Source: Salinibacterium amurskyense
GTDB taxonomy: Bacteria > Actinomycetota > Actinomycetes > Actinomycetales > Microbacteriaceae
Assembly (NCBI RefSeq): GCF_002797685.1
Contig: NZ_PGFH01000003.1
Span: forward strand, 124,001 to 188,000
DNA: 64,000 nucleotides
Reading direction: 5' to 3'
A program made the position numbers and the translations under genes. How positions within the stretch are numbered: position 1 is the stretch's first letter; the number at the start of each line of letters is the position of its first letter. The notes beneath the pieces were generated by a model, which was not told where the DNA came from, searched no databases, and saw nothing but the letters and a program-made list of their open reading frames with translations. Below, piece after piece: positions 1 through 64,000 of the stretch.

Positions 1-725
1 GCGCCCTCGTCACCGGTGGTGCGAGCGGTATTGGTGCCGCCTGTACCGTCGCACTCGCGAAAGCGGGAGCCCACGTGATCGTGGCTGACCTCAATGGCGA
101 TGCCGCTCGGGCTCAAGCCGAACTTGTGGGCGGCGAAGCCTGGCAGGTCGACCTGACCGATACGGCGGCGCTCGCCGACCTCTCACTCGACGTCGACGTG
201 ATCGTGAACAACGCAGGCATCCAACATGTGAATCCCATCGAGACGTTCGACCCCGTGATGTTTAGCCGCATCCTCGACCTCATGGTCGAGGCACCCTTCT
301 TGCTCGTGCGAGCGGCTCTGCCGAAGATGTATGAACGCAGCTTCGGGCGCATCATCAACCTCAGCTCTGTTCACGGATTACGCGCTTCGCCCTACAAGTC
401 GGCGTACGTCACCGCCAAGCATGGGCTTGAAGGCTTCTCCAAGGTCACCGCGCTCGAGGGCGGCGCCCATGGCGTCACGAGCAACTGCGTGAACCCGGGC
501 TACGTGCGCACGCCACTCGTCGAGAAACAGATCGCTGATCAGGCCAAGGTGCACGGCATCCCGGAATCCGAAGTGGTCGAAAAAGTCATGCTCACCGAGA
601 GCGCCATCAAGCGCCTCGTTGAGCCGGCTGAAGTGGCCGACCTCGTGCTGTGGCTAGCGGGCGACAGCGCCGGCATGGTCACGGGCGCTTCGTACACGAT
701 GGATGGCGGCTGGAGCGCACGATGA
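1..725 (+). CDS. bdhA: 3-hydroxybutyrate dehydrogenase (SDR family), 5' partial
   Basis: Short-chain dehydrogenase/reductase expected to interconvert 3-hydroxybutyrate and acetoacetate with NAD. The reading frame is open from base 3; only the first 10-15 codons lie before the window. Visible are the Rossmann glycine motif TGGASGIG at the very start, NNAG, a catalytic Ser in INLSSVHG and Tyr/Lys in YVTAK, and a VRTPLV segment typical of the hydroxybutyrate dehydrogenase branch. The stop overlaps the next ATG (ATGA), and scoAB follows, which fits ketone-body use. The exact substrate is inferred from context; another SDR function cannot be excluded. Confidence 0.75.
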   Translation, partial: ALVTGGASGIGAACTVALAKAGAHVIVADLNGDAARAQAELVGGEAWQVDLTDTAALADLSLDVDVIVNNAGIQHVNPIETFDPVMFSRILDLMVEAPFLLVRAALPKMYERSFGRIINLSSVHGLRASPYKSAYVTAKHGLEGFSKVTALEGGAHGVTSNCVNPGYVRTPLVEKQIADQAKVHGIPESEVVEKVMLTESAIKRLVEPAEVADLVLWLAGDSAGMVTGASYTMDGGWSAR

Positions 726-1630
726 CTGAACCACACACGACCATCACCGTTCCCGTCATCGGCGGCGAACTGACCGCGGCCGTCTGGGAACCCGAGTCGG
801 AACCTGTCGCCACGATCCTTCTGATTCATGGCATTACGGCCTCTCATATGTCGTGGCCGCTCATCGCCGCGGCGTTCCCCAACTGTCGGGTTATTGCTCC
901 CGACCTTCGCGGTCGCGGTGCGAGCCGCGACCTTCCCGCTCCGTTCGGGATGCCGCAGCACGCCGCCGACATGAACGCTCTGTTAGAAGCAACCGGCACT
1001 GACTCCGCGCTCGTCGTCGGGCATTCGATGGGCGGATTCGTCGCTGCAACCCTGGCGGCGCAGCACCCGGAGCGTGTCTCCAGCCTGCTCCTCATCGACG
1101 GCGGCTTGCCGATCCCAGCACCGGAGGGCACCTCGATGGAGGAGCTGCCGCAGGTGATTTTGGGCCCGGCAGCGGAGCGGCTTTCGATGACGTTCCCTGA
1201 TCGAGAGAGCTACCAAGAGTTCTGGCGCGTGCATCCGGCCTTCGCCGACAACTTCACGTCGGCAGTGCGTGACTACGTCGACTACGACCTCGTCGGCTCG
1301 GCACCGCACCTGCACCCCGCGAGCTCGATCGACGCGGTGAGCTTCGATGCCTTGCAGTTGAGCGGGGACGCCCAGTATCGCGCGGCTCTCGAGGGACTCA
1401 GCATGCCCGTTCACTTCATTCGGGCACCGCGGGGTCTTCTCAATCAGGTACCGGCGTTGTATCCTCCGGAACAGTGTGACCACTGGCGGTCAGAGCTTCC
1501 TCATGTGGAATTTCACGAAGCGTCAGACGTCAATCACTACACAATTACTTTGACGCAACGAGGCGCAGATATCGTCGCGGGCGTCATGACTCAACTAATG
1601 GCGAACCAACCGCGGGAGGTCCGAGCGTGA
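722..1630 (+). CDS. alpha/beta hydrolase
   Basis: Predicted 302-aa soluble alpha/beta-fold hydrolase. The start is the ATG at 722, overlapping the dehydrogenase stop; an earlier in-frame ATG at 650 would run far into that gene. It has an HG oxyanion segment (LIHGITASH), nucleophile elbow GHSMGG with Ser102, and a likely catalytic His272 in DVNHYT. Its place between a 3-hydroxybutyrate dehydrogenase and a CoA-transferase suggests ester or oligomer cleavage that feeds 3-hydroxybutyrate into the pathway, but the substrate is not readable from sequence. The stop overlaps the GTG of scoA. Confidence 0.8.
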   Translation: MTEPHTTITVPVIGGELTAAVWEPESEPVATILLIHGITASHMSWPLIAAAFPNCRVIAPDLRGRGASRDLPAPFGMPQHAADMNALLEATGTDSALVVGHSMGGFVAATLAAQHPERVSSLLLIDGGLPIPAPEGTSMEELPQVILGPAAERLSMTFPDRESYQEFWRVHPAFADNFTSAVRDYVDYDLVGSAPHLHPASSIDAVSFDALQLSGDAQYRAALEGLSMPVHFIRAPRGLLNQVPALYPPEQCDHWRSELPHVEFHEASDVNHYTITLTQRGADIVAGVMTQLMANQPREVRA

Positions 1631-2403
1631 GTATCGACAAGACAATGGGGTCGGCGGCAGAGGCGGTCGCTGATATTCCGAGTGGAGCATCCTTGGCAGT
1701 CGGCGGCTTCGGCCTGTGCGGCAACCCGATGGTGCTCATCCAAGCGCTGTTGGAGTTGGGCTCCGACGACCTCAGTATCGTGAGTAACAACTGCGGTGTG
1801 GATGACTGGGGGCTCGGCGTGCTGCTGGCCGCCCGCCGCATCCGCAAAATGACGTCGTCGTATGTGGGGGAGAACAAAGAGTTCGAGCGCCAGTTCTTGA
1901 CGGGGGAGCTCGAAGTGGAGTTGACCCCGCAGGGAACCCTCGCCGAGAAGCTCCGGGCCGGCGGCTCGGGAGTAGCCGCGTTCTTCACGCAGACCGGCGT
2001 CGGCACTCAGGTAGCCGAGGGCGGCCTGCCGCGCCGCTACGACGGTTCGGGCGGCATTGCGATTGCCTCGCCGCAAAAAGAGGTCCGTTCGTTCGACGTC
2101 AATGGCACCGCCAAAGACTTCGTGCTCGAAGAGTCGATCACGACAGACTTCTCGCTCGTCCACGCGCTCAAGGGAGACCGCCACGGCAACCTTGTCTTTG
2201 CCAAGTCGGCGCGCAACTTCTCACCGCTCGCTGCGATGGCCGGGCGTATCTGTATCGCCCAGGTCGAAGAACTCGTCGAGCCCGGCGAGATTGATCCGGA
2301 TGCCGTTCACCTGCCCGGCGTGTACGTCTCGCGAGTGATCGAAGTTGGCTCCGATGTCGAGAAACGAATCGAACGTCGCACAGTGCAGAAGGTGGTCGCA
2401 TAA
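1627..2403 (+). CDS. scoA: 3-oxoacid CoA-transferase subunit A
   Basis: Alpha subunit (258 aa) of a succinyl-CoA:3-ketoacid (or closely related 3-oxoadipate) CoA-transferase, which moves CoA from succinyl-CoA to acetoacetate. The CoA-binding glycine-rich stretch [10 protein letters not shown] lies near residues 25-34, followed by the family's [11 protein letters not shown] and [14 protein letters not shown] segments. The GTG start overlaps the preceding stop (GTGA), and the stop overlaps scoB by one base (TAATG), a sign of coupled translation of the two subunits. The dehydrogenase upstream favours acetoacetate over 3-oxoadipate as substrate. Confidence 0.9.
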
Positions 2404-3044
2404 TGGCTTTGACTCGCGAAGAGATGGCGGCACGTGCCGCTCTCGAACTGGCCGATGGCTCGTATGTGAATCTCGGAATCGGTCTTCCGACGCTCGTGCC
2501 GAACTATGTGCCGGAAGGTCGCACGGTGGTGCTGCAATCGGAGAATGGCATCCTCGGTGTCGGCCCGTATCCGACCGAAGAGAACGTTGACCCCGACCTG
2601 ATCAACGCAGGCAAGGAGACGGTGACGACCCTCCCGGGCACGGCCTTCTTCGACTCCGCCATGAGCTTTGGCATGATCCGCGGCGGCAAGATCGATGCGG
2701 CCATCCTTGGTGCCATGCAGGTCTCTGTTGCTGGCGATCTTGCGAACTGGATGATCCCCGGCAAGATGGTCAAGGGCCCCGGCGGTGCCATGGACCTCGT
2801 GCACGGTGCAGCGCGCGTCATTGTGCTGATGGAACACGTCGCAAAAGATGGCAGCCCCAAGATCGTGAATGAGTGCTCGCTGCCCCTGACCGGCCGCGGT
2901 GTCGTTCACCGCATCATTACCGACCTCGCGGTCATCGACGTGACCGATCGCGGTCTCGTGCTTCGCGAACTCGCTCCCGGCGTTGACGAAGATACCGTGC
3001 GCGCCGCCACCGGACCCGAGCTCATTGTCGAGCTCACCGGCTAA
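2403..3044 (+). CDS. scoB: 3-oxoacid CoA-transferase subunit B
   Basis: Beta subunit (213 aa) of the same CoA-transferase. It carries the catalytic glutamate in the motif SENGILG (Glu47), which forms the glutamyl-CoA thioester intermediate, and the family segments GIGLPTLVP and GGAMDLVHG. Length is normal for a separate beta subunit. It is translated directly after scoA with a one-base overlap. Together the pair would convert acetoacetate into acetoacetyl-CoA for thiolysis; no thiolase is in the window. Confidence 0.92.
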
Positions 3045-3089
3045 CCAGTTTCGCCACTTCCCGTAGTTCAACTCACCAAAGGACACACC

Positions 3090-4148
3090 ATGGCTACCCT
3101 TCTCGACGGCATCGTTCAGCACAGCGTCACGACACCGCGCATTGTCGCATCGGTGTTGGAGCGCCCGGCCGACAACCCCACAGCGACCGTCGTGTTCGTG
3201 CACGGCAACGTGTCCTCGTCGCTGTTCTGGCAGCCAACAATGCTCGCGCTCGACAGCAGCGTGCGCGCACTGGCCATCGATCTGCGTGGTTTTGGTGACA
3301 GCGAAACGCTTCCCGTGGATGCCACGCGGGGCGTTCGTGATTTCTCCGACGACATCGCCTCGGTTCTCGACGCGCTCAATATCGAGCGGGCGAGCTTCGT
3401 CGGCTGGAGCATGGGCGGTGGGGTCGTTATGCAGTTCATGCTCGACTATGCCGAGCGCGTCGACACCGTCTCGTTTGTGTCTCCCGTCTCACCCTTCGGC
3501 TTCGGCGGAACCAAGGGTGCGAATGGCGAACTGCTGAACCCCGAGTGCTCCGGCACGGGCGGCGGGGGAGCGAATCCCGACTTCGTGGCCCAGCTGAACG
3601 CGGGCGATGCGGCCGACGAGTCGCCGACATCCGCTCGCATGGTGTTCCGCACGGCGTATGTGGCGGATGCCGCAGCCCACACCGAACACGAAGATCTCTG
3701 GGTCGAATCAATGCTCACGACCGCGACGGGCGAGGACAACTACCCGGGCGACTCGGTTGCTGTTGACGCCTGGCCTGGCTTCGGCCCCGGCGGACGTGGC
3801 GTACTCAACACCATGACACCCAATCACTTCAACGTCAGCGCCATTACTGAACTGCCCACGAAGCCGCGTGTTCTGTGGGTTCGTGGTCTGCAAGACGCGA
3901 TCGTGTCGGATGCCTCAGGCTTCGATCTCAACTTCTTGGGGCAGCTTGGTGTTATCCCGGGCTGGCCCGGCGCAGAAGTTGCTCCGCCGCAGCCGATGAT
4001 CGAACAGACTCGCGCGGTCTTCGAGCAGTACAAGGCCAATGGCGGCGAGTACACCGAACTGGCGTGGGAGAACTGTGGTCACTCCGCTCATCTTGAGCGT
4101 CCGGAGGAATTCGTGGCGGCACTGACTGCTCACCTCGGCGCGCGCTAG
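3090..4148 (+). CDS. alpha/beta hydrolase
   Basis: Predicted 352-aa alpha/beta hydrolase without a signal peptide. It has an oxyanion HGN motif (FVHGNVSSS), DLRGFGDS, nucleophile elbow GWSMGG with Ser107, and a C-terminal ENCGHSAHLE that holds the probable catalytic His. It begins 45 bases after scoB with a purine-rich ribosome site (AAAGGA) and is probably the last gene of the operon. An insertion of about 100 residues after the elbow makes it longer than a minimal hydrolase and may form a lid. Cleavage of 3-hydroxybutyrate oligomers or esters is a guess from context. Confidence 0.78.
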   Translation: MATLLDGIVQHSVTTPRIVASVLERPADNPTATVVFVHGNVSSSLFWQPTMLALDSSVRALAIDLRGFGDSETLPVDATRGVRDFSDDIASVLDALNIERASFVGWSMGGGVVMQFMLDYAERVDTVSFVSPVSPFGFGGTKGANGELLNPECSGTGGGGANPDFVAQLNAGDAADESPTSARMVFRTAYVADAAAHTEHEDLWVESMLTTATGEDNYPGDSVAVDAWPGFGPGGRGVLNTMTPNHFNVSAITELPTKPRVLWVRGLQDAIVSDASGFDLNFLGQLGVIPGWPGAEVAPPQPMIEQTRAVFEQYKANGGEYTELAWENCGHSAHLERPEEFVAALTAHLGAR

Positions 4149-4188
4149 CGTTCCGCCGATGTTCAGGTGTCGGCTTTAGGATAGATGA

Positions 4189-5337
4189 GTGCCAGCAATC
4201 AATCTCGGAATGCCGAAAGTCCCCGAAGTCCTCGCTCCCCGTCGCAAGACCCGGCAGATCAAGGTCGGTTCAGTAGGCGTCGGTAGTGAGTCGCAAGTCA
4301 GCGTTCAGTCCATGACGACAACGCAAACCACCAATATCGATGCCACTCTGCAGCAAATTGCAGAGCTGACAGCATCGGGTTGCGACATTGTGCGCGTTGC
4401 TGTGCCTCATCAAGACGACGCGGATGTGCTGCACATCATTGCGAAGAAGAGCCAGATTCCGGTTATTGCCGACATCCACTTTCAGCCCCGTTACGTCTTC
4501 TCGGCGATTGATGCCGGAGTGGGCGCCGTACGCGTCAACCCCGGAAACATCCGCAAGTTTGACGACAAGGTCGGCGAGATCGCTAAGGCTGCCAAGGATG
4601 CGGGCACAAGCCTGCGCATTGGTGTCAACGCTGGTTCGCTCGAGCCGAGCCTGCTGCAGAAGTATGGCAAGGCCACGGCAGAGGCGCTCGTGGAGAGCGC
4701 TGTCTGGGAGGCAAGCCTCTTCGAAGAGCACGACTTCCACGACTTCAAGATTTCGGTCAAGCACAACGACCCCATCGTCATGGTCAAGGCCTACCGCATG
4801 CTTGCCGAGCGCGGTGACTGGCCGCTGCACCTCGGTGTGACCGAGGCCGGGCCGGAGTTCCAGGGCACGATCAAGAGCGCTACCGCGTTCGGCATCCTGC
4901 TCTCGGAGGGCATCGGAGACACGATTCGTGTGTCGCTGTCGGCACCTCCCGTGCAAGAAATCAAGGTTGGCCTGCAGATTCTGCAGTCGCTCAACCTGCG
5001 TGAGCGCAAGCTCGAAATCGTTTCATGCCCGTCGTGTGGTCGCGCTCAGGTAGACGTCTACAAGCTCGCCAACGATGTTACTGAGGGCCTTGAGGGCATG
5101 ACGGTTCCGTTGCGCGTCGCTGTAATGGGCTGTGTCGTCAATGGACCGGGTGAAGCCCGCGAAGCTGACCTCGGTGTGGCCAGCGGTAACGGTAAGGGCC
5201 AGATCTTTGTCAAGGGTGAAGTCATCAAGACGGTTCCCGAAGCAGACATCGTGGCCACGCTGATCGAAGAGGCGAACCGCATCGCAGCAGAGATGCCTGC
5301 CGGTGCTACGGGAAGTCCGCAAGTTCTCACCCCGTAG
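4189..5337 (+). CDS. ispG: 4-hydroxy-3-methylbut-2-en-1-yl diphosphate synthase (IspG/GcpE)
   Basis: Sixth step of the MEP isoprenoid pathway: reductive ring opening of methylerythritol cyclodiphosphate by a [4Fe-4S] enzyme. The 382-aa product has the cluster ligands Cys280 and Cys283 in CPSCGR and Cys315 in GCVVNGPGE, with the conserved Glu322. The N-terminal barrel motif [10 protein letters not shown] is intact. The start is GTG at 4189, with no strong Shine-Dalgarno. proS begins 18 bases downstream, so both are probably one transcript. Confidence 0.96.
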
Positions 5338-5355
5338 GCGCACTACCATTGAGGC

Positions 5356-7137
5356 GTGTCTACACGTCTCTCTCAACTCTTTGTCCGCACGCTTCGCGAA
5401 GATCCCGTCGATGCTGAAGTAGCCAGCCACCGCCTTTTGGTGCGCGCCGGCTACATCCGTCGTCAGGCTCCCGGTGTTTTTGCGTGGTTGCCTCTCGGTC
5501 TTAAGGTTCGCCGCAAGATCGAGGCGGTCATCCGTGAAGAACTCGAAGCGTTTGGTGCGCAAGAAGTGTTGTTCCCGGCTCTGCTGCCGCGCGAACCCTA
5601 CGAGCTCACGGGGCGTTGGACCGAGTACGGTGACGGAATTTTCCGCCTCAAAGACCGCAAAGATGCCGACTACCTGTTGGCACCCACGCACGAAGAGGTC
5701 TTCACGTTGCTCGTGAAAGACCTGTACTCGAGCTACAAAGACTTGCCGCTGTCGCTCTACCAAATCCAGGACAAGTACCGCGACGAGGCCCGCCCCCGTG
5801 CCGGTCTGCTCCGCGGTCGCGAATTCTCGATGAAGGACAGCTACTCCTTCGACTACACGGATGCCGGTCTCGACCTGTCGTACCAGCAGCACCGTGATGC
5901 CTACGAGCGTATTTTCACCCGCTTGGGCCTCGAGTACGTTGTGGTGTCAGCGGATGCCGGAGCGATGGGTGGCTCGAAGAGTGAAGAGTTCCTGCACCCG
6001 ACTCCCATCGGGGAAGACACTTTCGTGCGTTCGGCTGGCGGTTATGCGGCCAACGTTGAGGCGTACCGCACGACTCCGCCTGAGGCGCAGCCGATCGAGG
6101 GCCTGCCTGCGCCGCTCGTCTTTGATTCGCCCAACACGCCCACGATCGACACCCTCGTTGCTCTCGCGAACGAGCAGCAGCCTCGCGCTGATCGTCCGTG
6201 GACGGCGGCCGACACCCTCAAGAACATCGTGCTGGCGCTCACCTCGATCGATGGCTCTCGCGAACTCGTCGTCGTTGGCCTCCCTGGCGACCGTGATGTC
6301 GACATGAAGCGTGCCGAAGTGGCGTTTGCTCCGGCTGAGGTCGAGCCCGCCACCGAGAAAGACTTTGCAGAACTGGCCAAGCTCGAGGGCAACCCCGGCT
6401 TCGTCAAGGGCTACATCGGTCCCTGGTCGCCCGAGGGCGCCGTTATCGGCGAGAAGTCGGCTACCGGAGTGCGCTTCGTTCTCGACCCCCGCGTTGTTGA
6501 TGGCACCCAGTGGATCACGGGCGCCAATGTTCATGAGAAGCACGTTCTTGGCCTCGTGGCTGGGCGCGACTTCATCGCTGATGGCACCGTTGAAGTGGCG
6601 GATGTCCGCGCCGGCGATCCTGCTCCTGACGGAAGTGGTCCCATTGAGACCGCTCGCGGCATGGAGATCGGTCACGTCTTCCAGCTCGGCCGCAAGTACG
6701 CCGAGGTTCTCGGGCTCAAGGTTCTCGATGAGAACGGCAAGCTCGTCACCGTCACGATGGGTTCCTACGGAATCGGTGTCACGCGGTTGATGGCAGCAAT
6801 CGCCGAGACTACGAACGATGGCAAGGGACTCCTCTGGCCCAAGAACATCAGCCCCTTCGACGTTCACATCGTCGCAGCGGGCAAGGATGCCGTGGTCTTC
6901 GAGACTGCGGAGACCCTCGTTGGTTCGCTCGAGAGCGCTGGCCTCGACGTTGTATTCGATGACCGCCCCAAGGTCTCGCCCGGCGTCAAGTTCGGCGACG
7001 CTGAGCTTCTGGGTGTTCCCATGATCGTGATCGTGGGCCGCGATGCTGCCAACGGAATGGTCGAAGTCTGGGATCGCGCTACTAACGAACGCACGAGTAC
7101 GCCGGTTGCCGACGTCGTCGCTGCACTCACTAAATAA
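5356..7137 (+). CDS. proS: prolyl-tRNA synthetase, bacterial long form
   Basis: Class II aminoacyl-tRNA synthetase charging tRNA-Pro, 593 aa with a GTG start. The order is the N-terminal catalytic core with motif 2 around [16 protein letters not shown] (about residues 140-155), the inserted editing domain (roughly 225-400) characteristic of the bacterial type, motif 3 around [10 protein letters not shown], and the anticodon-binding domain at the end. The editing insertion means it should hydrolyse Ala-tRNA-Pro. It follows ispG closely; the normal next gene in actinobacteria would be rimP before nusA, but only 75 bases separate proS and nusA here. Confidence 0.96.
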
Positions 7138-7212
7138 GCCAGCTAAACTAGCAAGTTCGGAGCCGCAGACGGTTCTGAGTCACAACCCCTAAATGAATAT
7201 CGGAGGTCCTCA

Positions 7213-8214
7213 ATGGATATCGACTTGAGCGTGCTGCGCATGATGGAGCGCGAGCGAGAGATACCGTTCGAAGAACTGGTGCAGATCATTGAGCAGGCGA
7301 TTTTGAGCGCCTATCTCAAGCACGTTGAGGCTCCCGAAGGTAAGGCTGTCGAAGTACAGCCGACCGCTCGTGTTGTGCTTGACCGCAAAACCGGCCACGT
7401 GAGTGTCTGGGTCCCTGAGTACGACGAAGAGGGTGCGGTTATTGGCGAGGCTGAAGACAGCCCCAGTGATTTCGGACGTATTGCCGCGTTCGCAGCAAAA
7501 CAGGTCATCAACCAGCGCTTGCGCGACATCGGTGACGACAAGGTTCTCGGTGAATTCAAAGGTCGCGAGGGCGACATCGTTGCCGGCGTGATTCAGCAGG
7601 GTCCTAACCCGCGCATGATTCACATCGACCTCGGCACCGTAGAGGCAATCATGCCTCCCGAAGAGCAGGTTCCCAGCGAGGAATACACCCACGGTGCGCG
7701 CATCCGCGTGTATGTCACCGCTGTGAACAAGGGCGACAAGGGGCCGCAAATTACGGTCAGCCGTACGCACCCCTCGCTCGTTCGCAAGCTGTTCGCTCTT
7801 GAGGTTCCTGAAATCGCGAGTGGACTCGTCGAAATCACTTCGGTTGCTCGCGAAGCCGGGCACCGCACCAAGATGGCGGTTCGTGCCACGGAAGCCGGCA
7901 TCAACGCTAAGGGCTCGTGCATTGGCGAACTCGGTCAGCGCGTTCGCGCGGTTACCGCCGAGCTCAACAGCGAGAAGATCGACATCGTTGACTACTCAGA
8001 GAACCTCGCTGAGTTTGTGGCCAACGCGCTTTCGCCGGCTAAGGTATCGAGCTCCTACGTAATCGACGAAGCCACTAAGGCTGTTCGCGCCCTCGTGCCT
8101 GACTACCAGCTGTCGCTCGCGATCGGTAAGGAAGGTCAGAACGCCCGCCTTGCTGCCAAGCTCACGGGTGCTCGCATCGACATCCAGCCCGACTCTATTC
8201 TCGACGAAGACTAA
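7213..8214 (+). CDS. nusA: transcription termination/antitermination factor NusA
   Basis: RNA-polymerase-associated elongation factor, 333 aa, the short actinobacterial form without C-terminal acidic repeats. The N-terminal polymerase-binding domain (about 1-110) is followed by an S1 domain (about 115-185) and two KH domains; the second contains LAIGKEGQNARLAAKLTG near the end. A ribosome site GGAGG lies upstream of the ATG at 7213. It heads a transcript with ylxR and infB, as is usual. The preceding 75-bp gap contains CTAAACT, a possible -10 element. Confidence 0.95.
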   Translation: MDIDLSVLRMMEREREIPFEELVQIIEQAILSAYLKHVEAPEGKAVEVQPTARVVLDRKTGHVSVWVPEYDEEGAVIGEAEDSPSDFGRIAAFAAKQVINQRLRDIGDDKVLGEFKGREGDIVAGVIQQGPNPRMIHIDLGTVEAIMPPEEQVPSEEYTHGARIRVYVTAVNKGDKGPQITVSRTHPSLVRKLFALEVPEIASGLVEITSVAREAGHRTKMAVRATEAGINAKGSCIGELGQRVRAVTAELNSEKIDIVDYSENLAEFVANALSPAKVSSSYVIDEATKAVRALVPDYQLSLAIGKEGQNARLAAKLTGARIDIQPDSILDED

Positions 8215-8221
8215 TCGTTCG

Positions 8222-8303
8222 CCCGGGTCGGCCCCGCTCGCCAGTGTGCGGCGGGGGTGACCGGGTGCGTTGCGCCGCTGCCCGCGCTCCTGATGGGCGC
8301 GGG
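8222..8303 (+). other. two GC-rich hairpins between nusA and ylxR
   Basis: The nusA-ylxR gap contains a large hairpin at 8222-8265 (CCCGGGTC against GACCGGG with one bulge, inner stem CCCCGC/GCGGGG at 8232-8237 and 8251-8256) and a second stem, CCCGCGC at 8281-8287 pairing with GCGCGGG at 8297-8303. Neither has a T tract, so they may be an attenuator, an mRNA-stability element or a weak terminator rather than a standard intrinsic terminator. Confidence 0.4.
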
Positions 8304-8332
8304 GGAGTGCGCGATTGCAGAGTAGGGGTATT

Positions 8333-8623
8333 ATGGATGCAGTAAGAACGTGTGTTGGCTGTCGCGCGAGCGCCAGCAGAACCTCGTTACTGAGGGTTGT
8401 CGCATCTCACGGTGCGGTGGTGGCCGACCAATCGGCCACACTTCCGGGTCGCGGTGCGTGGCTTCATCCCACAATTTCGTGTTTTGAGTCTGCAGTAAAA
8501 CGCAGAGCTTTTGCGCGTGCGTTGAAGGTGGATCCACCGCTAGATACCGGAACACTTCTTTCAGTGTTAGCTGAATATGAGGCGGGACATCAACCGATGT
8601 CCCCTAACGAACAGGCTGATTGA
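8333..8623 (+). CDS. ylxR: YlxR-family RNA-binding protein (DUF448)
   Basis: Small basic protein of 96 aa, the nucleic-acid-binding YlxR family always found between nusA and infB. It shows the signature RTCVGCR at residues 5-11 and GRGAWLHP. The ATG at 8333 is preferred over a TTG at 8315 because AGGGG lies about 5 bases before it and the protein then begins just before the signature. A homologue has been reported to modulate RNase P; the role here is not otherwise visible. Confidence 0.9.
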   Translation: MDAVRTCVGCRASASRTSLLRVVASHGAVVADQSATLPGRGAWLHPTISCFESAVKRRAFARALKVDPPLDTGTLLSVLAEYEAGHQPMSPNEQAD

Positions 8624-8674
8624 CCTATGGACAACTAATGAGCGGCTCGAAATGAGTTCCGTCCGTAATTAGTG

Positions 8675-8709
8675 GTCTGCCCCTGTCTGGGAGCAGACCC
8701 AGACAGGAG
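8675..8709 (+). promoter_or_regulatory. infB leader with two mutually exclusive hairpins covering the ribosome site
   Basis: CCTGTCTGGG (8682-8691) pairs perfectly with CCCAGACAGG (8698-8707) around a 6-base loop. The right arm takes in the start of the infB Shine-Dalgarno AGGAG (8705-8709), five bases before the GTG at 8714. An alternative stem GTCTGC (8675-8680) with GCAGAC (8693-8698) would put the left arm in a loop and free the ribosome site. This is direct sequence complementarity; regulation is inferred. Confidence 0.5.
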
Positions 8710-8713
8710 AAAA

Positions 8714-11524
8714 GTGGCTGCAAAACCACGCGTACACGAAGTCGCCGCCGAAGCTGGCGTCGATAGTAAGGCTGCCCTAGCGAAGCTCAAAGAAATGGGC
8801 GAATTCGTTAAGGGCCCATCCTCGAGCATTGAGCCCCCCGTCGCCCGACGGTTGAAGGCTGCTCTCGAGGCTGACGCCGCGAAGGCACCGGCCGCAGAAG
8901 AGAAGCCCAAGGCTGCTCCGAAGGCCGCACCCAAGGCCGCCGCGAAAGCGACGCCTAAGCCGAAGACCCCCATGCCCAGTGCACCGACCCCGGCGAACGT
9001 TGCTGAGGAAGCACCCGCTGCGGCACCAGAACCTGAGCAGCCTCGCGAGCCAGAAGAGGGAGCGGTTCCCGCTCCGTTGACGGTCGCTGAGCGTCAAGCA
9101 CAGGCTCTTGCCGCCGAGAAGGCGGCAGCTGCTGAGAAGGCTTCCGCCGAGTCTGGTGCGAAGCCCAAGGGAGCGGCCGACGCGCCGAGCCCCTCCGCCG
9201 TTCCTCGTCCGGGTACGCCCCGTCCGGGAAACAACCCCTTCGCCTCTAACCAGGGAATGGGTCGTCCGGCACCCGCCGGCGGTGCAAGTTCAATTCCTCG
9301 TCCCGGCGCACCTCGCCCCGGACTTCCTCGTCCGGGCGCACCGCGTCCCGGTGCACCTCGTCCGGGCGCTCCGCGTCCCGGTTCGCCGCGCCCCGGCGCT
9401 CCGCGTCCCGGTGGACCTGGCCAGGGCCAGCGTCCCGGTGGCTTCGGTCAGCGCCCCGGCGGTCCCGGTGGAGCAGGTGCTGGTGCCCGTCCCGGCGCAG
9501 CTGGTGGCGGATTCCGTCCCGGTGGAGCACCGAACAACTTTGGTCCTAACCGTGCACCAGGAGGCGGCCGCGGCCGTGGTCCCGGTGGAGGTACCGCAGG
9601 TGCCTTCGGTCGCGGTGGCGGCAAGAGCAAGGCACGTAAGTCGAAGCGGGCGAAGCGGGCAGAGTTCGAACTGAGAGAAGCACCTTCGCTTGGTGGCGTT
9701 AGCGTCCCGCGCGGAAACGGCAAGGAAGTAATTCGCCTTCGTCGTGGTGCCTCGATCACCGATTTCGCCGACAAGATCGACACGAGCCCCGGAAACCTCG
9801 TCACCGTTCTGTTCCACTTGGGACAAATGGCGACAGCAACCGAGTCCCTCGATGAGGCGACCTTCGACATCCTGGGCGAGGAGCTCGGGTTCAAGATCGA
9901 AATGGTCTCGCCTGAAGAAGAAGACCGCGAACTGCTGCTCGGCTTCGACATGGACCTCGACCAAGAGCTGGAAGACGAATCGGACGATGAACTCGTCGTT
10001 CGCCCTCCCGTTGTCACGGTCATGGGTCACGTCGACCACGGTAAGACCAAGCTGCTCGACTCCATTCGTAACGCCAACGTTGTTGCTGGCGAAGCCGGTG
10101 GCATCACGCAGCACATTGGTGCGTACCAGGTCGTCAAGGAGCACGACGGTATCGAACGTCCGATCACGTTCATTGACACCCCGGGTCACGAAGCGTTCAC
10201 CGCAATGCGTGCTCGTGGTGCTCAAGTAACCGACGTTGCGATCCTCGTGGTTGCAGCAGACGACGGAATCATGCCCCAGACGGTTGAAGCACTCAACCAC
10301 GCTCAGGCAGCCAACGTTCCGATCGTTGTCGCGATCAACAAGATCGATAAAGAAGGCGCCAACCCCGCAAAGGTTCGCCAGCAGCTCACCGAATTCGGCC
10401 TCGTTGCCGAAGAATACGGTGGAGACACGATGTTCATGGACGTTTCGGCGCTCAACAACGTCGGTATCACCGAGCTGCTTGATGCTGTGCTCCTGACGGC
10501 GGATGCCGGACTCGACCTGCGCGCAAACCCCAACAAGGATGCTCGTGGTGTCGCGATTGAAGCCAAGCTCGACAAGGGTCGCGGTGCTGTTGCTACCGTG
10601 CTCATCCAGTCGGGAACGCTTGAAGTGGGAGACCCCATCGTTGCGGGTACCGCTTACGGTCGCGTTCGTGCAATGTTCGACGAAAACGGCGAATCGGTTA
10701 CTCATGCGGAGCCTTCGCGCCCCGTTGCAGTGCTCGGTCTGACCTCCGTACCCAAGGCCGGCGACGTGTTCTTGGTTACCGATGACGACCGTATGGCTCG
10801 CCAGATCGCTGAGAAGCGCGAAGCAGCAGAGCGTAACGCCCTGCTGGCTCGTAGCCGCAAGCGCATCAGCCTCGAGGACTTCACGAAGGCCCTCGAAGAC
10901 GGCAAGGTCGAATCGCTCAACCTCATCATCAAGGGTGACGTATCGGGTGCTGTTGAAGCCCTCGAAGAGTCGCTCCTCAAGATCGAGGTCGACGATTCCG
11001 TACAGCTGCGCATCATCCACCGTGGTGTGGGTGCTGTCACCGAGAGCGACATCAACCTCGCGACCGTCGACAACGCCATCATCATTGGATTCAACGTTCG
11101 CCCCGACCCGAAGGCACGCGAGCGCGCCGTTCGCGAAGGTGTCGACGTACGTTTCTACTCGGTCATCTACGCCGCACTCGAAGACGTCGAGAGCTCGCTC
11201 AAGGGCATGCTCAAGCCGGAATTCGAAGAAGTGCAGTCGGGTGTTGCAGAGATCCGCGAAATCTTCCGCTCCTCCAAGGTCGGAAACATCGCTGGTGTCA
11301 TCGTGCGCTCGGGAACGATCACGCGAAACGCCAAGGCACGAGTTATCCGCGAAGGTGTCGTCGTTGGCGACAACCTCGCTATCGACTCGCTGCGTCGCTT
11401 CAAGGATGACGTCACTGAAGTTCGTACCGACTACGAAGCCGGTATCGGTCTTGGTAAGTTCAACGACATCCAAATCGGTGACGAGATCGAGACAATCGAA
11501 ATGAAGGAAAAGCCGCGGGTCTAG
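8714..11524 (+). CDS. infB: translation initiation factor IF-2
   Basis: GTPase that brings initiator tRNA to the 30S subunit; 936 aa. The GTG at 8714 fits the AGGAG site and starts the conserved IF2 N-terminal subdomain ([16 protein letters not shown]). The next 300 residues are a low-complexity Ala/Pro/Lys region, then tandem PRPG units (about residues 175-240) and a Gly/Arg-rich stretch. The GTPase domain has G1 GHVDHGKT (about 437-444), G3 DTPGHE and G4 NKID. The C-terminal tRNA-binding domains are complete. It ends just before an unusually long hairpin that separates it from rbfA. Confidence 0.96.
9288..9425 (+). repeat. tandem PRPG-coding repeat inside infB
   Basis: About eight to ten copies of a 12-base unit coding for A/L/S-PRPG (pattern GCNCCTCGTCCCGG and variants) sit in the linker of IF2. 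Copies differ mainly at third positions, so the peptide repeat is conserved better than the DNA. Copy number in such tracts is likely to vary between strains. Confidence 0.8.
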
Positions 11525-11536
11525 CCTGTTGGCTTC

Positions 11537-11603
11537 TGACGGCAACCTGAGCAGGAAGCGGAGCTACACAGGCTCCGCAAGCTTCCTGCTCAGGTTGCCG
11601 TCA
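11537..11603 (+). repeat. perfect 23-bp inverted repeat between infB and rbfA
   Basis: Bases 11537-11559 are the exact reverse complement of 11581-11603 (23 of 23). Inside is a further stem, GCGGAGC (11558-11564) against GCTCCGC (11572-11578), around the loop TACACAG. No T tract follows, so it is not a typical intrinsic terminator. A second small hairpin, GCCTCGG (11606-11612) with CCGAGGC (11619-11625), follows at once. It could be a double-strand-specific RNase processing site, a transcript-end element or a dispersed palindromic repeat. Confidence 0.85.
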
Positions 11604-11650
11604 ACGCCTCGGTACACCCCGAGGCAGTGAACGTTATAGAAGGAGTAGAG

Positions 11651-12151
11651 ATGGTTGACGCAGCTCGCGCCGCGAAAATGGCGGACCGCATCAAGGTAAT
11701 CGTTGCCAAGACGCTTGAGCGTGGCATCAGAGATCCTCGCTTGGGTTTCGTGACCATCACTGACGTTCGGGTAACCGGCGACCTCCAGCACGCCTCCGTG
11801 TTCTACACGGTCTACGGCAGCGACGAAGAACGTGCCGAAAGTGCCGCCGCTCTTCAGTCGGCGACCGGGCTCGTGCGCCGCGAAGTGGGAAAGAACCTCA
11901 CCGCGCGTCTCACTCCGTCGATTCAGTTCATTGCCGATGGCATCCCCGAGAACGCGGCGCTCATCGACTCGCTTCTCACCGAAGCGCACAAGCGTGATGC
12001 TTCTGTTGAGGCGCTCAAGAAGACCGCTCAGTACGCGGGAGACGAAGACCCCTACGTGAAGCCGCGCGACATCGCCGCCGAAGAAGAGGCCGCTGGCTTC
12101 GACGACGACGATGATGACGAAGACGGTCACTACGTCAGCGGTAACGCTTAA
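11651..12151 (+). CDS. rbfA: 30S ribosome-binding factor A
   Basis: Late 30S maturation factor and cold-adaptation protein binding near 16S helix 1; 166 aa. The ATG at 11651 has AGGAG five bases upstream and is chosen over an in-frame start at 11627. Family features are RGIRDPRLGFVTITDVRVT at residues 25-43 and the KH-like fold. The C terminus is extended by an acidic tail containing a run of six Asp. The stop codon lies inside a perfect 14-bp palindrome AACGCTTAAGCGTT (12143-12156). Confidence 0.94.
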   Translation: MVDAARAAKMADRIKVIVAKTLERGIRDPRLGFVTITDVRVTGDLQHASVFYTVYGSDEERAESAAALQSATGLVRREVGKNLTARLTPSIQFIADGIPENAALIDSLLTEAHKRDASVEALKKTAQYAGDEDPYVKPRDIAAEEEAAGFDDDDDDEDGHYVSGNA

Positions 12152-12178
12152 GCGTTCTCCTTCAGGCCGCCTAAGCGG
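12143..12178. terminator. palindrome and small hairpin between convergent rbfA and mutY
   Basis: AACGCTTAAGCGTT (12143-12156) is a perfect palindrome over the rbfA stop. It is followed by CCGC-CTAA-GCGG (12167-12178) and TTTG. It may serve as a weak terminator for both converging genes. Confidence 0.3.
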
Positions 12179-12202
12179 TTTGTGTGCTCCTCAGCGGTCG
12201 CC

Positions 12203-13096
12203 CTAGGGCAGAACGTAGCCCGAGCCTTCGGCGACGGCGAGTCCGTCTTTCAGAAGCCCAGCCAGTGCGCGCTCTCGCTGGGCGGCATCCGCCCAGACCT
12301 GCTCAATTTCGGCTGCCGTCACGGGGATATCGCTCGCGCGCAGCTCGGCGAGAATGAGCCCGCGCACCTGGCGATCCGAGCCTTCAAACTTCTTCTGCAC
12401 GACCTGCTTCTTGCCCTCGTAGGCCGGGTAGCCCGCGGTACGCCACGCACAGAGATCACGTACGGGGCATTGCTCGCACAGCGGCTTCTTGGCGGTGCAG
12501 ACAATAGCGCCGAGCTCCATGACGGCGGCGTTCGTTGCTTGAGCGGCAGCACGTTCCTCGGGGAGCAGGAGTTCCATTGCTGCGAGATCGCGCTTGGTCG
12601 ACGGAGGACCGGCCTCCCCAACGCCATCTACAGCTCGAGCGATGACTCGTCGCACATTGGTGTCGACCACCGGATGCCGGTGCCCGTAGGCGAAAGCGGC
12701 CACAGCCCGTGCGGTGTAGTCGCCGATGCCGGGCAGCGCCAAGAGGGTCGGCACGTCTTCGGGCACCACGTTGTCGTGCTGCTCAGCGATCGCGGTCGCC
12801 GCGGCATGCAAATTGAGGGCGCGTCGGGGATAGCCAAGGCGCTCCCACGCTCGCACCGCATCGCCTGGAGCAGAAGCAGCAAGCGCTGCGGGCGTCGGCC
12901 ACCGCTCAAGCCACTGCTCGAGGCGAGGGATCACCCTCACCACGGGAGTCTGCTGCAGCATGATCTCGCTGACGAGAATGCCCCACGCGCCAAAATCGTC
13001 GTGACGCCAGGGCAGGTCACGCCCGGCTTCAGCAAACCACTCGCGAATCTGGCGCGAAAGTTCAGCGCGATCCGGCGCAGGTGCAGCAGCGGTCAC
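12203..13096 (-). CDS. mutY: A/G-specific adenine DNA glycosylase MutY
   Basis: Removes adenine mispaired with 8-oxoguanine. The 297-aa product begins at the GTG at 13096, overlapping the preceding stop as GTGA; a longer frame reaching 13570 reads through the neighbour and is rejected. The helix-hairpin-helix LPGIGDYTARA and catalytic Asp in VVDTNVRR are present, as is the [4Fe-4S] ligand pattern C-x6-C-x2-C-x5-C (from CTAKKPLC to DLC). No extended NUDIX-like 8-oxoG recognition domain is obvious, as in other short actinobacterial MutY proteins. It is co-transcribed with the upstream reductase. Confidence 0.92.
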   Translation of the reverse strand: MTAAAPAPDRAELSRQIREWFAEAGRDLPWRHDDFGAWGILVSEIMLQQTPVVRVIPRLEQWLERWPTPAALAASAPGDAVRAWERLGYPRRALNLHAAATAIAEQHDNVVPEDVPTLLALPGIGDYTARAVAAFAYGHRHPVVDTNVRRVIARAVDGVGEAGPPSTKRDLAAMELLLPEERAAAQATNAAVMELGAIVCTAKKPLCEQCPVRDLCAWRTAGYPAYEGKKQVVQKKFEGSDRQVRGLILAELRASDIPVTAAEIEQVWADAAQRERALAGLLKDGLAVAEGSGYVLP

Positions 13097-14097
13097 TGCT
13101 GTGTTGCGGCGGCAAACCGTGCTACGGCGTCGTCGATGCTCAGGAAGTTGCCGGTGGCTTCGACGTCGTGCACAAGCTCGACCATGAGCGCGTTCACGGG
13201 AGCTTCGCGACCACTTTCTTGCGCTGCTCGCACTACGGCACCGTTGAGGGCATCCACCTCGCTCGGTTGGCCGCGACGAATGCTCTGCAGGGTGGAGCCA
13301 GGGTTCGGGGTACGGCCCATGCGCCGGCTCATCGCCCGCGGGATGAGCTGGCCCAACCACAGTGGCGAACTCGCAAGCTTGCGCAGGCGACGGTGGGAGA
13401 GTCCTTGGAGGGTCTCGAAACGGATTCCTTGGGCGAGAGCGATCTTGGCGGTCTCGCGCATGCTTGCGGTCATGATGCGACGCAGCCGGGCGTCGGCGAT
13501 GACCTGTTGCACGCTGAGTCCGGTAATGGCGGGGAGCGCGTTGACCTGATTGATGACGAGCTTGGTCCACTGAGCACCGCGAAAGTTCGGCACGGCAAAG
13601 GTGGGCATAACGGCGTTGAGCACGTCAGCGGCGTAGCGAGCAGGCACGTCGTTGTCGCCGGCAACGCCGAGGTAACTCGGGCCCGCAGCAGTCACGTGGA
13701 TGGTGCCGGGGGAGAGGAACGAGGAGGCGAAGGTGGCGAGCCCGCCAATGATGTCGGATCGCGGCGAGGCGTGGGCAGCGGTTTCGAGGGAGTCGAGACC
13801 GTTCTGGAAGATGACGACAGGAACATCGCGCACGAAACGAATATTGTCGCGAAGGGCTTGTTCGGCGTCGTGCGCTTTCGTGGCCACGATGACGAGTTCG
13901 TTGACGCGGCTGAGGGTTGCGGCGGCACGGACCCGGGACACGCTATCGCCCCACGCTCCTGTGAGCGTGAGGCCTGACTCTCGAATGGTGTGGAGGTGGG
14001 CGCCACGTGCCGTGACTTCGACATCATTGCCGGCGCGCGCGAGTAATCCTGCAATTGCGCCGCCGACGGCACCTGCCCCAATAATGCCGATTCGCAT
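13093..14097 (-). CDS. 2-dehydropantoate 2-reductase family protein (PanE/ApbA-like)
   Basis: NADPH-dependent reductase, 334 aa, of the ketopantoate reductase family. It has an N-terminal nucleotide-binding motif GAGAVGGAIAGLLARAG (residues 7-23), a VATKAHD segment carrying the family lysine, FQNGLDS, and a C-terminal helical domain with KLVINQVNALPAITG. If it is true PanE it makes pantoate for CoA. Actinobacteria often have several paralogues acting on other 2-oxo acids, so the symbol is withheld. It overlaps mutY by four bases and is divergent from truB. Confidence 0.82.
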   Translation of the reverse strand: MRIGIIGAGAVGGAIAGLLARAGNDVEVTARGAHLHTIRESGLTLTGAWGDSVSRVRAAATLSRVNELVIVATKAHDAEQALRDNIRFVRDVPVVIFQNGLDSLETAAHASPRSDIIGGLATFASSFLSPGTIHVTAAGPSYLGVAGDNDVPARYAADVLNAVMPTFAVPNFRGAQWTKLVINQVNALPAITGLSVQQVIADARLRRIMTASMRETAKIALAQGIRFETLQGLSHRRLRKLASSPLWLGQLIPRAMSRRMGRTPNPGSTLQSIRRGQPSEVDALNGAVVRAAQESGREAPVNALMVELVHDVEATGNFLSIDDAVARFAAATQQ

Positions 14098-14229
14098 AGC
14101 GGCAGTCTAGGCGCAGCGGATGAAGATATCTCGTCAGGGCGGTGCAGGGACACGCGCGCGTAGGCGGCGTCAGAATTGGCTAAAGTTGATGGGCTACCCA
14201 TCCGGGGTCGCCAGGGTGGAGGGAATCGC

Positions 14230-15204
14230 ATGGCTAAGCCGCCGCGCAATCCTGCCAGTGGAATCTTGTTTGTCGACAAGCCCCAGGGCATCACGAGTCA
14301 CGGCGTTGTCTCGCGCGCCCGCAAGTCGGTCGGCACCCGCAAAATTGGGCACGCTGGCACTCTCGATCCGATGGCGACAGGGCTCCTCGTTCTCGGGGCG
14401 AACAACGCCACGCGACTACTCACCTACCTCGTCGGCCTCGATAAGCAGTACACCGCGACGATTCGACTGGGAGCATCCTCCACCACCGACGACGCCGAAG
14501 GCGAGCTTTCTGAACCGGTGGATGCCGCGGCTCTCGCCGCTGTCAGCGACGAAGACATCGCGCACGCCGTCGCCAACCTCACCGGAGCTATTTCGCAGCG
14601 CCCGAGTTCCGTCAGCGCCATCAAGGTTGATGGCAAGCGTGCGTACACTCTGGCGCGAGCAGGCGAAGACGTCGTTCTCGCAGAGCGCACGGTCACTGTT
14701 TCTCGCTTCGAAGTGCTCGAGACCGCGCGCGGAGAGTTCATCGATCTAAAGGTTCTGGTCGATTGTTCGTCGGGCACTTACATCCGGGCACTGGCTCGTG
14801 ACCTCGGCGAGGCGCTCAACGTCGGTGGGCACCTGACGGTGTTGCGCCGCACCAAGGTTGGCCCGTTCTCTGTGGAGAACGCGAGCGCTCTCGATTCCGA
14901 TCTGGAGACGCAGTTGGTTGCTCCTGCCGTGGTCGCTGCCCAACTTTTCGAGACCGTGCAGCTGGATGCCGAGCAGTCGAAAGATCTCTCCGACGGCAAG
15001 CGAATCGCGCTTGAACCGCAGCAAGCATCACCCATCGCCGCGCTCGCGCCCGATGGTCGCCTTCAGGGGCTCATCCACATCGTTGATGGGCGCGCCCGCG
15101 TGCTCTCTAATTTCCCGCGCGATGCGCAGCCTCTCGAACCTCAGGAGCATACTGCTACTGAGGGCGAGCCCGCTTCTGAGGAAGGAACCCCGAACAATGG
15201 TTGA
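14230..15204 (+). CDS. truB: tRNA pseudouridine-55 synthase
   Basis: Converts U55 of the tRNA T-loop to pseudouridine; 324 aa. The ATG at 14230, with GGAGGG upstream, is preferred over the longer frame from 14176. Motif GHAGTLDPMATG (about residues 38-49) holds the catalytic Asp, and GTYIRALARDLGEAL and KRAYTLARAG are present. The C terminus ends in an acidic stretch. The stop overlaps the start of the next small membrane protein by eight bases. Confidence 0.95.
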   Translation: MAKPPRNPASGILFVDKPQGITSHGVVSRARKSVGTRKIGHAGTLDPMATGLLVLGANNATRLLTYLVGLDKQYTATIRLGASSTTDDAEGELSEPVDAAALAAVSDEDIAHAVANLTGAISQRPSSVSAIKVDGKRAYTLARAGEDVVLAERTVTVSRFEVLETARGEFIDLKVLVDCSSGTYIRALARDLGEALNVGGHLTVLRRTKVGPFSVENASALDSDLETQLVAPAVVAAQLFETVQLDAEQSKDLSDGKRIALEPQQASPIAALAPDGRLQGLIHIVDGRARVLSNFPRDAQPLEPQEHTATEGEPASEEGTPNNG

Positions 15205-15565
15205 GTGGTTTGTGTGGGTGCAAGTAGTCATTGCGGTTCTGGCCGGAACGGCCGCCGTTATCGCCGGCTTTGCCAAGGTCACGCCCAACGATTATTCCTT
15301 GGGGGCAACGCTCCTCGTTGAAGCACTGCTGATCGTGCAGCTCGTCATGGCCATCGTCGCTCCTTTCTTGGGCAACGTGGCTACCGGTAGCGCCCTTGAG
15401 TTCTGGATCTACCTGGTGTCGGCCATCCTGATTCCACCCGCCGCCGTTATGTGGGGCCTCATCGAACGCAACCGCTGGAGCACCGTGATTCTGGGGGTCG
15501 CGTGTTTGTCGATCGCTGTGATGGTCTACCGCATGAGCCAGATCTGGTTTGTGCAATTGGCCTAG
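15197..15565 (+). CDS. small four-helix membrane protein, function unknown
   Basis: A 122-aa protein with about four hydrophobic segments and no recognised catalytic motif. The ATG at 15197 overlaps the truB stop, so translation is probably coupled. The helices are near residues 4-24, 33-53, 62-86 and 96-115, with a short polar WGLIERNRWS connection. Position between truB and ribF recurs in related actinobacteria as far as I recall, but no function can be assigned. Confidence 0.75.
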   Translation: MVEWFVWVQVVIAVLAGTAAVIAGFAKVTPNDYSLGATLLVEALLIVQLVMAIVAPFLGNVATGSALEFWIYLVSAILIPPAAVMWGLIERNRWSTVILGVACLSIAVMVYRMSQIWFVQLA

Positions 15566-15590
15566 CCAAGAGCGCCTAAAGTTGAGAGAG

Positions 15591-16004
15591 ATGACAAGCA
15601 CACGTTCTTCGACTGCCTCGGGTATTGGCCGAGTACTCATTGCCGTCTACGCCGTGATGGCGTTGGGCGCTACCGCGCGTTCGCTGTTTCAGATTGCGAC
15701 GAAGTTTGACGAGGCTCCCTTCGCCTATCTCTTGTCGGCGGTAGCCGGGCTCGTGTACATCGTTGCGACTGTTGCGCTGATCCGTTCGGGGCGCACGTGG
15801 TATCGAGTTGCCGTTGTCGCGATCGTGTTTGAACTTGTAGGAGTTATCACAGTCGGCACGCTCAGCCTCGTGGATGCCGTGCTGTTCCCAGCAGACACCG
15901 TCTGGTCGGCTTTTGGAGCTGGCTACCTCTTCATCCCACTCGCTCTTCCCGTGCTTGGCCTTATCTGGCTGTACCGGGTACGTATCGCTGAGGGGCGTCG
16001 CTGA
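15591..16004 (+). CDS. four-helix membrane protein, function unknown
   Basis: A 137-aa hydrophobic protein starting at the ATG at 15591 after GAGAG; a longer in-frame start at 15549 overlaps the preceding gene and has no ribosome site. About four transmembrane helices follow a short Ser/Thr-rich N terminus. The segments WYRVAVVAIVFELVGVITVG and VDAVLFPADTVWSAFG are characteristic of a conserved actinobacterial family of unknown role. The stop TGA lies one base before the ribF start. Confidence 0.75.
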   Translation: MTSTRSSTASGIGRVLIAVYAVMALGATARSLFQIATKFDEAPFAYLLSAVAGLVYIVATVALIRSGRTWYRVAVVAIVFELVGVITVGTLSLVDAVLFPADTVWSAFGAGYLFIPLALPVLGLIWLYRVRIAEGRR

Positions 16005-16005
16005 T

Positions 16006-16962
16006 ATGGATCTCTTCGAATCACTGGATGCCGTACCCGAGGCGTACGGCCCGGTCGCCATCACGATCGGCAAGTTCGACGGCGTGCACAGCGGTCACCG
16101 TGCCGTGCTCGCGCGTCTGCGTGAGGTCGCGGCTGACCGCGGATTGCGTTCGGTCGTGGTCACGTTCGATCGCAACCCCATGAGCTTGCTGAACCCCGCT
16201 GCATGCCCGCAACCCTTGCTGAGCAAGGAACAAAAGCTTGAGCGTCTGGCCACGACCGACGTCGACGGCTCGCTCGTGCTGACCTTTGACCGGGCGCTCA
16301 GCGAGGTCTCGGCCGAGGACTTCGTCTCGACGGTACTCGCCGGGGCGCTCGACACGAAGGTTGTTCTTGTCGGTGCTGATTTCCGCTTCGGCGCTCGCGG
16401 CGCTGGCGACGTGGCACTACTGCGCGAACTGGGCGAAGTGCATGGCTTCGAGGTTGTCGTCATTGACGACATCGCTCTCGAAGAGGGCCGCCGGGTCTCG
16501 TCCACTTTCGTGCGTGAACTGCTGTCGGAAGGTCGGGTGGCTGAGGCTGCGCAGTTGCTCACGGCAGCTCACTCTGTGAGGGGCGTCGTCGTGCTCGGCC
16601 AACAGCGCGGGCGCGAGCTCGGGTATCCGACCGCTAATCTCGATCGCAACTCGGAAGGGTTCATTCCGGCCGATGGCGTCTACGCCGCGTGGCTCGTGGT
16701 TGACGGCGTTCGCTTCGCCGCCGCTGTCTCTATCGGCAACAACCCGACTTTTGACGGGGTGCCTGAGAAGCAAGTAGAAGCCCACGCTCTCGACCAAGAT
16801 TTCGACATTTACGGCAAGCGAGTCGAGATCGAATTCGTCGAATATGTGCGCGGGATGGTCAAGTACACAACGGTTGAAGCCCTCATCGATCAGATGTGTC
16901 TCGACGAGGTCGCCGTGAGAGAAATCTTGGGCGTCCCCGCGAAAGAGACGCCCAAGAAGTAG
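16006..16962 (+). CDS. ribF: bifunctional riboflavin kinase / FAD synthetase
   Basis: Makes FMN and then FAD. The 318-aa product starts at the ATG at 16006 behind AGGGGCG. The N-terminal adenylyltransferase half has TIGKFDGVHSGHRAVL (residues 20-35) and RVSSTFVREL; the C-terminal riboflavin kinase half begins near RGRELGYPTANLD with the conserved PTAN. Both activities should be intact. It is the last gene of the infB-type block here; rpsO, usually the next gene, is about 32.5 kb downstream. Confidence 0.95.
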   Translation: MDLFESLDAVPEAYGPVAITIGKFDGVHSGHRAVLARLREVAADRGLRSVVVTFDRNPMSLLNPAACPQPLLSKEQKLERLATTDVDGSLVLTFDRALSEVSAEDFVSTVLAGALDTKVVLVGADFRFGARGAGDVALLRELGEVHGFEVVVIDDIALEEGRRVSSTFVRELLSEGRVAEAAQLLTAAHSVRGVVVLGQQRGRELGYPTANLDRNSEGFIPADGVYAAWLVVDGVRFAAAVSIGNNPTFDGVPEKQVEAHALDQDFDIYGKRVEIEFVEYVRGMVKYTTVEALIDQMCLDEVAVREILGVPAKETPKK

Positions 16963-16971
16963 GTCGTACGA

Positions 16972-17241
16972 CTAGCCCTTGATGAGCTTGTTGAGCGGAA
17001 CCTTTACGCCGTTCTTGAGGTTCTCCACGATGTCGTCGGGGACATCGCCGATGAGGGGCAGGTTGAGGTCCTTCGCCCAGTTGGCGATGGTCTCGAGAAT
17101 GGTGTCGGTGTCGAGTCCCTGCAGCGTCGGCTGGATGCCTTCCCAAATGGGCTCGAGAGCGTCGGTGTCGAGGCCCTTACCCTGAACGAGGCCGCCGACA
17201 ACGTCGCCGATGTCTCCGAGGTCGAATCCGCTGTTACCCAT
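16972..17241 (-). CDS. small hypothetical protein
   Basis: An 89-aa protein with a good ribosome site (AGGGAG, five bases before the ATG at 17241), so probably a real gene. The N terminus is Gly/Asp-rich, the middle has LDTDALEPIWEG and a partly repeated LDTDTILETIAN, and the end is basic (LNKLIKG). No signal peptide or membrane helix is seen. It converges on ribF with a nine-base gap and is divergent from the MFS permease. Not recognised. Confidence 0.65.
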   Translation of the reverse strand: MGNSGFDLGDIGDVVGGLVQGKGLDTDALEPIWEGIQPTLQGLDTDTILETIANWAKDLNLPLIGDVPDDIVENLKNGVKVPLNKLIKG

Positions 17242-17331
17242 GTGTGTCTCCCTGAGATATCAGCCGACACGAGTTGTCGGCGATATCCACCATCGTAGGG
17301 GTTGGTGTTTTCGCACCGTAGACTCGTGCGA

Positions 17332-18579
17332 ATGACTACCCCCACGCGCACCCTCTGGAGGGGGCGCCTTCTTGCGCTTGCTGGCATCCTTTTCGTCGCG
17401 CTGAACGTGCGCACCGCGGTTGCCGCCATCTCGCCGATTATCGGCATCATTGAGAACGACATTCCGATCTCCAGCCTCGGGCTTGGCGTGCTCGGGATGC
17501 TGCCTCCGATTGCCTTTGCAATCGCCGGACTTGCCGCTCCGGCTCTCGCTCGCGCCCGCGGCCTCGACGCGAGTCTGCTGATTGCAGCGGCCGCCATGGT
17601 TGCCGGCTCTGCGCTTCGTGCGGTCAGCGACAACTACATTCTTTTGGCGCTCGGTAGCCTCATCGCGCTTGCGGGTATGGGCGTCGGTAACGTGTTGCTG
17701 CCCCCGGCCGTGAAGAAGTACTTCCCGGACCGTCTCGCGACGGTGACCGGTGGTTACGTCATGCTCATCTCCTTGGGCGCCGCCATCCCTGCCTTCTTCG
17801 CGGCTCCGGTGGCTGAGGTCGCTGGTTGGCGGGCATCCGTCGCAGTGTGGGCAGTGCTCGCGCTCACGGCCTTCGTCCCGTGGCTTGTGCTCACGGTGCG
17901 CGGCCGTCGCGTGAAGCGCAACGCTGCCCTTGACGCGACAGTGGTCCCGGTGGCATCCAGCATCTCGGTGTGGGCTGTGGCCAAGTCGCGCACGGCGTGG
18001 GCAATCACGATTGCGTTTGGCGTCTCGTCGATCGGGTTCTATTCGTTCTTCGCCTGGTTGCCCGAGATTTTGATCGAATCAGCGGGGTTCACTCCCGTCG
18101 AGGCGGGCGCGATGCTTTCGCTCTTCGGCCTCATTGGCATTCCGCTGGGCATCCTGAGTCCGATTCTGGCCAGCAAGGTCTCGAACATTGGCGCCGTCAT
18201 GGCCGGGGGAGTGTTTGCCGGGGCCATCGGCTATCTTGGGCTCGCCTTCATCCCGTCAACGCTTACATGGCTGTGGGTCGTGCTCGTCGGGTTCGGCACC
18301 ATTCTGTTCCCGCTCTGCCTCGTGCTTATCAACCTGCGCACGCGCAGTCATCAGGGATCAGCGGCGCTGAGCGGTTTCGTGCAGAGCGTGGCCTACACGG
18401 TTGCCGCTCTCGGCCCCTTCGCCGTCGCGCTCGTTCGTGAACTGAGCGGTGGCTGGGTCTGGCCGTTGATGTTCTTGCTCGTCTCGAGCTTGCTGGCGCT
18501 CATCAGTGCCGTAATGCTGGCGCGCCCGAGCTTCGTCGAAGACGAACTAGGGATTGCTGTAGGGGCGCTCGAGGACTAG
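17332..18579 (+). CDS. MFS transporter, CynX/NimT-like
   Basis: Twelve-helix permease of 415 aa resembling the cyanate/2-nitroimidazole (CynX/NimT) branch of the major facilitator superfamily. The start is the ATG at 17332 in the sequence GTGCGAATG. The first helix leads into LNVRTAVAAISPIIG, a branch-typical segment; a cytoplasmic basic loop (RGRRVKRN) lies mid-protein. Substrate unknown. Its stop codon and that of the converging kinase share one CTAG (18576-18579). Confidence 0.82.
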   Translation: MTTPTRTLWRGRLLALAGILFVALNVRTAVAAISPIIGIIENDIPISSLGLGVLGMLPPIAFAIAGLAAPALARARGLDASLLIAAAAMVAGSALRAVSDNYILLALGSLIALAGMGVGNVLLPPAVKKYFPDRLATVTGGYVMLISLGAAIPAFFAAPVAEVAGWRASVAVWAVLALTAFVPWLVLTVRGRRVKRNAALDATVVPVASSISVWAVAKSRTAWAITIAFGVSSIGFYSFFAWLPEILIESAGFTPVEAGAMLSLFGLIGIPLGILSPILASKVSNIGAVMAGGVFAGAIGYLGLAFIPSTLTWLWVVLVGFGTILFPLCLVLINLRTRSHQGSAALSGFVQSVAYTVAALGPFAVALVRELSGGWVWPLMFLLVSSLLALISAVMLARPSFVEDELGIAVGALED

Positions 18580-19541
18580 CTCGAGCTGAGTGCAGACGTG
18601 CTCAGTCGCTCCGGGTGATGCACGAGAGCGGCAGCGCCGATCAACGGGCCATCGCTGGATAGCCCGGATGCCACGACGCGCACCTTCGTGATGAAGGGGA
18701 ACGGTGCGCGGTCGGTGATCGCTTCGGCAACGAGGTCGATGTAGTCGGCGGCCACGTGCGAGAAGCCGCCGCCGATGGCGACGAGTTCGAGGTCAACGAG
18801 GGCCGTTGCTGACGCAATTCCGTGGCCGACGGCACGAGCCGAGCGACGTACGGCGCTGATCGCGATGTCGTTCCCAGCGGCGTAGTCTGCGGCAAGTTCT
18901 TCACCGGTCGAGCCGGTCCAGCCTTGGGCTCGCGCCCATTCGACAGTTTTGGGGCCTGAGGCAACCGCTTCGACACAGCCGGTTCCGCCGCAGCCGCACA
19001 CTACGGTTTCTCCGCCGACTTCGACGTGACCGAAGTGGCCGCCGTTGCCGGTGGGGCCGTCGATGAGCTGGTTGTCAAGAATGAGACCGCCGCCAACGCC
19101 GGTCGAGACGACCATGCCCATGAAGTACTTCACTCCCTGAGCAGCACCAATCCAGTGTTCGGCCAGGGCGATGCAGTTTCCATCGCCGCGAAGGGCTACC
19201 GAAGTTCCGGGGAGCTCTGCTTCGACGAGCGCGCGCACGCCGTAGTCGCGCCAGGCGGGCAAGTTGAGGGGCGATACTTCGCCGCGCGATACCGAGATGG
19301 GGCCGGCGCTACCGATGCCGACGCCGAGGAGTTCAGCGCCTTCGGGCAGAGCGGCGGTCGATTGGCGCACGACCGTGCGCACGCTCTCGGCAAGTTGCTC
19401 GCTCGACGATGCGCGGCCCGTGGGCGCGCGGAAGCGGCTTGTCGCAAGGACGACACCGTTCGGGTCGACGAGGGCAGCCTCGACTTTGGTTCCGCCAATA
19501 TCAATGGCGAGGGCATAGCGATTCGATGTGGTGGTGGTCAC
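18576..19541 (-). CDS. ROK-family sugar kinase (glucokinase-like)
   Basis: ATP-dependent sugar kinase, 321 aa. The GTG at 19541 is preferred because AAGGTGG precedes it and the protein begins just before the phosphate-binding motif AIDIGGTKVEAAL; a frame extending to 19673 is Cys/Arg-rich and unlike the family. The ROK zinc motif CGCGGTGCVEA is intact, as is the catalytic GDGN segment. Divergent from the SorC-type regulator, so a shared promoter region with the operator-like array at 19623-19690 may control it. Substrate is open: glucose, N-acetylmannosamine or another hexose. Confidence 0.85.
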   Translation of the reverse strand: MTTTTSNRYALAIDIGGTKVEAALVDPNGVVLATSRFRAPTGRASSSEQLAESVRTVVRQSTAALPEGAELLGVGIGSAGPISVSRGEVSPLNLPAWRDYGVRALVEAELPGTSVALRGDGNCIALAEHWIGAAQGVKYFMGMVVSTGVGGGLILDNQLIDGPTGNGGHFGHVEVGGETVVCGCGGTGCVEAVASGPKTVEWARAQGWTGSTGEELAADYAAGNDIAISAVRRSARAVGHGIASATALVDLELVAIGGGFSHVAADYIDLVAEAITDRAPFPFITKVRVVASGLSSDGPLIGAAALVHHPERLSTSALSSS

Positions 19542-19622
19542 GGCATCCACCTTATTGGGTGCAGGGGGAGTGCTGCGCCCACAGACTCCCGTTCGTGTGG
19601 TGTTCAGGTTCGGGGTGTTGGC

Positions 19623-19690
19623 TGCGCATGTGCGCACTCGCTGCTCCCCGTGTCTGCTCATGTGAGCAAGCACTACTGCATATGTTGCAG
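19623..19690. promoter_or_regulatory. array of three operator-like dyads between ROK kinase and SorC regulator
   Basis: Two dyads share the layout TGCnCA-TG-TGnGCA: TGCGCATGTGCGCA at 19623-19636 and TGCTCATGTGAGCA at 19655-19668. Their centres are 32 bp apart, about three helical turns. A third related dyad, CTGCA-TATGT-TGCAG, lies at 19676-19690, two further turns on. The array sits between divergent genes and 41 bases before the regulator start, so binding by the SorC-type protein itself is the simplest reading. Confidence 0.55.
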
Positions 19691-19730
19691 CACGGTGTGC
19701 AGGACTCTATCGTTGAGGGAGGAGGCAGCA

Positions 19731-20675
19731 GTGGATGAATCAACCGAGCTATTGGCCGTGCGCGTTGCCGAGCTCTACTACGAAGAGAACAAGACTCAAG
19801 ACGAAGTCGGCGCTCTTCTCGGTATAACCCGCTGGAAAGTGGGCCGCCTTCTTACCCGCGCCCGTGAAGCGGGCATCGTTCGCATCGAGATCATTCACCC
19901 CCGCGCCCGTCGACTGGATGTCGAACGCCAGCTGAGAGATCGCTTCGGTCTGAAAGACGCGGTCGTGGTTCCGCTGCCCACCGACGACGAAGAAGTCAAC
20001 CCTCGCGTGGCCCAAGCGGCTGCCGATTACTTGGCTGCCGTTCGTCCTGTGCCTCGCACTCTCGGTGTGAGTTGGGGGCGCACGCTTGATGAGGTTGCTC
20101 GCTTGCTTGCTCCCGGCTGGACCGTGGGCGTGCAGGTCGTGCAGATCAATGGTGGTGTGAGCCTCAACAGCAAGCAAGGCACCGCTGCCCAAACTGCTGT
20201 GACCATTGCCCAGAAGGGACACGGTCAAGCGACGCTGCTGCCGATCCCCGCGATTCTGGAGCAGGTCGAAACGAAGCGTGCGATTGAGCGCGACCGGGCT
20301 GTTGCGAGCGTTCGTGCTCTGGGTGCTTCGGCATCCGCCTATTTGTATAGCGCCGGTGTTGCCGGTGCTAGTTCGGTTCACGTCGATAGCGGCTACCTGA
20401 GCGAGAGCGATGTCGATGACCTCGTCGCTAAGGGGGCCGTGGGCGATGTGGTTGGTCGCTACATCAACAGTGCAGGCAAGATCGTCGACTCTGCTCTGGA
20501 TGAGCGCACTGTCGGTCTCGGTCTTGACGAGCTTCGTGCTGCCGAGCACGCAATTTTTGTCGTCGCTGGCGACGCTAAACATGACGTCGCGCGCGCCGTC
20601 GTTACCAGTGGGTTGTGTTCCGTCATCGTCACCGATGAGGCCACCGCTCACGCCCTTCTGGAGGAAACCACATGA
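19731..20675 (+). CDS. SorC/DeoR-type sugar-binding transcriptional regulator
   Basis: A 314-aa regulator with an N-terminal helix-turn-helix (about residues 14-55, TQDEVGALLGITRWKVGRLL) and a C-terminal sugar-phosphate-binding domain of the SorC family (GVSWGRTLDEV, INGGV). The start is the GTG at 19731 behind GGGAGGAGG. It overlaps deoC by four bases, so it is the first gene of the deoC operon. This is the arrangement of Bacillus-type DeoR, whose ligand is deoxyribose-5-phosphate; by analogy this protein probably represses the operon until that ligand appears. Confidence 0.88.
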   Translation: MDESTELLAVRVAELYYEENKTQDEVGALLGITRWKVGRLLTRAREAGIVRIEIIHPRARRLDVERQLRDRFGLKDAVVVPLPTDDEEVNPRVAQAAADYLAAVRPVPRTLGVSWGRTLDEVARLLAPGWTVGVQVVQINGGVSLNSKQGTAAQTAVTIAQKGHGQATLLPIPAILEQVETKRAIERDRAVASVRALGASASAYLYSAGVAGASSVHVDSGYLSESDVDDLVAKGAVGDVVGRYINSAGKIVDSALDERTVGLGLDELRAAEHAIFVVAGDAKHDVARAVVTSGLCSVIVTDEATAHALLEETT

Positions 20676-21685
20676 CAATCGAAAAGGCCATCGCGCTCGC
20701 TCCTGCTGAGCGCGCGGTCAACCTCATCGGCTCAGATCTGACCGAGAAGTCACTCAAGCTGCACCTCGAGGGGCTCTCGGGCGTCGACGCGGTCGGGCTT
20801 GAGCAGCGTGCTGCGGGGCTGGGCACGCGATCGATCAAGACCACGTCAAAGGCCTGGGCTCTCGATACCATCATCAAGCTCATCGACCTCACGACGCTCG
20901 AGGGCGCAGACACCCCCGGCAAGGTTCGCTCGCTCGCCGCAAAAGCCATGCTGCCCGACCCCGCGGATGCCTTGACCCCGCAGGTTGCAGCAGTGTGCGT
21001 CTATGGCGACATGGTTCCCTACGCGGCAGACGCCCTGGGCTCGGCCTGGTCGAACGGCTCAGACAACGGAATCAACGTTGCCGCCGTCGCCACCGCGTTC
21101 CCGAGCGGACGCTCGTCGCTGCCGATCAAGATCATGGACACCAAAGAAGCCGTCGCCAATGGCGCGGACGAAATCGACATGGTCATCGACCGTGGCGCCT
21201 TCCTCTCCGGCAAGTACGGTGTCGTCTTCGATCAGATCGTGGCCGTCAAGGAGGCCTGCCGCCGCGAGAACGGTACCTACGCTCACCTCAAGGTGATCTT
21301 GGAAACCGGCGAACTCAACACCTACGACAACGTGCGCAAAGCCTCGTGGCTGTCGATCCTGGCCGGCGGAGACTTCATCAAGACGTCAACCGGAAAGGTA
21401 TCGCCGGCAGCGACCCTGCCCGTCACGCTGCTCATGCTTGAGGTTGTGCGCGACTGGCACCTGCTCACCGGCGAAAAGATCGGTGTGAAGCCTGCTGGCG
21501 GCATCCGAAGCTCCAAAGATGCCATCAAGTACCTCGTGACCGTTGCAGAGACCGTGGGCGAGGAATGGCTTCAGCCGCACCTCTTCCGCTTCGGCGCATC
21601 GAGTCTCCTCAATGACGTGCTCTTGCAGCGTCAGAAGCTCACCACCGGCCACTACTCCGGCCCCGACTACGTCACGATTGACTAA
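20672..21685 (+). CDS. deoC: deoxyribose-phosphate aldolase (long form)
   Basis: Splits 2-deoxyribose-5-phosphate into glyceraldehyde-3-phosphate and acetaldehyde. At 337 aa it is the long form with an extended N terminus. Schiff-base lysine candidates are in DFIKTSTGK, and the second active-site lysine is in VKPAGGIR. The ATG overlaps the regulator stop. Two aldehyde dehydrogenase genes follow, which would dispose of the acetaldehyde product. Confidence 0.93.
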   Translation: MTIEKAIALAPAERAVNLIGSDLTEKSLKLHLEGLSGVDAVGLEQRAAGLGTRSIKTTSKAWALDTIIKLIDLTTLEGADTPGKVRSLAAKAMLPDPADALTPQVAAVCVYGDMVPYAADALGSAWSNGSDNGINVAAVATAFPSGRSSLPIKIMDTKEAVANGADEIDMVIDRGAFLSGKYGVVFDQIVAVKEACRRENGTYAHLKVILETGELNTYDNVRKASWLSILAGGDFIKTSTGKVSPAATLPVTLLMLEVVRDWHLLTGEKIGVKPAGGIRSSKDAIKYLVTVAETVGEEWLQPHLFRFGASSLLNDVLLQRQKLTTGHYSGPDYVTID

Positions 21686-21693
21686 GGCACACC

Positions 21694-23205
21694 ATGACTG
21701 AGAATGACAAAGCAGTGAGCGCGAAGGCCCCGAGCTTTCTCGACTACGCTCCCGCCCCCGAATCGACGTCGGTTCTGCACCTGAAGAAGCACTACGGTCT
21801 CTTCATCGATGGTGAGTTTGTGGATGGCCGCGGCGACGCGTTCACCACGATCTCCCCGGCTACCGAGAAGGAGATCGCCTCGATCTCCAACGCCAACAAC
21901 GCCGATGTGGATGCCGCTGTCGCTGCAGCTCGCAAGGCCTACGACCGCACCTGGTCGAAGCTCTCGGGCGCAGACCGCGGTAAGTACCTCTTCCGCATCG
22001 CTCGCCTCGTGCAGGAGCGGGCTCGCGAGCTTGCCGTTGCCGAGAGCCTCGACAACGGAAAGCCGATCAAGGAGAGCCGCGACGTTGACGTGCCGCTCGT
22101 CGCTGCGTGGTTCTTCTACTACGCCGGCTGGGCCGACAAACTCGACTACGCCGGTCTCGGACCGAACCCGCAGTCGCTCGGTGTTGCCGCTCAGGTAATC
22201 CCGTGGAACTTCCCGCTGCTCATGCTCGCGTGGAAGATCGCTCCGGCGCTCGCCGCAGGAAACACCGTCGTGATCAAGCCGGCAGAAACCACGCCGCTGA
22301 GCGCGATGATCTTTGCCGAGATCCTGCAGCAGGCTGACCTGCCCAAGGGTGTCGTCAACATCGTTACCGGCGCGGGAGACACGGGCCAGGCGCTCGTCAA
22401 CCACCCGGACGTCAACAAGGTTGCCTTCACCGGCTCGACCGGCGTCGGCCGGGCAATCGCCAAGTCGGTTGCCGGAACGGGTAAGAAGGTCACCCTCGAA
22501 CTCGGTGGCAAGGCCGCGAACATCGTCTTCGATGATGCTCCGATCGACCAGGCCATCGAAGGAATCGTCAACGGCATCTTCTTCAACCAAGGTCACGTCT
22601 GCTGTGCAGGTTCGCGCCTTCTGGTTCAAGAGAACATCCACGACGAGGTCGTCGATCGCCTCAAGGCGCGACTCTCTACGTTGCGCATGGGCGACCCGCT
22701 CGACAAGAACACCGACATCGGTGCGATCAACTCCAAGGCTCAGCTCGACCGCATCCGCGAACTCAGCAACGTCGGCGAAGCCGAAGGCGCCGAGCGCTGG
22801 ACCGCCGATTGCGCGATCCCCGAGAACGGTTTCTGGTTCGCTCCGACGATCTTCACGAACGTCTCGACCTCGAGCCGTATCGCTCGCGAAGAGGTCTTCG
22901 GGCCGGTTCTGAGCGTTCTGACGTTCCGCACGCCGGCCGAGGCCATCGCCAAGGCCAATAACACCCCTTACGGGCTGTCTGCGGGCATCTGGAGCGATAA
23001 GGGCTCACGCATCCTCGCCGTGGCTGACAAGCTGCGCGCCGGTGTCATCTGGGCCAATACGTTCAACCGTTTCGATCCTGCGTCGCCGTTCGGTGGCTAC
23101 AAGGAGAGTGGCTACGGCCGCGAGGGTGGCCGTCACGGACTGGCCGCTTACCTAGAATCCGCTGGATGGGCCGCGCCCGCCGTCACGAAAGGTGGCAAGA
23201 AATGA
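21694..23205 (+). CDS. aldehyde dehydrogenase, catalytic (ALDH16-like N-terminal half)
   Basis: NAD(P)-dependent aldehyde dehydrogenase of 503 aa with full catalytic machinery: PWNFPLLM for cofactor entry, general base Glu269 in LELGGKA, and nucleophile Cys303 in GHVCCAG. It begins eight bases after deoC and overlaps the next gene as ATGA. In a deoxyribose operon its likely substrate is acetaldehyde. The following gene encodes a second, inactive ALDH fold, and the two lengths add up to that of bacterial ALDH16 (see findings). Confidence 0.9.
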   Translation: MTENDKAVSAKAPSFLDYAPAPESTSVLHLKKHYGLFIDGEFVDGRGDAFTTISPATEKEIASISNANNADVDAAVAAARKAYDRTWSKLSGADRGKYLFRIARLVQERARELAVAESLDNGKPIKESRDVDVPLVAAWFFYYAGWADKLDYAGLGPNPQSLGVAAQVIPWNFPLLMLAWKIAPALAAGNTVVIKPAETTPLSAMIFAEILQQADLPKGVVNIVTGAGDTGQALVNHPDVNKVAFTGSTGVGRAIAKSVAGTGKKVTLELGGKAANIVFDDAPIDQAIEGIVNGIFFNQGHVCCAGSRLLVQENIHDEVVDRLKARLSTLRMGDPLDKNTDIGAINSKAQLDRIRELSNVGEAEGAERWTADCAIPENGFWFAPTIFTNVSTSSRIAREEVFGPVLSVLTFRTPAEAIAKANNTPYGLSAGIWSDKGSRILAVADKLRAGVIWANTFNRFDPASPFGGYKESGYGREGGRHGLAAYLESAGWAAPAVTKGGKK

Positions 23206-24059
23206 CCCGTCTCACGGTTCCTAAGACCTACAAGCTCTACATCGGTGGCAAGTTTCCGCGCAGCGAAAGCGGCCGCACCTATGAAGTGACAACCAAGAAG
23301 GGGGCGTTCCTCGCGAATGCCTCGCTCGCTAGCCGCAAGGATGCTCGGGATGCTGTTGTTGCAGCCCGCGCGGCCGTCAACGGTTGGTCGGGCGCCACGG
23401 GCTACAACCGCGGCCAGGTGCTCTACCGCATTGCTGAGCTCTTGGAGGGTCGTCGCGAGCAGTTCGTCGACGAGCTCATGGCTACCGAATCACTCTCGAA
23501 GTCGGCAGCGACCACTCAGGTCGACACCGCTATCGATGCGTGGGTGTGGTACGCCGGTTGGGCTGACAAGTACGTGCAGGTTGCCGGAAACGGAAACCCG
23601 GTGTCTGGCCCGTACTTCAACCTCTCGACTCCCGAGCCCAGTGGTGTCATTGCCATCGTTGCTCCGCAGGACTCGTCGTCGCTACTGGGCCTCGTGAGCG
23701 TCATCGCTCCGGCTCTCGTCAGCGGTAACACCGTTGTCGTCGTCGCCCACCAGAACGCTCCGCTCAGTGCGATCAGCCTCTCTGAGGTTCTCGCTACGAG
23801 TGACGTTCCCGGGGGAGCCGTCAACATCCTCACGGGCTCGCCCGCCGAGATTGCGCCGTGGCTTGCGAGCCACGCGGATGTCAATGGTCTCGACCTTGCC
23901 GGAGCAGAACAGCTCGAGTGGGTTGACCTTCAAATCGCGGCTGCCGACACGCTCAAGCGCGTCTCAGGCCCGGTCGTGGGAGTTCCCGCACCGTCCATCG
24001 AACGCATCGTTCAGTGGACCGAAACGAAGACGGTCTGGCACACGAAGTCTCTGATTTAG
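23202..24059 (+). CDS. truncated, catalytically inactive aldehyde dehydrogenase-like protein
   Basis: A 285-aa protein clearly related to the N-terminal, cofactor-binding part of aldehyde dehydrogenases (YIGGKFPRSESGRTYEV, VIAIVAPQDSSSLLG, SGNTVVVV). The frame ends before any segment with the catalytic Glu or Cys, and the C-terminal catalytic and oligomerisation regions are missing. It is not a fresh pseudogene: it has a four-base overlap with the active gene, normal codon use and a clean stop. It most likely forms a complex with the preceding enzyme, like the second domain of ALDH16. Confidence 0.85.
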   Translation: MTRLTVPKTYKLYIGGKFPRSESGRTYEVTTKKGAFLANASLASRKDARDAVVAARAAVNGWSGATGYNRGQVLYRIAELLEGRREQFVDELMATESLSKSAATTQVDTAIDAWVWYAGWADKYVQVAGNGNPVSGPYFNLSTPEPSGVIAIVAPQDSSSLLGLVSVIAPALVSGNTVVVVAHQNAPLSAISLSEVLATSDVPGGAVNILTGSPAEIAPWLASHADVNGLDLAGAEQLEWVDLQIAAADTLKRVSGPVVGVPAPSIERIVQWTETKTVWHTKSLI

Positions 24060-24117
24060 CCGAGAGGTGTGGCGTGGGGGTTGCCCAGCGCGCGTATCTA
24101 CGGATACTTGCTGAGTA

Positions 24118-24954
24118 ATGATTTTTTCACGCCACACTCCCTCTCGTATCGCCAGCGGATTTTTTGCCCTTCTTCTCGCGATTTTCTTAGTCCCCGTCGC
24201 CGCTGCTGCCCCCGCTTCAGCTGCCGAGGCTGACACCATCCACGGTCTTGTTAATCAGGCCCGGTGGGATAACGGTCAGCAGGGACTCATTCGGAATGCG
24301 GACATGGACGCCGTCGCTCTGGCCTGGGCCAAGAAGATGGCGGCGAGCAGCACGATGTCGCACAACCCCGACTACTCCACGCAGATTCCGGCGGGCTGGC
24401 GTTCTGCCGGCGAGAATGTGGCGCAGGGATATCGCACGGCACAGGCCATGCACGATGGCTGGATGGCGTCTCAGGGCCATCGGGAGAACATTCTGGGGGC
24501 GTTCACCGACATCGGAATCGCGTTCTACTCGAGCGGTGGAACGACGTGGGGCGTGCAGGTGTTTGCCACCTACACCGGCCACACCGGCCCCAGCGCTCCT
24601 GCCGCTGCAGCGCCGGAACCAAAGGCAGAGCCGGCGGATGATCCGAGTGAAACAGCAACTCCGACCCCCACCGCAACGCCGAGCGCGAGCGATTCGGCGG
24701 AATCGTCCTCTGGCTCGGATGGGTCCTCTGATAGCTCGGCTGGCGAAGGCACCGTGGGGCAAGTCGATGCCGATGCAGCGCCGACACTCACTCAAGCTGA
24801 ACTGCAAGCGAGTGTGTACGGTGCGAAGCCCGACTACACCTGGATCGCGTGGACAATCTTCTTCAGCATCCTTGCCGTCGGTGGTGCGGCCTGGTTCCTG
24901 TTCTGGCGTCGAATCAAATCGCGCCGACCGGTAGCGCGTCGAGCCCGTCAGTAA
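24118..24954 (+). CDS. secreted CAP-domain (SCP/PR-1-like) protein, membrane-anchored
   Basis: A 278-aa exported protein. A signal peptide covers residues 1-36 (hydrophobic core FFALLLAIFLVPVAAAA, cleavage near ASA-AE). The CAP domain (about 40-155) has HNPDYS, AGENVAQGY and GHRENILG, the bacterial SCP signature. A Pro/Ala/Ser/Thr-rich linker follows, then one transmembrane helix (about 243-262) and a short basic tail. This layout suggests tethering to the outer face of the membrane. Function of bacterial CAP proteins is mostly unknown. Confidence 0.85.
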   Translation: MIFSRHTPSRIASGFFALLLAIFLVPVAAAAPASAAEADTIHGLVNQARWDNGQQGLIRNADMDAVALAWAKKMAASSTMSHNPDYSTQIPAGWRSAGENVAQGYRTAQAMHDGWMASQGHRENILGAFTDIGIAFYSSGGTTWGVQVFATYTGHTGPSAPAAAAPEPKAEPADDPSETATPTPTATPSASDSAESSSGSDGSSDSSAGEGTVGQVDADAAPTLTQAELQASVYGAKPDYTWIAWTIFFSILAVGGAAWFLFWRRIKSRRPVARRARQ

Positions 24955-25020
24955 TAGAGCAGCGGCGGATACCGAGCTAACTGTGCGCTGCTTCCCAGCG
25001 GCCCTGCCTAGGGTTACGGA

Positions 25021-26496
25021 ATGCGCGTTCTTGTAACTGGAGCAACTGGATACCTCGGCGGCCGACTGGTGCCTCGACTCATCGAGGCGGGGCACAGTGT
25101 GCGGGTGCTTGTGCGCAATCCGCGCAAGCTGCGCGATGTGCCGTGGAGCGACGATGTCGAAGTCATCGTGGGGGATCTCACCGACGCTGACAGCCTCGTC
25201 GACGCCGTCGACGGAGTAGACGCGCTTTACTACCTCGTGCACGCCATGGGCGCCGCCGGTGACTTCGAAAAGACCGAGAAGCTCTCGGCCACGAACGTGG
25301 CCACAGCGGCGAAGAAAGCGGGAGTCTCCCGCATCGTCTATCTGGGCGGCCTGCACCCCGAGGGCGACATCTCTGAGCTCAGCCGACACTTGCGCAGCCG
25401 AGCTGAGGTCGGCAACATCCTCCTTGAATCGGGCGTGCCGACGATCGCGTTCAACGCGGGAGTCGTGATTGGATCTGGTTCGGCATCCTTCGAGATGATC
25501 CGCCACCTCACCGAGGTGCTGCCCTATATGCCTGCCCCGAAATGGGTGCGCAACTTCATTCAGCCGATCGCCGTGCGCGACGTTCTCTACTACTTGGTGT
25601 CGGCGCTCGATCTGCCCGACGACCTCAACCGCAGTTTCGATATTGGTGGACCGGATGTGCTGCGCTACGGCCAGATGATGAACGGTTACGCCCTCGAGGC
25701 GGGGCTTCACCAGCGCCCCATCGCATCTCTTCCCGTGCTCACCCCGTGGCTTGCTTCGCAGTGGGTCAACCTGGTGACGCCGATCCCGCGCTTGCTGGCG
25801 GTGCCGATCATCGAGTCGCTGCAGTTTGACTGTGTCGTTCGCGACGAGTCGGTCTCAGAGTTTATCCCTGAGCCCGAGGGCGGACTCACGAGCTATCGTG
25901 CTTCCGTTCGCTTAGCTCTCGTAAAGATGGGCGACGGCGAAGTCGAAACGAGCTGGCAAGACGCCACCGTCGTTGGCGCGCCAAGCGACCCCATCCCGAG
26001 TGACCCGGAATGGACCGGTCACACTGTGTACACCGACCTGCGCGAACGCGCGACGCCCGCTTCTGCGGAAGCGCTGTGGGCTGTGGTCGAGGGGATCGGC
26101 GGCGAGAACGGGTGGTATTCGTTCCCGCTGGCGTGGGCTCTGCGTGGCTGGCTCGACAAGCTGGTTGGCGGGGTCGGCCTGCGCCGTGGCCGCCGTCATC
26201 CGACCACTTTGAACACGGGCGACGCCTTGGACTTCTGGCGCGTGGAGAGCATCGAGCGCGGGCACAGCTTGCGGCTGCGCGCCGAGATGAAGTTGCCGGG
26301 CCGAGCGTGGCTTGAACTGGGCGTCGAAGATCGCGGCGAAGACGGAGCGTTCTATCGCCAGCGCGCGGTGTTCTTTCCGAGCGGACTCGGCGGGCGACTG
26401 TACTGGGCTGCAATCCTGCCATTCCACGGCGTGATTTTCAGCGGAATGGTCAACCGCATCGTTGCGGCAGCAGAATCGGATTCTGGCGCGAAATAA
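25021..26496 (+). CDS. NAD(P)-binding epimerase-like protein with DUF2867 domain
   Basis: A 491-aa protein starting at an ATG with no clear ribosome site (likely leaderless or weak). The N-terminal half is an atypical SDR/NmrA-like Rossmann domain (LVTGATGYLGGRL at residues 3-15, YLVHAMG). The C-terminal half (about 330-485) has the DUF2867 signature with LNTGDALDFWRVES, PGRAWLELGVED and a hydrophobic end. Such fusions are common in actinobacteria; a role in envelope or lipid modification is only a guess. Confidence 0.8.
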   Translation: MRVLVTGATGYLGGRLVPRLIEAGHSVRVLVRNPRKLRDVPWSDDVEVIVGDLTDADSLVDAVDGVDALYYLVHAMGAAGDFEKTEKLSATNVATAAKKAGVSRIVYLGGLHPEGDISELSRHLRSRAEVGNILLESGVPTIAFNAGVVIGSGSASFEMIRHLTEVLPYMPAPKWVRNFIQPIAVRDVLYYLVSALDLPDDLNRSFDIGGPDVLRYGQMMNGYALEAGLHQRPIASLPVLTPWLASQWVNLVTPIPRLLAVPIIESLQFDCVVRDESVSEFIPEPEGGLTSYRASVRLALVKMGDGEVETSWQDATVVGAPSDPIPSDPEWTGHTVYTDLRERATPASAEALWAVVEGIGGENGWYSFPLAWALRGWLDKLVGGVGLRRGRRHPTTLNTGDALDFWRVESIERGHSLRLRAEMKLPGRAWLELGVEDRGEDGAFYRQRAVFFPSGLGGRLYWAAILPFHGVIFSGMVNRIVAAAESDSGAK

Positions 26497-26532
26497 ACCC
26501 CACGCGTGGTCGTAATGCGTTACTTTTGACTA

Positions 26533-27435
26533 ATGTCTGGAATCGTCGTCGTTGGTAGCGCAAACATTGATCAGGTCTTTCGAGTGGACCGCATCCCCTC
26601 GCCGGGCGAAACCGTGCTGTCGCGCAGCTTGAACACCGCTCTGGGCGGCAAGGGCCAGAACCAAGCTGTCGCTGCCGCGCGCGCCGGCGTCGCGACGACG
26701 TTTGTGGGAGCTGTCGGTGACGATGGCTTCGGTGAAATGGTGCGCTCGGGGCTCGCCGCAGACTCAATCGACGTCACTCACCTCAAGACCACCGGCAAGC
26801 CCACCGGAACCGCCCTCATCGCGGTCGACAACACGGGCGAGAACACGATCATCGTTGAGGCCGGAGCGAACACCGATGTCGCCGACCTCACGGCCGCTGA
26901 CTCCGCAGCGATCAGTGCGGCATCCGCGCTGGTCATGCAGCTCGAAATCCCGCTGGCCACCGTAATTTCCGCGGCGAAGATCGCCCGGGCTGTCGGTACG
27001 AAGGTAATTCTGAACGCCGCCCCTATTCAGGCGCTGCCCGCAGAGCTTCTTGAGAACCTCGACATCCTCATCGTGAACGAACACGAAGCTGCCGAGCTCG
27101 CCAAGGACAACGGTCTTTCTGACGAACTCGATGGCATTGGCGAACGCCTGCTCGGTCTGGTGTCGACGGTCATCGTCACGCTCGGCTCCAAGGGTGCCGC
27201 GCTTCACCGTGTGGGCTCCGAGCCCGTCATCGTTCCGGCTCATCGCGTCACCGCGGTCGACGCCACTGGCGCAGGGGATACCTTCTGCGGTGCCTTCGCC
27301 GCGGGAGTGGTGGAGGGCATGATGTTGGATGACGCCCTGCGCTTCGCGGGAGCCGCGGCATCCATCTCGGTAGAGAACCACGGCGCAGTGCCGTCGATCC
27401 CTCATCGCGAGGCCATCGAGACACGCCTCAAGTAA
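26533..27435 (+). CDS. rbsK: ribokinase (PfkB family)
   Basis: Phosphorylates ribose to ribose-5-phosphate; 300 aa. PfkB signature 1 is GGKGQNQAVAAARAG (about residues 38-52), and signature 2, with the catalytic Asp and anion hole, is DATGAGDTFCGAF (about 243-255). The N-terminal VVGSANIDQ is close to ribokinase VVGSINAD. No ribose transporter is adjacent, so a different pentose or nucleoside is possible; its distance from the deo operon is only 2.5 kb. Confidence 0.85.
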   Translation: MSGIVVVGSANIDQVFRVDRIPSPGETVLSRSLNTALGGKGQNQAVAAARAGVATTFVGAVGDDGFGEMVRSGLAADSIDVTHLKTTGKPTGTALIAVDNTGENTIIVEAGANTDVADLTAADSAAISAASALVMQLEIPLATVISAAKIARAVGTKVILNAAPIQALPAELLENLDILIVNEHEAAELAKDNGLSDELDGIGERLLGLVSTVIVTLGSKGAALHRVGSEPVIVPAHRVTAVDATGAGDTFCGAFAAGVVEGMMLDDALRFAGAAASISVENHGAVPSIPHREAIETRLK

Positions 27436-27446
27436 TTCGCCAATAA

Positions 27447-27477
27447 GGTAACGGATTGGTAACAGGCTCGCTATAGT
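27447..27477 (+). promoter_or_regulatory. PHO-box-like direct repeat and -10 element before the glycerophosphodiesterase
   Basis: GGTAAC occurs at 27447-27452 and again at 27458-27463, an 11-bp period on the same DNA face. TATAGT at 27472-27477 follows and looks like a -10 box, with no good -35. Paired 11-bp repeats in place of a -35 are the usual layout of PhoP-type activator sites, and the downstream gene is a typical Pho-regulon member. Regulator identity is inferred. Confidence 0.45.
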
Positions 27478-27524
27478 GGGGTCACCGCGAACGTGCGGCA
27501 ACCCGACACAAGGATGGCGAGTCA

Positions 27525-28457
27525 ATGGCGACATCGCAGAACCTGGAACAACCGAAACATCATCTTCGAGCGCGGCGAGCGGCCCTAGCGGCCACGATTG
27601 TCACCGCCATCACCCTGGCGCTCGTGCTGAACGCCAACGTCGTTCGGGTGCATGCCGTCGGCGCGTTCACCTCGCTCAAATCGCCGGGGGAGGCCGCCTT
27701 CATTGCCGGTCACCGCGGTGACAAGACGGTAGCGCCTGAGAACACTCTCGAAGCCTTGAGCCTCGCGCTCGACAGCGCAGCCGACTACGTCGAGACCGAC
27801 GTTCAGCTCACGGCCGACGGAGTGCCCGTGCTCATGCACGACTGGACCGTCGATCGCACCACGAATGGCACCGGACCGGTGTGGAAGTACACCTACGAAG
27901 AACTCTCGGCCCTCGACGCCGGCTCGTGGTTTGGTGAAGAATTTGCCGGCGCGACGGTGCCGACCCTCGAGCAGTTTCTCAACGTGCTGCGCTGGTCAAC
28001 CAAGAATGCGATCCTCGAGCTCAAAGGCTCGTGGACTGACGAGCAAGTGGCGCTCGTGGCCGATCTCATCGCTCGCAACGGCGTGACCAATCACGTCATT
28101 CTGGGCAGCTTCGACATCATGACGCTCCAAGCGGTGCAGCGCGTGAGCCCTGAACTGCCCGGCATGCTCATCGTGCGCGACATTGTGGGCGACCCGGCCA
28201 AGCTGGCCGCCGCGGCGGGAGCCGTCGCCCTCGTAACGAGCAAGAGCGCCATCACGCGCAACCCCGAACTCGTGCAGCAGGTTCATGATGCCGGTTTGGG
28301 CATATTGATCTACACCCTCAACGACTCTGACACGTGGTCGGATGCCGTGGCCCTAGGCGTTGACGGAATCGTCACCGATCGTCCGGCCGAACTCGGCACC
28401 TGGATCGCGAAAGAAGTCAGCGACTCGAACTCACTGCCCTTCGCACCACGCCGCTAA
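27525..28457 (+). CDS. glycerophosphodiester phosphodiesterase, membrane-anchored or secreted
   Basis: Hydrolyses glycerophosphodiesters to glycerol-3-phosphate and an alcohol; 310 aa. A basic N terminus and hydrophobic segment (about residues 21-43) form a signal anchor or signal peptide. The GDPD domain has His63-Arg64 in GHRGDKTVAPENT with metal ligand Glu72, ETDVQLT, and the second catalytic His in LMHDWTVDRTT. The ATG at 27525 has AAGGA upstream. The location outside the cytoplasmic membrane fits phosphate or glycerol scavenging. Confidence 0.9.
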   Translation: MATSQNLEQPKHHLRARRAALAATIVTAITLALVLNANVVRVHAVGAFTSLKSPGEAAFIAGHRGDKTVAPENTLEALSLALDSAADYVETDVQLTADGVPVLMHDWTVDRTTNGTGPVWKYTYEELSALDAGSWFGEEFAGATVPTLEQFLNVLRWSTKNAILELKGSWTDEQVALVADLIARNGVTNHVILGSFDIMTLQAVQRVSPELPGMLIVRDIVGDPAKLAAAAGAVALVTSKSAITRNPELVQQVHDAGLGILIYTLNDSDTWSDAVALGVDGIVTDRPAELGTWIAKEVSDSNSLPFAPRR

Positions 28458-28460
28458 ATA

Positions 28461-28482
28461 CGCGGCGGAGTGCTCCGCCGCG
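28461..28482. terminator. bidirectional terminator hairpin
   Basis: CGCGGCGGA (28461-28469) pairs perfectly with TCCGCCGCG (28474-28482) around a four-base loop. It lies exactly between two convergent genes, so it can serve both. Confidence 0.6.
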
Positions 28483-28489
28483 CACGGCC

Positions 28490-29821
28490 CTAAAGCGACG
28501 CGATGAGCGATCGGTAGAACTCGATGCCGTCGAGGTAACTGCTCACGAGCATCCGTTCGTTGCGGGCATGGAGCGTGTCTCGCACTTCGCGCGCCATCGC
28601 GAAGGGGGTGAAGCGGTAAACACCATTGCTGATGCGCGTGAAGTGGCGGCTGTCGGTCGCACCATTTTGAACGTAGGGCGTGACGATTGTGCCGGGGAAG
28701 CTTTTTTCGATCGTGGAACGGAGAAGCTCCCAGGCGAGGCCCGAGGTAGCCGACACCGGCGACGGTTCGCCAGGAGAATCGACGGAAACCCGAACGCGCT
28801 TGTCGTTGATCGCGCGCGTGACGTGGGCAAGCGTCTCGTCGAGGCTCGAGTTCACGGCGATGCGCACGTTGATGATGGCGCTCACCCGTTCGGGCATCGC
28901 GTTGACGGCATGGCCGCCTTCCAACATCGTCACGGCCTGAGTGGTGCGCATCATTGCGGCGAGCTCGTCGCTCTTGCGCACCAGAATCGGCAGAAGAAAT
29001 GGCTTAGTCCACGAAACATTGCGCAGCAGGTAGCCGGTCATGCCGCCCGCGTGCTCGCCGAGCAAGCGCATGAGGTCTGCGCCGGTAGCGGTCAGGCGCG
29101 AGGGGAAGGGGCGCGAATTGAGGCGAACAATAGCCTGGGCCAGGCGAACGGCAGCGGGAAATTTCGGGGGAGTCGAGGCGTGGCCACCCGACTGGTCGAC
29201 CGTCAAACGCAGTGTCGCAGTGCCCTTCTCGGCTACGCCGACCACCGCCATGGGGGCATCGACCTGATCGAACACGTCGTCAACAATCGCGCCGCCCTCG
29301 TCGAGCACCAGCGTGGGCTTCACGCCCCGGCTTTCGAGGAGATCGACGATGGCGGAGGCGCCGGTGCCGTGGGTTTCCTCGTCGTGACCGAAGCACAAAT
29401 AAATGTCTTGAGCAGGCACGAGCCCCGCTTCGAGCTGAGCCTCGACGGCCTCGAGAATGGCGACGACAGAGCCTTTGTCGTCGAGGGTGCCCCGCCCCCA
29501 GATCAGTTGCTCGTCACCCTTGCCGCTGAGTTCTGCCGCGAAAGGCGGTCGCTTCCACCCTTCGTCGGTCGCCGCGACGACGTCGTAGTGCCCCATCAGT
29601 ACGGCAGGCTCGGTGGATGCACGGCCGCGCCACCGGAAAAGAAGGGAATGGTCCAGCACCGTCTCGCGCTCGAGTCGGCTGTGGCACAGTGGATACAGCT
29701 TGCGCAATGTCTGAGCGAAACGGTCGAATTCTGTCCATTCCGTGGCGGAGGGATCCACTCGGGAAATTGTCGGGATTCGAACGAGTTCCTGCAGGTGTTC
29801 GACAGCCAAAGCACTCTTCAT
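28490..29821 (-). CDS. M20-family metallopeptidase (dipeptidase/deacylase)
   Basis: Zinc-dependent amidohydrolase or carboxypeptidase-like enzyme of 443 aa. Metal and catalytic motifs are MGHYDVVA, GRGTLDDKG and FGHDEETHG, in the right order, and the dimerisation domain follows with SGGHASTPP. Length and the central insertion resemble the large M20 dipeptidases (CPG2/carnosinase group) more than ArgE or DapE. There is no signal peptide, so it is probably cytoplasmic. Divergent from the DUF2207 gene. Confidence 0.85.
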   Translation of the reverse strand: MKSALAVEHLQELVRIPTISRVDPSATEWTEFDRFAQTLRKLYPLCHSRLERETVLDHSLLFRWRGRASTEPAVLMGHYDVVAATDEGWKRPPFAAELSGKGDEQLIWGRGTLDDKGSVVAILEAVEAQLEAGLVPAQDIYLCFGHDEETHGTGASAIVDLLESRGVKPTLVLDEGGAIVDDVFDQVDAPMAVVGVAEKGTATLRLTVDQSGGHASTPPKFPAAVRLAQAIVRLNSRPFPSRLTATGADLMRLLGEHAGGMTGYLLRNVSWTKPFLLPILVRKSDELAAMMRTTQAVTMLEGGHAVNAMPERVSAIINVRIAVNSSLDETLAHVTRAINDKRVRVSVDSPGEPSPVSATSGLAWELLRSTIEKSFPGTIVTPYVQNGATDSRHFTRISNGVYRFTPFAMAREVRDTLHARNERMLVSSYLDGIEFYRSLIASL

Positions 29822-29887
29822 ACCTCGACTCTAGCGAGCAGCACCCGGTGCTCGCTTTCACTCGAGGGGTAAGGAAACGGAGACACG

Positions 29888-31771
29888 ATGACAGTCAGAG
29901 CGCAGCGACGCCCTCGATTCCGGTGGAGTGCGCGGCTAAGCGCGCGGCTGGTGGGGGCAATTGCGGTGGTGGTGGCGCTGGGCGCAGCACCTCTCGCGGC
30001 GACGGCAGCCGGGCATCCGCACCACCTTGCAGGCGAAGGAGCCGCAGCGACCGGGCTCGTGCACGCCGGTGTCGACGACTTCGTTTTTGACAGCTACGAA
30101 GGCGAGTTCTTCCTCGATCGTGACGACGAGGGGCGTTCGACGTTACTCACCGTCGAGACCTTCGTTGCTGTGTTTCCAGCCGATCAAAACCGGGGGATGC
30201 GCCGCGCAATTCCGAGTACCTACAAGGGCGAACCGCTCGACATCCGTGCGATCTCTGTCACGGATGAGAATGGCCAACCCCGCGACTTCGAGGTTGAAGA
30301 AGACGGCAACTTCACCCTGGTGACGAGTGCGGCCGATTCCTTTGTCGAAGGAACCCAGACGTATGTCTTTACCTACATGCGATCGAACGTGACGCGGTTC
30401 GCCGCCGACACCGGCGCTGACGAGTTCTACTGGGATACCAACGGAACGGGATGGAATCAGCCCTTCGGCTCGCTCACCGCCACAATTCATCTAGGCGAGG
30501 GCCTGAGCGACGCGCTCAGCGTGGCGCCCGACTGTTACTGGGGGATCGACCGGTCGACCCAACGCTGCGACATTGTCGCTCTGGATGACGATACATACTT
30601 AGCAACGCAGGGGATGCTGCAGCGGGGGCAGAACGTTACGGTCGCCTTCGGGTTCGAGCCCGGCACGTTCGTTGCCCGCGACAGCTCTTACTTCGGCTCG
30701 GCAGCAGGCTACGGCCAGCCGCTGGGTTTCATCGGTGCGATCGCTGCAGTGATCTGGGCTATTCGCGTCCGGCGGTCCAAGCTCGCGGATGACGGGGGCC
30801 GCCCCACGATCATTGCGGAGTATTCGCCCCCACGCGATGTCTCGGTTGTCACCGCGGCGCTCGTGATCAAGAAGCGTCACAAAGCGGTTGCCGCGCAGAT
30901 TCTGGACTTCGCCGTGCGAGGTAAGTTGCGCATTCTCGAAGAGGAATCGACAGGCTTCTTCTCCGCGGGAACCACCTACCGTCTCGAGTTGATGGACCCC
31001 ACCGGCGTGACGGGGCGCGAGCTGGAAATCTTGCGCGCGCTCTTCGGGCAGTCGCTGCAGCATGGCGCCATCCGGGAAATGAAGAAAACGGATTCCAAGC
31101 TCAGCAAGAAGATGTACTCAATTCTGACGGCGGAGAACTCCGCGCTCGCGGCGAACGGCTACCGGCGGAAGCTGAGCGCGCGCAATTATCTTCCCTTGCT
31201 CATTTCGGTCGTTGCCGTGATCGTGTCGATCGTTTTCGGTATCGCACTGATCGATGGCGACTACGGTTCCGCTGTCCCTTTCTTGGTCATCATGGTGTCG
31301 TTCATGGCAGCGGTTCTGACGATGTCGCTGCTGTCGCGTACTCCGCTGACGGCGCAGGGCTCCGAACTGCGCGATCACCTTGAAGGGCTCAAGCTGTACA
31401 TCAGACTCGCTGAGGCTGATCGCCTGCAGATGTTGCAGAGCCCCGAGGGTGCGTTGCGGGAGAGAAACGAGGCGACGGGCGCCACCGACGTGCTCAAGAT
31501 CTACGAGAAGCTTTTGCCGTACGCGGTGCTGTTCGGTCTCGAGAAAGAGTGGTCGACAGAGCTCAGCCGGTACTACACCGAGAGCTCCCCGGACTGGTAT
31601 CGCGGTTCTAGCGGCTTCAACGGCGTGCTGTTCGCCTCGAGCATCTCAAGTTTCTCGACTGCGGTGGCCAGTTCGTACTCTGGCAGTTCGTCAAGCAGCT
31701 CGAGCGGTGGCTCGGGCGGTGGCGGTTCCTCTGGCGGTGGCGGCGGTGGCGGAGGCGGAGGCGGCGTCTAG
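29888..31771 (+). CDS. DUF2207-domain membrane protein
   Basis: A 627-aa exported membrane protein. A signal peptide covers residues 1-41. An extracytoplasmic DUF2207 domain (about 55-260; DTNGTGWNQPFGSLTATIHL, CYWGIDRS) is followed by a helix near 278-295, a cytoplasmic domain of about 135 residues and two close helices (about 437-485). The C terminus runs from a Ser-rich segment into a Gly-rich tail ending in about ten Gly, typical for this family. Function unknown; members are widespread in actinobacteria. Confidence 0.85.
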   Translation: MTVRAQRRPRFRWSARLSARLVGAIAVVVALGAAPLAATAAGHPHHLAGEGAAATGLVHAGVDDFVFDSYEGEFFLDRDDEGRSTLLTVETFVAVFPADQNRGMRRAIPSTYKGEPLDIRAISVTDENGQPRDFEVEEDGNFTLVTSAADSFVEGTQTYVFTYMRSNVTRFAADTGADEFYWDTNGTGWNQPFGSLTATIHLGEGLSDALSVAPDCYWGIDRSTQRCDIVALDDDTYLATQGMLQRGQNVTVAFGFEPGTFVARDSSYFGSAAGYGQPLGFIGAIAAVIWAIRVRRSKLADDGGRPTIIAEYSPPRDVSVVTAALVIKKRHKAVAAQILDFAVRGKLRILEEESTGFFSAGTTYRLELMDPTGVTGRELEILRALFGQSLQHGAIREMKKTDSKLSKKMYSILTAENSALAANGYRRKLSARNYLPLLISVVAVIVSIVFGIALIDGDYGSAVPFLVIMVSFMAAVLTMSLLSRTPLTAQGSELRDHLEGLKLYIRLAEADRLQMLQSPEGALRERNEATGATDVLKIYEKLLPYAVLFGLEKEWSTELSRYYTESSPDWYRGSSGFNGVLFASSISSFSTAVASSYSGSSSSSSSGGSGGGGSSGGGGGGGGGGGV

Positions 31772-31781
31772 CCGCGCCAAC

Positions 31782-31846
31782 GACGCAGCGTCGAAGCCGC
31801 AGGGCCGGAGACGCCGGGCCGAAGACGCGGCGTCGAAGCCGCAGGG
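31782..31846. repeat. short direct repeat, 23 bp, two copies 42 bp apart
   Basis: Bases 31782-31804 and 31824-31846 match at 22 of 23 positions (core GGCGTCGAAGCCGCAGGG; the first copy has A for the first G of GGCG). They lie between the DUF2207 gene and the next small membrane protein. No function visible. Confidence 0.7.
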
Positions 31847-31908
31847 GTCATGGCCTCGTCGTTCGCGCGTGCGAAGTCCAGCACCAGCAGACGGGTATAT
31901 TCGAACGA

Positions 31909-32253
31909 GTGAGCGCAACGTACCCGAATCGTCCCCGACGCGTTGCGTTGCCCGCTGCAATCCTGGCGGTTCTCGTGCTGTTGGTGGGTGCTGGTGTCAT
32001 CGGCACCGAAATCTTCACGATCGTGCGCTACGTCGTGAGCATCCTCGCCCTCATCTGCGTCGTTTTGGTATGGCAGGCGCGGCAGTGGTGGTGGGCGATC
32101 GGTCTCATTCCGATTGCGATTCTCTGGAACCCGATCGTGCCCATCGTGATTGATGACACCCAACTTTTCGCGGGATTGCACTACACAGCGGCTCTCGTCT
32201 TCATCGCGGTGGGTGTCGGCGCGCGCGTCACAGACTCCACAAGTCGAGGTTAA
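31909..32253 (+). CDS. small membrane protein (DUF6804-like)
   Basis: A 114-aa hydrophobic protein with a GTG start. About four transmembrane segments are packed around WQARQWWWAIGLIPIAILWN and PIVIDDTQLF, features I associate with the DUF6804 family; this assignment is from memory. No catalytic residues stand out. It follows the DUF2207 gene by 137 bases and may share its transcript. Confidence 0.65.
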   Translation: MSATYPNRPRRVALPAAILAVLVLLVGAGVIGTEIFTIVRYVVSILALICVVLVWQARQWWWAIGLIPIAILWNPIVPIVIDDTQLFAGLHYTAALVFIAVGVGARVTDSTSRG

Positions 32254-32461
32254 TTCGCTGCAGTAGCGCGCTCGCGCCTATTTCTGCGTACACTGGATAC
32301 CGCATCCCTTGAGACCACCAATCGCATCGCAGTTGGGTCTGGCTCACTCGAGTGGAAGTTGTCGTTCAATTGAAGTTACCTTCGAGGCAGCAACTACTCG
32401 TTCTACGTCCCTGAGTCGTCGTACCCACTACTGAGCCGCTTGCCTAGCGCCAGGAGAATAA

Positions 32462-34606
32462 TTGACCAACTCGTCACAGACCGAGTCCTCGCAGCGCAAT
32501 AAACGACCCAAGAACTCGGGTCAGCGCCAAGGCAACACTCAGCGCCGTCGCGCTCGTCCCGGCGACGACACGGGCGTTATCCCCGTGTTGGCTCGCGCCG
32601 CACGCGAGGTTGAGACAGCTGTTCAGAAGGGCCCGCTCAAGCCGACCAACCGCGCACGTTTCCAGGTCGCAGCACTGTTGCTGCGTGAAGAGCGTGCCCG
32701 CGTGAAGACGGATGCCACGCTCACCGAATCCGAGCGTGCCAATGAACAAAAGCGCCTCGATGGCCTCGCGGGCATCCTCGCCAAGACGGCCGCTCGCGAC
32801 ACGAGCTTGCTCTCGATGTTGGGGGAATCGGCGCCGATCACTCCCGCGGCTAAGGCGCTGCGCCGCGACCTCCTACTGGCTGCCGGTGTCGAACTCAGCC
32901 CCGATGAACTGATCATCGCTGAAGAACCGAAGCCCGTCGACAAGCAGGTCGAGAAGCAGGTTGTTCCGGCATCCGTTCGCCAAATGCAAATGGCGAACCC
33001 TTTCTTGGCACCTGATTTCAGCGCGATTGCGCCCAAGCCCGAGCACAACAACCGTCTCGCAAACTGGGAACTCATCGACCCACTATTCCGTGCATTCGAG
33101 CACGGCTCTGGCGGCGGAGCAGCGTCGATGGAGCTGCCCGAAGCTGAATCGCTGCGTACCCGGGGAGATCTTGAGCTGATGCGCCACCAGGCGCGGTTCG
33201 TCGAGGTTGTGAAGCAGGGCCACCGCACGTTCTTGCTCGCCGATGAGCCTGGACTGGGTAAAACCGCTCAGGCGCTCATGGCCGCCGAAGCCTCTAACTC
33301 GTACCCCTTGCTCGTTGTCGTGCCCAACGTCGTGAAGACCAACTGGGAACGCGAAGTTGAACTGTGGACTCCTGGCCGCAGCGCCACGGTGGTTCACGGC
33401 GACGGCGACACCGTCGATGCGTTCAGCGATGTCGTCATCGTGAACTACGAAGTTCTCGACCGTCATGTCGGCTGGCTCGGCCGTTTCGGCTTCAAGGGCA
33501 TGGTTGTCGATGAAGCTCATTTCATTAAGAACCTCAAATCTGAACGCTCCAAGCACGTCTTGAGCCTGTCGCAGAATATTCGTGCAACGTACCCGAAGGC
33601 GCTGCTCATGGCGCTCACGGGAACCCCGCTGATCAACTCGATCGAAGACTTCCGAGCCATCTGGCAGTTCCTCGGCTGGATCGACGGCACCAAGCCGCTC
33701 GCCCCGCTCATGTCGAAGCTCGAAGACACCGACCTCACGCCGGCTGATCCCGGCTTCTTCTCCGAAGCGCGTCGTGCCGTTATCGATATGGGTATCGTGC
33801 GCCGCAAGAAGGTCGACGTTGCTGCCGACATTCCTGCTCGACGCGTCGCCGACATCCCGGTCGAACTCGACAGCGACCTCGGTCGCTCGATCCGTGCCGC
33901 CGAGCAGGCCCTCACCGCTCGCCTTGTCGACCGCTTCACTCGCGTTCGCAAGCTCAAGCCCGATGTGGCCATCGAAGATCTCATTCGCGTTGTCGCTCAC
34001 GCCGAACTCGAAGAGTCGAAGAGCGCCACTACCGGTGAGAACGTTTTCACCATGGTGCGGCGAATCGGTCAGGCCAAGGCAACCCTGGCCGCGGACTACA
34101 CCGCGCAGCTCGCTCGTTCGGTGGGCAAGGTCGTCTTCTTTGCTAAGCACATCGATGTCATGGACACCGCTGAGGCGCACTTCGCCAAGGTCGGCCTCAA
34201 GGCCGTCTCGATCCGAGGCGACCAGAGCGCCAAAGCTCGCCAGAACGCGATCGACTCGTTCGCTAACGATCCCGAAGTTTCGGTTGTCGTAGCTTCGCTG
34301 ACTGCTGCTGGTGTCGGCCTCAACTTGCAGGCGGCATCCAACGTCGTTCTTGCCGAGTTGAGCTGGACGAACGCCGAGCAGACGCAGGCGATCGACCGCG
34401 TTCACCGCATCGGTCAAGAGCTGCCCGTCACGGCCTGGCGCATTATTGCCGCGCACACCATTGACGCCCGCATCGCCGAACTCATCGATAGCAAGGCCGG
34501 CCTCGCCGCGCGTGCGCTCGACGGTTCTGATGAGGATGTCGTGGCTGAAGCGAACATTCAGTTGCAGGCGCTCTCATCGCTGCTTCGCGACGCTATTAAG
34601 GAATAG
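32462..34606 (+). CDS. SNF2-family DNA-dependent ATPase/helicase
   Basis: A 714-aa Swi2/Snf2 ATPase. The TTG at 32462 has AGGAG five bases upstream and starts a Ser/Gln/Lys-rich N-terminal tail. Motif I is DEPGLGKTAQ (about residues 261-270), motif II DEAH at 350-353, motif III LTGTPLINS; the C-terminal RecA domain ends with QAIDRVHRIGQ. The short helicase core without a chromatin-reading domain resembles SMARCAL1-like and phage-type remodelers, pointing to DNA repair or fork remodelling. A leader of about 200 bases precedes it, with a possible -10 TACACT at 32289. Confidence 0.85.
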   Translation: MTNSSQTESSQRNKRPKNSGQRQGNTQRRRARPGDDTGVIPVLARAAREVETAVQKGPLKPTNRARFQVAALLLREERARVKTDATLTESERANEQKRLDGLAGILAKTAARDTSLLSMLGESAPITPAAKALRRDLLLAAGVELSPDELIIAEEPKPVDKQVEKQVVPASVRQMQMANPFLAPDFSAIAPKPEHNNRLANWELIDPLFRAFEHGSGGGAASMELPEAESLRTRGDLELMRHQARFVEVVKQGHRTFLLADEPGLGKTAQALMAAEASNSYPLLVVVPNVVKTNWEREVELWTPGRSATVVHGDGDTVDAFSDVVIVNYEVLDRHVGWLGRFGFKGMVVDEAHFIKNLKSERSKHVLSLSQNIRATYPKALLMALTGTPLINSIEDFRAIWQFLGWIDGTKPLAPLMSKLEDTDLTPADPGFFSEARRAVIDMGIVRRKKVDVAADIPARRVADIPVELDSDLGRSIRAAEQALTARLVDRFTRVRKLKPDVAIEDLIRVVAHAELEESKSATTGENVFTMVRRIGQAKATLAADYTAQLARSVGKVVFFAKHIDVMDTAEAHFAKVGLKAVSIRGDQSAKARQNAIDSFANDPEVSVVVASLTAAGVGLNLQAASNVVLAELSWTNAEQTQAIDRVHRIGQELPVTAWRIIAAHTIDARIAELIDSKAGLAARALDGSDEDVVAEANIQLQALSSLLRDAIKE

Positions 34607-34621
34607 CTGATTCGTTAAGAA

Positions 34622-34645
34622 ATGGCTTTCTGGCCATGGCTTTTT
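34622..34645 (+). terminator. weak hairpin plus T run after the SNF2 gene
   Basis: ATGGC (34622-34626) pairs with GCCAT (34633-34637), and five T follow at 34641-34645. Short stem, so only a weak intrinsic terminator. Confidence 0.35.
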
Positions 34646-34736
34646 CTCCAAGTCTCCGGGTGCGCGAGCGTACACTTGAGGCGTGATCACAGTGTGTGTG
34701 TATCGCGCCGTAAATCAATGGAGATGAGAAAAAGAG

Positions 34737-36200
34737 TTGAGCAACGCCCCTGTGCAAAACACCGCTACCCGTATCGAATCCGATTCACTCGGTTCGCTTG
34801 AGGTTCCAGTAGACGCGTATTGGGGAGTGCACACGCTTCGCGCGATGCAGAACTTTCCCATCACGCGTCGTGCTATCTCCGTTTATCCCGATCTCGTTCG
34901 AGCGCTCGCTCACATCAAGCAGGCTGCGGCACGCGCCAATGCTGAGCTCGGAGTGCTCGAGTCCCGCAAGGCTCATGCGATCGACCAGGCCTGTCAAGAG
35001 ATTCTCGATGGCTCCTTGCACGCAGAGTTCTGCGTCGGCGTTATTCAGGGCGGTGCCGGTACCTCCACGAACATGAACGCGAACGAAGTAATCGCGAACC
35101 GTGCTCTGGAAATTTTGGGGCACAGCAAGGGCGAGTACTCGTTCTTGCATCCCATCGACGACGTTAACCGCAGCCAGAGCACGAACGACGTGTACCCCAC
35201 GGCGATCAAGCTTGCGATGGTTTTCGGTGTTCAGCGACTGTTGGTGGAGCACCAATTGCTCTCCGAATCGTTCGGCGCCAAGGGCCGCGAATTCGTCAAC
35301 ATCCTCAAGATCGGCCGTACCCAGATGCAGGATGCGGTGCCGATGACCCTGGGTCAAGAGTTCACCGGCTTCTCGCACACGCTCGAAGAGGACTACGCGC
35401 GCCTCACCGAAGTTCTGCCGTTCATGAGCGAAATCAACATGGGCGCTACCGCGATCGGTACCGGCATTACCGCCGACTCGCGCTACGCCGAAGCTGTGCG
35501 CCGTCACCTCACCGAGGCCACGGGCATCGAGATGAAGACGGCGTTCGACCTCATTGAGGCCACGAGCGACGTTGGAATCTTCATGACTCTCAGCAGCGTT
35601 CTCAAGCGCTCTGCAGTGAAGCTTTCCAAGATCTGTAACGACCTTCGCTTGCTCTCGAGCGGACCTCAGGCTGGCTTCGGCGAAATCAACTTGCCTGCCA
35701 AGCAGGCAGGGTCGTCGATCATGCCCGGCAAGGTCAACCCGGTTATTCCCGAGGTCGTCAACCAGGTCGCCTTCAGCGTGATCGGTGCGGATGCCACGGT
35801 TACCGCCGCGGCGGAGGGCGGCCAGTTGCAGCTCAACGCGTTCGAGCCCGTAATTGCGCACTCGATTCTGCAATCGGTGGCGTGGATGACCAACGCCTGC
35901 CGCACGCTGCGCGAGAACTGCATCGACGGCATCTCTGCCAACGAGGAGCGCCTTGCGGCTCAGGTCGAGTCGAGTGTGGGCGTCGTCACCGCCTTGACCC
36001 CGTACATCGGTTACGCGGCAGCAGCCAACCTCGCGCACACGGCGCTCACCACGAACGCCTCCATCGCACAACTGGTGGTCTCCGCGGGACTCATGAAGGA
36101 AGAAGATGTTGCCCGCGTTCTTACCCCGGAGCGTCTCAGTGGAGTTTCCCCGATGACGGCCGCGATTTCTCTTCCGTGGTTGGAAGAAGAAGCTAAGTAG
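34737..36200 (+). CDS. aspA: aspartate ammonia-lyase (aspartase)
   Basis: Reversibly deaminates aspartate to fumarate and ammonium; 487 aa, a homotetramer in the family. The superfamily signature GSSIMPGKVNPVIPEVVNQ is present, as are TSTNMNANEV and SQSTNDVYPTA, which together fit aspartase better than fumarase. The best start is the TTG at 34737; ATG codons just upstream are out of frame, and the ribosome site (AAAAAGAG) is weak. A -10-like TACACT lies at 34671. It stands alone between two terminators. Confidence 0.93.
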   Translation: MSNAPVQNTATRIESDSLGSLEVPVDAYWGVHTLRAMQNFPITRRAISVYPDLVRALAHIKQAAARANAELGVLESRKAHAIDQACQEILDGSLHAEFCVGVIQGGAGTSTNMNANEVIANRALEILGHSKGEYSFLHPIDDVNRSQSTNDVYPTAIKLAMVFGVQRLLVEHQLLSESFGAKGREFVNILKIGRTQMQDAVPMTLGQEFTGFSHTLEEDYARLTEVLPFMSEINMGATAIGTGITADSRYAEAVRRHLTEATGIEMKTAFDLIEATSDVGIFMTLSSVLKRSAVKLSKICNDLRLLSSGPQAGFGEINLPAKQAGSSIMPGKVNPVIPEVVNQVAFSVIGADATVTAAAEGGQLQLNAFEPVIAHSILQSVAWMTNACRTLRENCIDGISANEERLAAQVESSVGVVTALTPYIGYAAAANLAHTALTTNASIAQLVVSAGLMKEEDVARVLTPERLSGVSPMTAAISLPWLEEEAK

Positions 36201-36210
36201 TCACTACGCA

Positions 36211-36249
36211 CACAACCCGGGCCCTCTCAGCGAGAGGACCCGGGTTGTG
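36211..36249. terminator. strong hairpin after aspA
   Basis: CACAACCCGGG (36211-36221) pairs with CCCGGGTTGTG (36239-36249). After one mismatch, CCTCTC pairs with GAGAGG around a three-base loop. There is no T tract. It lies between the convergent aspA and LEA-like genes and can act on both strands. Confidence 0.65.
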
Positions 36250-36277
36250 GTGGTGTCAGAGCAGGGGAGCGGCGCCG

Positions 36278-36895
36278 CTATTTAGCGGGGAGCTCGTCGT
36301 CGTCATCCTCATCGTCGAGAGGCGCGAGCGCTTCGTCGCGTGCTTTACCCGCGGTCGTGAATGCGCGGTCGATGGCGTTCTCGCCGCGTTCGCGCAGTTC
36401 AGCGAGTTCTTTGTTTGCGTTCTCGCGCACGTCTTCGGCTGTGTCGGTGACGCGGCCGACAGCACCGCGAGCGGTAGCCGAGGCGCGATCGGCGATCTCT
36501 TTGGCGGACTCTTTCGCGTTGTCCGCAAGGTCCTTGGCGGTTTCCTTCGCCGTGCCCGCGAAGTCCTTGGCAGACTCCTTGGCGTTCTCGGCAAGCTTGG
36601 TGGCGGTGGTGCGAGCAGTCTCGGCGAATTCGCGAGTGTTCTCGGCGACATCCTTTGCCTTCTCGCTGACAAAGCCGGGAGTCGCCTTAGCTACTGCTTC
36701 GGCCTTGTCGAGCAGAATCGGGCCCTGAGTGCGCGCGTAATCTTCGACAGACGTGCGTGCTTTAGTCACGCGAGGGCTCTCCCACACTTCGGTGGCTTTG
36801 CCCTTCATCTGGTCGTAGCGTTCACGGCCTGCGCGCGCGCCAACGACGTATCCAACAGCGATACCAAAACCGAGAATCAAGAGTCTGACGTTCAT
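36278..36895 (-). CDS. LEA/YtxH-like amphipathic repeat protein
   Basis: A 205-aa protein with one N-terminal transmembrane helix (about residues 4-20, GFGIAVGYVVGARAG) followed by a long Ala/Lys/Glu-rich region made of 11-residue near-repeats such as AKESAKDFAGT, AKETAKDLADN, AKESAKEIADR (about 100-140). The end is very acidic. This is the composition of late-embryogenesis-abundant and apolipoprotein-like helices, so a membrane-tethered stress or envelope-stabilising role is plausible but unproven. Confidence 0.75.
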   Translation of the reverse strand: MNVRLLILGFGIAVGYVVGARAGRERYDQMKGKATEVWESPRVTKARTSVEDYARTQGPILLDKAEAVAKATPGFVSEKAKDVAENTREFAETARTTATKLAENAKESAKDFAGTAKETAKDLADNAKESAKEIADRASATARGAVGRVTDTAEDVRENANKELAELRERGENAIDRAFTTAGKARDEALAPLDDEDDDDELPAK

Positions 36896-36931
36896 GTGCC
36901 CAGCCTACGGTGAGGTTGCGTTCTGCTCTAC

Positions 36932-38380
36932 CTAGAATGGCCGCGATCTCCACAAGTGCATGCACGCATAGCTGCGCCAGGGAGCCCACTGGCGTGAGTA
37001 CTGGGTGAGCGCTGTCGCGGTGGCGGGAAGCCCCAACTCGCCAGCACCTTGGCGCACAACGAGGTCACTGCTGAGCATGATGTCGGAGTTGCCGAGTACC
37101 CGCATTGCCATGTAGCCGGCCGTCCACGGGCCGATTCCGGGCATTGCTACAAGCTTTGCTGTGAATTCATCGACAGGGGTGGAGACATCCAACTCGAGCT
37201 CGCCCGACGCGATTGCTTCGGCAACGCCGAGGATGCTGGCGATACGTGTTTTGGGGCCACGCAAAACCTCGGCCCCGGATGCCGCCAACACTGCTGCGCT
37301 CGGGAACAGCCCGTCACTGCCCAGCTCGGTCACGATCCGGGCATGCACGGTGCGCGCAGCGGCAACCGAGATCTGCTGCCCGATGAGCGTGCGGAAGAGG
37401 GTCTCCTCGGTATCGACGCTGCCCGGCAACCGCATTCCGGGCACGCGGGCCACCGAGCCCGCGAGGGCCGGGTCGCTGCTGAGCGCGCGGTCGATCGCGA
37501 GCGAGTCGGCGTCGAGGTCGAAGAGGCGACGCACGCGGGCGACGAGCGGGGCGACATCCGAAATGGTGGCGAGCTGTGCTGTGCACGTGATGCCCTGGTC
37601 GCCGAGTTCCAGGCGCACGTGGGCGATACCACCGGGCAGACGGATGGCGCGCTCCAGGCTGGTGGCGCTGGCTGTCTCGATCCCCGCTACCGCATGATTC
37701 GCGAAGAACGTCATGAGCCCGGCGCCGTCGAAGGGCGCCCGAGTCGGCAACCGTAGGGTGAGGGCAGAAGGGCGCTCGTGTGCGGTCTGGGGATGCGCTG
37801 CTGCTCCGCGCCGAGCGAGCGTGCGCAATTGGCTTGGCGTGGTCTCGTACACGGCCTGGATGGTGTCGTTGAACTGGCGGATGCTCGAGAAGCCCGCAGC
37901 GAAAGCCACGTCGGAAATACTTAGTTCCGTTGCGCCGAGCAGTGTTCGGGCGGCTTGAGCGCGGTGCGCACGGGCGAGAGCGAGTGGGCCGGCTCCGAGC
38001 TCGGCGGTGAGCACTCGGGTGAGGTGGCGGCTCGTGTAACCGAGGCGAGTCGAAAGACCTTCGACTCCGTCGCGTTCGACGACTCCGTCGGCGATGAGGC
38101 GCATGGCGCGCGAGGCGAGGTCGTCGTTAAGGTTCCATTCCGGGGAACCGGGAACGGCATCCGGTTGGCACCGTTTGCAGGCGCGAAGTCCGGCTTCGTG
38201 GGCTGCAGCCGCGGTGCGATAGAAACGCACATTGCGTGGTTTCGGTGCCACGGCGGGGCAACTGGGGCGGCAGTAGATTCCGGTGGAGTGCACGCCCGCA
38301 ATGAACTGTCCGTCGAAGCGGGCATCCCGCGAACACAGCGCGCGGTATTGCTCATCGAAGCTGAGCGTGGGGGAGAGCAT
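36932..38380 (-). CDS. alkA: Ada-type regulator fused to AlkA 3-methyladenine DNA glycosylase
   Basis: A 482-aa alkylation-repair fusion. Residues 10-75 form the Ada zinc/methyl-acceptor domain with the four-Cys set GIYCRPSCPA and ACKRCQ; residues 85-190 are an AraC-type helix-turn-helix; the rest is the AlkA N-terminal domain and a HhH-GPD glycosylase core (MPGIGPWTAGYMAMRVLG with the following Asp). It should sense methyl phosphotriesters and excise N-alkylated purines. A C-terminal O6-methylguanine methyltransferase domain (PCHR) is not present. Divergent from the next membrane protein. Confidence 0.9.
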   Translation of the reverse strand: MLSPTLSFDEQYRALCSRDARFDGQFIAGVHSTGIYCRPSCPAVAPKPRNVRFYRTAAAAHEAGLRACKRCQPDAVPGSPEWNLNDDLASRAMRLIADGVVERDGVEGLSTRLGYTSRHLTRVLTAELGAGPLALARAHRAQAARTLLGATELSISDVAFAAGFSSIRQFNDTIQAVYETTPSQLRTLARRGAAAHPQTAHERPSALTLRLPTRAPFDGAGLMTFFANHAVAGIETASATSLERAIRLPGGIAHVRLELGDQGITCTAQLATISDVAPLVARVRRLFDLDADSLAIDRALSSDPALAGSVARVPGMRLPGSVDTEETLFRTLIGQQISVAAARTVHARIVTELGSDGLFPSAAVLAASGAEVLRGPKTRIASILGVAEAIASGELELDVSTPVDEFTAKLVAMPGIGPWTAGYMAMRVLGNSDIMLSSDLVVRQGAGELGLPATATALTQYSRQWAPWRSYACMHLWRSRPF

Positions 38381-38504
38381 GTTCTCACTCTGTCACTAGC
38401 TCGGCGCTGTGACCAGCGGAAATCAGACATCACTCCACCGTGCTTCCGTGCGGAAACCACGGCAATTCTCGTCAGAAATCTGGGGAAGCGACTACAGTCG
38501 CAGC

Positions 38505-39335
38505 GTGGAATCTTCGTGGACAGCCCTTACCGTCGTGGCCGCACTCTGGCTCGTAGCTTTTTCAGCGCAGGTCGCTGACTACGCAACGGCACGCTTCGAC
38601 CACTTGCGACTGGCTCGCGGTGTTCGCACGCGACTACGCCTGCATCCGGTGGCGTGGACCGTGCCTCTCGCGGGAATCGCCATTGTGGCGCTCACGATCT
38701 CGGCTGATTGGAGCACTCGCCTCTTCTTCGCCGACCCCGCTCAGGCTCCCGCCGCCATTCTGATTGCGCTCGGCACGGTGGTCGTCGCCGTGATTATCGT
38801 GGCCATCATTGCGGTCGTCGTCGTGCGCCCGCCCGCCGATAGCTACCGGCTCGTGCGCGACGAACTGCTCGAATCAGCGGGTCTGCGCATCCACCAAGAC
38901 CAGGTCGACGAGTTCCGCGCTCGCGTCACCGCCATCGACAACGCCACCAAAGCCCACCGTGCTGCGGATGCCGCCACAGTTTCAGCGGCCCTGCAACTGA
39001 GCGTGCGCACCCCGCATCGTCTCATCGCCCCCGTGTTGGCAGTCGTTCTTGTAGTGGTGTCTGGCATCGCTGCGGGGCAGGACTCGGCGTCCCCCTGGGT
39101 AGTGCTTGGTGCTGTTCTCGCGGTTGTGGTGAGCGTCGTTGTGGGAATTGTGGCGGCCCAGGCATCGCTGGCGCTCGCGATGTCGGTGCGCTCGACTCAA
39201 GACGTGTACCGCGGCGAGCTCATGAGCCTAATTGTGGAGGCGGAGCGATCGTCAAAGAAGCGCGTCGCGGGACTCGGCGACCGCGTCAATCGTGCGCTCA
39301 GCATCCTTCGAGAGCAGCAAGAGGGCACCAAGTAG
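38505..39335 (+). CDS. membrane protein of unknown function
   Basis: A 276-aa protein with about five hydrophobic segments: one at the N terminus, two around residues 45-110 (second VVVAVIIVAIIAVVVV), then, after a polar helical stretch (DELLESAGLRIHQDQVDEF), two more near 175-225. The C terminus is basic and polar (KKRVAGLGDRVNRALS). The GTG at 38505 is chosen because the product then starts just before the first helix; the ribosome site is weak and the start uncertain. Not recognised. Confidence 0.65.
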   Translation: MESSWTALTVVAALWLVAFSAQVADYATARFDHLRLARGVRTRLRLHPVAWTVPLAGIAIVALTISADWSTRLFFADPAQAPAAILIALGTVVVAVIIVAIIAVVVVRPPADSYRLVRDELLESAGLRIHQDQVDEFRARVTAIDNATKAHRAADAATVSAALQLSVRTPHRLIAPVLAVVLVVVSGIAAGQDSASPWVVLGAVLAVVVSVVVGIVAAQASLALAMSVRSTQDVYRGELMSLIVEAERSSKKRVAGLGDRVNRALSILREQQEGTK

Positions 39336-39374
39336 CAACGGGAGCTGCAGCGCCCGCACGCTAGTCTCGATGTC

Positions 39375-40616
39375 ATGACCGCGAGTGATCCTTCTTCCGT
39401 GACTCCTGACTACACGGCGGCATCGGGGCGCACCGCACCCAGCCCCACCGCGGCATCCGCTGAGATTGCGCAGGAAGCGCAACAGCACCAGTTGCCGCCC
39501 CACGTGCCGCAGCCTCGCGGCCCCGGCCTTCTTATCTTGGGGATCCTGGGCGTCATCGCGCTGTCTTTCGTGCTGCTCTTTGTGATCGTCTATGTGATCT
39601 CGGGCATCGGAACGGATGCCTTCGCGCTCGGTGGCATCTTGGCTATCGTGCCGCTGGCTGTGGTCTTCTTCGCGGTGCGATGGATCGACCGGTGGGAGCC
39701 TGAACCTCGCCTCGCCGTGGTCTTCGCGTTCCTGTGGGGTGCCGGCGTTGCAGTGCTCCTGGCGCTCATCGTCGGGGCTGAGATCGACAACGTCATCAAC
39801 GCTCTGGGCGGCCCCGGCCCGGCCTACGACTTCTTCTCTGCCGCCATTCAGGCGCCGATCGTTGAAGAGGCAGGCAAGGCCCTCGGCATCCTCGTTATCT
39901 TCTGGGTGGCTCGACGCCACTTCGACGGCCCGGTGGATGGTCTCGTCTACGCCGCGTGGATTGCCGGCGGCTTCGCCTTCACCGAGAACATTCTCTACTT
40001 CGGCTCGGAGCTTGCCAGCATCAACGGCAGCGGAACTGGCATCCTGCAAATGTTCCTCGTCCGCGGTCTGATGTCGCCGTTCGCGCACGTGATGTTCACC
40101 GCCTGCACAGGGATCGCGCTCGGCTTAGCTGTGCGTTCCCGCAGCAATGGTCGCGCTGTCGGTGTCTTCGCCGTGGGGCTCTCCCTTGCGATTGCGCTTC
40201 ACGCGCTGTGGAACGGTGCGCTCTTCTTCGTCAACGACTTCTTCGGCTACTACGCGATCGTGCAGTTCCCGCTCTTCGTCGTCGCCATTGTGATCGTGGT
40301 CTACCTGCGTCGTCAGGAAGCGCGGATGACGTTCGACCGGTTGGCCGAGTACGCCAATGCTGGCTGGTTCAATCAGGATGAGGTCGCCGTGTTGGCCACT
40401 CCGGCTGGTCGTCGTCAGGCGCTCGCGTGGGCAGCGCGCAACAACAAGCGCGCGGTGATGAAGGTCTACATTCAAGAAGCCACCCGGCTCGCGTTTGCTC
40501 GCCAGCGCATCATCACCGGTAGAGATCAGATCGGTGCCATTGCCGATGAAGCCGTTTTGCTGGGCGCCATCGTCGAAGCTCGGCACGCTCTTACGGGAGC
40601 ACAGCGAGCGCACTAG
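39375..40616 (+). CDS. PrsW-family intramembrane metalloprotease
   Basis: A 413-aa polytopic membrane protein of the CPBP/PrsW protease superfamily. Key motifs are the glutamate pair Glu164-Glu165 in APIVEEAGKALG, the FAFTENILYF segment, and histidines in SPFAHVMFTACTG and ALHALWNGALFF, all in membrane helices. PrsW cleaves an anti-sigma factor in Bacillus; the actinobacterial relatives have no assigned substrate. The last 95 residues are cytoplasmic. It follows the preceding membrane protein by 39 bases. Confidence 0.88.
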   Translation: MTASDPSSVTPDYTAASGRTAPSPTAASAEIAQEAQQHQLPPHVPQPRGPGLLILGILGVIALSFVLLFVIVYVISGIGTDAFALGGILAIVPLAVVFFAVRWIDRWEPEPRLAVVFAFLWGAGVAVLLALIVGAEIDNVINALGGPGPAYDFFSAAIQAPIVEEAGKALGILVIFWVARRHFDGPVDGLVYAAWIAGGFAFTENILYFGSELASINGSGTGILQMFLVRGLMSPFAHVMFTACTGIALGLAVRSRSNGRAVGVFAVGLSLAIALHALWNGALFFVNDFFGYYAIVQFPLFVVAIVIVVYLRRQEARMTFDRLAEYANAGWFNQDEVAVLATPAGRRQALAWAARNNKRAVMKVYIQEATRLAFARQRIITGRDQIGAIADEAVLLGAIVEARHALTGAQRAH

Positions 40617-40664
40617 CAAATTCTCTGCCGCGCGCGTCAGCGAGCCGTCGTTAGCCAGCGATCG

Positions 40665-41741
40665 TTAGCCAGCCATTCTGAGGAAGAACTGGAGGCCCCA
40701 TACCGCGATGAAAATACCAGCGGTGATGAGGGTCGCCGTGGGAACACCGCTCTTGAGGCGTTGACCGCGCGGCGCGACGAGATTCACGCTGCGATCGCCG
40801 ATAGTTTCGTCGGCGTAGTTGCGGGATTGGCGCAGAGCTTTCGTGCCTACCGTGTCGGCGATGCCCAATAGGCGACGGTGAACGGCGGGGTCGACAAGAT
40901 CGAAGGGCTTCGGCGAGTACACCAACAGCCAGCGATCAACGACTTCGACGTCGTAGGGGGCCGCTTTGTCGATGAGGAGCGCCATGAGGTCGGGCGTAAA
41001 AACGTACAGAGCGTCGCGTTCGTACGCTTTCGGGCAGTACAGCGTGAAGTGGGTGTCGAAGTCACCCTCGAGGCTCAGCGCCTGATTCTTTGCAAAGGTT
41101 TGCGGCAGATTGGTGACGCCGAACAGCTGATTGTTGGCCGTGGCATCCAACACCATATGGGGGAGCGCGCGATCGAGTTCGAGCGCGAGGAACCCCCAAT
41201 TGTGCGTTTGGCGGTTCTTTCCGGAGCCCGTGGTGTACCGGTAGTTGCCGTAATCGAGAGTGCGCCCGCTCGCGCTGCGAAAACGATTGTGAATTGAGCG
41301 ATTGCCACCCTGAGTGAAGATGAGCCCGGGATAGAACGCTGTGCTGTCGAGAGGCGAGAAGACGAGGTCGTTGTCGTCGGCAAACTTGTTCATGCGGTAG
41401 AAGCGCTGCCACGGTCCGCCGTGCTTGCGCCACGATTTCACGCCGACATAGCCGCCACCGACGATTAGCGCGAGCACCAGAAGGCTGAAGAACAGCACCG
41501 GGATCGCTGCGAAAAAATTGCCGCTCGAGAAAGCTGACTGAAACGAGCCGCCCACGATCCCCATGATGGGGGCTCCGAGAAAGAGTGCGAAGAACGCGAC
41601 AACCACCACGATCAGCACGATGGTGCCGGTGCGTTGAATGTGTGAGTATCCGAAGTGGTCACGGCGAGATGACTTGAACACTGCGACATCGTGCGGGTTC
41701 ACCGGATAAATCAACCCGGAATAGTCGATGGAACGCAGCAT
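40665..41741 (-). CDS. two-helix membrane protein with large soluble domain, unknown
   Basis: A 358-aa protein with two N-terminal transmembrane helices (about residues 40-62 and 79-101), a soluble domain of about 210 residues (DLVFSPLDSTAFYPGLIF, HNWGFLALELDRALPHMVLDA, YVFTPDLMALLID) and a last helix at the C terminus. Similar architecture occurs in DUF3137-type proteins, but I cannot confirm membership. The last codons lie in a small duplication (TCGTTAGCCAGC at 40648-40659 and 40662-40673). Its promoter region contains the 22-bp tandem repeats. Confidence 0.7.
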   Translation of the reverse strand: MLRSIDYSGLIYPVNPHDVAVFKSSRRDHFGYSHIQRTGTIVLIVVVVAFFALFLGAPIMGIVGGSFQSAFSSGNFFAAIPVLFFSLLVLALIVGGGYVGVKSWRKHGGPWQRFYRMNKFADDNDLVFSPLDSTAFYPGLIFTQGGNRSIHNRFRSASGRTLDYGNYRYTTGSGKNRQTHNWGFLALELDRALPHMVLDATANNQLFGVTNLPQTFAKNQALSLEGDFDTHFTLYCPKAYERDALYVFTPDLMALLIDKAAPYDVEVVDRWLLVYSPKPFDLVDPAVHRRLLGIADTVGTKALRQSRNYADETIGDRSVNLVAPRGQRLKSGVPTATLITAGIFIAVWGLQFFLRMAG

Positions 41742-42104
41742 CCGACCATCGTAGGTCGCGGGAGGCCTAGGGGAGCAGCCTCAATTCGGGGGTGATCACT
41801 GCGTTCGCAACGCTGGCGGGCAGCGTTCGCAACGCTGGCGGGCAGCGTTCGCAACGCTGGGGGGCAGCGTTCGCAACGCAGGCGGTCAGTCTGGAAGAAA
41901 CAGCGCGGAGCCGTAGCGGTGGGGCAAACCGGCCGTTAACAGACTCATCGCCCACCGGTGCGGCACTGCCTGCGACTCTGGTGAGCGATGAGTTTTAACT
42001 GCTTTCAGCGTGCCACTGACTTGAGCAGAGCGCAAGAGTTAATCGGCGAATTTATAGTCAAAAAGAGCGTACGATTGAAGGTCGCAATTTGGAGAGGACA
42101 CCGG
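41742..42104. other. 363-bp intergenic region between divergent genes
   Basis: No convincing gene: two short opposite frames (41767-41955 minus and 41792-41998 plus) have no ribosome sites and run through a tandem repeat whose 22-bp unit is not a multiple of three. The region holds the repeat at 41801-41888 and an AT-rich stretch with TATAGT at 42053-42058 that may be the -10 of the HelD-type gene. Confidence 0.7.
41801..41888. repeat. 22-bp tandem repeat, four copies
   Basis: Units run at 41801-41822, 41823-41844, 41845-41866 and 41867-41888. The first two are identical, the third differs at one position and the fourth at two. Each unit contains GCGTT-CGC-AACGC, a short dyad, followed by TGGCGGGCA. 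Units have no spacers between them, so this is not CRISPR; the period equals about two helical turns. Confidence 0.95.
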
Positions 42105-44375
42105 ATGTCATCGAGTGAGCTTGAACGCGAACGGGCGTACGTCCACGGCCTCTATCGCCGGCTGGATGCGCTGCGTAATGCCGCGCAAGAGCAGCTGGAA
42201 TCTGTGCGTCGCAGCGCGCCGGGTGGAACTCACCAAAATCGCTCGGAGCGAGACGCTTTCGCGCGCATCTACGAAGATCGCATCGGGCAGCTCCGTGAGA
42301 TCGACGAGCGACTGGCCTTCGGCCGGCTCGAACTCGAATTGGATGCCGACAGCGACACTGATTCGGAAGGCACCGCTGAGCGCCCCGTGCGTTACATCGG
42401 CCGTATCGGCCTGCGGGATGAAGAGCAGCGCCCCCTGCTGCTCGACTGGCGTGTTCCTCAAGCGCGAGCGTTCTACCAAGCAACCGCGGCGACGCCTCTC
42501 GGCGCGCGCGCTCGCCGTCACTTGCAGAGCAATGGTCGCGACATCGTTCGTATCGACGACGAGATCTTCGACACCGAGCTTCTTCACACCGATGCTGCCT
42601 CGCTTCAGGGTGAAGCAGCACTGATGGCGAGCCTCACTGCTGAGCGCACGGGGCGCATGGGCGATATCGTCGCGACGATTCAGGCCGAGCAAGACGCCAT
42701 CATCCGTTCCGAGCTTCGCGGCGCCCTCGTCGTGCAGGGTGGTCCTGGCACCGGCAAGACGGCGGTCGCGCTGCACCGTGCCGCCTTCTTGCTGTACTCG
42801 CATCGGGAACGGCTCTCGGCATCCGGTGTGCTCATTGTGGGGCCCTCGCGTTCGTTCTTGCGTTACATCGAAGCCGTACTGCCGTCGCTCGGAGAGACCG
42901 GTGTCGTGCTGGCGAGCCTCGGCCAGTTGTTCCCTGGAGTGGATGCCCGCCACGAAGACATCGACTCGGTGGCGCAGCTCAAGGGCTCGCTCGAGATGGC
43001 CGCGCTCATCAAGCGTGCGGTTCGTTCGCGTCGGGTGGTTCCGACCGAAACGCAGCGCATGGAAATCAATGGCGAGATTCTGGATGTTCCCGCCGACCTC
43101 ATCCGGGCGGCGATGCAGAAGGCGTGGGATTCGCACAAGCCGCACAACCTTGCGCGCGTAGTTTTCAACAAGGCGGCGATCGCGGGAATCAGCCGTTTGC
43201 TCGCCGACCAGTTGCGCTCCCACGGCAATACGATTGACGATGCTGACCAGAAGTGGCTGCGCGAAGACATTCGAACGGCGCACGACGTGAAGGTTGCGCT
43301 CAACACCGCGTGGATGCCCCTCACGCCCGAGAAGCTCGTGAGCGATCTCTACGCCCGCCCGGGCTGGTTGCGCAGCCTCACGCCCCGCTGGACGCCCGAA
43401 GAGCGTGACCTGCTGCGTCGTGAGCGCGATGCCCCCTTCACAATCAGTGATGTTGCGCTACTCGACGAAGCGGCAGAGCTTCTCGGCGAAGTCGACGTCG
43501 CTCAGACCGCAGCGGAGCGCGAGCGCAAACAACAACGCAAGCGCGACGTCGAAAACGCTGCCGCCGCCATCCGGAACATGGATGTCGAAGGCATGATCGA
43601 TGCTGAGACTCTCGCGGAGGGATTCGAGGCCAGTGCCGAGCGCGCAACCACGGCGGAACTCGCTGCGGCGGACCGCTCGTGGACGTATGGCCACATCGTT
43701 GTCGACGAAGCGCAAGAACTTTCGCCCATGCAGTGGCGACTGCTTGCACGCCGTAACCCGCTCAAGTCCTTCACGATTGTGGGCGATGTCGCTCAGGCCA
43801 GCGCGGCTGCCGCAACGAATAGCTGGGGTGCTGCGCTCGCCGCGGATATCGGTGATCACTGGCGACTCGAGGAACTCACGGTCAACTACCGCACACCGTC
43901 TCAGATTGTGGCGGTGGCCGAAGCGGTCGCGCTCGCCCACGATGTATCGATTACACCGTCGCGCGCTGTTCGCCGGAGCGAATGGCCTGTCGATGTCACC
44001 CTGGTCTCGGCAAGCGAGCTGGGTGCTCGTGTCAGTGATGTTGTGGGCGCTGATCGTGCAATTTCGAGCGACGGCACTGTGGCCGTAATCGTTAGTGATT
44101 CGCTCACGAGCAGCATTGTGGATGCTCTGCAGCAGTCCTTCGCGGGCGACGTGGGCGAGGGCGCTGCCGGCCTCAACAAGCCGATCGCCGTGCTCACTCC
44201 TCGCGAATCGAAGGGGCTGGAGTTCGATTCCGTTGTTGTCGTGGAACCGCAGCGCATCGTGGATGAGATTTCTCGTGGTGCTGCAGCTCTCTATGTGGCG
44301 ATGACTCGATCGACTCAACGTCTCAGCATCGTTGCTTCTCAGGGGTTACCCGAAGGTATTCCCACCCCGGAATAA
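42105..44375 (+). CDS. HelD/HelR-type RNA polymerase-recycling ATPase (UvrD/Rep superfamily)
   Basis: A 756-aa superfamily 1 helicase-like ATPase. The ATG at 42105 has GGAGAGGA six bases upstream; a frame opening at 41988 lacks a site. An N-terminal coiled-coil arm (ELERERAYVHGLYRRLDALR) is the part that enters RNA polymerase channels in HelD. Walker A is QGGPGTGKTAVAL (Lys near 218), Walker B is HIVVDEAQELSP, and the C-terminal motor has TPRESKGLEFDSVVV and YVAMTRSTQRL. It should release stalled polymerase from DNA; some relatives (HelR) protect against rifamycins. I saw no rifamycin-associated element upstream. Confidence 0.87.
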   Translation: MSSSELERERAYVHGLYRRLDALRNAAQEQLESVRRSAPGGTHQNRSERDAFARIYEDRIGQLREIDERLAFGRLELELDADSDTDSEGTAERPVRYIGRIGLRDEEQRPLLLDWRVPQARAFYQATAATPLGARARRHLQSNGRDIVRIDDEIFDTELLHTDAASLQGEAALMASLTAERTGRMGDIVATIQAEQDAIIRSELRGALVVQGGPGTGKTAVALHRAAFLLYSHRERLSASGVLIVGPSRSFLRYIEAVLPSLGETGVVLASLGQLFPGVDARHEDIDSVAQLKGSLEMAALIKRAVRSRRVVPTETQRMEINGEILDVPADLIRAAMQKAWDSHKPHNLARVVFNKAAIAGISRLLADQLRSHGNTIDDADQKWLREDIRTAHDVKVALNTAWMPLTPEKLVSDLYARPGWLRSLTPRWTPEERDLLRRERDAPFTISDVALLDEAAELLGEVDVAQTAAERERKQQRKRDVENAAAAIRNMDVEGMIDAETLAEGFEASAERATTAELAAADRSWTYGHIVVDEAQELSPMQWRLLARRNPLKSFTIVGDVAQASAAAATNSWGAALAADIGDHWRLEELTVNYRTPSQIVAVAEAVALAHDVSITPSRAVRRSEWPVDVTLVSASELGARVSDVVGADRAISSDGTVAVIVSDSLTSSIVDALQQSFAGDVGEGAAGLNKPIAVLTPRESKGLEFDSVVVVEPQRIVDEISRGAAALYVAMTRSTQRLSIVASQGLPEGIPTPE

Positions 44376-44393
44376 GGGTGGTCAAGGGAGTTG

Positions 44394-44425
44394 ACCCCCA
44401 CTCGGGTATGCCCAATAGTGGGGGT
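44394..44425 (+). terminator. hairpin after the HelD-type gene
   Basis: ACCCCCACT (44394-44402) pairs with AGTGGGGGT (44417-44425), with an inner GGG/CCC stem in the loop and TTT at the end. A probable terminator 19 bases after the stop. Confidence 0.55.
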
Positions 44426-44450
44426 TTCGGCGGATTCACAGGTTGGGCAC

Positions 44451-44544
44451 TATAGATCTAGAAGTTATTCCTCGGGGGAGGAACCTTCACTCGGGAGCGA
44501 TTCTTCGCCACGAGTCGGGCCGGAGGCGGGGGAGCCTCCGGCCC
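44451..44544 (+). promoter_or_regulatory. possible promoter and leader hairpin of the first NERD-like gene
   Basis: TATAGA at 44451-44456 resembles a -10 box without a clear -35. Downstream in the leader, GGGCCGGAGGC (44517-44527) pairs perfectly with GCCTCCGGCCC (44534-44544) around a six-base loop, 50 bases before the start codon. The hairpin could be an attenuator or stability element. Confidence 0.4.
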
Positions 44545-44593
44545 AACGTATTTCTGCATGCATCTCACTGCATGGAAGAGCTGGAGGGTCTGC

Positions 44594-45391
44594 GTGCCGC
44601 AGAATAACGATCTTCGCGGCCGGATCGCTGGACAGTCAGCCATGGCCGCCGTCATCGCGGCGCAAGCGCACCATGCGCGTCGCGGTCTTCTTGCGCGCAC
44701 CATCGGCCTCTCACCACTCACCGCTGAAGGCCGCGCGCACTATCGCGGGGCCGTCGGCGAGCTCCTTGTGGGGTCGATTCTTGACCATCTCGGTCACAGC
44801 TGGGACATTCTCCACGGAGTGCCTCTCGGGGAAACATCGCTCGATCACTTCGCCGTGGGGCGGGCGGGTGTGTTCGCTATTTCTGTCGTGAATTGTCAGG
44901 GAGATGATGTCGCGATCAACGGTGATGAGCTCGTTATCGCCAAGACCGTTAGCCAGGCCATTACGCAGGCGCGAGCTGCGGGGCAGCGTGTTGCCGCCGC
45001 TCTCAGCGCGGCAATGGGCTCACCCGTGAACGTCGTCCCGGTGCTCGTGGTCGTCGAGCCCGTCAAGGTCTCGACGCTAGCGGTGCCGGCTGACGTACGG
45101 GTATTGACGTCAATGCAGCTTGAGCAGTGGCTTCTGTCAGCGCAGGCAACGCTCACGGGGGAAGAAGTTGCGACCCTGTCGACGGTGGCCGAGTCAAGCA
45201 CTACCTGGCCCGCTCCGCAGCAAGCGACGATTGCCTCGCGCACGATAACGCGCGAATTCGTTCGCATCCACCACGATGTGCGTCGAGCGAGTGCTCGACG
45301 CTTCGTCTGGGTGGTGGTCGCGCTCGTGGGGACCTTCCTGTGGGTATGGTCACTAGCCTCCGTTTTTGCATCACTTGTCGTAGGCCCCTAG
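44594..45391 (+). CDS. membrane-anchored NERD-like protein lacking the nuclease ExK motif (paralogue 1)
   Basis: A 265-aa protein. The GTG at 44594 has GGAGGG five bases upstream and is preferred over the ATG at 44558. An N-terminal NERD-like (nuclease-related) domain covers about residues 45-150: GAVGELLVGSILDHLG keeps the Gly-Glu, and LDHFAVGRAGVFAI keeps the Asp. Where the family has an E-x-K, this one reads ISVVN, so catalysis is doubtful. One transmembrane helix ends the protein (about 240-262). A paralogue with the same layout lies at 48563-49396. Confidence 0.7.
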   Translation: MPQNNDLRGRIAGQSAMAAVIAAQAHHARRGLLARTIGLSPLTAEGRAHYRGAVGELLVGSILDHLGHSWDILHGVPLGETSLDHFAVGRAGVFAISVVNCQGDDVAINGDELVIAKTVSQAITQARAAGQRVAAALSAAMGSPVNVVPVLVVVEPVKVSTLAVPADVRVLTSMQLEQWLLSAQATLTGEEVATLSTVAESSTTWPAPQQATIASRTITREFVRIHHDVRRASARRFVWVVVALVGTFLWVWSLASVFASLVVGP

Positions 45392-45434
45392 CGCGTCGAG
45401 CACTTTCTTAGCTGTCGTGGGGCACGATTGGGGA

Positions 45435-45896
45435 ATGTTTCGGCGTCATCCCTATCTGAGCGCTGCCACGTTCAGCTATCTCGCCGTGGTGGCTTGGCTG
45501 ACGCTGAGCCCGCAAGCTCCCGACCAACGTGATGGTCCGCTCTGGCAACTGGCGGTTTTTCTCGACCGGTTTCAGGCTACGCAGTGGCTCACTTTCAATG
45601 ACCTCGAGTTCATGGCCAACATTGCGTTGTTTGTGCCGGTGGGATTGTTCTTTGTTCTTCTCGTCGGCAAGCGCCAATGGTGGCTCGCGCTTGGCCTCGC
45701 GGTTCTACTGACGGCGGGAATCGAATGGGTGCAGCAGTTCATTCCCTCCCGCGTTTCTGACCCGCGCGACATCGTTTCCAACTCCGTCGGAGCGACGATC
45801 GGTGTGGTGGTCACTCTGAGCGTGGCCGCAGCACGCGAGCGGGCTCGTCGCCGGCGTCGTAATCGACCAGCAGGAAACTATTCCTCCGCACGCTAA
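45435..45896 (+). CDS. VanZ-family membrane protein
   Basis: A 153-aa membrane protein of the VanZ-like family, named after a low-level teicoplanin resistance protein. It has about four helices and the family segment NDLEFMANIALFVPVGLF with TAGIEWVQQFIPSRVSDPRDIVSN, including the conserved E, Q and SD/D residues. The C terminus is Arg-rich. The ATG at 45435 is adopted; a GTG at 45417 in the same frame is possible. Cell-envelope role inferred from the family. Confidence 0.8.
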   Translation: MFRRHPYLSAATFSYLAVVAWLTLSPQAPDQRDGPLWQLAVFLDRFQATQWLTFNDLEFMANIALFVPVGLFFVLLVGKRQWWLALGLAVLLTAGIEWVQQFIPSRVSDPRDIVSNSVGATIGVVVTLSVAAARERARRRRRNRPAGNYSSAR

Positions 45897-45909
45897 CCGG
45901 CCCTAGGCT

Positions 45910-46578
45910 GTGGTCGTGCTAATTCTTCGAGGCTTTCTCGCCTATTTTGCTGTGGCGGTACTCCATGTGGCGAGCCTCGCCGCGGGGTGGGATGACATGG
46001 CAGTGGTCACCAAGTTCTCGCTCATGCCCGCTCTTATGGTGGGCGTCGTTATCGTGCGGCGGCGCCCGTTCTCGTGGCCCGACTATCTGCTGCTCGCCGC
46101 TCTCACGCTGTCGTGGCTCGGTGACATTTTTGTGTCGGATGCCGCGAGCTCACGCTTCCTCGTGGGGCTCGGCTCATTCTTTGCCGCCCACGCGCTTTAC
46201 CTCGTGCTGTTTCTTCGCGTGGTGAAATCGCGCCGGGTGCCCATGCTGGCGCTACTGCTCGTCGTCTGGTGGGCAGGCTTGCTGTTCCTGCTGCGCGATG
46301 ATCTGGGCTTCTTCTTTGTTCCGCTTGCGGTCTATGGGGCAGTGCTGGCGGCATCCACAGCAGCGGCGTTGGCGACGTCGCGACTGATCGCCACGGGAGC
46401 AGTTCTTTTTCTAGCGTCGGATTCAGCGCTCGCCTGGGCTCTGTTCGCACCGAGCCCGGTCTGGTGGCAGTCGGATGTCGTAATCATGACTCTCTACATT
46501 GCTGGCCAGTTTCTGATCGCCACCGGGTTCATTCGGGCGCGGAACGCTCGGGGGAACACTGCTAGCGTGTCCGAGTGA
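45910..46578 (+). CDS. YhhN-family membrane protein (lysoplasmalogenase-like)
   Basis: A 222-aa protein with eight or so helices and GTG start. The family acid residues are in LSWLGDIFVSD and LFLASDSALAW. Vertebrate YhhN homologues (TMEM86) cleave lysoplasmalogen; the bacterial function is less clear. It starts 13 bases after the VanZ gene, and its stop overlaps the next GTG (GTGA), so the three genes probably form one transcript. Confidence 0.8.
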   Translation: MVVLILRGFLAYFAVAVLHVASLAAGWDDMAVVTKFSLMPALMVGVVIVRRRPFSWPDYLLLAALTLSWLGDIFVSDAASSRFLVGLGSFFAAHALYLVLFLRVVKSRRVPMLALLLVVWWAGLLFLLRDDLGFFFVPLAVYGAVLAASTAAALATSRLIATGAVLFLASDSALAWALFAPSPVWWQSDVVIMTLYIAGQFLIATGFIRARNARGNTASVSE

Positions 46579-47252
46579 CTCCTGAGCCCTCCGACCCCGT
46601 CGTTCAGAGACGCGTTGCGGTGGGCCCGGTTGTGGCGGCTGTCGTGGCGCTCGTTGTTTTTGCCGTCATCGTGACCGTCGTGATTACGCTCGCCGCGGCA
46701 TCCTTGTCGCCGACCGCCACTGCGACGCCAACGGCAGCGTCGTCGCTACCGTCGCCAGCGGCAACGAGTGTTCCGGCGCCCGAGTCGACTCTGATCCCGC
46801 CAAGCGCAGAGTCAACGGGAACACGGTGTTTTGATTACACGGCCGAGGTCTCAGCGCTCGACATCGAATCCGCGCAGGTGGCGCAACGTGATCGGGATGA
46901 GGTTGAGGTGGAGGTCACTCTGGCGAAACCTTGGGAGGGCTCGTCGGCTCAACTGGGCATCTACGCCGAGCGCGCCGATGGCGACCGCGCGTACCAATTC
47001 TCGCTCGAGATCGACGACGGCGAGATTGAAGAGTTCACTTCGCACGAATTCGACCGCGACGACGCTGACGAGCTCGATGTCGACGACGCCGAACTCTCCG
47101 GCTCCACCGTGCGTTTTCTCGTGCCTCGTTCGATCGGCAAGAAATTGGGAGACGAGTGGTCGTGGTTCGCTTTTAGCGCCGCCGACGGCTCGACGATCGA
47201 CACATGCCCGGGAGTCCCGAATGCTCCGGAGTACTTGCGTTTCGAACGCTAG
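46575..47252 (+). CDS. single-pass membrane-anchored protein with extracytoplasmic domain, unknown
   Basis: A 225-aa protein with one transmembrane helix near residues 17-45, then a Pro/Ser/Thr/Ala-rich linker (about 46-78) and an acidic beta-rich domain with two cysteines (CFDYTAEV and DTCPGVPNAP) that could form a disulfide outside the cell. The acidic stretch RDDADELDVDDAELSGS is notable. GTG start overlaps the preceding stop. Not recognised; translation coupling suggests a role with the YhhN protein. Confidence 0.7.
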   Translation: MTPEPSDPVVQRRVAVGPVVAAVVALVVFAVIVTVVITLAAASLSPTATATPTAASSLPSPAATSVPAPESTLIPPSAESTGTRCFDYTAEVSALDIESAQVAQRDRDEVEVEVTLAKPWEGSSAQLGIYAERADGDRAYQFSLEIDDGEIEEFTSHEFDRDDADELDVDDAELSGSTVRFLVPRSIGKKLGDEWSWFAFSAADGSTIDTCPGVPNAPEYLRFER

Positions 47253-47285
47253 AACTCACGAAATGCTTGCCGAGTAGCCGTTCCG

Positions 47286-48467
47286 CTAGCGGGCGATGCA
47301 GGCTCCGCTAGAAACGGCGGTGCTGAGGTCAGCCGCATTCTCGACGATGGGGCGAACAGCATCCAGCGTCAGTGCGTAACCAACGTTGTTCTGTTCGGTG
47401 CTACTGCCAAAAATCGTGCCCGCGATGTCTCCATCGAGAGTCAGCAGAGGGCCGCCTGAGTTTCCGGGATTCACTTGACCCGCCAGAGTGTAGACCTCGC
47501 GGGGCGCTGCACCCTCGCCGTAGATGTCGGCACTCTCGAAGGTGCTCACGTGCTGCACGAGAGCGGCACTGGTCGTGAAGGGACCACCGTAGGGGTACCC
47601 CTGGATTGCCGTGCTGGTGCCGGGGCGTGCGGTGTCTCCGAGCCGGAGCGCATCGGCGGTAAGGCCAGGAACCGCCAGAACGGCTAAGTCGTTCACGGAG
47701 TCGAAATACACAATGGAGCTCGGGAGAACTTGGCCGTTGAGCGCTTCAACCACGGGGCCCGACGTGCCCGAAACGACATGGGCATTGGTCATGATGCGCT
47801 CTGGCGCAATCACAAACCCGCTTCCCGTCTGACCCTGACCGCAGGCGTAAGCATTCCCCGTGATGCGCACAACGGACTGCGCTGCGGCGGCGAGAGCGGG
47901 GCTGTCGGCGTCGATGGTGGGGATTTGCGCATTCGGATCGCCGAGAGGCGAACCCAGCAAAGGTAGGGCGCGATCGCTGAGCGCAGTTCGCCAGCGGGCG
48001 ATGTTCGCTTCGACGACGTCGGGCGTTACATCCTGAATGGTGCGGATGACCGATGATGCTGAAATCGTGCGGGAGAGTACCGGCACTCCCAGCTGTGCCG
48101 CGCTGAAGCTAACCGTCGAGATAACGAGCGCGGCGACGACGAAGATTGCGAGCCCGCCCACCGCACGATCAGCTCCGCGAAGAATCTTCGTCTCGATCGA
48201 TACTTGAATCGCTTTGCCCGCGGCAGAACCTACTGCGTGCCCCACGGCAACGAGGGCGATGGCTACCGACACCGCGACCAGCACGCGCACTTGCGGCACC
48301 GACGCCAGCTGCGCAATGTTTCGAGCGAAGAGCATCGCCAAGAAAATGCCGACGGCAACACCAGCGATGACAAAAATGCTGCGAGTGAGGCCGATTCGGA
48401 TGCCATAGATGGCATAGCCCAGCAAGACGCCGACGAGCAGCAGGTCGAGCATCGGGGCGACGTTCAT
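47286..48467 (-). CDS. marP: MarP-type membrane serine protease (CvpA + trypsin-like domain)
   Basis: A 393-aa protein with four N-terminal helices of the CvpA type (residues 5-125) and an extracytoplasmic chymotrypsin-like protease. The catalytic triad is His230 (TNAHVV), Asp260 (SVNDLAVL) and Ser337 (GNSGGP). Cys209 and Cys390 are the only protease-domain cysteines and match the redox-switch disulfide of mycobacterial MarP, whose length is nearly the same. MarP activates a peptidoglycan hydrolase under acid and oxidative stress. Divergent from the second NERD-like gene. Confidence 0.9.
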   Translation of the reverse strand: MNVAPMLDLLLVGVLLGYAIYGIRIGLTRSIFVIAGVAVGIFLAMLFARNIAQLASVPQVRVLVAVSVAIALVAVGHAVGSAAGKAIQVSIETKILRGADRAVGGLAIFVVAALVISTVSFSAAQLGVPVLSRTISASSVIRTIQDVTPDVVEANIARWRTALSDRALPLLGSPLGDPNAQIPTIDADSPALAAAAQSVVRITGNAYACGQGQTGSGFVIAPERIMTNAHVVSGTSGPVVEALNGQVLPSSIVYFDSVNDLAVLAVPGLTADALRLGDTARPGTSTAIQGYPYGGPFTTSAALVQHVSTFESADIYGEGAAPREVYTLAGQVNPGNSGGPLLTLDGDIAGTIFGSSTEQNNVGYALTLDAVRPIVENAADLSTAVSSGACIAR

Positions 48468-48562
48468 TGTCTCAGCCTAAGGCGCATCGACGGCGTCGGT
48501 TGCCGAGTTGGGCGATCGTCGAACGCGAGATAATCTCTCACAGAACAATGTTGGGGGATCGG

Positions 48563-49396
48563 GTGAGCGACAAGGCGCACGAAAGCCGCGCTCCGGCATC
48601 CTTCACCGAGGATTCCGGGTTCGGTCTGGCGATGGCCGCATGCTTGCGCGCCCAGCGAGACAGGGAGCCGCGCACGTGGTTTCAGCGACTCCGCGGCGCG
48701 AGCCCGCTCTCGGCCGAGGCCAGCGCGGTGTACGCCCATGGCGTGGGAGAGCTCGAATCTGCTGTCGCACTCGCTGCGCTGGGTGCCGATTGGTTCATTG
48801 CCGGTTCCACTGACAGCGGCGATACGAGTGTTGGCGCGGATCACGTCGTTCTCGGCCCGGCGGGAGTCTTCGCTGTGTGTAGCCGGCGGCATCCGGGAGC
48901 GAAAGCGGTCACTGCCGGGCGCATGATCCTCATCAATGGTCGCCGCGTCGCGTACGTTCGCGACGCCACAATCTTGGCCGAGCGCCTCACCGATTCGTTC
49001 GCCGCCCTCGGCGCCCCCTCCGTGCAGGTGCGCCCGCTCGTCACCCTCACGGGAACCTCCGAACTGGTTCGTGGCCGCATGAAAGCGCCGGTTCCGGTGT
49101 TGCCCCTTCAGGATCTTGCAGCTTGGCTCATTCGTCACGAAGCTGTCTATTCGCGGGCGGAAATTGCCGCCCTGGTTCCCGTCGCCGGTCGCCTCAGCGG
49201 CTGGACCGCACGCCCCGCGGTCACGGGCCCGAGCATTCGGCTCACCGCCCGCTTCGAGCGACTGCGAACTGAAGTGGATGCCGCCCGCCGCCGCTACCGG
49301 CTATGGATCGCCGTCGGGGGAGCGGTTGCGCTCGCGGCCACCGTCACGATGGTGGCGTTCGCGATTCCCGCGATTGTTGCTCTCTTCGCTGGGTAG
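48563..49396 (+). CDS. membrane-anchored NERD-like protein lacking the nuclease ExK motif (paralogue 2)
   Basis: A 277-aa paralogue of the protein at 44594-45391. The GTG at 48563 follows GGGGGA; an in-frame ATG at 48548 has no ribosome site. Shared features in order are SPLSAEA (SPLTAEG in the other), HGVGELE with the Gly-Glu, ADHVVLGPAGVFAV with the Asp, a central QVRPLVTL (NVVPVLVV in the other) segment and a C-terminal helix. The place of the ExK reads VCSRR, again without the acid. Function unknown; nuclease activity is unlikely. Confidence 0.7.
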   Translation: MSDKAHESRAPASFTEDSGFGLAMAACLRAQRDREPRTWFQRLRGASPLSAEASAVYAHGVGELESAVALAALGADWFIAGSTDSGDTSVGADHVVLGPAGVFAVCSRRHPGAKAVTAGRMILINGRRVAYVRDATILAERLTDSFAALGAPSVQVRPLVTLTGTSELVRGRMKAPVPVLPLQDLAAWLIRHEAVYSRAEIAALVPVAGRLSGWTARPAVTGPSIRLTARFERLRTEVDAARRRYRLWIAVGGAVALAATVTMVAFAIPAIVALFAG

Positions 49397-49417
49397 TACT
49401 GCGGGAGCCCTGCCTCT

Positions 49418-49425
49418 GCTAAACT
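49418..49425 (+). promoter_or_regulatory. possible extended -10 element of rpsO
   Basis: TGCTAAACT (from 49417) fits an extended -10 (TGnTAnnnT), about 90 bases before the rpsO start. The same CTAAACT occurs upstream of nusA at 7143-7149. No clear -35. Confidence 0.35.
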
Positions 49426-49515
49426 TTCAAGGTTGCCGTCTAACGGCCGCGGATAAAGAGAGCTCAAGCATTTCAGCTATGGGCACCGCGCAACGACTAG
49501 AAAGGGGATCACCTT

Positions 49516-49785
49516 ATGGCTCTAGAAGCAAGCATCAAGAAGGCGATCATCGAAGAGTACGCAACCCACCCAGGTGACACGGGATCCCCCGAGGTCCAGA
49601 TCGCGATGATGACTCGTCGCATCCTCGACCTCACGGAGCACCTCAAGATGCACAAGCACGACCACCACTCGCGTCGTGGACTGCTTCTTCTTGTTGGTCA
49701 GCGTCGTCGTCTGCTGGGTTACCTGCAGAACGTTGACATCACGCGTTACCGTACGCTGATTGAGAAGCTGGGACTGCGCCGCTAG
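49516..49785 (+). CDS. rpsO: 30S ribosomal protein S15
   Basis: Primary 16S-binding ribosomal protein of the platform; 89 aa, the normal length. Signature features are [35 protein letters not shown] and [16 protein letters not shown]. The ATG at 49516 has a purine-rich AAAGGGGA site. Bacterial S15 often represses its own translation through the leader; the 120-base leader here contains a small GCCGT/ACGGC stem. A strong terminator follows, and pnp is not adjacent. Confidence 0.97.
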
Positions 49786-49804
49786 TCGACTCGTCACACT
49801 TGCC

Positions 49805-49837
49805 AAAGGCCGTCATCGCATTGCGATGGCGGCCTTT
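49805..49837. terminator. intrinsic terminator after rpsO
   Basis: AAAGGCCGTCATCGCA (49805-49820) pairs along its whole length (one G-U) with 49822-49837, followed by GTTGTTG. It also lies after the converging DUF308 gene, whose strand it could serve with its own T-rich end. Confidence 0.75.
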
Positions 49838-49859
49838 GTTGTTGCTGTGAGCGTGTTGC

Positions 49860-50468
49860 CTATTCGGCGGTAGCCGGTGCGCTGGGAGCAGCGGTCTTGG
49901 GTTTGCGCGGCAGCGTGAGCAGGGTGGTGAGGCTCACGGCGATCATGAGCACGGCACCGATAGCCACGAGCGAGAAGACGCCGGCGGCAGGGAGCACGAA
50001 CATCGCTACACCGGCCGCCATCGAGACGATGCCGCTGACCCAGCCGAACCAGCGCGGGTGAATGGTGCCGCGCACTCCACCGACGAGGTCGACTACTCCT
50101 TCGAGAATCCAGCCGATTCCGATGACGAGGGCGAGCGCGATGAGCGTCTGGAACGGGTTGGCGAGGCACAGGATGCCGGCGATCACGATGAGGAGTCCGA
50201 GAAGGCCAGTGGTCCAGCGCATCGGGGAGTCAAGGTTGTTCGCGACGAAGGCGGCGGTCACGCGGTACATTCCCGACGCGATGAGGTAGATGCCGAAGAG
50301 CACTGCGATGGTGAGCAAGGTTGCGCCGGGGAACAGCAGCCCGATGACTCCGAGCACAAGCCCGATGACGGCGACCGCCATGAGTTGACCGCGGTGGACG
50401 CGCAAGAGTCCGGGGAGAAGATCTTCAGCCGAGACGGGGCGGGGAGTGGTGCTGTCAGACGAGCTCAT
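49860..50468 (-). CDS. HdeD/DUF308 family membrane protein
   Basis: A 202-aa protein with six transmembrane helices forming three DUF308 pairs, with segments GLVLGVIGLLFPGATLLTIAVLFG and LVIGIGWILEGVVDLVGG typical of the HdeD acid-resistance family. The ATG at 50468 follows AGGAC; a longer frame to 50513 has no site. The C terminus is Ala/Pro-rich. HdeD of E. coli contributes to acid resistance at high cell density; no direct evidence for that here. Confidence 0.85.
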   Translation of the reverse strand: MSSSDSTTPRPVSAEDLLPGLLRVHRGQLMAVAVIGLVLGVIGLLFPGATLLTIAVLFGIYLIASGMYRVTAAFVANNLDSPMRWTTGLLGLLIVIAGILCLANPFQTLIALALVIGIGWILEGVVDLVGGVRGTIHPRWFGWVSGIVSMAAGVAMFVLPAAGVFSLVAIGAVLMIAVSLTTLLTLPRKPKTAAPSAPATAE

Positions 50469-50569
50469 TACGGTCCTAACCAGAGTTGTCAATGCGTGCC
50501 TTACGTTGCCCATTCTCCCAGTTGGATTGCCCCAGTGTGCAACTGCGACGCACCGGTTAGGCTCGAAGC

Positions 50570-51487
50570 ATGTCGCGTCGTGTTACTTACTCTCAGCTCG
50601 GTGGGCCTGAAGTGCTCACGATTTCCGAAGTTACCGAACCTCACGCTGGTGAGGGCGAGGTGCGGGTGCGTGTGAAGTGCGCCGGCATCAATCCCTTCGA
50701 CGCGAAGGTTTTTAGCGGGGCGCCCACTGCTAGTCCTCAAAGCGTGGAATTCCCGAGTGGCAACGGCAACGACTTCGCCGGTGTTGTCGATGAAGTTGGC
50801 GCGGGAGTGGACCAGTGGGCTGTCGGTGACGAAGTGCTCGGCGGAAAGGGCTTCAGCGGCCAAGCGGATTTCGTTGTTGTTCCCGCAGCCAAACTCGTTC
50901 GCAAGCCGGCTGATTTGAGTTGGGAACAGGCGGGCGGCCTCGATATCGCCGGTCGTACGGCCTGGGCGAGCGTCGAAGCTGTCGCCCTCACTGAGGCCGA
51001 CACCGTTCTCGTGAGCGCTGCAGCGGGTGGCGTCGGCGTCATCGCCGCGCAGCTCGCCAAGCTCAAGGGCGCGAAAGTGATTGGCTCCGCCAGCGCATCG
51101 AACCATGAGTTCTTGCGTTCGCTCGGCATCCACCCCGTCGCGTACGGCGAGGGCATGGTCGAGCGCATTCTCGAGATTAGCCCCGAAGGTGTGACCGCTG
51201 CCCTCGATAACAACGGCCGCGAAACAGTGGATGCTGCGCTAGCGCTGGGTGCCCCGGCCGACCGCATCAACACGATCGCTGACTATGCGGCGGTCTCGGA
51301 GTACGGCACCTCGGGTGTCGGTGCCGCGGGGGCGACCCCGGCTGACCTCGCGTCGCTTGCGGCCCTCGTTGCTGCCGGAACCGTTGAGGTTCCGATCGAT
51401 TCGGTATTCCCGCTCGAGCAGGTCTCTGAGGCCTACGCCAAGCTTCTCGAAGGCCACTCCCGCGGCAAGATTGTGCTCACGCTCTAG
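50570..51487 (+). CDS. NADP-dependent oxidoreductase, zinc-free quinone oxidoreductase type
   Basis: A 305-aa medium-chain reductase of the QOR group. The GroES-like N-terminal domain has AGINPFDAKVFSG and GNDFAGVVDEVG; the Rossmann motif is AAAGGVGVIAAQLAKL (about residues 147-162). No structural or catalytic zinc-binding cysteine set is present. Such enzymes reduce quinones or enones with NADPH. It is followed so closely by the BenE-type gene that they are probably co-transcribed. Confidence 0.87.
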   Translation: MSRRVTYSQLGGPEVLTISEVTEPHAGEGEVRVRVKCAGINPFDAKVFSGAPTASPQSVEFPSGNGNDFAGVVDEVGAGVDQWAVGDEVLGGKGFSGQADFVVVPAAKLVRKPADLSWEQAGGLDIAGRTAWASVEAVALTEADTVLVSAAAGGVGVIAAQLAKLKGAKVIGSASASNHEFLRSLGIHPVAYGEGMVERILEISPEGVTAALDNNGRETVDAALALGAPADRINTIADYAAVSEYGTSGVGAAGATPADLASLAALVAAGTVEVPIDSVFPLEQVSEAYAKLLEGHSRGKIVLTL

Positions 51488-51500
51488 AGAGGCATCCGCC

Positions 51501-52751
51501 ATTTTCCAGCTCTTTTCTACCGGCATCATCGCCGGTATCGCGGGCTTTGCATCATCGTTCACCCTTGTGGTTGCTGGGCTGCACGCGGTCGGCGCGAGTG
51601 ACGATCAGGCAGCCTCTGGCCTGTTGATTCTGACGGTCATGATGGGACTCGTCACGATCGGGCTGGCGTGGGGCTACCGGATGCCGATCACGGTCGCGTG
51701 GTCGACTCCCGGTGCCGCACTGCTGATCGTTGCGGCGCAGGGTGACGTTGAGTTTCAGGCCGCGGTTGGTGCCTTCATCGTGTGCGGCGTGCTCATTATG
51801 GTGTGCGGTCTGGTTCCCGCGCTGGGGCGACTCATCACGCGGATTCCGCAACCGATCGCGAGTGCAATGCTCGCGGGCATCCTCTTTCCGATTTGTCTTG
51901 CGCCAATCACAGCATCGGTGGAGTACCCCTGGTTGGGTCTTCCGATGGTCGTGGTGTGGTTGATTCTGTTGAAGGTTGCCCCGCGGTGGGCTGTGCCGGG
52001 AGCGCTTGTTGCAGCGATTGTTGCGATTGCGCTGACGACCGACGGCAGTCTGTTTGGTGATGCCGCCGTGGTGCCACAGCTCACTCTCGTGGTTCCCGTC
52101 TTCGACCCGATTCTGATCGTAAGCCTCGGCATCCCGCTGTTCATCGTCACGATGGCCGGGCAAAACGTGCCGGGCTTTACCGTCATGCGCACCTACGGCT
52201 ATGCGGTTCCCGCCGGCCCCGCCCTCACTGTTACCGGTGCCGCGTCTGCCGCGAGTGCATTCTTTGGCGGTCATGCCCTCAACCTCGCCGCTATTACGGC
52301 AGCGCTCACGGCGAGCGAAGAGGCGCACGATGACCCCAAGCGCCGCTGGATCGCCTCTGTGGCAGCGGGCACCACTTACGTTGTGATCGGTCTGGGGGCC
52401 GGTTTCGCCACCGCCCTCGTCTCGGTAGCGCCTCCCATCGTGGTGGTGGCGATCGCGGGGCTTGCGGTGATCGGTGCTCTCATCACTTCGGTGCGTACTG
52501 CTCTGGATGCTCCCGAGCACCGCATCGCGGCCATCGCCACGTTCCTCGTTGCCGCGTCGGGCATCACCGTGATCGGAATTGGCTCCGCGTTTTGGGCGCT
52601 CATCGTCGGAGCGATCATCATGGCGTGGCTCGGTTGGCGCCGAAAGACTGGCGTCACGGCTACGCCAGCGGGCCCGGATGCCGCCCCCGAGGGAGCCGGG
52701 CCGACCGCCCCTGAGAGTGCCGCACCGGCCGCCCCAGAAAAGAAACTTTAA
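51501..52751 (+). CDS. benE: BenE-family benzoate/H+ symporter-like permease
   Basis: Twelve-helix permease of about 416 aa resembling the BenE benzoate transporter: FSTGIIAGIAGFASSF at the start, GQNVPGFTVMRTYGY and GGHALNLAAITAAL. No ATG, GTG or TTG lies at the expected N terminus. An ATT at 51501 with AGAGAGG eight bases upstream fits the family start; a TTG at 51471 inside the preceding gene lacks a site but would add ten residues. The C terminus is a Pro/Ala-rich cytoplasmic tail. No benzoate-degradation genes are nearby, so the substrate is uncertain. Confidence 0.78.
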   Translation: MFQLFSTGIIAGIAGFASSFTLVVAGLHAVGASDDQAASGLLILTVMMGLVTIGLAWGYRMPITVAWSTPGAALLIVAAQGDVEFQAAVGAFIVCGVLIMVCGLVPALGRLITRIPQPIASAMLAGILFPICLAPITASVEYPWLGLPMVVVWLILLKVAPRWAVPGALVAAIVAIALTTDGSLFGDAAVVPQLTLVVPVFDPILIVSLGIPLFIVTMAGQNVPGFTVMRTYGYAVPAGPALTVTGAASAASAFFGGHALNLAAITAALTASEEAHDDPKRRWIASVAAGTTYVVIGLGAGFATALVSVAPPIVVVAIAGLAVIGALITSVRTALDAPEHRIAAIATFLVAASGITVIGIGSAFWALIVGAIIMAWLGWRRKTGVTATPAGPDAAPEGAGPTAPESAAPAAPEKKL

Positions 52752-52759
52752 AGTTTTTT
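52743..52759 (+). terminator. AT-rich palindrome with T run at the end of the BenE gene
   Basis: AAACTTTAAAGTTT (52743-52756) is a perfect palindrome running into six T (52754-52759) and covers the stop codon. The weak A-T stem makes it a poor intrinsic terminator. Confidence 0.35.
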
Positions 52760-52769
52760 GAGATTGCTG

Positions 52770-52795
52770 CATCCAAAACAGGGGTTCAGCCAGAA
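52770..52795 (+). promoter_or_regulatory. possible ECF sigma promoter of the DUF4397-sortase operon
   Basis: GCATCC (52769-52774), a 15-base spacer and CCAGAA (52790-52795) resemble the CCATCC / CCGAAT elements reported for mycobacterial SigK, whose anti-sigma RskA is related to the one encoded in this operon. It lies about 50 bases before the first gene. The match is partial and the spacer one base short, so treat as a hypothesis. Confidence 0.35.
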
Positions 52796-52843
52796 GTACT
52801 CCATGTAAGGCGATTTACGCCCGACTATGAGAGGACAAGAACA

Positions 52844-53668
52844 GTGCGAAACAAAATTTTTGCCGGTGTAGCCGCCGGAGCGATTGCCGCCGTAGGAGTC
52901 GCCATCCCCGCCAACGCAATCTCGGACACCACCGCTGACCTGTACGTTCTGCACGCAGTGCCGGGACTCACCGTCGACGTGTACGTCAACGGCGAACTCA
53001 CTCTCGACGACTTCGAGCCCGGTGACCTCGCCGGCCCTCTCGACCTCCCGGCCGACACCTACACGGTCGCGATCACCGCCTCCGATGCCGCCGACGACTC
53101 GTCGCCCGCCATCGGCCCGATCGACCTCACGCTCGAAGCAAACACGAGCTACACCGCGGTGGCTCACCTCGATGAATCAGGTGACCCCACGGCCAGCCTC
53201 TTCACCAATGACCTCTCGACGGTCGCTGCCGGTGAAGGCCGACTGACCGTTCGCCACACGGCTGCAGCCCCCGCTGTCGACGTGCTCGCCAACGACGCAG
53301 TTGCCTTCGAAAACCTGAGCAACCCCGACGAAGTGAAGGCTGACCTCGCGGTCGGAACGATCTCCGCCGCTGTTGCACTCACCGGAACCACTGACCCCGT
53401 CATTGGCCCGGCCGACGTCGAAATCGCCGAAGGTGTCAACACGATCGTGTACGCCTGGGGCAGCGCCGCCGACGACAACCTCACCCTCGCAGTGCAGACC
53501 ATTGACGGCCTCCACTCGAACCCCGGCGGAGTAGACGCCGGAACTGCAGGACTCGCCGCTGACAACAACAACGGCATCCTCGTCGCCGGCCTCGGTGGCC
53601 TCGCAGCACTCCTTGCTCTCGCAGGATTCGCCGCAACCCGACTCTCCGCCGCCCGCGCAGCGAAGTAG
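52844..53668 (+). CDS. secreted DUF4397-domain protein with C-terminal membrane anchor
   Basis: A 274-aa surface protein. The GTG at 52844 follows GAGAGGA. A signal peptide covers residues 1-26 (cleavage near ANA-IS). Two beta-sandwich DUF4397 units follow (about 28-135 and 136-225), each opening with a line such as DLYVLHAVPGLTVDVYVNG or LTVRHTAAAPAVDVLAND. A Gly/Asn-rich spacer leads to a transmembrane helix (about 245-265) and a basic tail. No LPxTG-type motif precedes the helix, although a sortase gene follows. Probably an abundant envelope protein. Confidence 0.85.
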   Translation: MRNKIFAGVAAGAIAAVGVAIPANAISDTTADLYVLHAVPGLTVDVYVNGELTLDDFEPGDLAGPLDLPADTYTVAITASDAADDSSPAIGPIDLTLEANTSYTAVAHLDESGDPTASLFTNDLSTVAAGEGRLTVRHTAAAPAVDVLANDAVAFENLSNPDEVKADLAVGTISAAVALTGTTDPVIGPADVEIAEGVNTIVYAWGSAADDNLTLAVQTIDGLHSNPGGVDAGTAGLAADNNNGILVAGLGGLAALLALAGFAATRLSAARAAK

Positions 53669-53736
53669 TCACAGCACAACCTCCACAGCACGACCCAGTA
53701 CGACCAACACTCACACACCCCAGCAAGGAGAACGTC

Positions 53737-54345
53737 ATGGCCCCGAGAACCCTAGCCCTCGCGGTCATGGCGCTTCTCCTTGCTGGCTGTGCTGCAGCCC
53801 CAGCAGAATCCATCGCCCCGACGCCCGTGCCGTCCCCGCCGCCCACCGCGGTGATCGATGTGCCCCGCCAGTCGAGCGAACTTGCGCCGGTAGAGCAGCT
53901 TGCTGCCCCGGTTCGCATCCAAATTCCTTCCGTCTCCATCGACATCCAGATCACACCGGTCGGAGTCGAGGATGACGGTCTCATGCAGATCCCCGAAGAC
54001 ATTCGAGTCGCCGGCTGGTACCGCTACGGTCCCTCACCCGCCAGTGACACCGGTTCGACCGTTATCACCGCCCATGTCGACGACTTCGAACAGGGCCTTG
54101 GCCCCTTCGCCTATCTCAAAGAGATGCCAGCGGATGCCGAAATCATCGTGACAACAGATGACGGCGTCGATCACCGCTACGTTCTCGAATCCGTGCAGAA
54201 CATCGAGAAGAAACAACTGCCTCTCGACCAGGTCTTCGACCGCGACGGAGCTCCACGAATTGTGCTCATCACGTGTGGGGGACAGTTCGATCAGAACGTC
54301 TTGAACTATTCTGACAACGTCATAGCGATTGCTAACCCGCTATGA
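53737..54345 (+). CDS. class F-like sortase, predicted lipoprotein
   Basis: A 202-aa extracytoplasmic transpeptidase-like protein. The N terminus has a lipobox LLAGC with Cys18, so it should be lipid-anchored instead of using the usual transmembrane helix. The sortase barrel (about residues 55-200) has IQIPSVSIDIQITPVG, His113 in VITAHVDD and the nucleophile Cys180 in VLITCGGQFD. No Arg occurs after Cys180, where the third catalytic residue would be expected. It lies in the DUF4397-sigma operon, its stop overlapping the sigma gene start (ATGA). Confidence 0.85.
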   Translation: MAPRTLALAVMALLLAGCAAAPAESIAPTPVPSPPPTAVIDVPRQSSELAPVEQLAAPVRIQIPSVSIDIQITPVGVEDDGLMQIPEDIRVAGWYRYGPSPASDTGSTVITAHVDDFEQGLGPFAYLKEMPADAEIIVTTDDGVDHRYVLESVQNIEKKQLPLDQVFDRDGAPRIVLITCGGQFDQNVLNYSDNVIAIANPL

Positions 54346-54926
54346 ACACCCTCAACCGGAGAGCTATGACGGACGACGAAGCCGCAGACGAAGCCCGCAT
54401 GACGCAGGCGTTCATCGCGGGCGACGAAGCGGCGCTCGCGGAGGTGTACAAGCGGTGGTCATCGCTCGTCTTCACACTGGCAGTTCGCTCGCTCGGCGAT
54501 CGCGGCGATGCAGAAGACGTCACTCAGAAAGTCTTCGTCTCAGCCTGGACCGGGCGCTCAAGTTTCAAGCCTGAACGATCGAGCCTGTCGGCGTGGCTCG
54601 TCGGAATCACCAAGAACAAGATCGCCGACGCTCACGAAGCTCGAGCGCGAATTCGCCGGCTTCAAGAAGAACTGGCGTCAACAACTTCGCGGGGGGAGGC
54701 TGTCGTGGAAGACTTCGACTTGGCCGACACCCTGATGGTTGCCGACGAGATCTCTCGCCTTGAGCCGGATGCTCAAGCGATCATGCGATTAGCGTTTTTC
54801 GACGATCTCACCCACAACCAAATAGCCGACCGTCTCGAACTACCTTTAGGCACGGTCAAGAGCCATATCCGGCGCAGTCTGCAACGGATGCGAACACGAT
54901 TGGAGGCGACCTATGCGACACGTTGA
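54342..54926 (+). CDS. ECF-type RNA polymerase sigma factor (SigK-like)
   Basis: A 194-aa extracytoplasmic-function sigma factor. Region 2 (about residues 25-95) has YKRWSSLVFTLAVRSLGDRGDAEDVTQ-type motifs, and region 4 (about 135-190) has the helix-turn-helix THNQIADRLELPLGTVKSHIRR. The gene overlaps both neighbours: four bases with the sortase and 14 with the anti-sigma gene. Pairing with an RskA-domain anti-sigma suggests the SigK-like class and control of the operon's own promoter. Confidence 0.92.
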   Translation: MNTLNRRAMTDDEAADEARMTQAFIAGDEAALAEVYKRWSSLVFTLAVRSLGDRGDAEDVTQKVFVSAWTGRSSFKPERSSLSAWLVGITKNKIADAHEARARIRRLQEELASTTSRGEAVVEDFDLADTLMVADEISRLEPDAQAIMRLAFFDDLTHNQIADRLELPLGTVKSHIRRSLQRMRTRLEATYATR

Positions 54927-55758
54927 TCCTGAGGTCCTTGCGCTGCTCGCCCTGGGTGAGCAAGTTGCCCTCCCCGAAGACAGTGTGCACGTGAGCGAAT
55001 GTGACCAGTGCCGTCGCGAGATCGAAATCCTTGCGCGTGCTGCAATGATTGGCCGTTCCACTTTCGATGCTGGTGAGCTGCTCGAAGCTCCCTCGCGCGT
55101 TTGGGATCGCATCAGCGACGAGTTGGCGCTGACGGTAGATGACGCACGTGCGACATCCGCCCCCGCCGTTGGCGATGCTGACGACAGGGTGCCCAGCGAC
55201 GAACTGGCCCAGAAACGCGTCGAACGCGTCGAACGCGACGATGTCGCAGTGGACGAGTCAACCGCAACGAGCATCGCGGAAAGCGGCACTGTGCACTCTC
55301 TTGCCGAGCGCCGTCGCCGTCCGTGGATCGGCTTTGTTGCTGCAGCGGCCGCCGTCGCCTTGGTCGCGAGCGCCGGTACCGCGCTGTGGGCAACTTTCAG
55401 TCCTGCTGAACAGCCGACCATCCTCGCAAGCGCAACCCTCGAAGCCTTCCCGGCCTGGCCAGATTCCACGGGTGAAGCCAAGCTTGAGCAATTGCCCGAC
55501 GGTACGCGCGTGATCGACGTCAACTTTGATGCTCCCGCGACCGACGGTGGCTACCGTGAAGTCTGGTTGATCACGACGGATGCCACGGCTCTCGTCAGCC
55601 TTGGAATCGTTGAAGGCACCTCAGGCCAGTTCACGGTTCCCGACGGCCTCGACGTTTCGAGTTACGACCTCGTTGACATCTCTGAGGAACAGTTCGACGG
55701 AAACCCGGCTCACTCCGGTGACTCCATCGTGCGCGGTCAGCTCTCCACCGAGGCCTAG
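54913..55758 (+). CDS. zinc-binding anti-sigma factor with RskA domain
   Basis: A 281-aa membrane protein that should hold the preceding sigma factor inactive. The cytoplasmic N terminus carries the ZAS motif H26-x3-C30-x2-C33. A single transmembrane helix (about residues 139-158, after RRRRPWIGF) leads to an extracytoplasmic RskA domain (about 170-280; YREVWLITTDATALVSLGI). Release would be by regulated proteolysis, and a PrsW-type protease is encoded at 39375, though no link is shown. Last gene of the operon. Confidence 0.9.
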   Translation: MRHVDPEVLALLALGEQVALPEDSVHVSECDQCRREIEILARAAMIGRSTFDAGELLEAPSRVWDRISDELALTVDDARATSAPAVGDADDRVPSDELAQKRVERVERDDVAVDESTATSIAESGTVHSLAERRRRPWIGFVAAAAAVALVASAGTALWATFSPAEQPTILASATLEAFPAWPDSTGEAKLEQLPDGTRVIDVNFDAPATDGGYREVWLITTDATALVSLGIVEGTSGQFTVPDGLDVSSYDLVDISEEQFDGNPAHSGDSIVRGQLSTEA

Positions 55759-55802
55759 CGAACGCCGCTGCTGTGCACTGTCGGCGTGAGCCCGAACTCC
55801 GA

Positions 55803-56810
55803 TTAGTCGAAGTGCGTGGTCTCGAGCTGGTGAAGGGCGAGAGCCACGGAGAGCCGGGTGCGACCGCGCGACGTGCGCACGTCAAAGCCGAGTTTCGCGC
55901 TTAACTCTTCTGCCCGCGACTGCACCGTCGAGTGGTGAAAACCGAGGGTCGCTGCTGCTGCCCGAAGGCTCTCGCTCGCGGCCAGAGTGTCGAGCATGGG
56001 CAAGATGCGTGGGGTCTCACGAATAACGACGCCGAGCGACTGGAGGTCGCAATTCTCGGGAGCTCCCGCGGGACTGATTTCGGCGAGCAGCAACAACGAA
56101 CCGAGATCATCCCCGTACAACACGGGCTCATGATCGGAGGTCAGGCGTAGCGCGGTGAGCGCCGAAAGCCACGAGCGCACCAGATCGGCGGGGGAGGCAG
56201 CGATGCCGATGCCGGCGCGCTCTGCTGCCACGGCATCCGTACTGAGCACGATTTCGGCGCGAACGGCGCCAGCGACCGTTGTCATTACGGCAGCAGGGCC
56301 CGCAGCTGCTGTCGTGGTGCTTGCTGGCTGAGTGATCACGCGGTAGCGCGTAGTGCTCACCAAGTGCAGAGAGTGGGCTGCGGCTTGGCGGTGCTCGACG
56401 GTTTCGGTGGGGTCGAGAAGGGTCTCGACGGGATTGCGTAGTGCTTCGGCAGGGCCGGTGCGTTCGAAGAGGATGCTGAGGGCGAGCGCGACACGCTCGA
56501 GAATCATGTCGTCGTTCGCGTGAGCGCCGCCGTCACGTTCGAGCCAGACCGTCCCTCCACCGGTAAGGCTTCGCGCCGGCCACGAAGCGGGGGAGCCAGG
56601 ATCGGCACTGCGGCGTCCACGTTCGTCGACTCGCAGGCTGAGAGACGGCGAGGCCACCCCGGCGGAGCATCCGGCCAGCATACTCGCGCCGCGAACAAGG
56701 ACCTCGGCGTTGGCATGACCGGCGGACAACGCGTCGAAGTATGAGATCACCCGCAAGGTTTCGCTGGCCTCGGGGTCGAGCGCCTTCAAGCGTCCGGCTA
56801 GTTCTTGCAT
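55803..56810 (-). CDS. PucR/CdaR-type helix-turn-helix regulator
   Basis: A 335-aa transcription factor with a C-terminal PucR-type helix-turn-helix (about residues 280-330): ESLRAAAATLGFHHSTVQSR then LGFDVRTSRGRTRLSVALAL. The middle has a divergent GGDEF-like/CdaR domain without recognisable catalytic residues, and the N terminus is a helical region. Ligand and targets are unknown. It is on the same strand as, and downstream of, the esterase gene, so it may regulate that locus. Confidence 0.8.
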   Translation of the reverse strand: MQELAGRLKALDPEASETLRVISYFDALSAGHANAEVLVRGASMLAGCSAGVASPSLSLRVDERGRRSADPGSPASWPARSLTGGGTVWLERDGGAHANDDMILERVALALSILFERTGPAEALRNPVETLLDPTETVEHRQAAAHSLHLVSTTRYRVITQPASTTTAAAGPAAVMTTVAGAVRAEIVLSTDAVAAERAGIGIAASPADLVRSWLSALTALRLTSDHEPVLYGDDLGSLLLLAEISPAGAPENCDLQSLGVVIRETPRILPMLDTLAASESLRAAAATLGFHHSTVQSRAEELSAKLGFDVRTSRGRTRLSVALALHQLETTHFD

Positions 56811-56919
56811 TCTCGTTCCGCCCTCTGTGGTTCGAGCCCTACTCTATTGCGGCCCTGCGAGAACAGACAGTCTCGGTTGGGCTCGAACCACAGTGACGCT
56901 GGGGTGTGCCGGTGGCTGA

Positions 56920-57885
56920 TTAGAGGCCGAGCGTGCGGCGCAACCAGCTGAGTCGAGCATCTTGAGTGGCGACCGATAGCGCGGCGAACGGAGCCAGTAC
57001 ATCGTAGGCATGGAAGCCGCCTGGCCAGACGTGCAGTTCGCAGTCTCCACCTGACGCCCAAATGGTGGAGGCATACGCAACGTCTTCGTCGCGGAACACT
57101 TCTGCAGTGCCCACATCGATGAACGCCGGAGGAAGATTGCTGAGGTCTGTCGCTCGCGAGGGAGCCGCATAGATCGAGACGTCGTCTGTCTTGCGCCGGT
57201 CGCCAAGCAGGGCATCCCAGCCCGTGTCATTGCTGCCGCGATCCCAAATGCCCTTGCCGTCGATCTGATAGCTCGACACGGTGTCATTGCGGTCGTCGAG
57301 CATCGGATAGATCAGCATTTGGGCGGCGAGCGGAGGCCCTTGACGGTCGCGCGCCAGTAACGCCGTTCCGGCGGCAAGACCACCGCCCGCGCTACCGCCC
57401 GCGATGACGAGCTTTTTCGCGTCGATGCCGAGCCGTGCCGCGTTTTCCGCCGTCCACACGAGAGCGGCGTAGCAGTCGTCGACGGGAGCGGGGTCCGGAT
57501 GCTCGGGAGCCAGCCGGTATTCGACCGACACCACCACGGCATCCAACTCTTCGACCCAGTCGAGCATTGTCTCGATACCGCTGAAGCGGTCGCCGAAGAT
57601 CATTCCACCGCCGTGGGTGTGCACAACGCCGACTCCGGCAACGCTGTGATCGTTGCGTTGGAAGAGTGAGACGAGCAAATTCCCACCGGGGCCCGCGAAC
57701 GTTTCCTCGCGATGAGTTATCTTTCGACCAGCGAGAATCTCCTCGAGCGACAGGGTGGGCGCGGCCCGCCGTGGCTGGATCATGTCGGGGGTAATGGTCG
57801 AAGGCTCTTGCTCATTGATGATCGCGAGCGCCGCAGCTAGCTCCACATCGAATGGGGGAGCGGGATGAAACTCAGATGCACTCAT
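56920..57885 (-). CDS. HSL-family esterase/lipase (alpha/beta hydrolase fold-3)
   Basis: A 321-aa hormone-sensitive-lipase-type carboxylesterase. The oxyanion motif is VHTHGGGMIFGD, the nucleophile elbow IAGGSAGGG (family GDSAGG), and the end has GGFHAYDVLAPFA with the catalytic His. The ATG at 57885 has GGAGG upstream; the frame extending to 57972 is rejected. No signal peptide. Divergent from the flavin monooxygenase operon across a 207-bp gap with an operator-like dyad. Confidence 0.88.
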   Translation of the reverse strand: MSASEFHPAPPFDVELAAALAIINEQEPSTITPDMIQPRRAAPTLSLEEILAGRKITHREETFAGPGGNLLVSLFQRNDHSVAGVGVVHTHGGGMIFGDRFSGIETMLDWVEELDAVVVSVEYRLAPEHPDPAPVDDCYAALVWTAENAARLGIDAKKLVIAGGSAGGGLAAGTALLARDRQGPPLAAQMLIYPMLDDRNDTVSSYQIDGKGIWDRGSNDTGWDALLGDRRKTDDVSIYAAPSRATDLSNLPPAFIDVGTAEVFRDEDVAYASTIWASGGDCELHVWPGGFHAYDVLAPFAALSVATQDARLSWLRRTLGL

Positions 57886-57958
57886 GGGGCCTCCATCGGT
57901 TTGCGCCACAGCGGTGTGACGGCCTGCCTCCACGCTAGAGCGTTGCGGCACTGCGCGA

Positions 57959-58008
57959 GTACCGCCACTCATTCCACGATGCCTGCACGTTAACCGCCAT
58001 GTGGCGGT
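57959..58008. promoter_or_regulatory. operator-like dyad between esterase and monooxygenase genes
   Basis: ACCGCC-ATGT-GGCGGT (57993-58008) is a perfect dyad, and the half-site TACCGCCA occurs once more at 57959-57966, about three turns away. The location between divergent genes suggests regulator binding. Confidence 0.4.
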
Positions 58009-58092
58009 ACGGCTCCGGAATTATCGGGAAACAGCGTGGTTGAACGGAATAACTGATTCATCCAGACAGATTTTGGGAGACCGGAGCACACC

Positions 58093-59208
58093 ATGCAGTT
58101 CGGAATTTTCACCGTCAGCGACATCACGACTGACCCGACCAATGGCACGACGCCCACCGAGGCGGAGCGCATCAAGGCCACCGTGACCATCGCCAAGAAA
58201 GCGGAAGAAGTCGGGCTCGATGTCTTCGCCCTGGGGGAGCATCACAACCCTCCGTTCTTCTCCTCGAGCCCCACCACCACGCTGGCTTATATCGCCGCGC
58301 AGACCGAGAAGCTCATCCTCTCGACCAGCACGACGCTCATCACGACGAACGACCCCGTGAAGATCGCCGAAGACTACGCGATGCTTCAGCACCTCTCCAA
58401 TGGTCGCGCCGACCTGATGATGGGCCGCGGCAACACGGGGCCGGTGTACCCGTGGTTCGGCAAAGACATTCGCGAGGGCATCCCGCTCGCCATCGAAAAC
58501 TACTCGCTGCTGCACAAGCTGTGGCGTGAAGAGTTCGTGAATTGGGAGGGCAAGTACCGCACGCCGCTGCAGGGCTTCCAGTCAACGCCGCGACCGTTGG
58601 ATGGCGTGCCTCCCTTTGTCTGGCACGGCTCGATCCGCAGTCCCGAGATCGCTGAGCAGGCCGCGTTTTACGGCGATGGCTTCTTTGCCAACAACATCTT
58701 CTGGCCCAAAGAGCACTACATGCGTCTCGTGAGCTACTACCGTCAGCGCTTTGAGCACTACGGCCACGGCACCGCGGCGCAGGCCATTGTAGGTCTCGGC
58801 GGTCAAGCCTTCATGCGCAGCAACTCGCAGGCGGCTAAGGCAGAGTTCCGCCCGTACTTCGACAATGCTCCCGTGTATGGCCACGGACCTTCGATGGAGG
58901 ACTTCACCGACCAGACGCCGCTCGCTGTGGGCAGCCCACAAGAGGTCATCGACAAGTACGCCGGCATGCGTGAACACTTTGGCGACTACCAGCGCCAGCT
59001 CTTCCTCATGGACCACGCTGGACTGCCGCTCAAGACCGTTCTCGAGCAGCTCGACATTCTCGGTGAAGAGGTCGTTCCCGTACTCCGCAAGGAGTTCGCC
59101 ACCAACCGTCCCGCCGAGGTTCCGGATGCTCCCACTCATGCTTCGCTCGTCGCCAAGCGTGATGCGGCTCTCGCTACCGCCGCGGCCGACGCCCCTGCAA
59201 CCGTCTAG
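58093..59208 (+). CDS. LLM-class flavin-dependent monooxygenase
   Basis: A 371-aa luciferase-like FMNH2-dependent oxidoreductase of the corynebacterial CE1758-type subgroup. It shows the N-terminal QFGIFTVSD strand, LGEHHNPPF (active-site His), a LMMGRGNTGPVYPWFG segment and DHAGLPLKTVLEQL. It depends on reduced flavin from a partner, and an FMN reductase gene follows by 51 bases. Substrate unknown. Confidence 0.88.
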   Translation: MQFGIFTVSDITTDPTNGTTPTEAERIKATVTIAKKAEEVGLDVFALGEHHNPPFFSSSPTTTLAYIAAQTEKLILSTSTTLITTNDPVKIAEDYAMLQHLSNGRADLMMGRGNTGPVYPWFGKDIREGIPLAIENYSLLHKLWREEFVNWEGKYRTPLQGFQSTPRPLDGVPPFVWHGSIRSPEIAEQAAFYGDGFFANNIFWPKEHYMRLVSYYRQRFEHYGHGTAAQAIVGLGGQAFMRSNSQAAKAEFRPYFDNAPVYGHGPSMEDFTDQTPLAVGSPQEVIDKYAGMREHFGDYQRQLFLMDHAGLPLKTVLEQLDILGEEVVPVLRKEFATNRPAEVPDAPTHASLVAKRDAALATAAADAPATV

Positions 59209-59259
59209 CTCCGCTACCGGCTCGCTCCACTCCACTAGCTCCCCAGAAAGAAGCTCATC

Positions 59260-59892
59260 ATGTCCGACGTCAAGAAAATTGCCGTCATCGCCGCTGGCCT
59301 CAGCCAGCCATCGTCCACCCGACTGCTCGCCGACCGTCTCACCGAGGCAACCGTCACCGACCTGCGTGACCGCGGTATCGAAGCCGAAGTGACGGTCATT
59401 GAGCTGCGCGACCTCGCGCACGACGTGACGAACAACCTGCTCACGGGCTTCCCGAGCACCAAGCTCGACGAAGCGATCGCCGCTGTCACCGGCGCCGACG
59501 GGCTTGTTGCCGTTACGCCCATCTTCACGACGAGCTACAGCGGGCTGTTCAAGTCATTCATTGACGTGCTTGACCCGCAATCCTTGACGGATCTGCCGGT
59601 GCTGCTCGGAGCGACCGGTGGAACAGATCGTCACTCCCTCGCGATCGACTACGCGATGCGACCGCTGTTCAGCTACCTGCATGCCGTGGCTGTGCCAACC
59701 GGCGTCTATGCGGCATCCGCGGACTGGGGAAGTGGTTCAGATAGTGCGTCGAGCACTCTTCCGGCACGAATCGCGCGGGCGGCGGGAGAACTCGCGGCGC
59801 TCGCCGCGGCGTCCGATCGTTCGAGCCGGGTTATTGATCCCTTTGCGCTGCCGGAGGGCTTCAGCCCCGTCGGTAGCTTCGGAGCGCAGTAA
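59260..59892 (+). CDS. NADPH-dependent FMN reductase, partner of the LLM monooxygenase
   Basis: A 210-aa flavodoxin-fold reductase of the CE1759-type subgroup. The FMN phosphate loop is AGLSQPSSTRLLADRL, and TPIFTTSYSGLFKSFID and GATGGTDRH complete the flavin site. It begins behind AGAAAG and is surely co-expressed with the monooxygenase to supply FMNH2, forming a two-component system. Confidence 0.9.
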   Translation: MSDVKKIAVIAAGLSQPSSTRLLADRLTEATVTDLRDRGIEAEVTVIELRDLAHDVTNNLLTGFPSTKLDEAIAAVTGADGLVAVTPIFTTSYSGLFKSFIDVLDPQSLTDLPVLLGATGGTDRHSLAIDYAMRPLFSYLHAVAVPTGVYAASADWGSGSDSASSTLPARIARAAGELAALAAASDRSSRVIDPFALPEGFSPVGSFGAQ

Positions 59893-59973
59893 GAACCAGC
59901 CGCGCTGCTCGGCGAACTCCGCGGGGTGCATCCCCGCCGATCTCGCCGGGCGGCAGCGGTCGCTTCGTGTGTT

Positions 59974-60156
59974 TTACCCAGTCTTGCGGCGGAAGTCGCG
60001 CTTGTGATCGGCGCGGTCCTGAGTGCCGTGGATAGCCGATTCGGCGTCCAAATGTCCTGGGCGTGATGTTTCTTTGCCCTGCTTGCGATCAAGCGCCTCG
60101 CGGAACCTGCGCTTGTTCTCTTCGCTCGCAGAGGGGGTTTCTTCTGTGGGTTCCAT
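59974..60156 (-). CDS. DUF5302 small protein
   Basis: A 60-aa highly charged protein of the actinobacterial DUF5302 family: acidic Ser/Glu/Thr N terminus, then KRRFREALDRK, a linker with a short His-containing AIHGTQ and a basic DFRRKTG end. No membrane helix or catalytic motif; probably mostly disordered. Function unknown. It lies alone between the FMN reductase and the pnp leader. Confidence 0.75.
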   Translation of the reverse strand: MEPTEETPSASEENKRRFREALDRKQGKETSRPGHLDAESAIHGTQDRADHKRDFRRKTG

Positions 60157-60477
60157 ACCCGTCAGCGTAGGCCACCTGCATGATAATCAGCGCCGAAACC
60201 GTGTCGTGCGCCAATCTCTAGGGCTTCCCAGACCCCCGGTGCTACGATTGTGAGCAGTTGTCCACGTAGTAGTAGGGCAACAAACGGAGCAGGCTGGCAA
60301 GAAGCTGGTCACCGGTGGTAATTTTCCGAGTCGTTCGGAGGCTTTCTACTGTTGGCCAGACACGCGCCGCCACTCTAGGCATGCGCGTGAACCATCGCGT
60401 CCTTCTGCCCGCTCCTGCTCCTTGACGAGTCGCACACCACACGGGTGCGCGACGTAAAACAAAGGAGAAACCCCCGC
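60157..60477 (+). other. 321-bp region with the pnp leader
   Basis: No gene seen. TACGAT at 60242-60247 may be a -10, giving a leader of about 225 bases. It contains GTTGTCC (60257-60263) pairing with GGGCAAC (60275-60281) and, close to the start codon, GTCGC-ACACC against GGGTG-CGCGAC around 60430-60452. A ribosome site AAAGGAG at 60461-60467 follows. Leader hairpins are the usual target of pnp autoregulation. Confidence 0.5.
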
Positions 60478-62727
60478 ATGGAGGGTCCAGAAATCACATT
60501 CGCCGAAGCCGTTCTCGATAACGGCAAGTTCGGCAAGCGCACCGTGCGCTTCGAAACCGGTCGACTCGCTCAGCAGGCACAGGGTGCCGTTGCCGCGTAC
60601 CTCGACGAAGAAACCATGATCTTGAGCGCCACGAGCGCGGGTAAGCACCCGCGTGAGGGCTTCGACTTCTTCCCGCTCACCGTGGATGTCGAAGAGCGTT
60701 CGTACGCTGCCGGCAAGATCCCCGGAAGCTTCTTCCGCCGCGAGGGTCGTCCCTCGACGGAAGCGATCCTCGTTTGCCGCCTCATTGACCGTCCGATGCG
60801 TCCGACCTTCGTTGAGGGCCTCCGCAACGAAGTTCAGATCGTCATCACCGTTCTGAGCATCGCTCCGGACGAGTTCTACGACGCACTCTCGATCAACGCC
60901 GCATCGCTCAGCACCCAGATCTCAGGACTTCCGTTCTATGGTCCGGTTGCCGGCATCCGCATGGCTCTGATCAACGACCAGTGGGTTGCCTTCCCGAAGC
61001 ACAGCCAGCTTGCTGACGCTGTCTTCGACCTCACCGTTGCTGGCCGCATGGTCACCAACGACCAGGGTGAAGAAGACATCGCCATCATGATGGTTGAAGC
61101 AGAAGCTACCGAGAACAGCTGGGAGCTCATTAAGGCTGGCGCCACGAAGCCCGACGAGGCTGTTGTTGCTCAGGGCCTCGAAGCCTCGAAGCCGTTCCTC
61201 AAGCAGCTCGTCAAGGCTCAGCTCGAGGTCGCCAACAAGGCCGCTAAGCCTGTTGCCGAGTTCAAGCTCTTCCCGCCGTACTCCGACCAGGCGTACAACG
61301 TGGTCAGTGAAATCGCTGAAGCTGAGCTTCGCGACGTCTACAAGATCGCCGACAAGATCGAGCGCCAGACCGCTGATGACGAGCTCAAGGCTCGCGTCAA
61401 GGCTGAGGTTCAGTCCAAGGTTGACGCTGAAGAACTCAGCGAAGACGTACTCGGCATGGTTGGCGGAGCATACAAGGCCGTCAGCAAGAAGGTCATGCGT
61501 ACCCGCGTACTCACCGAGGGCATCCGTATCGACGGCCGTGGCTTGAGCGACATTCGTGCGCTCGATGCTGAGGTCGAGGTCATTCCTCGCGTTCACGGTT
61601 CGGCTATCTTCCAGCGCGGCGAGACTCAGATCTTGGGTGTCACCACGCTGAACATGCTCAAGATGGAGCAGCAGATTGACTCACTGGCACCAGTGACCAA
61701 GAAGCGCTACATGCACCACTACAACTTCCCGCCCTACTCGACTGGTGAGACCGGTCGCGTTGGTAGCCCGAAGCGTCGCGAGATCGGGCACGGCTTCCTC
61801 GCCGAGCGCGCTATCGCACCGGTGCTTCCTGCTCGTGAAGACTTCCCTTACGCCATCCGCCAGGTATCCGAGGCTCTCGGTTCCAACGGTTCGACGTCGA
61901 TGGGTTCCGTCTGTGCTTCGACTCTGTCGCTGCTGAACGCTGGTGTGCCGCTGCGCGCACCCGTCGCCGGTATCGCAATGGGGCTCATCTCCGACGAGGT
62001 CAACGGCGAGACGCGTTACGCGGCTCTCACCGACATCCTCGGCGCTGAAGACGCACTCGGCGACATGGACTTCAAGGTTGCCGGTACGAGTGAGTTCATC
62101 ACCGCTATCCAGCTCGACACCAAGCTCGCTGGTCTGCCGTCGTCAGTTCTCGACGGTGCACTCAAGCAGGCTAAGGAAGCGCGTACCGCGATTCTTTCGG
62201 TGATCAACGCTGCAATCGACGCTCCCGACGAGATGGCCCCCACGGCTCCTCGCGTGATCTCGGTTCAGATCCCGATCGACAAGATCGGTGAGCTCATCGG
62301 GCCCAAGGGCAAGAACATCAACCAGATTCAGGATGACACCGGAGCCGACATCTCGATTGAGGATGACGGAACGGTCTACATCGGCGCTGTCGATGGTCCT
62401 TCTGCCGAGGCTGCACGCGCGGCGGTCAACGCCATCGCGAACCCGCTCAACCCTGAGGTTGGCGAACGCTTCTTGGGTACGGTCGTCAAGATCGCTACCT
62501 TCGGTGCCTTCGTATCGCTCACCCCGGGCAAGGACGGACTGCTGCACATCTCCGAGGTTCGCAAGCTTGCCGGTGGCAAGCGTGTCGAGAACGTCGAAGA
62601 CGTGCTCGGAGTCGGCCAGAAGATCCAGGTTGAGATCACCAAGATTGATGACCGTGGCAAGCTCTCGCTCGCACCCGTCACTGACGAGGCTGACGCAGAA
62701 GCAGCGGCTCCCGCTGACGAAAGCTAA
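60478..62727 (+). CDS. pnp: polyribonucleotide nucleotidyltransferase (PNPase)
   Basis: Phosphorolytic 3'-5' exoribonuclease of 749 aa. The ATG at 60478 follows AAAGGAG; the in-frame extension from 60445 is not needed. Order: RNase PH domain 1 (about 1-230), helical domain, RNase PH domain 2 (about 335-550, with [11 protein letters not shown] and TSMGSVCAS), a KH domain ([17 protein letters not shown]) and an S1 domain near the end ([15 protein letters not shown]). In most bacteria pnp directly follows rpsO; here about 10.7 kb separates them. Confidence 0.97.
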
Positions 62728-62748
62728 GTTCCGCTAAACGCAGGTCAT

Positions 62749-62785
62749 ACTCAGCGCCCATTCTCCTTGAGGATGGGCGCTGAGT
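62749..62785 (+). terminator. terminator hairpin after pnp
   Basis: ACTCAGCGCCCAT (62749-62761) pairs perfectly with ATGGGCGCTGAGT (62773-62785) around an 11-base loop. No T tract. Confidence 0.65.
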
Positions 62786-62916
62786 CGTTAATGGGGCAAC
62801 TGTGTGTCGGGCAGGAAAATTTCTTTTTCACATTCCAGTAAAAATAGGGGTAGTCACCCTAGTCTGCCCTTCGATTGGGTCCCGCTATCGGTGCTCCATG
62901 CCACTATCCTGAGCGA

Positions 62917-63102
62917 GTGACCCGAATCACTACACCTCTTGACGCCTTCATGAGCGACATGCTCCTGTGGCTTGAGACCGCATGGTACCTCTGGGTAGCC
63001 CTCGGCATTGTTGTTGTCGTCGTGGTTGTCAGCGTGGTTGTCGCGAAGATGCGCAGCCGAGGCTACGAACGCGTTCCGCACTACTACCGCCGTAACACCT
63101 AA
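62917..63102 (+). CDS. small single-pass membrane protein
   Basis: A 61-aa protein (GTG at 62917; an ATG at 62950 would give 50 aa) with one very hydrophobic, Val-rich helix (LWVALGIVVVVVVVSVVVA) and a basic cytoplasmic end containing YERVPHYYRRNT. Neither start has a clear ribosome site. Small proteins of this type are common in actinobacteria; not recognised further. Confidence 0.5.
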   Translation: MTRITTPLDAFMSDMLLWLETAWYLWVALGIVVVVVVVSVVVAKMRSRGYERVPHYYRRNT

Positions 63103-63178
63103 GCAGAGCTCCTCGCGTTCTCCTGATGACCCGCATGCCCGATGCGGGTGTTTATCGTGCCCGCGGAACCCCGGGCGT

Positions 63179-63712
63179 CTACGCGGCTTCGGTGCTCGAG
63201 TATCCGACCAGTTGTGCTCGTGCCACGATGTGGTCACGAAGCACAAAGCCCAGCATGGCGGGGGTGTTGCCCTCGGCGAGGTCGAGGCGTTCAACGTTGA
63301 GTGCGCTCACCGTGAAGACGTAACGGTGGGGTCCGTGGCCGGCCGGCGGCGCAGCGCCCTGAAAAGCTTCTAGGCGAAGTTCGTTGGCCACGGTAATTGC
63401 ACCATGCGGCATGAGTTGCGACTCCGGGTTTCCAGCATCCTGGGGGAGCGATTCCACCGACGCGGGAATGTTGTAGACAGCCCAGTGCCACCAACCGCTA
63501 CCGGTAGGCGCATCCGGATCGAAAACGGTGAGCACGAAGCTCTTCGTTCCCGAGGGAAAGCCGTGCCAGTGGAGAGTGGGGGAGCGATCTTCGCCTCCCG
63601 CATTTGCAATGCCGGAGCGTGCGAAGGTTGGCAGCTCACCGCCGGGTTCAAAATCGGGGCTCTCTAGGGTGAACGACGGTACTTCGGGCAGTTTCCAGTT
63701 GGGGTCATTCAC
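63179..63712 (-). CDS. YbhB/YbcL-type PEBP (Raf kinase inhibitor-like) protein
   Basis: A 177-aa phosphatidylethanolamine-binding-protein fold. The GTG at 63712 has AGAGGA upstream; the frame to 63814 has an Arg/Ser/His-rich extension unlike the family. Motifs of the anion pocket are FDPDAPTGSGWWHWAVYNIP and GPHRYVFTVSAL. There is no signal peptide. Bacterial members bind small anions or phospholipids; the function is not established. Confidence 0.88.
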   Translation of the reverse strand: MNDPNWKLPEVPSFTLESPDFEPGGELPTFARSGIANAGGEDRSPTLHWHGFPSGTKSFVLTVFDPDAPTGSGWWHWAVYNIPASVESLPQDAGNPESQLMPHGAITVANELRLEAFQGAAPPAGHGPHRYVFTVSALNVERLDLAEGNTPAMLGFVLRDHIVARAQLVGYSSTEAA

Positions 63713-63904
63713 GGCGTCGATCCTCTCGCTTGCTGAAATGGAACTGTGGCCATTATGGCGAGAATGACGTGACGCCGACACCGTGCCGGGCTGCACCGGA
63801 GGAAAATGAGTCATTTCGACACGGACTAGTAACGATCTGTCTGTCCTCCGCGTATTTGCGGTGTTGGCGGCATATTCTTACCAAAAGCCTTGTGGGAGGC
63901 CGTT

Positions 63905-64000
63905 ATGACGCAAGTGCACCCGACGCGATCACTGCCGGGTTCCACTCGTGTGCGCCCAGTAACGGGGCAGCACTTTTCGACTCGAGTCATCGGTTCTTCT
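63905..64000 (+). CDS. start of an unidentified gene (3' partial)
   Basis: An ATG at 63905 with GGGAGG about six bases upstream opens a frame of at least 32 codons that runs off the window. The visible N terminus (MTQVHPTRSLPGS, then TGQHFSTRVIGSS) is polar and basic, with no signal peptide. Too short to identify. Confidence 0.6.
   Translation, partial: MTQVHPTRSLPGSTRVRPVTGQHFSTRVIGSS

Follow-up and report, generated by a model that had tools for sequence, protein, structure and literature searches.

Gene content and conservation of the locus

The window is a 64,000-nucleotide stretch of the Salinibacterium amurskyense genome, and the module described here occupies 52844-55758 on its plus strand, in the order DUF4397 gene, sortase, ECF sigma factor, and anti-sigma. 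All four genes were found where the sequence-only reading had placed them, and the domain models match the identities it had given. The features of the locus are as follows.

52768..52797, +, ECF-type promoter-like site TGCATCC...GAAGT; conserved; 18 bases between CATCC (from 52770) and GAAGT
52844..53668, +, DUF4397 surface protein, 274 aa; PF14344, E 3.8e-29, two DUF4397 stretches; signal peptide by eye
53522..53551, +, candidate sorting motif PGGVDAGTAG, P227 to G236; from alignment A1 and NF058571
53528-53542, +, candidate pentapeptide GVDAG, inside motif PGGVDAGTAG
53576..53665, +, C-terminal hydrophobic stretch and basic end RLSAARAAK; from the sequence
53737..54345, +, class F-like lipoprotein sortase; PF04203, E 1.8e-16
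53779-53790, +, lipobox LAGC of the sortase; by eye
54073-54075, +, sortase His113; from the aligned sortases
54274-54276, +, sortase Cys180; from the aligned sortases
54342..54926, +, ECF sigma factor (alternative start 54366); Sigma70_r2 and r4 models
54913..55758, +, membrane anti-sigma; PF10099 RskA_C, E 3.8e-12, 47 bits, cut-off 29.4
54988-55011, +, anti-sigma motif HxxxCxxC, here HVSECDQC; by eye; putative zinc site

The gene overlaps reported earlier hold in part. The sigma and anti-sigma genes overlap by exactly 14 bases, as had been stated. The 4-base overlap of the sortase and sigma genes exists only if the sigma factor starts at 54342, and in our view the in-frame ATG at 54366, with GGAGAGCT just before it, is at least as plausible a start. 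The DUF4397 and sortase genes do not overlap; 68 bp separate them. The proposal that the four genes belong together is borne out in relatives: among the 60 best sortase loci from other Microbacteriaceae genomes, all four genes were present at 55, and 54 had this order and strand.

The sortase matched NF033748 (class F) best among the NCBIfam models, with 118.8 bits and an E value of 1.6e-34. Because this score is under the curated cut-off of 166 bits, we call the enzyme class F-like. Its catalytic-position H and C are the same in all 107 aligned sortases, and a branch with SH-aLRT support of 100 separates the sortases of the DUF4397 type from the others. An AlphaFold model of the sortase, from a thin alignment of 7 rows, had a pLDDT of 63.9, and the Foldseek matches were to sortases from various classes (best E 1.2e-06), a result that supports a predicted sortase fold and nothing beyond that. 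A profile search of the PDB gave three weak sortase matches; phmmer against the PDB gave none at E 0.01, and its one match at E 10 was an unrelated chain. The DUF4397 gene of the window is the only one above cut-off in the genome. The AlphaFold model of its protein, from 4 near-identical rows, reached a pLDDT of only 34.6, and we read no fold from it.

The C-terminal tail and its association with the sortase

The surface protein had been described as having no LPxTG-like signal. This is literally correct, as no L[PA]xTG pentapeptide precedes the hydrophobic stretch of the window tail, but a conserved sorting-type tail exists there nonetheless. The module tail consensus is PxG[VI]x[AST]Gx[AG]G, followed by a hydrophobic stretch and then basic residues. 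In alignment A1 (51 tails), the P of the motif is invariant and three of its G are conserved at 90% or more.

A profile built on these 51 tails (A1) was searched in 299 Microbacteriaceae genomes and gave 59 strong matches, one per genome (45-96 bits; next best 28.5). All 59 strong tails sit 36-430 bp upstream of a same-strand class F-like sortase, and no strong tail was found in the 191 of these genomes that have no sortase match. Outside the family, 18 matches reached 32 bits or more; 17 have an adjacent sortase, and the 18th stops at a contig edge. Sortase and tail agreed for all 75 DUF4397 genes, 60 having both and 15 neither. Of these 15, 12 are genes whose fetched surroundings of 4-4.5 kb contain no sortase, and 3 are additional copies close to modules; every one ends soon after the domain, with neither the motif nor a hydrophobic stretch (hydropathy < 1.4). 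Sortase and tail switched three times independently on the tree, always in the same direction, which is too few switches for significance (sign test, P = 0.25). The duplicates L040 and L041 (the L035 and L033 loci) were left out of the trees and tail counts; L140, whose locus overlaps that of L110, and a repetitive frame upstream at L037 were dropped as well.

The motif together with a hydrophobic stretch was found in 101 of 108 partner proteins versus 9 of 5,097 other open reading frames, and 5 of those 9 are DUF4397 proteins too, partnered with second-type sortases, our term for the other class F sortases. Partners off the motif were L080, L091, L092, L184, and L185 among the DUF4397 type and L130, L133, L134, L036, and L037 among the second type. 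The sequence-only reading had allowed that the sortase uses an unusual motif, targets other proteins, or plays a different part. The first option is favored by these results, since the PxG[VI]x[AST]G tail accompanies the sortase and none of the 15 DUF4397 genes without a sortase of their own has it.

The tail was also compared with NF058571 (GVDTG_CTERM, "GVDTG sorting domain-containing protein"; NCBIfam release 20, June 2026), which has a cut-off of 29 bits. The window tail scored below this cut-off, with 15.7 bits for the whole protein, 21.1 for the tail alone, and 19.8 in a search of the whole genome, of which it is the top-scoring place. The model matched 30 of 51 module tails at E values up to 10 (best E 8.9e-6). 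The window tail and the family both have a hydrophobic stretch and a basic end at the C terminus, and the family motif GV-x-T-G-x-G-G has GVDTG where the window core has GVDAG. At the Thr position, the 57 matched DUF4397-type tails have A (40), S (13), or T (4), and their Pro is one residue closer than in GVDTG_CTERM; in contrast, the second-type tails have T in 28 of 28 matched, like the family itself. The window tail resembles, as a variant, the signal named in the database, and tails of the DUF4397 type have mainly Ala or Ser where Thr is usual. AGx[AT]G had first been considered as the pentapeptide; this was abandoned because G[VI]x[TAS]G suits both tail types.

The Thr form of the motif is carried by the partners of other class F sortases, among them members of the Pfam family CHRD. 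Seven of 57 weak A1 matches fall 63-213 bp upstream of such sortases. L103, the one partner of these seven that was scanned, gave 54.3 bits for CHRD and 42.5 for NF058571. The six second-type partners scanned with NF058571 include two more over the cut-off (L128, 35.4; L106, 34.4) and three under it (L115, 27.7; L141, 26.1; L121, 18). Across the class, at least 39 of the 91 listed NF058571 tails over the cut-off lie within 2 kb of a class F sortase, compared to 0.1 expected. The tree labels CHRD, CHRD-like, and DUF4397-II were assigned by eye from the tails, with 10 partners scanned against Pfam. A pattern with the DUF4397-type Pro spacing only missed 24 of 30 second-type partners and was widened.

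In eleven second-type partners (L107, L120, L124, L125, L134, L135, L187, L188, L036, L037, and L038), no hydrophobic stretch follows the motif or its close variant. This is an unusual build for a sorting signal and counts against a sorting explanation. It also bears on the possibility that the tail is a membrane anchor only, with the DUF4397 protein bound noncovalently and the sortase acting elsewhere or having another role. The hydrophobic stretch and basic end of the tail and its score under the curated NF058571 cut-off agree with a simple anchor. However, because second-type partners keep the motif where no such stretch follows, the motif is not part of the anchor, and a plain anchor needs no invariant P or near-invariant G residues ahead of it. 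Nor would a plain anchor be missing in all 15 genes without their own sortase. The tail is also the best NF058571 match of its genome. We consider this explanation rather unlikely.

The sortase may instead cut the tail so as to release or polymerize the DUF4397 protein rather than fix it to peptidoglycan. Sortase chemistry allows both hydrolysis and polymerization, a sortase mostly has a single substrate gene, the sequence reveals no acceptor, and the second-type partners without a hydrophobic stretch would fit the joining of soluble subunits. Release by cutting would nevertheless be a detour, because sortase-less relatives already make a tail-less DUF4397 protein, and we regard this alternative as unlikely.

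The sigma pair and the promoter-like site

The ECF-type promoter-like site, which the sequence-only reading does not mention, lies 46 nt ahead of the DUF4397 start codon. The exact form CATCC-N18-GAAGT was present in 42 of 60 upstream regions, that of the window among them, and none of 200 block shuffles gave it in more than 1 of 60. Of the 18 regions without the exact site, 17 have no close form within N16-19. SigK promoters have CCATCC, letters that one paper on the subject shows within a primer. The HxxxCxxC pattern, the putative zinc-binding motif of ZAS anti-sigma factors, was found in frame in 55 of 55 module anti-sigmas and is HVSECDQC in the window.

The same site also precedes the tail-less DUF4397 genes in L151 and L152, and the 12 DUF4397 loci without a sortase have a SIG match in 8 and an ASIG match in 9. 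Because of these 8 and 9 matches, the sigma pair seems to be tied first to DUF4397, with the sortase as an add-on. The idea of a dedicated sigma circuit put forward earlier gains support from the conserved promoter-like site upstream of DUF4397. This support does not extend to envelope sensing, to abundance of the surface protein, which sequence does not show, or to dedication of the pair to the sortase.

It is quite improbable that the sigma pair is just a neighbor with no control over the surface protein and the sortase. The site is read from sequence, its exact form is missing in those 18 regions, and 3 of the 58 DUF4397-sortase loci of L039-L098 (L062, L075, and L097) show no sigma pair in the sequence retrieved, all of which would suit a mere neighbor. 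The retention of one order and strand at 54 of 60 loci, the excess of the site over shuffled regions, and its position ahead of the tail-less genes of L151 and L152 argue against it.

A wider sigma regulon was also considered. The genome holds 5 exact GCATCC-N17,18-GAAGTA sites versus 1 for a control pattern, and we do not claim a second target. Two of these 5 sites are found in relatives as well and could be coding sequence.

A proposed surface-anchoring operon and its relation to known systems

Building on the observed gene content and its conservation, the co-occurrence of tail and sortase, and the conserved promoter-like site, we propose, with a probability of about 0.7, that the locus is a self-regulating, single-substrate surface-anchoring operon with a dedicated sortase and a mainly Ala/Ser motif. 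The ECF sigma factor would transcribe its own operon from CATCC-N18-GAAGT, and the zinc-type RskA-like anti-sigma would hold it off until a signal arrives from outside. The hydrophobic stretch at its C terminus would hold the secreted DUF4397 protein in the membrane to which a lipid would tether the class F-like sortase. The sortase would recognize PxG[VI]x[AST]Gx[AG]G rather than LPXTG, would most likely cut G[VI]x[AST]G between its [AST] and the G that follows, and would join the DUF4397 protein to the cell wall.

On balance we also favor a broader rule, held with somewhat less assurance than the operon itself: actinobacterial class F-like sortases would be lipid-tethered, with one neighboring G[VI]x[TAS]G substrate rather than an LPXTG one, sometimes without a membrane stretch. 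In the DUF4397 branch, Ala/Ser would have replaced Thr at the cleavage position in step with a separate sortase clade, a self-activating sigma circuit would run the module, and signal and sortase would be gained or lost as a unit. For class F sortases, such a rule would point to the probable substrate of each enzyme, and to its signal, by sequence analysis alone. The results suggest that LPXTG-based screens miss proteins of the DUF4397 kind. The predicted sortase would form its acyl link via Ala or Ser and not Thr, which could be of use for orthogonal ligation if true. The occurrence of DUF4397 loci with and without a sortase in one bacterial family also offers a natural comparison.

Two published results count against the proposal, a deletion study and an enzyme assay. 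In Actinoplanes, deletion of all four class F genes (SrtF1-4) gave no phenotype in the tested conditions, according to the available part of a 2026 study (PMC13251363). As a point of similarity to the window, the same part describes neighbors of two of these genes that have a signal peptide, a membrane stretch, and a basic end; its authors considered that they may be substrates and left them aside because they have no LPXTG-type motif (PMC13251363). SrtF of Propionibacterium acnes was assayed with the LPXTG-type peptide LPQTGE, and, as decoded by eye from a primer printed in the accessible portion of that paper, its sequence around C195 is not TC[GN]G (PMC7451113). The window sortase differs from known class F enzymes in its sub-cut-off NF033748 score, its lipobox, and its place in a sigma-factor operon. 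Our literature search found no paper linking DUF4397 or the CHRD domain to a sortase, and none on a sortase and sorting signal in Microbacteriaceae; its matches for DUF4397 and for GVDTG were unrelated by title.

The closest regulatory parallel that we compared is SigK-RskA of Mycobacterium tuberculosis, which likewise places an ECF sigma factor beside an RskA-type membrane anti-sigma and controls MPT70/MPT83, so that genes for secreted or surface proteins are its targets; the word sortase does not occur in the available part of that paper (PMC7509140). The window sigma factor matched the SigK model PRK09646 with 97.9 bits, its second-best NCBIfam match, and did not reach the SigK cut-off of 226.

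The same genome also encodes a second sortase at C1:227172, which we take to be class E, and three LAXTG-like tails (LAATG, LAETG, and LANTG). LPXTG/LAXTG sorting and the proposed system both place the signal on the C-terminal tail and differ in sortase and motif.

The four-gene module and its sortase

The sequence-only reading had described a surface protein with a DUF4397 domain, a sortase, an ECF sigma factor and its anti-sigma as one module, and all four genes were found as stated.

52770-52797, promoter-like site CATCC-N18-GAAGT upstream of the DUF4397 gene
52844-55758, module: DUF4397 gene, sortase, ECF sigma, anti-sigma, in that order

The sortase carries a lipobox (53779-53790), and the anti-sigma has an HVSECDQC motif, a membrane stretch and an RskA_C domain. 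The flanking genes scanned, for a BenE transporter before the module and a PucR-type helix-turn-helix protein after it on the opposite strand, showed no evident link to it. The sortase was matched in 108 of 299 Microbacteriaceae genomes, and among named relatives, the three closest to the window sortase come from Salinibacterium strains (82 to 83% identity); the S. amurskyense genome itself is 2.78 Mb. For each of the 60 best sortase matches (one per genome, own excluded), as much as 9 kb of surrounding sequence was compared. All four genes were present at 55 of the 60 loci, with the same order and strand at 54, so the possibility raised earlier that they are not conserved together in relatives does not hold. 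The order at locus L095 is sigma, anti-sigma, DUF4397, sortase; L062, L075 and L097 hold only the DUF4397 and sortase genes, and L096 and L098 belong to a different type.

Sortases are usually described as held by a membrane helix. The class F-like sortases here appear to be mostly lipoproteins, 84 of 104 (window and L033 to L141) matching a lipobox pattern; by types set by eye, the pattern occurs in 52 of 60 DUF4397-type, 18 of 18 CHRD-type and 1 of 6 CHRD-like enzymes. In a quick tree of 104 rows, one branch (SH-aLRT, 100) separates the 60 DUF4397-type sortases from the others. His and Cys are invariant in 107 aligned sortases, and residue 194 (window 54316-54318), which aligns by eye with the catalytic Arg of sortase A, is Asn in 106; class F sortases may use Asn in place of that Arg. 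Elsewhere in the same genome are three LAXTG-like tails, LAATG, LAETG and LANTG (C2:604061, C2:82916 and C2:527718), and another sortase at C1:227172. These tails are perhaps intended for that sortase, so that two separate sorting systems would coexist.

The putative C-terminal signal and its pairing with a sortase

Beyond the domain, DUF4397 proteins encoded next to a sortase have a common tail (P, x, G, V/I, x, A/S/T, G, x, mostly A, G), followed by a hydrophobic stretch and then basic residues; in the window the motif is PGGVDAGTAG. The pattern P-x(1,2)-[GSAE]-[VIALY]-x-[TAS]-G-x-[GATVS] matched 57 of 60 DUF4397-type tails (misses, L080, L091, and L092); the 60 are those of the window, L033 to L035 and the loci of the 60 best matches minus L040, L041, L096, and L098. 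Among the matched tails, 40 have Ala, 13 Ser and 4 Thr just before the conserved G. NCBIfam already has a name for the GVDTG signal: its release 20 includes a related model, NF058571 (GVDTG_CTERM), designated a sorting domain. Against its cut-off of 29 bits, the whole window protein scored 15.7 bits and the tail alone 21.1 bits, and in a genome-wide search the window tail was the best of 10 places at 19.8 bits. Because these scores are under the cut-off, the tail is a divergent relative of GVDTG_CTERM and not a member.

A literature search found no paper using the GVDTG signal and none linking DUF4397 or CHRD proteins to sortases. PMC13251363 states the roles of class F sortases as unknown and proposes two class F neighbors without an LPXTG-type motif as possible substrates. 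What this analysis adds is the Ala/Ser form of the signal, which scores under the NF058571 cut-off and pairs strictly with a single sortase clade, together with the DUF4397 counterparts that lack a sortase and the sigma operon preceded by a promoter-like site.

The A1 profile, from 51 tails of sortase-adjacent DUF4397 proteins, gave 59 strong matches in the 299 genomes (at least 45 bits; next, 28.5), one per genome. Each of the 59 is followed, 36 to 430 bp downstream, by a class F-like sortase in the same orientation, and the 191 genomes without a sortase match had zero strong A1 matches. Since A1 includes the end of the DUF4397 domain, this pairing alone could reflect orthology, and the control was DUF4397 genes without a sortase, selected by the missing sortase and not by the tail. 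Among the matches listed, 132 DUF4397 places reached at least 73 bits; for 114 of them a listed sortase lies on the same strand no more than 3 kb downstream, and for 18 (15 genes) none does. Two of the 15 do have a sortase outside that list (L187 and L188). Twelve of the remaining 13 have no sortase in the 4 to 4.5 kb fetched, and their proteins stop soon past the domain and lack both the motif and the hydrophobic stretch. The thirteenth (L095, 2-595), on the strand opposite a module some 3.4 kb away, also lacks the tail, as do two additional copies that immediately precede modules (L053, 5814; L078, 2101). In a tree built from 75 DUF4397 cores, the presence or absence of the sortase and that of the tail coincide in all 75, and the tree requires at least three changes of state; the independent pairs go in the same direction in 3 of 3 cases, too few for significance (p 0.25). 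The 12 sortase-less loci L150 to L161 differ from the modules mainly in the sortase, as 8 keep a sigma match and 9 an anti-sigma match within the fetched stretch. In genus g79, the sigma and anti-sigma genes accompany a DUF4397 gene without the tail in three genomes (L150 to L152), and a fourth (L078) holds a sortase module plus a tail-less copy with a His-rich end, making this genus a place for studying sortase gain or loss.

A class-wide comparison covered 296 genomes, with A1 matches in 51. Outside Microbacteriaceae, 17 of 18 A1 matches of at least 32 bits have a sortase adjoining the DUF4397 gene, and the 18th (L181) ends at a contig edge; sigma and anti-sigma genes are present at 14 of the 18 loci, some divergent, and the motif is present in 16 tails (not in L184 and L185). 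NF058571 matched in 117 genomes (73 over cut-off) and the class F sortase model NF033748 in 215 (123 over cut-off). Among the matches listed, at least 39 of 91 NF058571 tails over cut-off lie within 2 kb of a listed class F sortase, at least 33 on the same strand, compared with a chance expectation of 0.1 for an assumed 8-Mb genome. Genomes with a sortase among the matches listed contain 47 of the 91 tails.

Partners of other class F sortases

Of 57 weak A1 matches, 7 lie 63 to 213 bp upstream of second class F sortases. We compared 44 distinct loci of this second type (the 40 stretches L102 to L141, in which L140 overlaps L110, plus L036 to L038, L096, and L098). A Pfam scan of 10 partners, the proteins encoded upstream of the sortase, found CHRD above cut-off in 2 and below it in 2, DUF4397 in 5 and neither in 1. 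Among 30 upstream proteins chosen by a hydrophobic end, blind to the motif, 28 matched it (misses, L130 and L133), always with Thr before the conserved G; an upstream protein with the motif was found at 11 of the 14 other loci (exceptions, L134, L036, and L037), giving 39 of 44 in total. By eye, the five exceptions have near forms (TGGG or TGAGG), and the L187 and L188 partners match the motif. The signal is thus common to proteins of different families, which argues for function over descent. Motif plus hydrophobic stretch occurs in 101 of 108 partners and in 9 of 5,097 other open reading frames, 5 of which are DUF4397 partners already among the listed DUF4397 matches.

Window-type tails do have the hydrophobic stretch. 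It is missing after the motif or near form at 11 of 46 loci (the 44 plus L187 and L188), as measured for eight and judged by eye for L134, L036, and L037:

L107, L120, L124, L125, L134, L135, L187, L188, L036, L037, L038

Such cases count against the motif belonging to an anchor, but they count against a uniform classical sorting signal as well. Candidate readings are that these partners are soluble sortase substrates or that the motif has another role. All keep a [GP]xxTGxG-type motif near the C terminus, and some end 6 to 14 residues past it.

Promoter-like site and proposed mechanism

Upstream regions of 450 bp, each reaching to codon 31 of one of the 60 DUF4397 genes used for the tail pattern, contain CATCC-N18-GAAGT exactly in 42 cases and with N16-19 in 43. 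In 200 block shuffles the site was never seen in more than 1 of 60 regions, and with one shuffle per region the best of all dyads reached 6, although the upstream sequences are related and the shuffles therefore overstate the contrast. The site also stands ahead of the tail-less DUF4397 genes in L151 and L152. We infer that the module sigma uses it.

The ECF sigma would transcribe the module operon and be restrained by the anti-sigma. The DUF4397 protein would be exported and then held by its C-terminal tail, which the lipid-tethered sortase would cut at G[VI]x[AST]-G before attaching the protein, most likely to the wall; cutting and the later steps are proposed by analogy with established sortase chemistry. 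The CHRD-type modules (among L096, L098, and L102 to L139) seem to have the same parts in another arrangement: in 15 of 18, the sortase and an ECF sigma match are on opposite strands.
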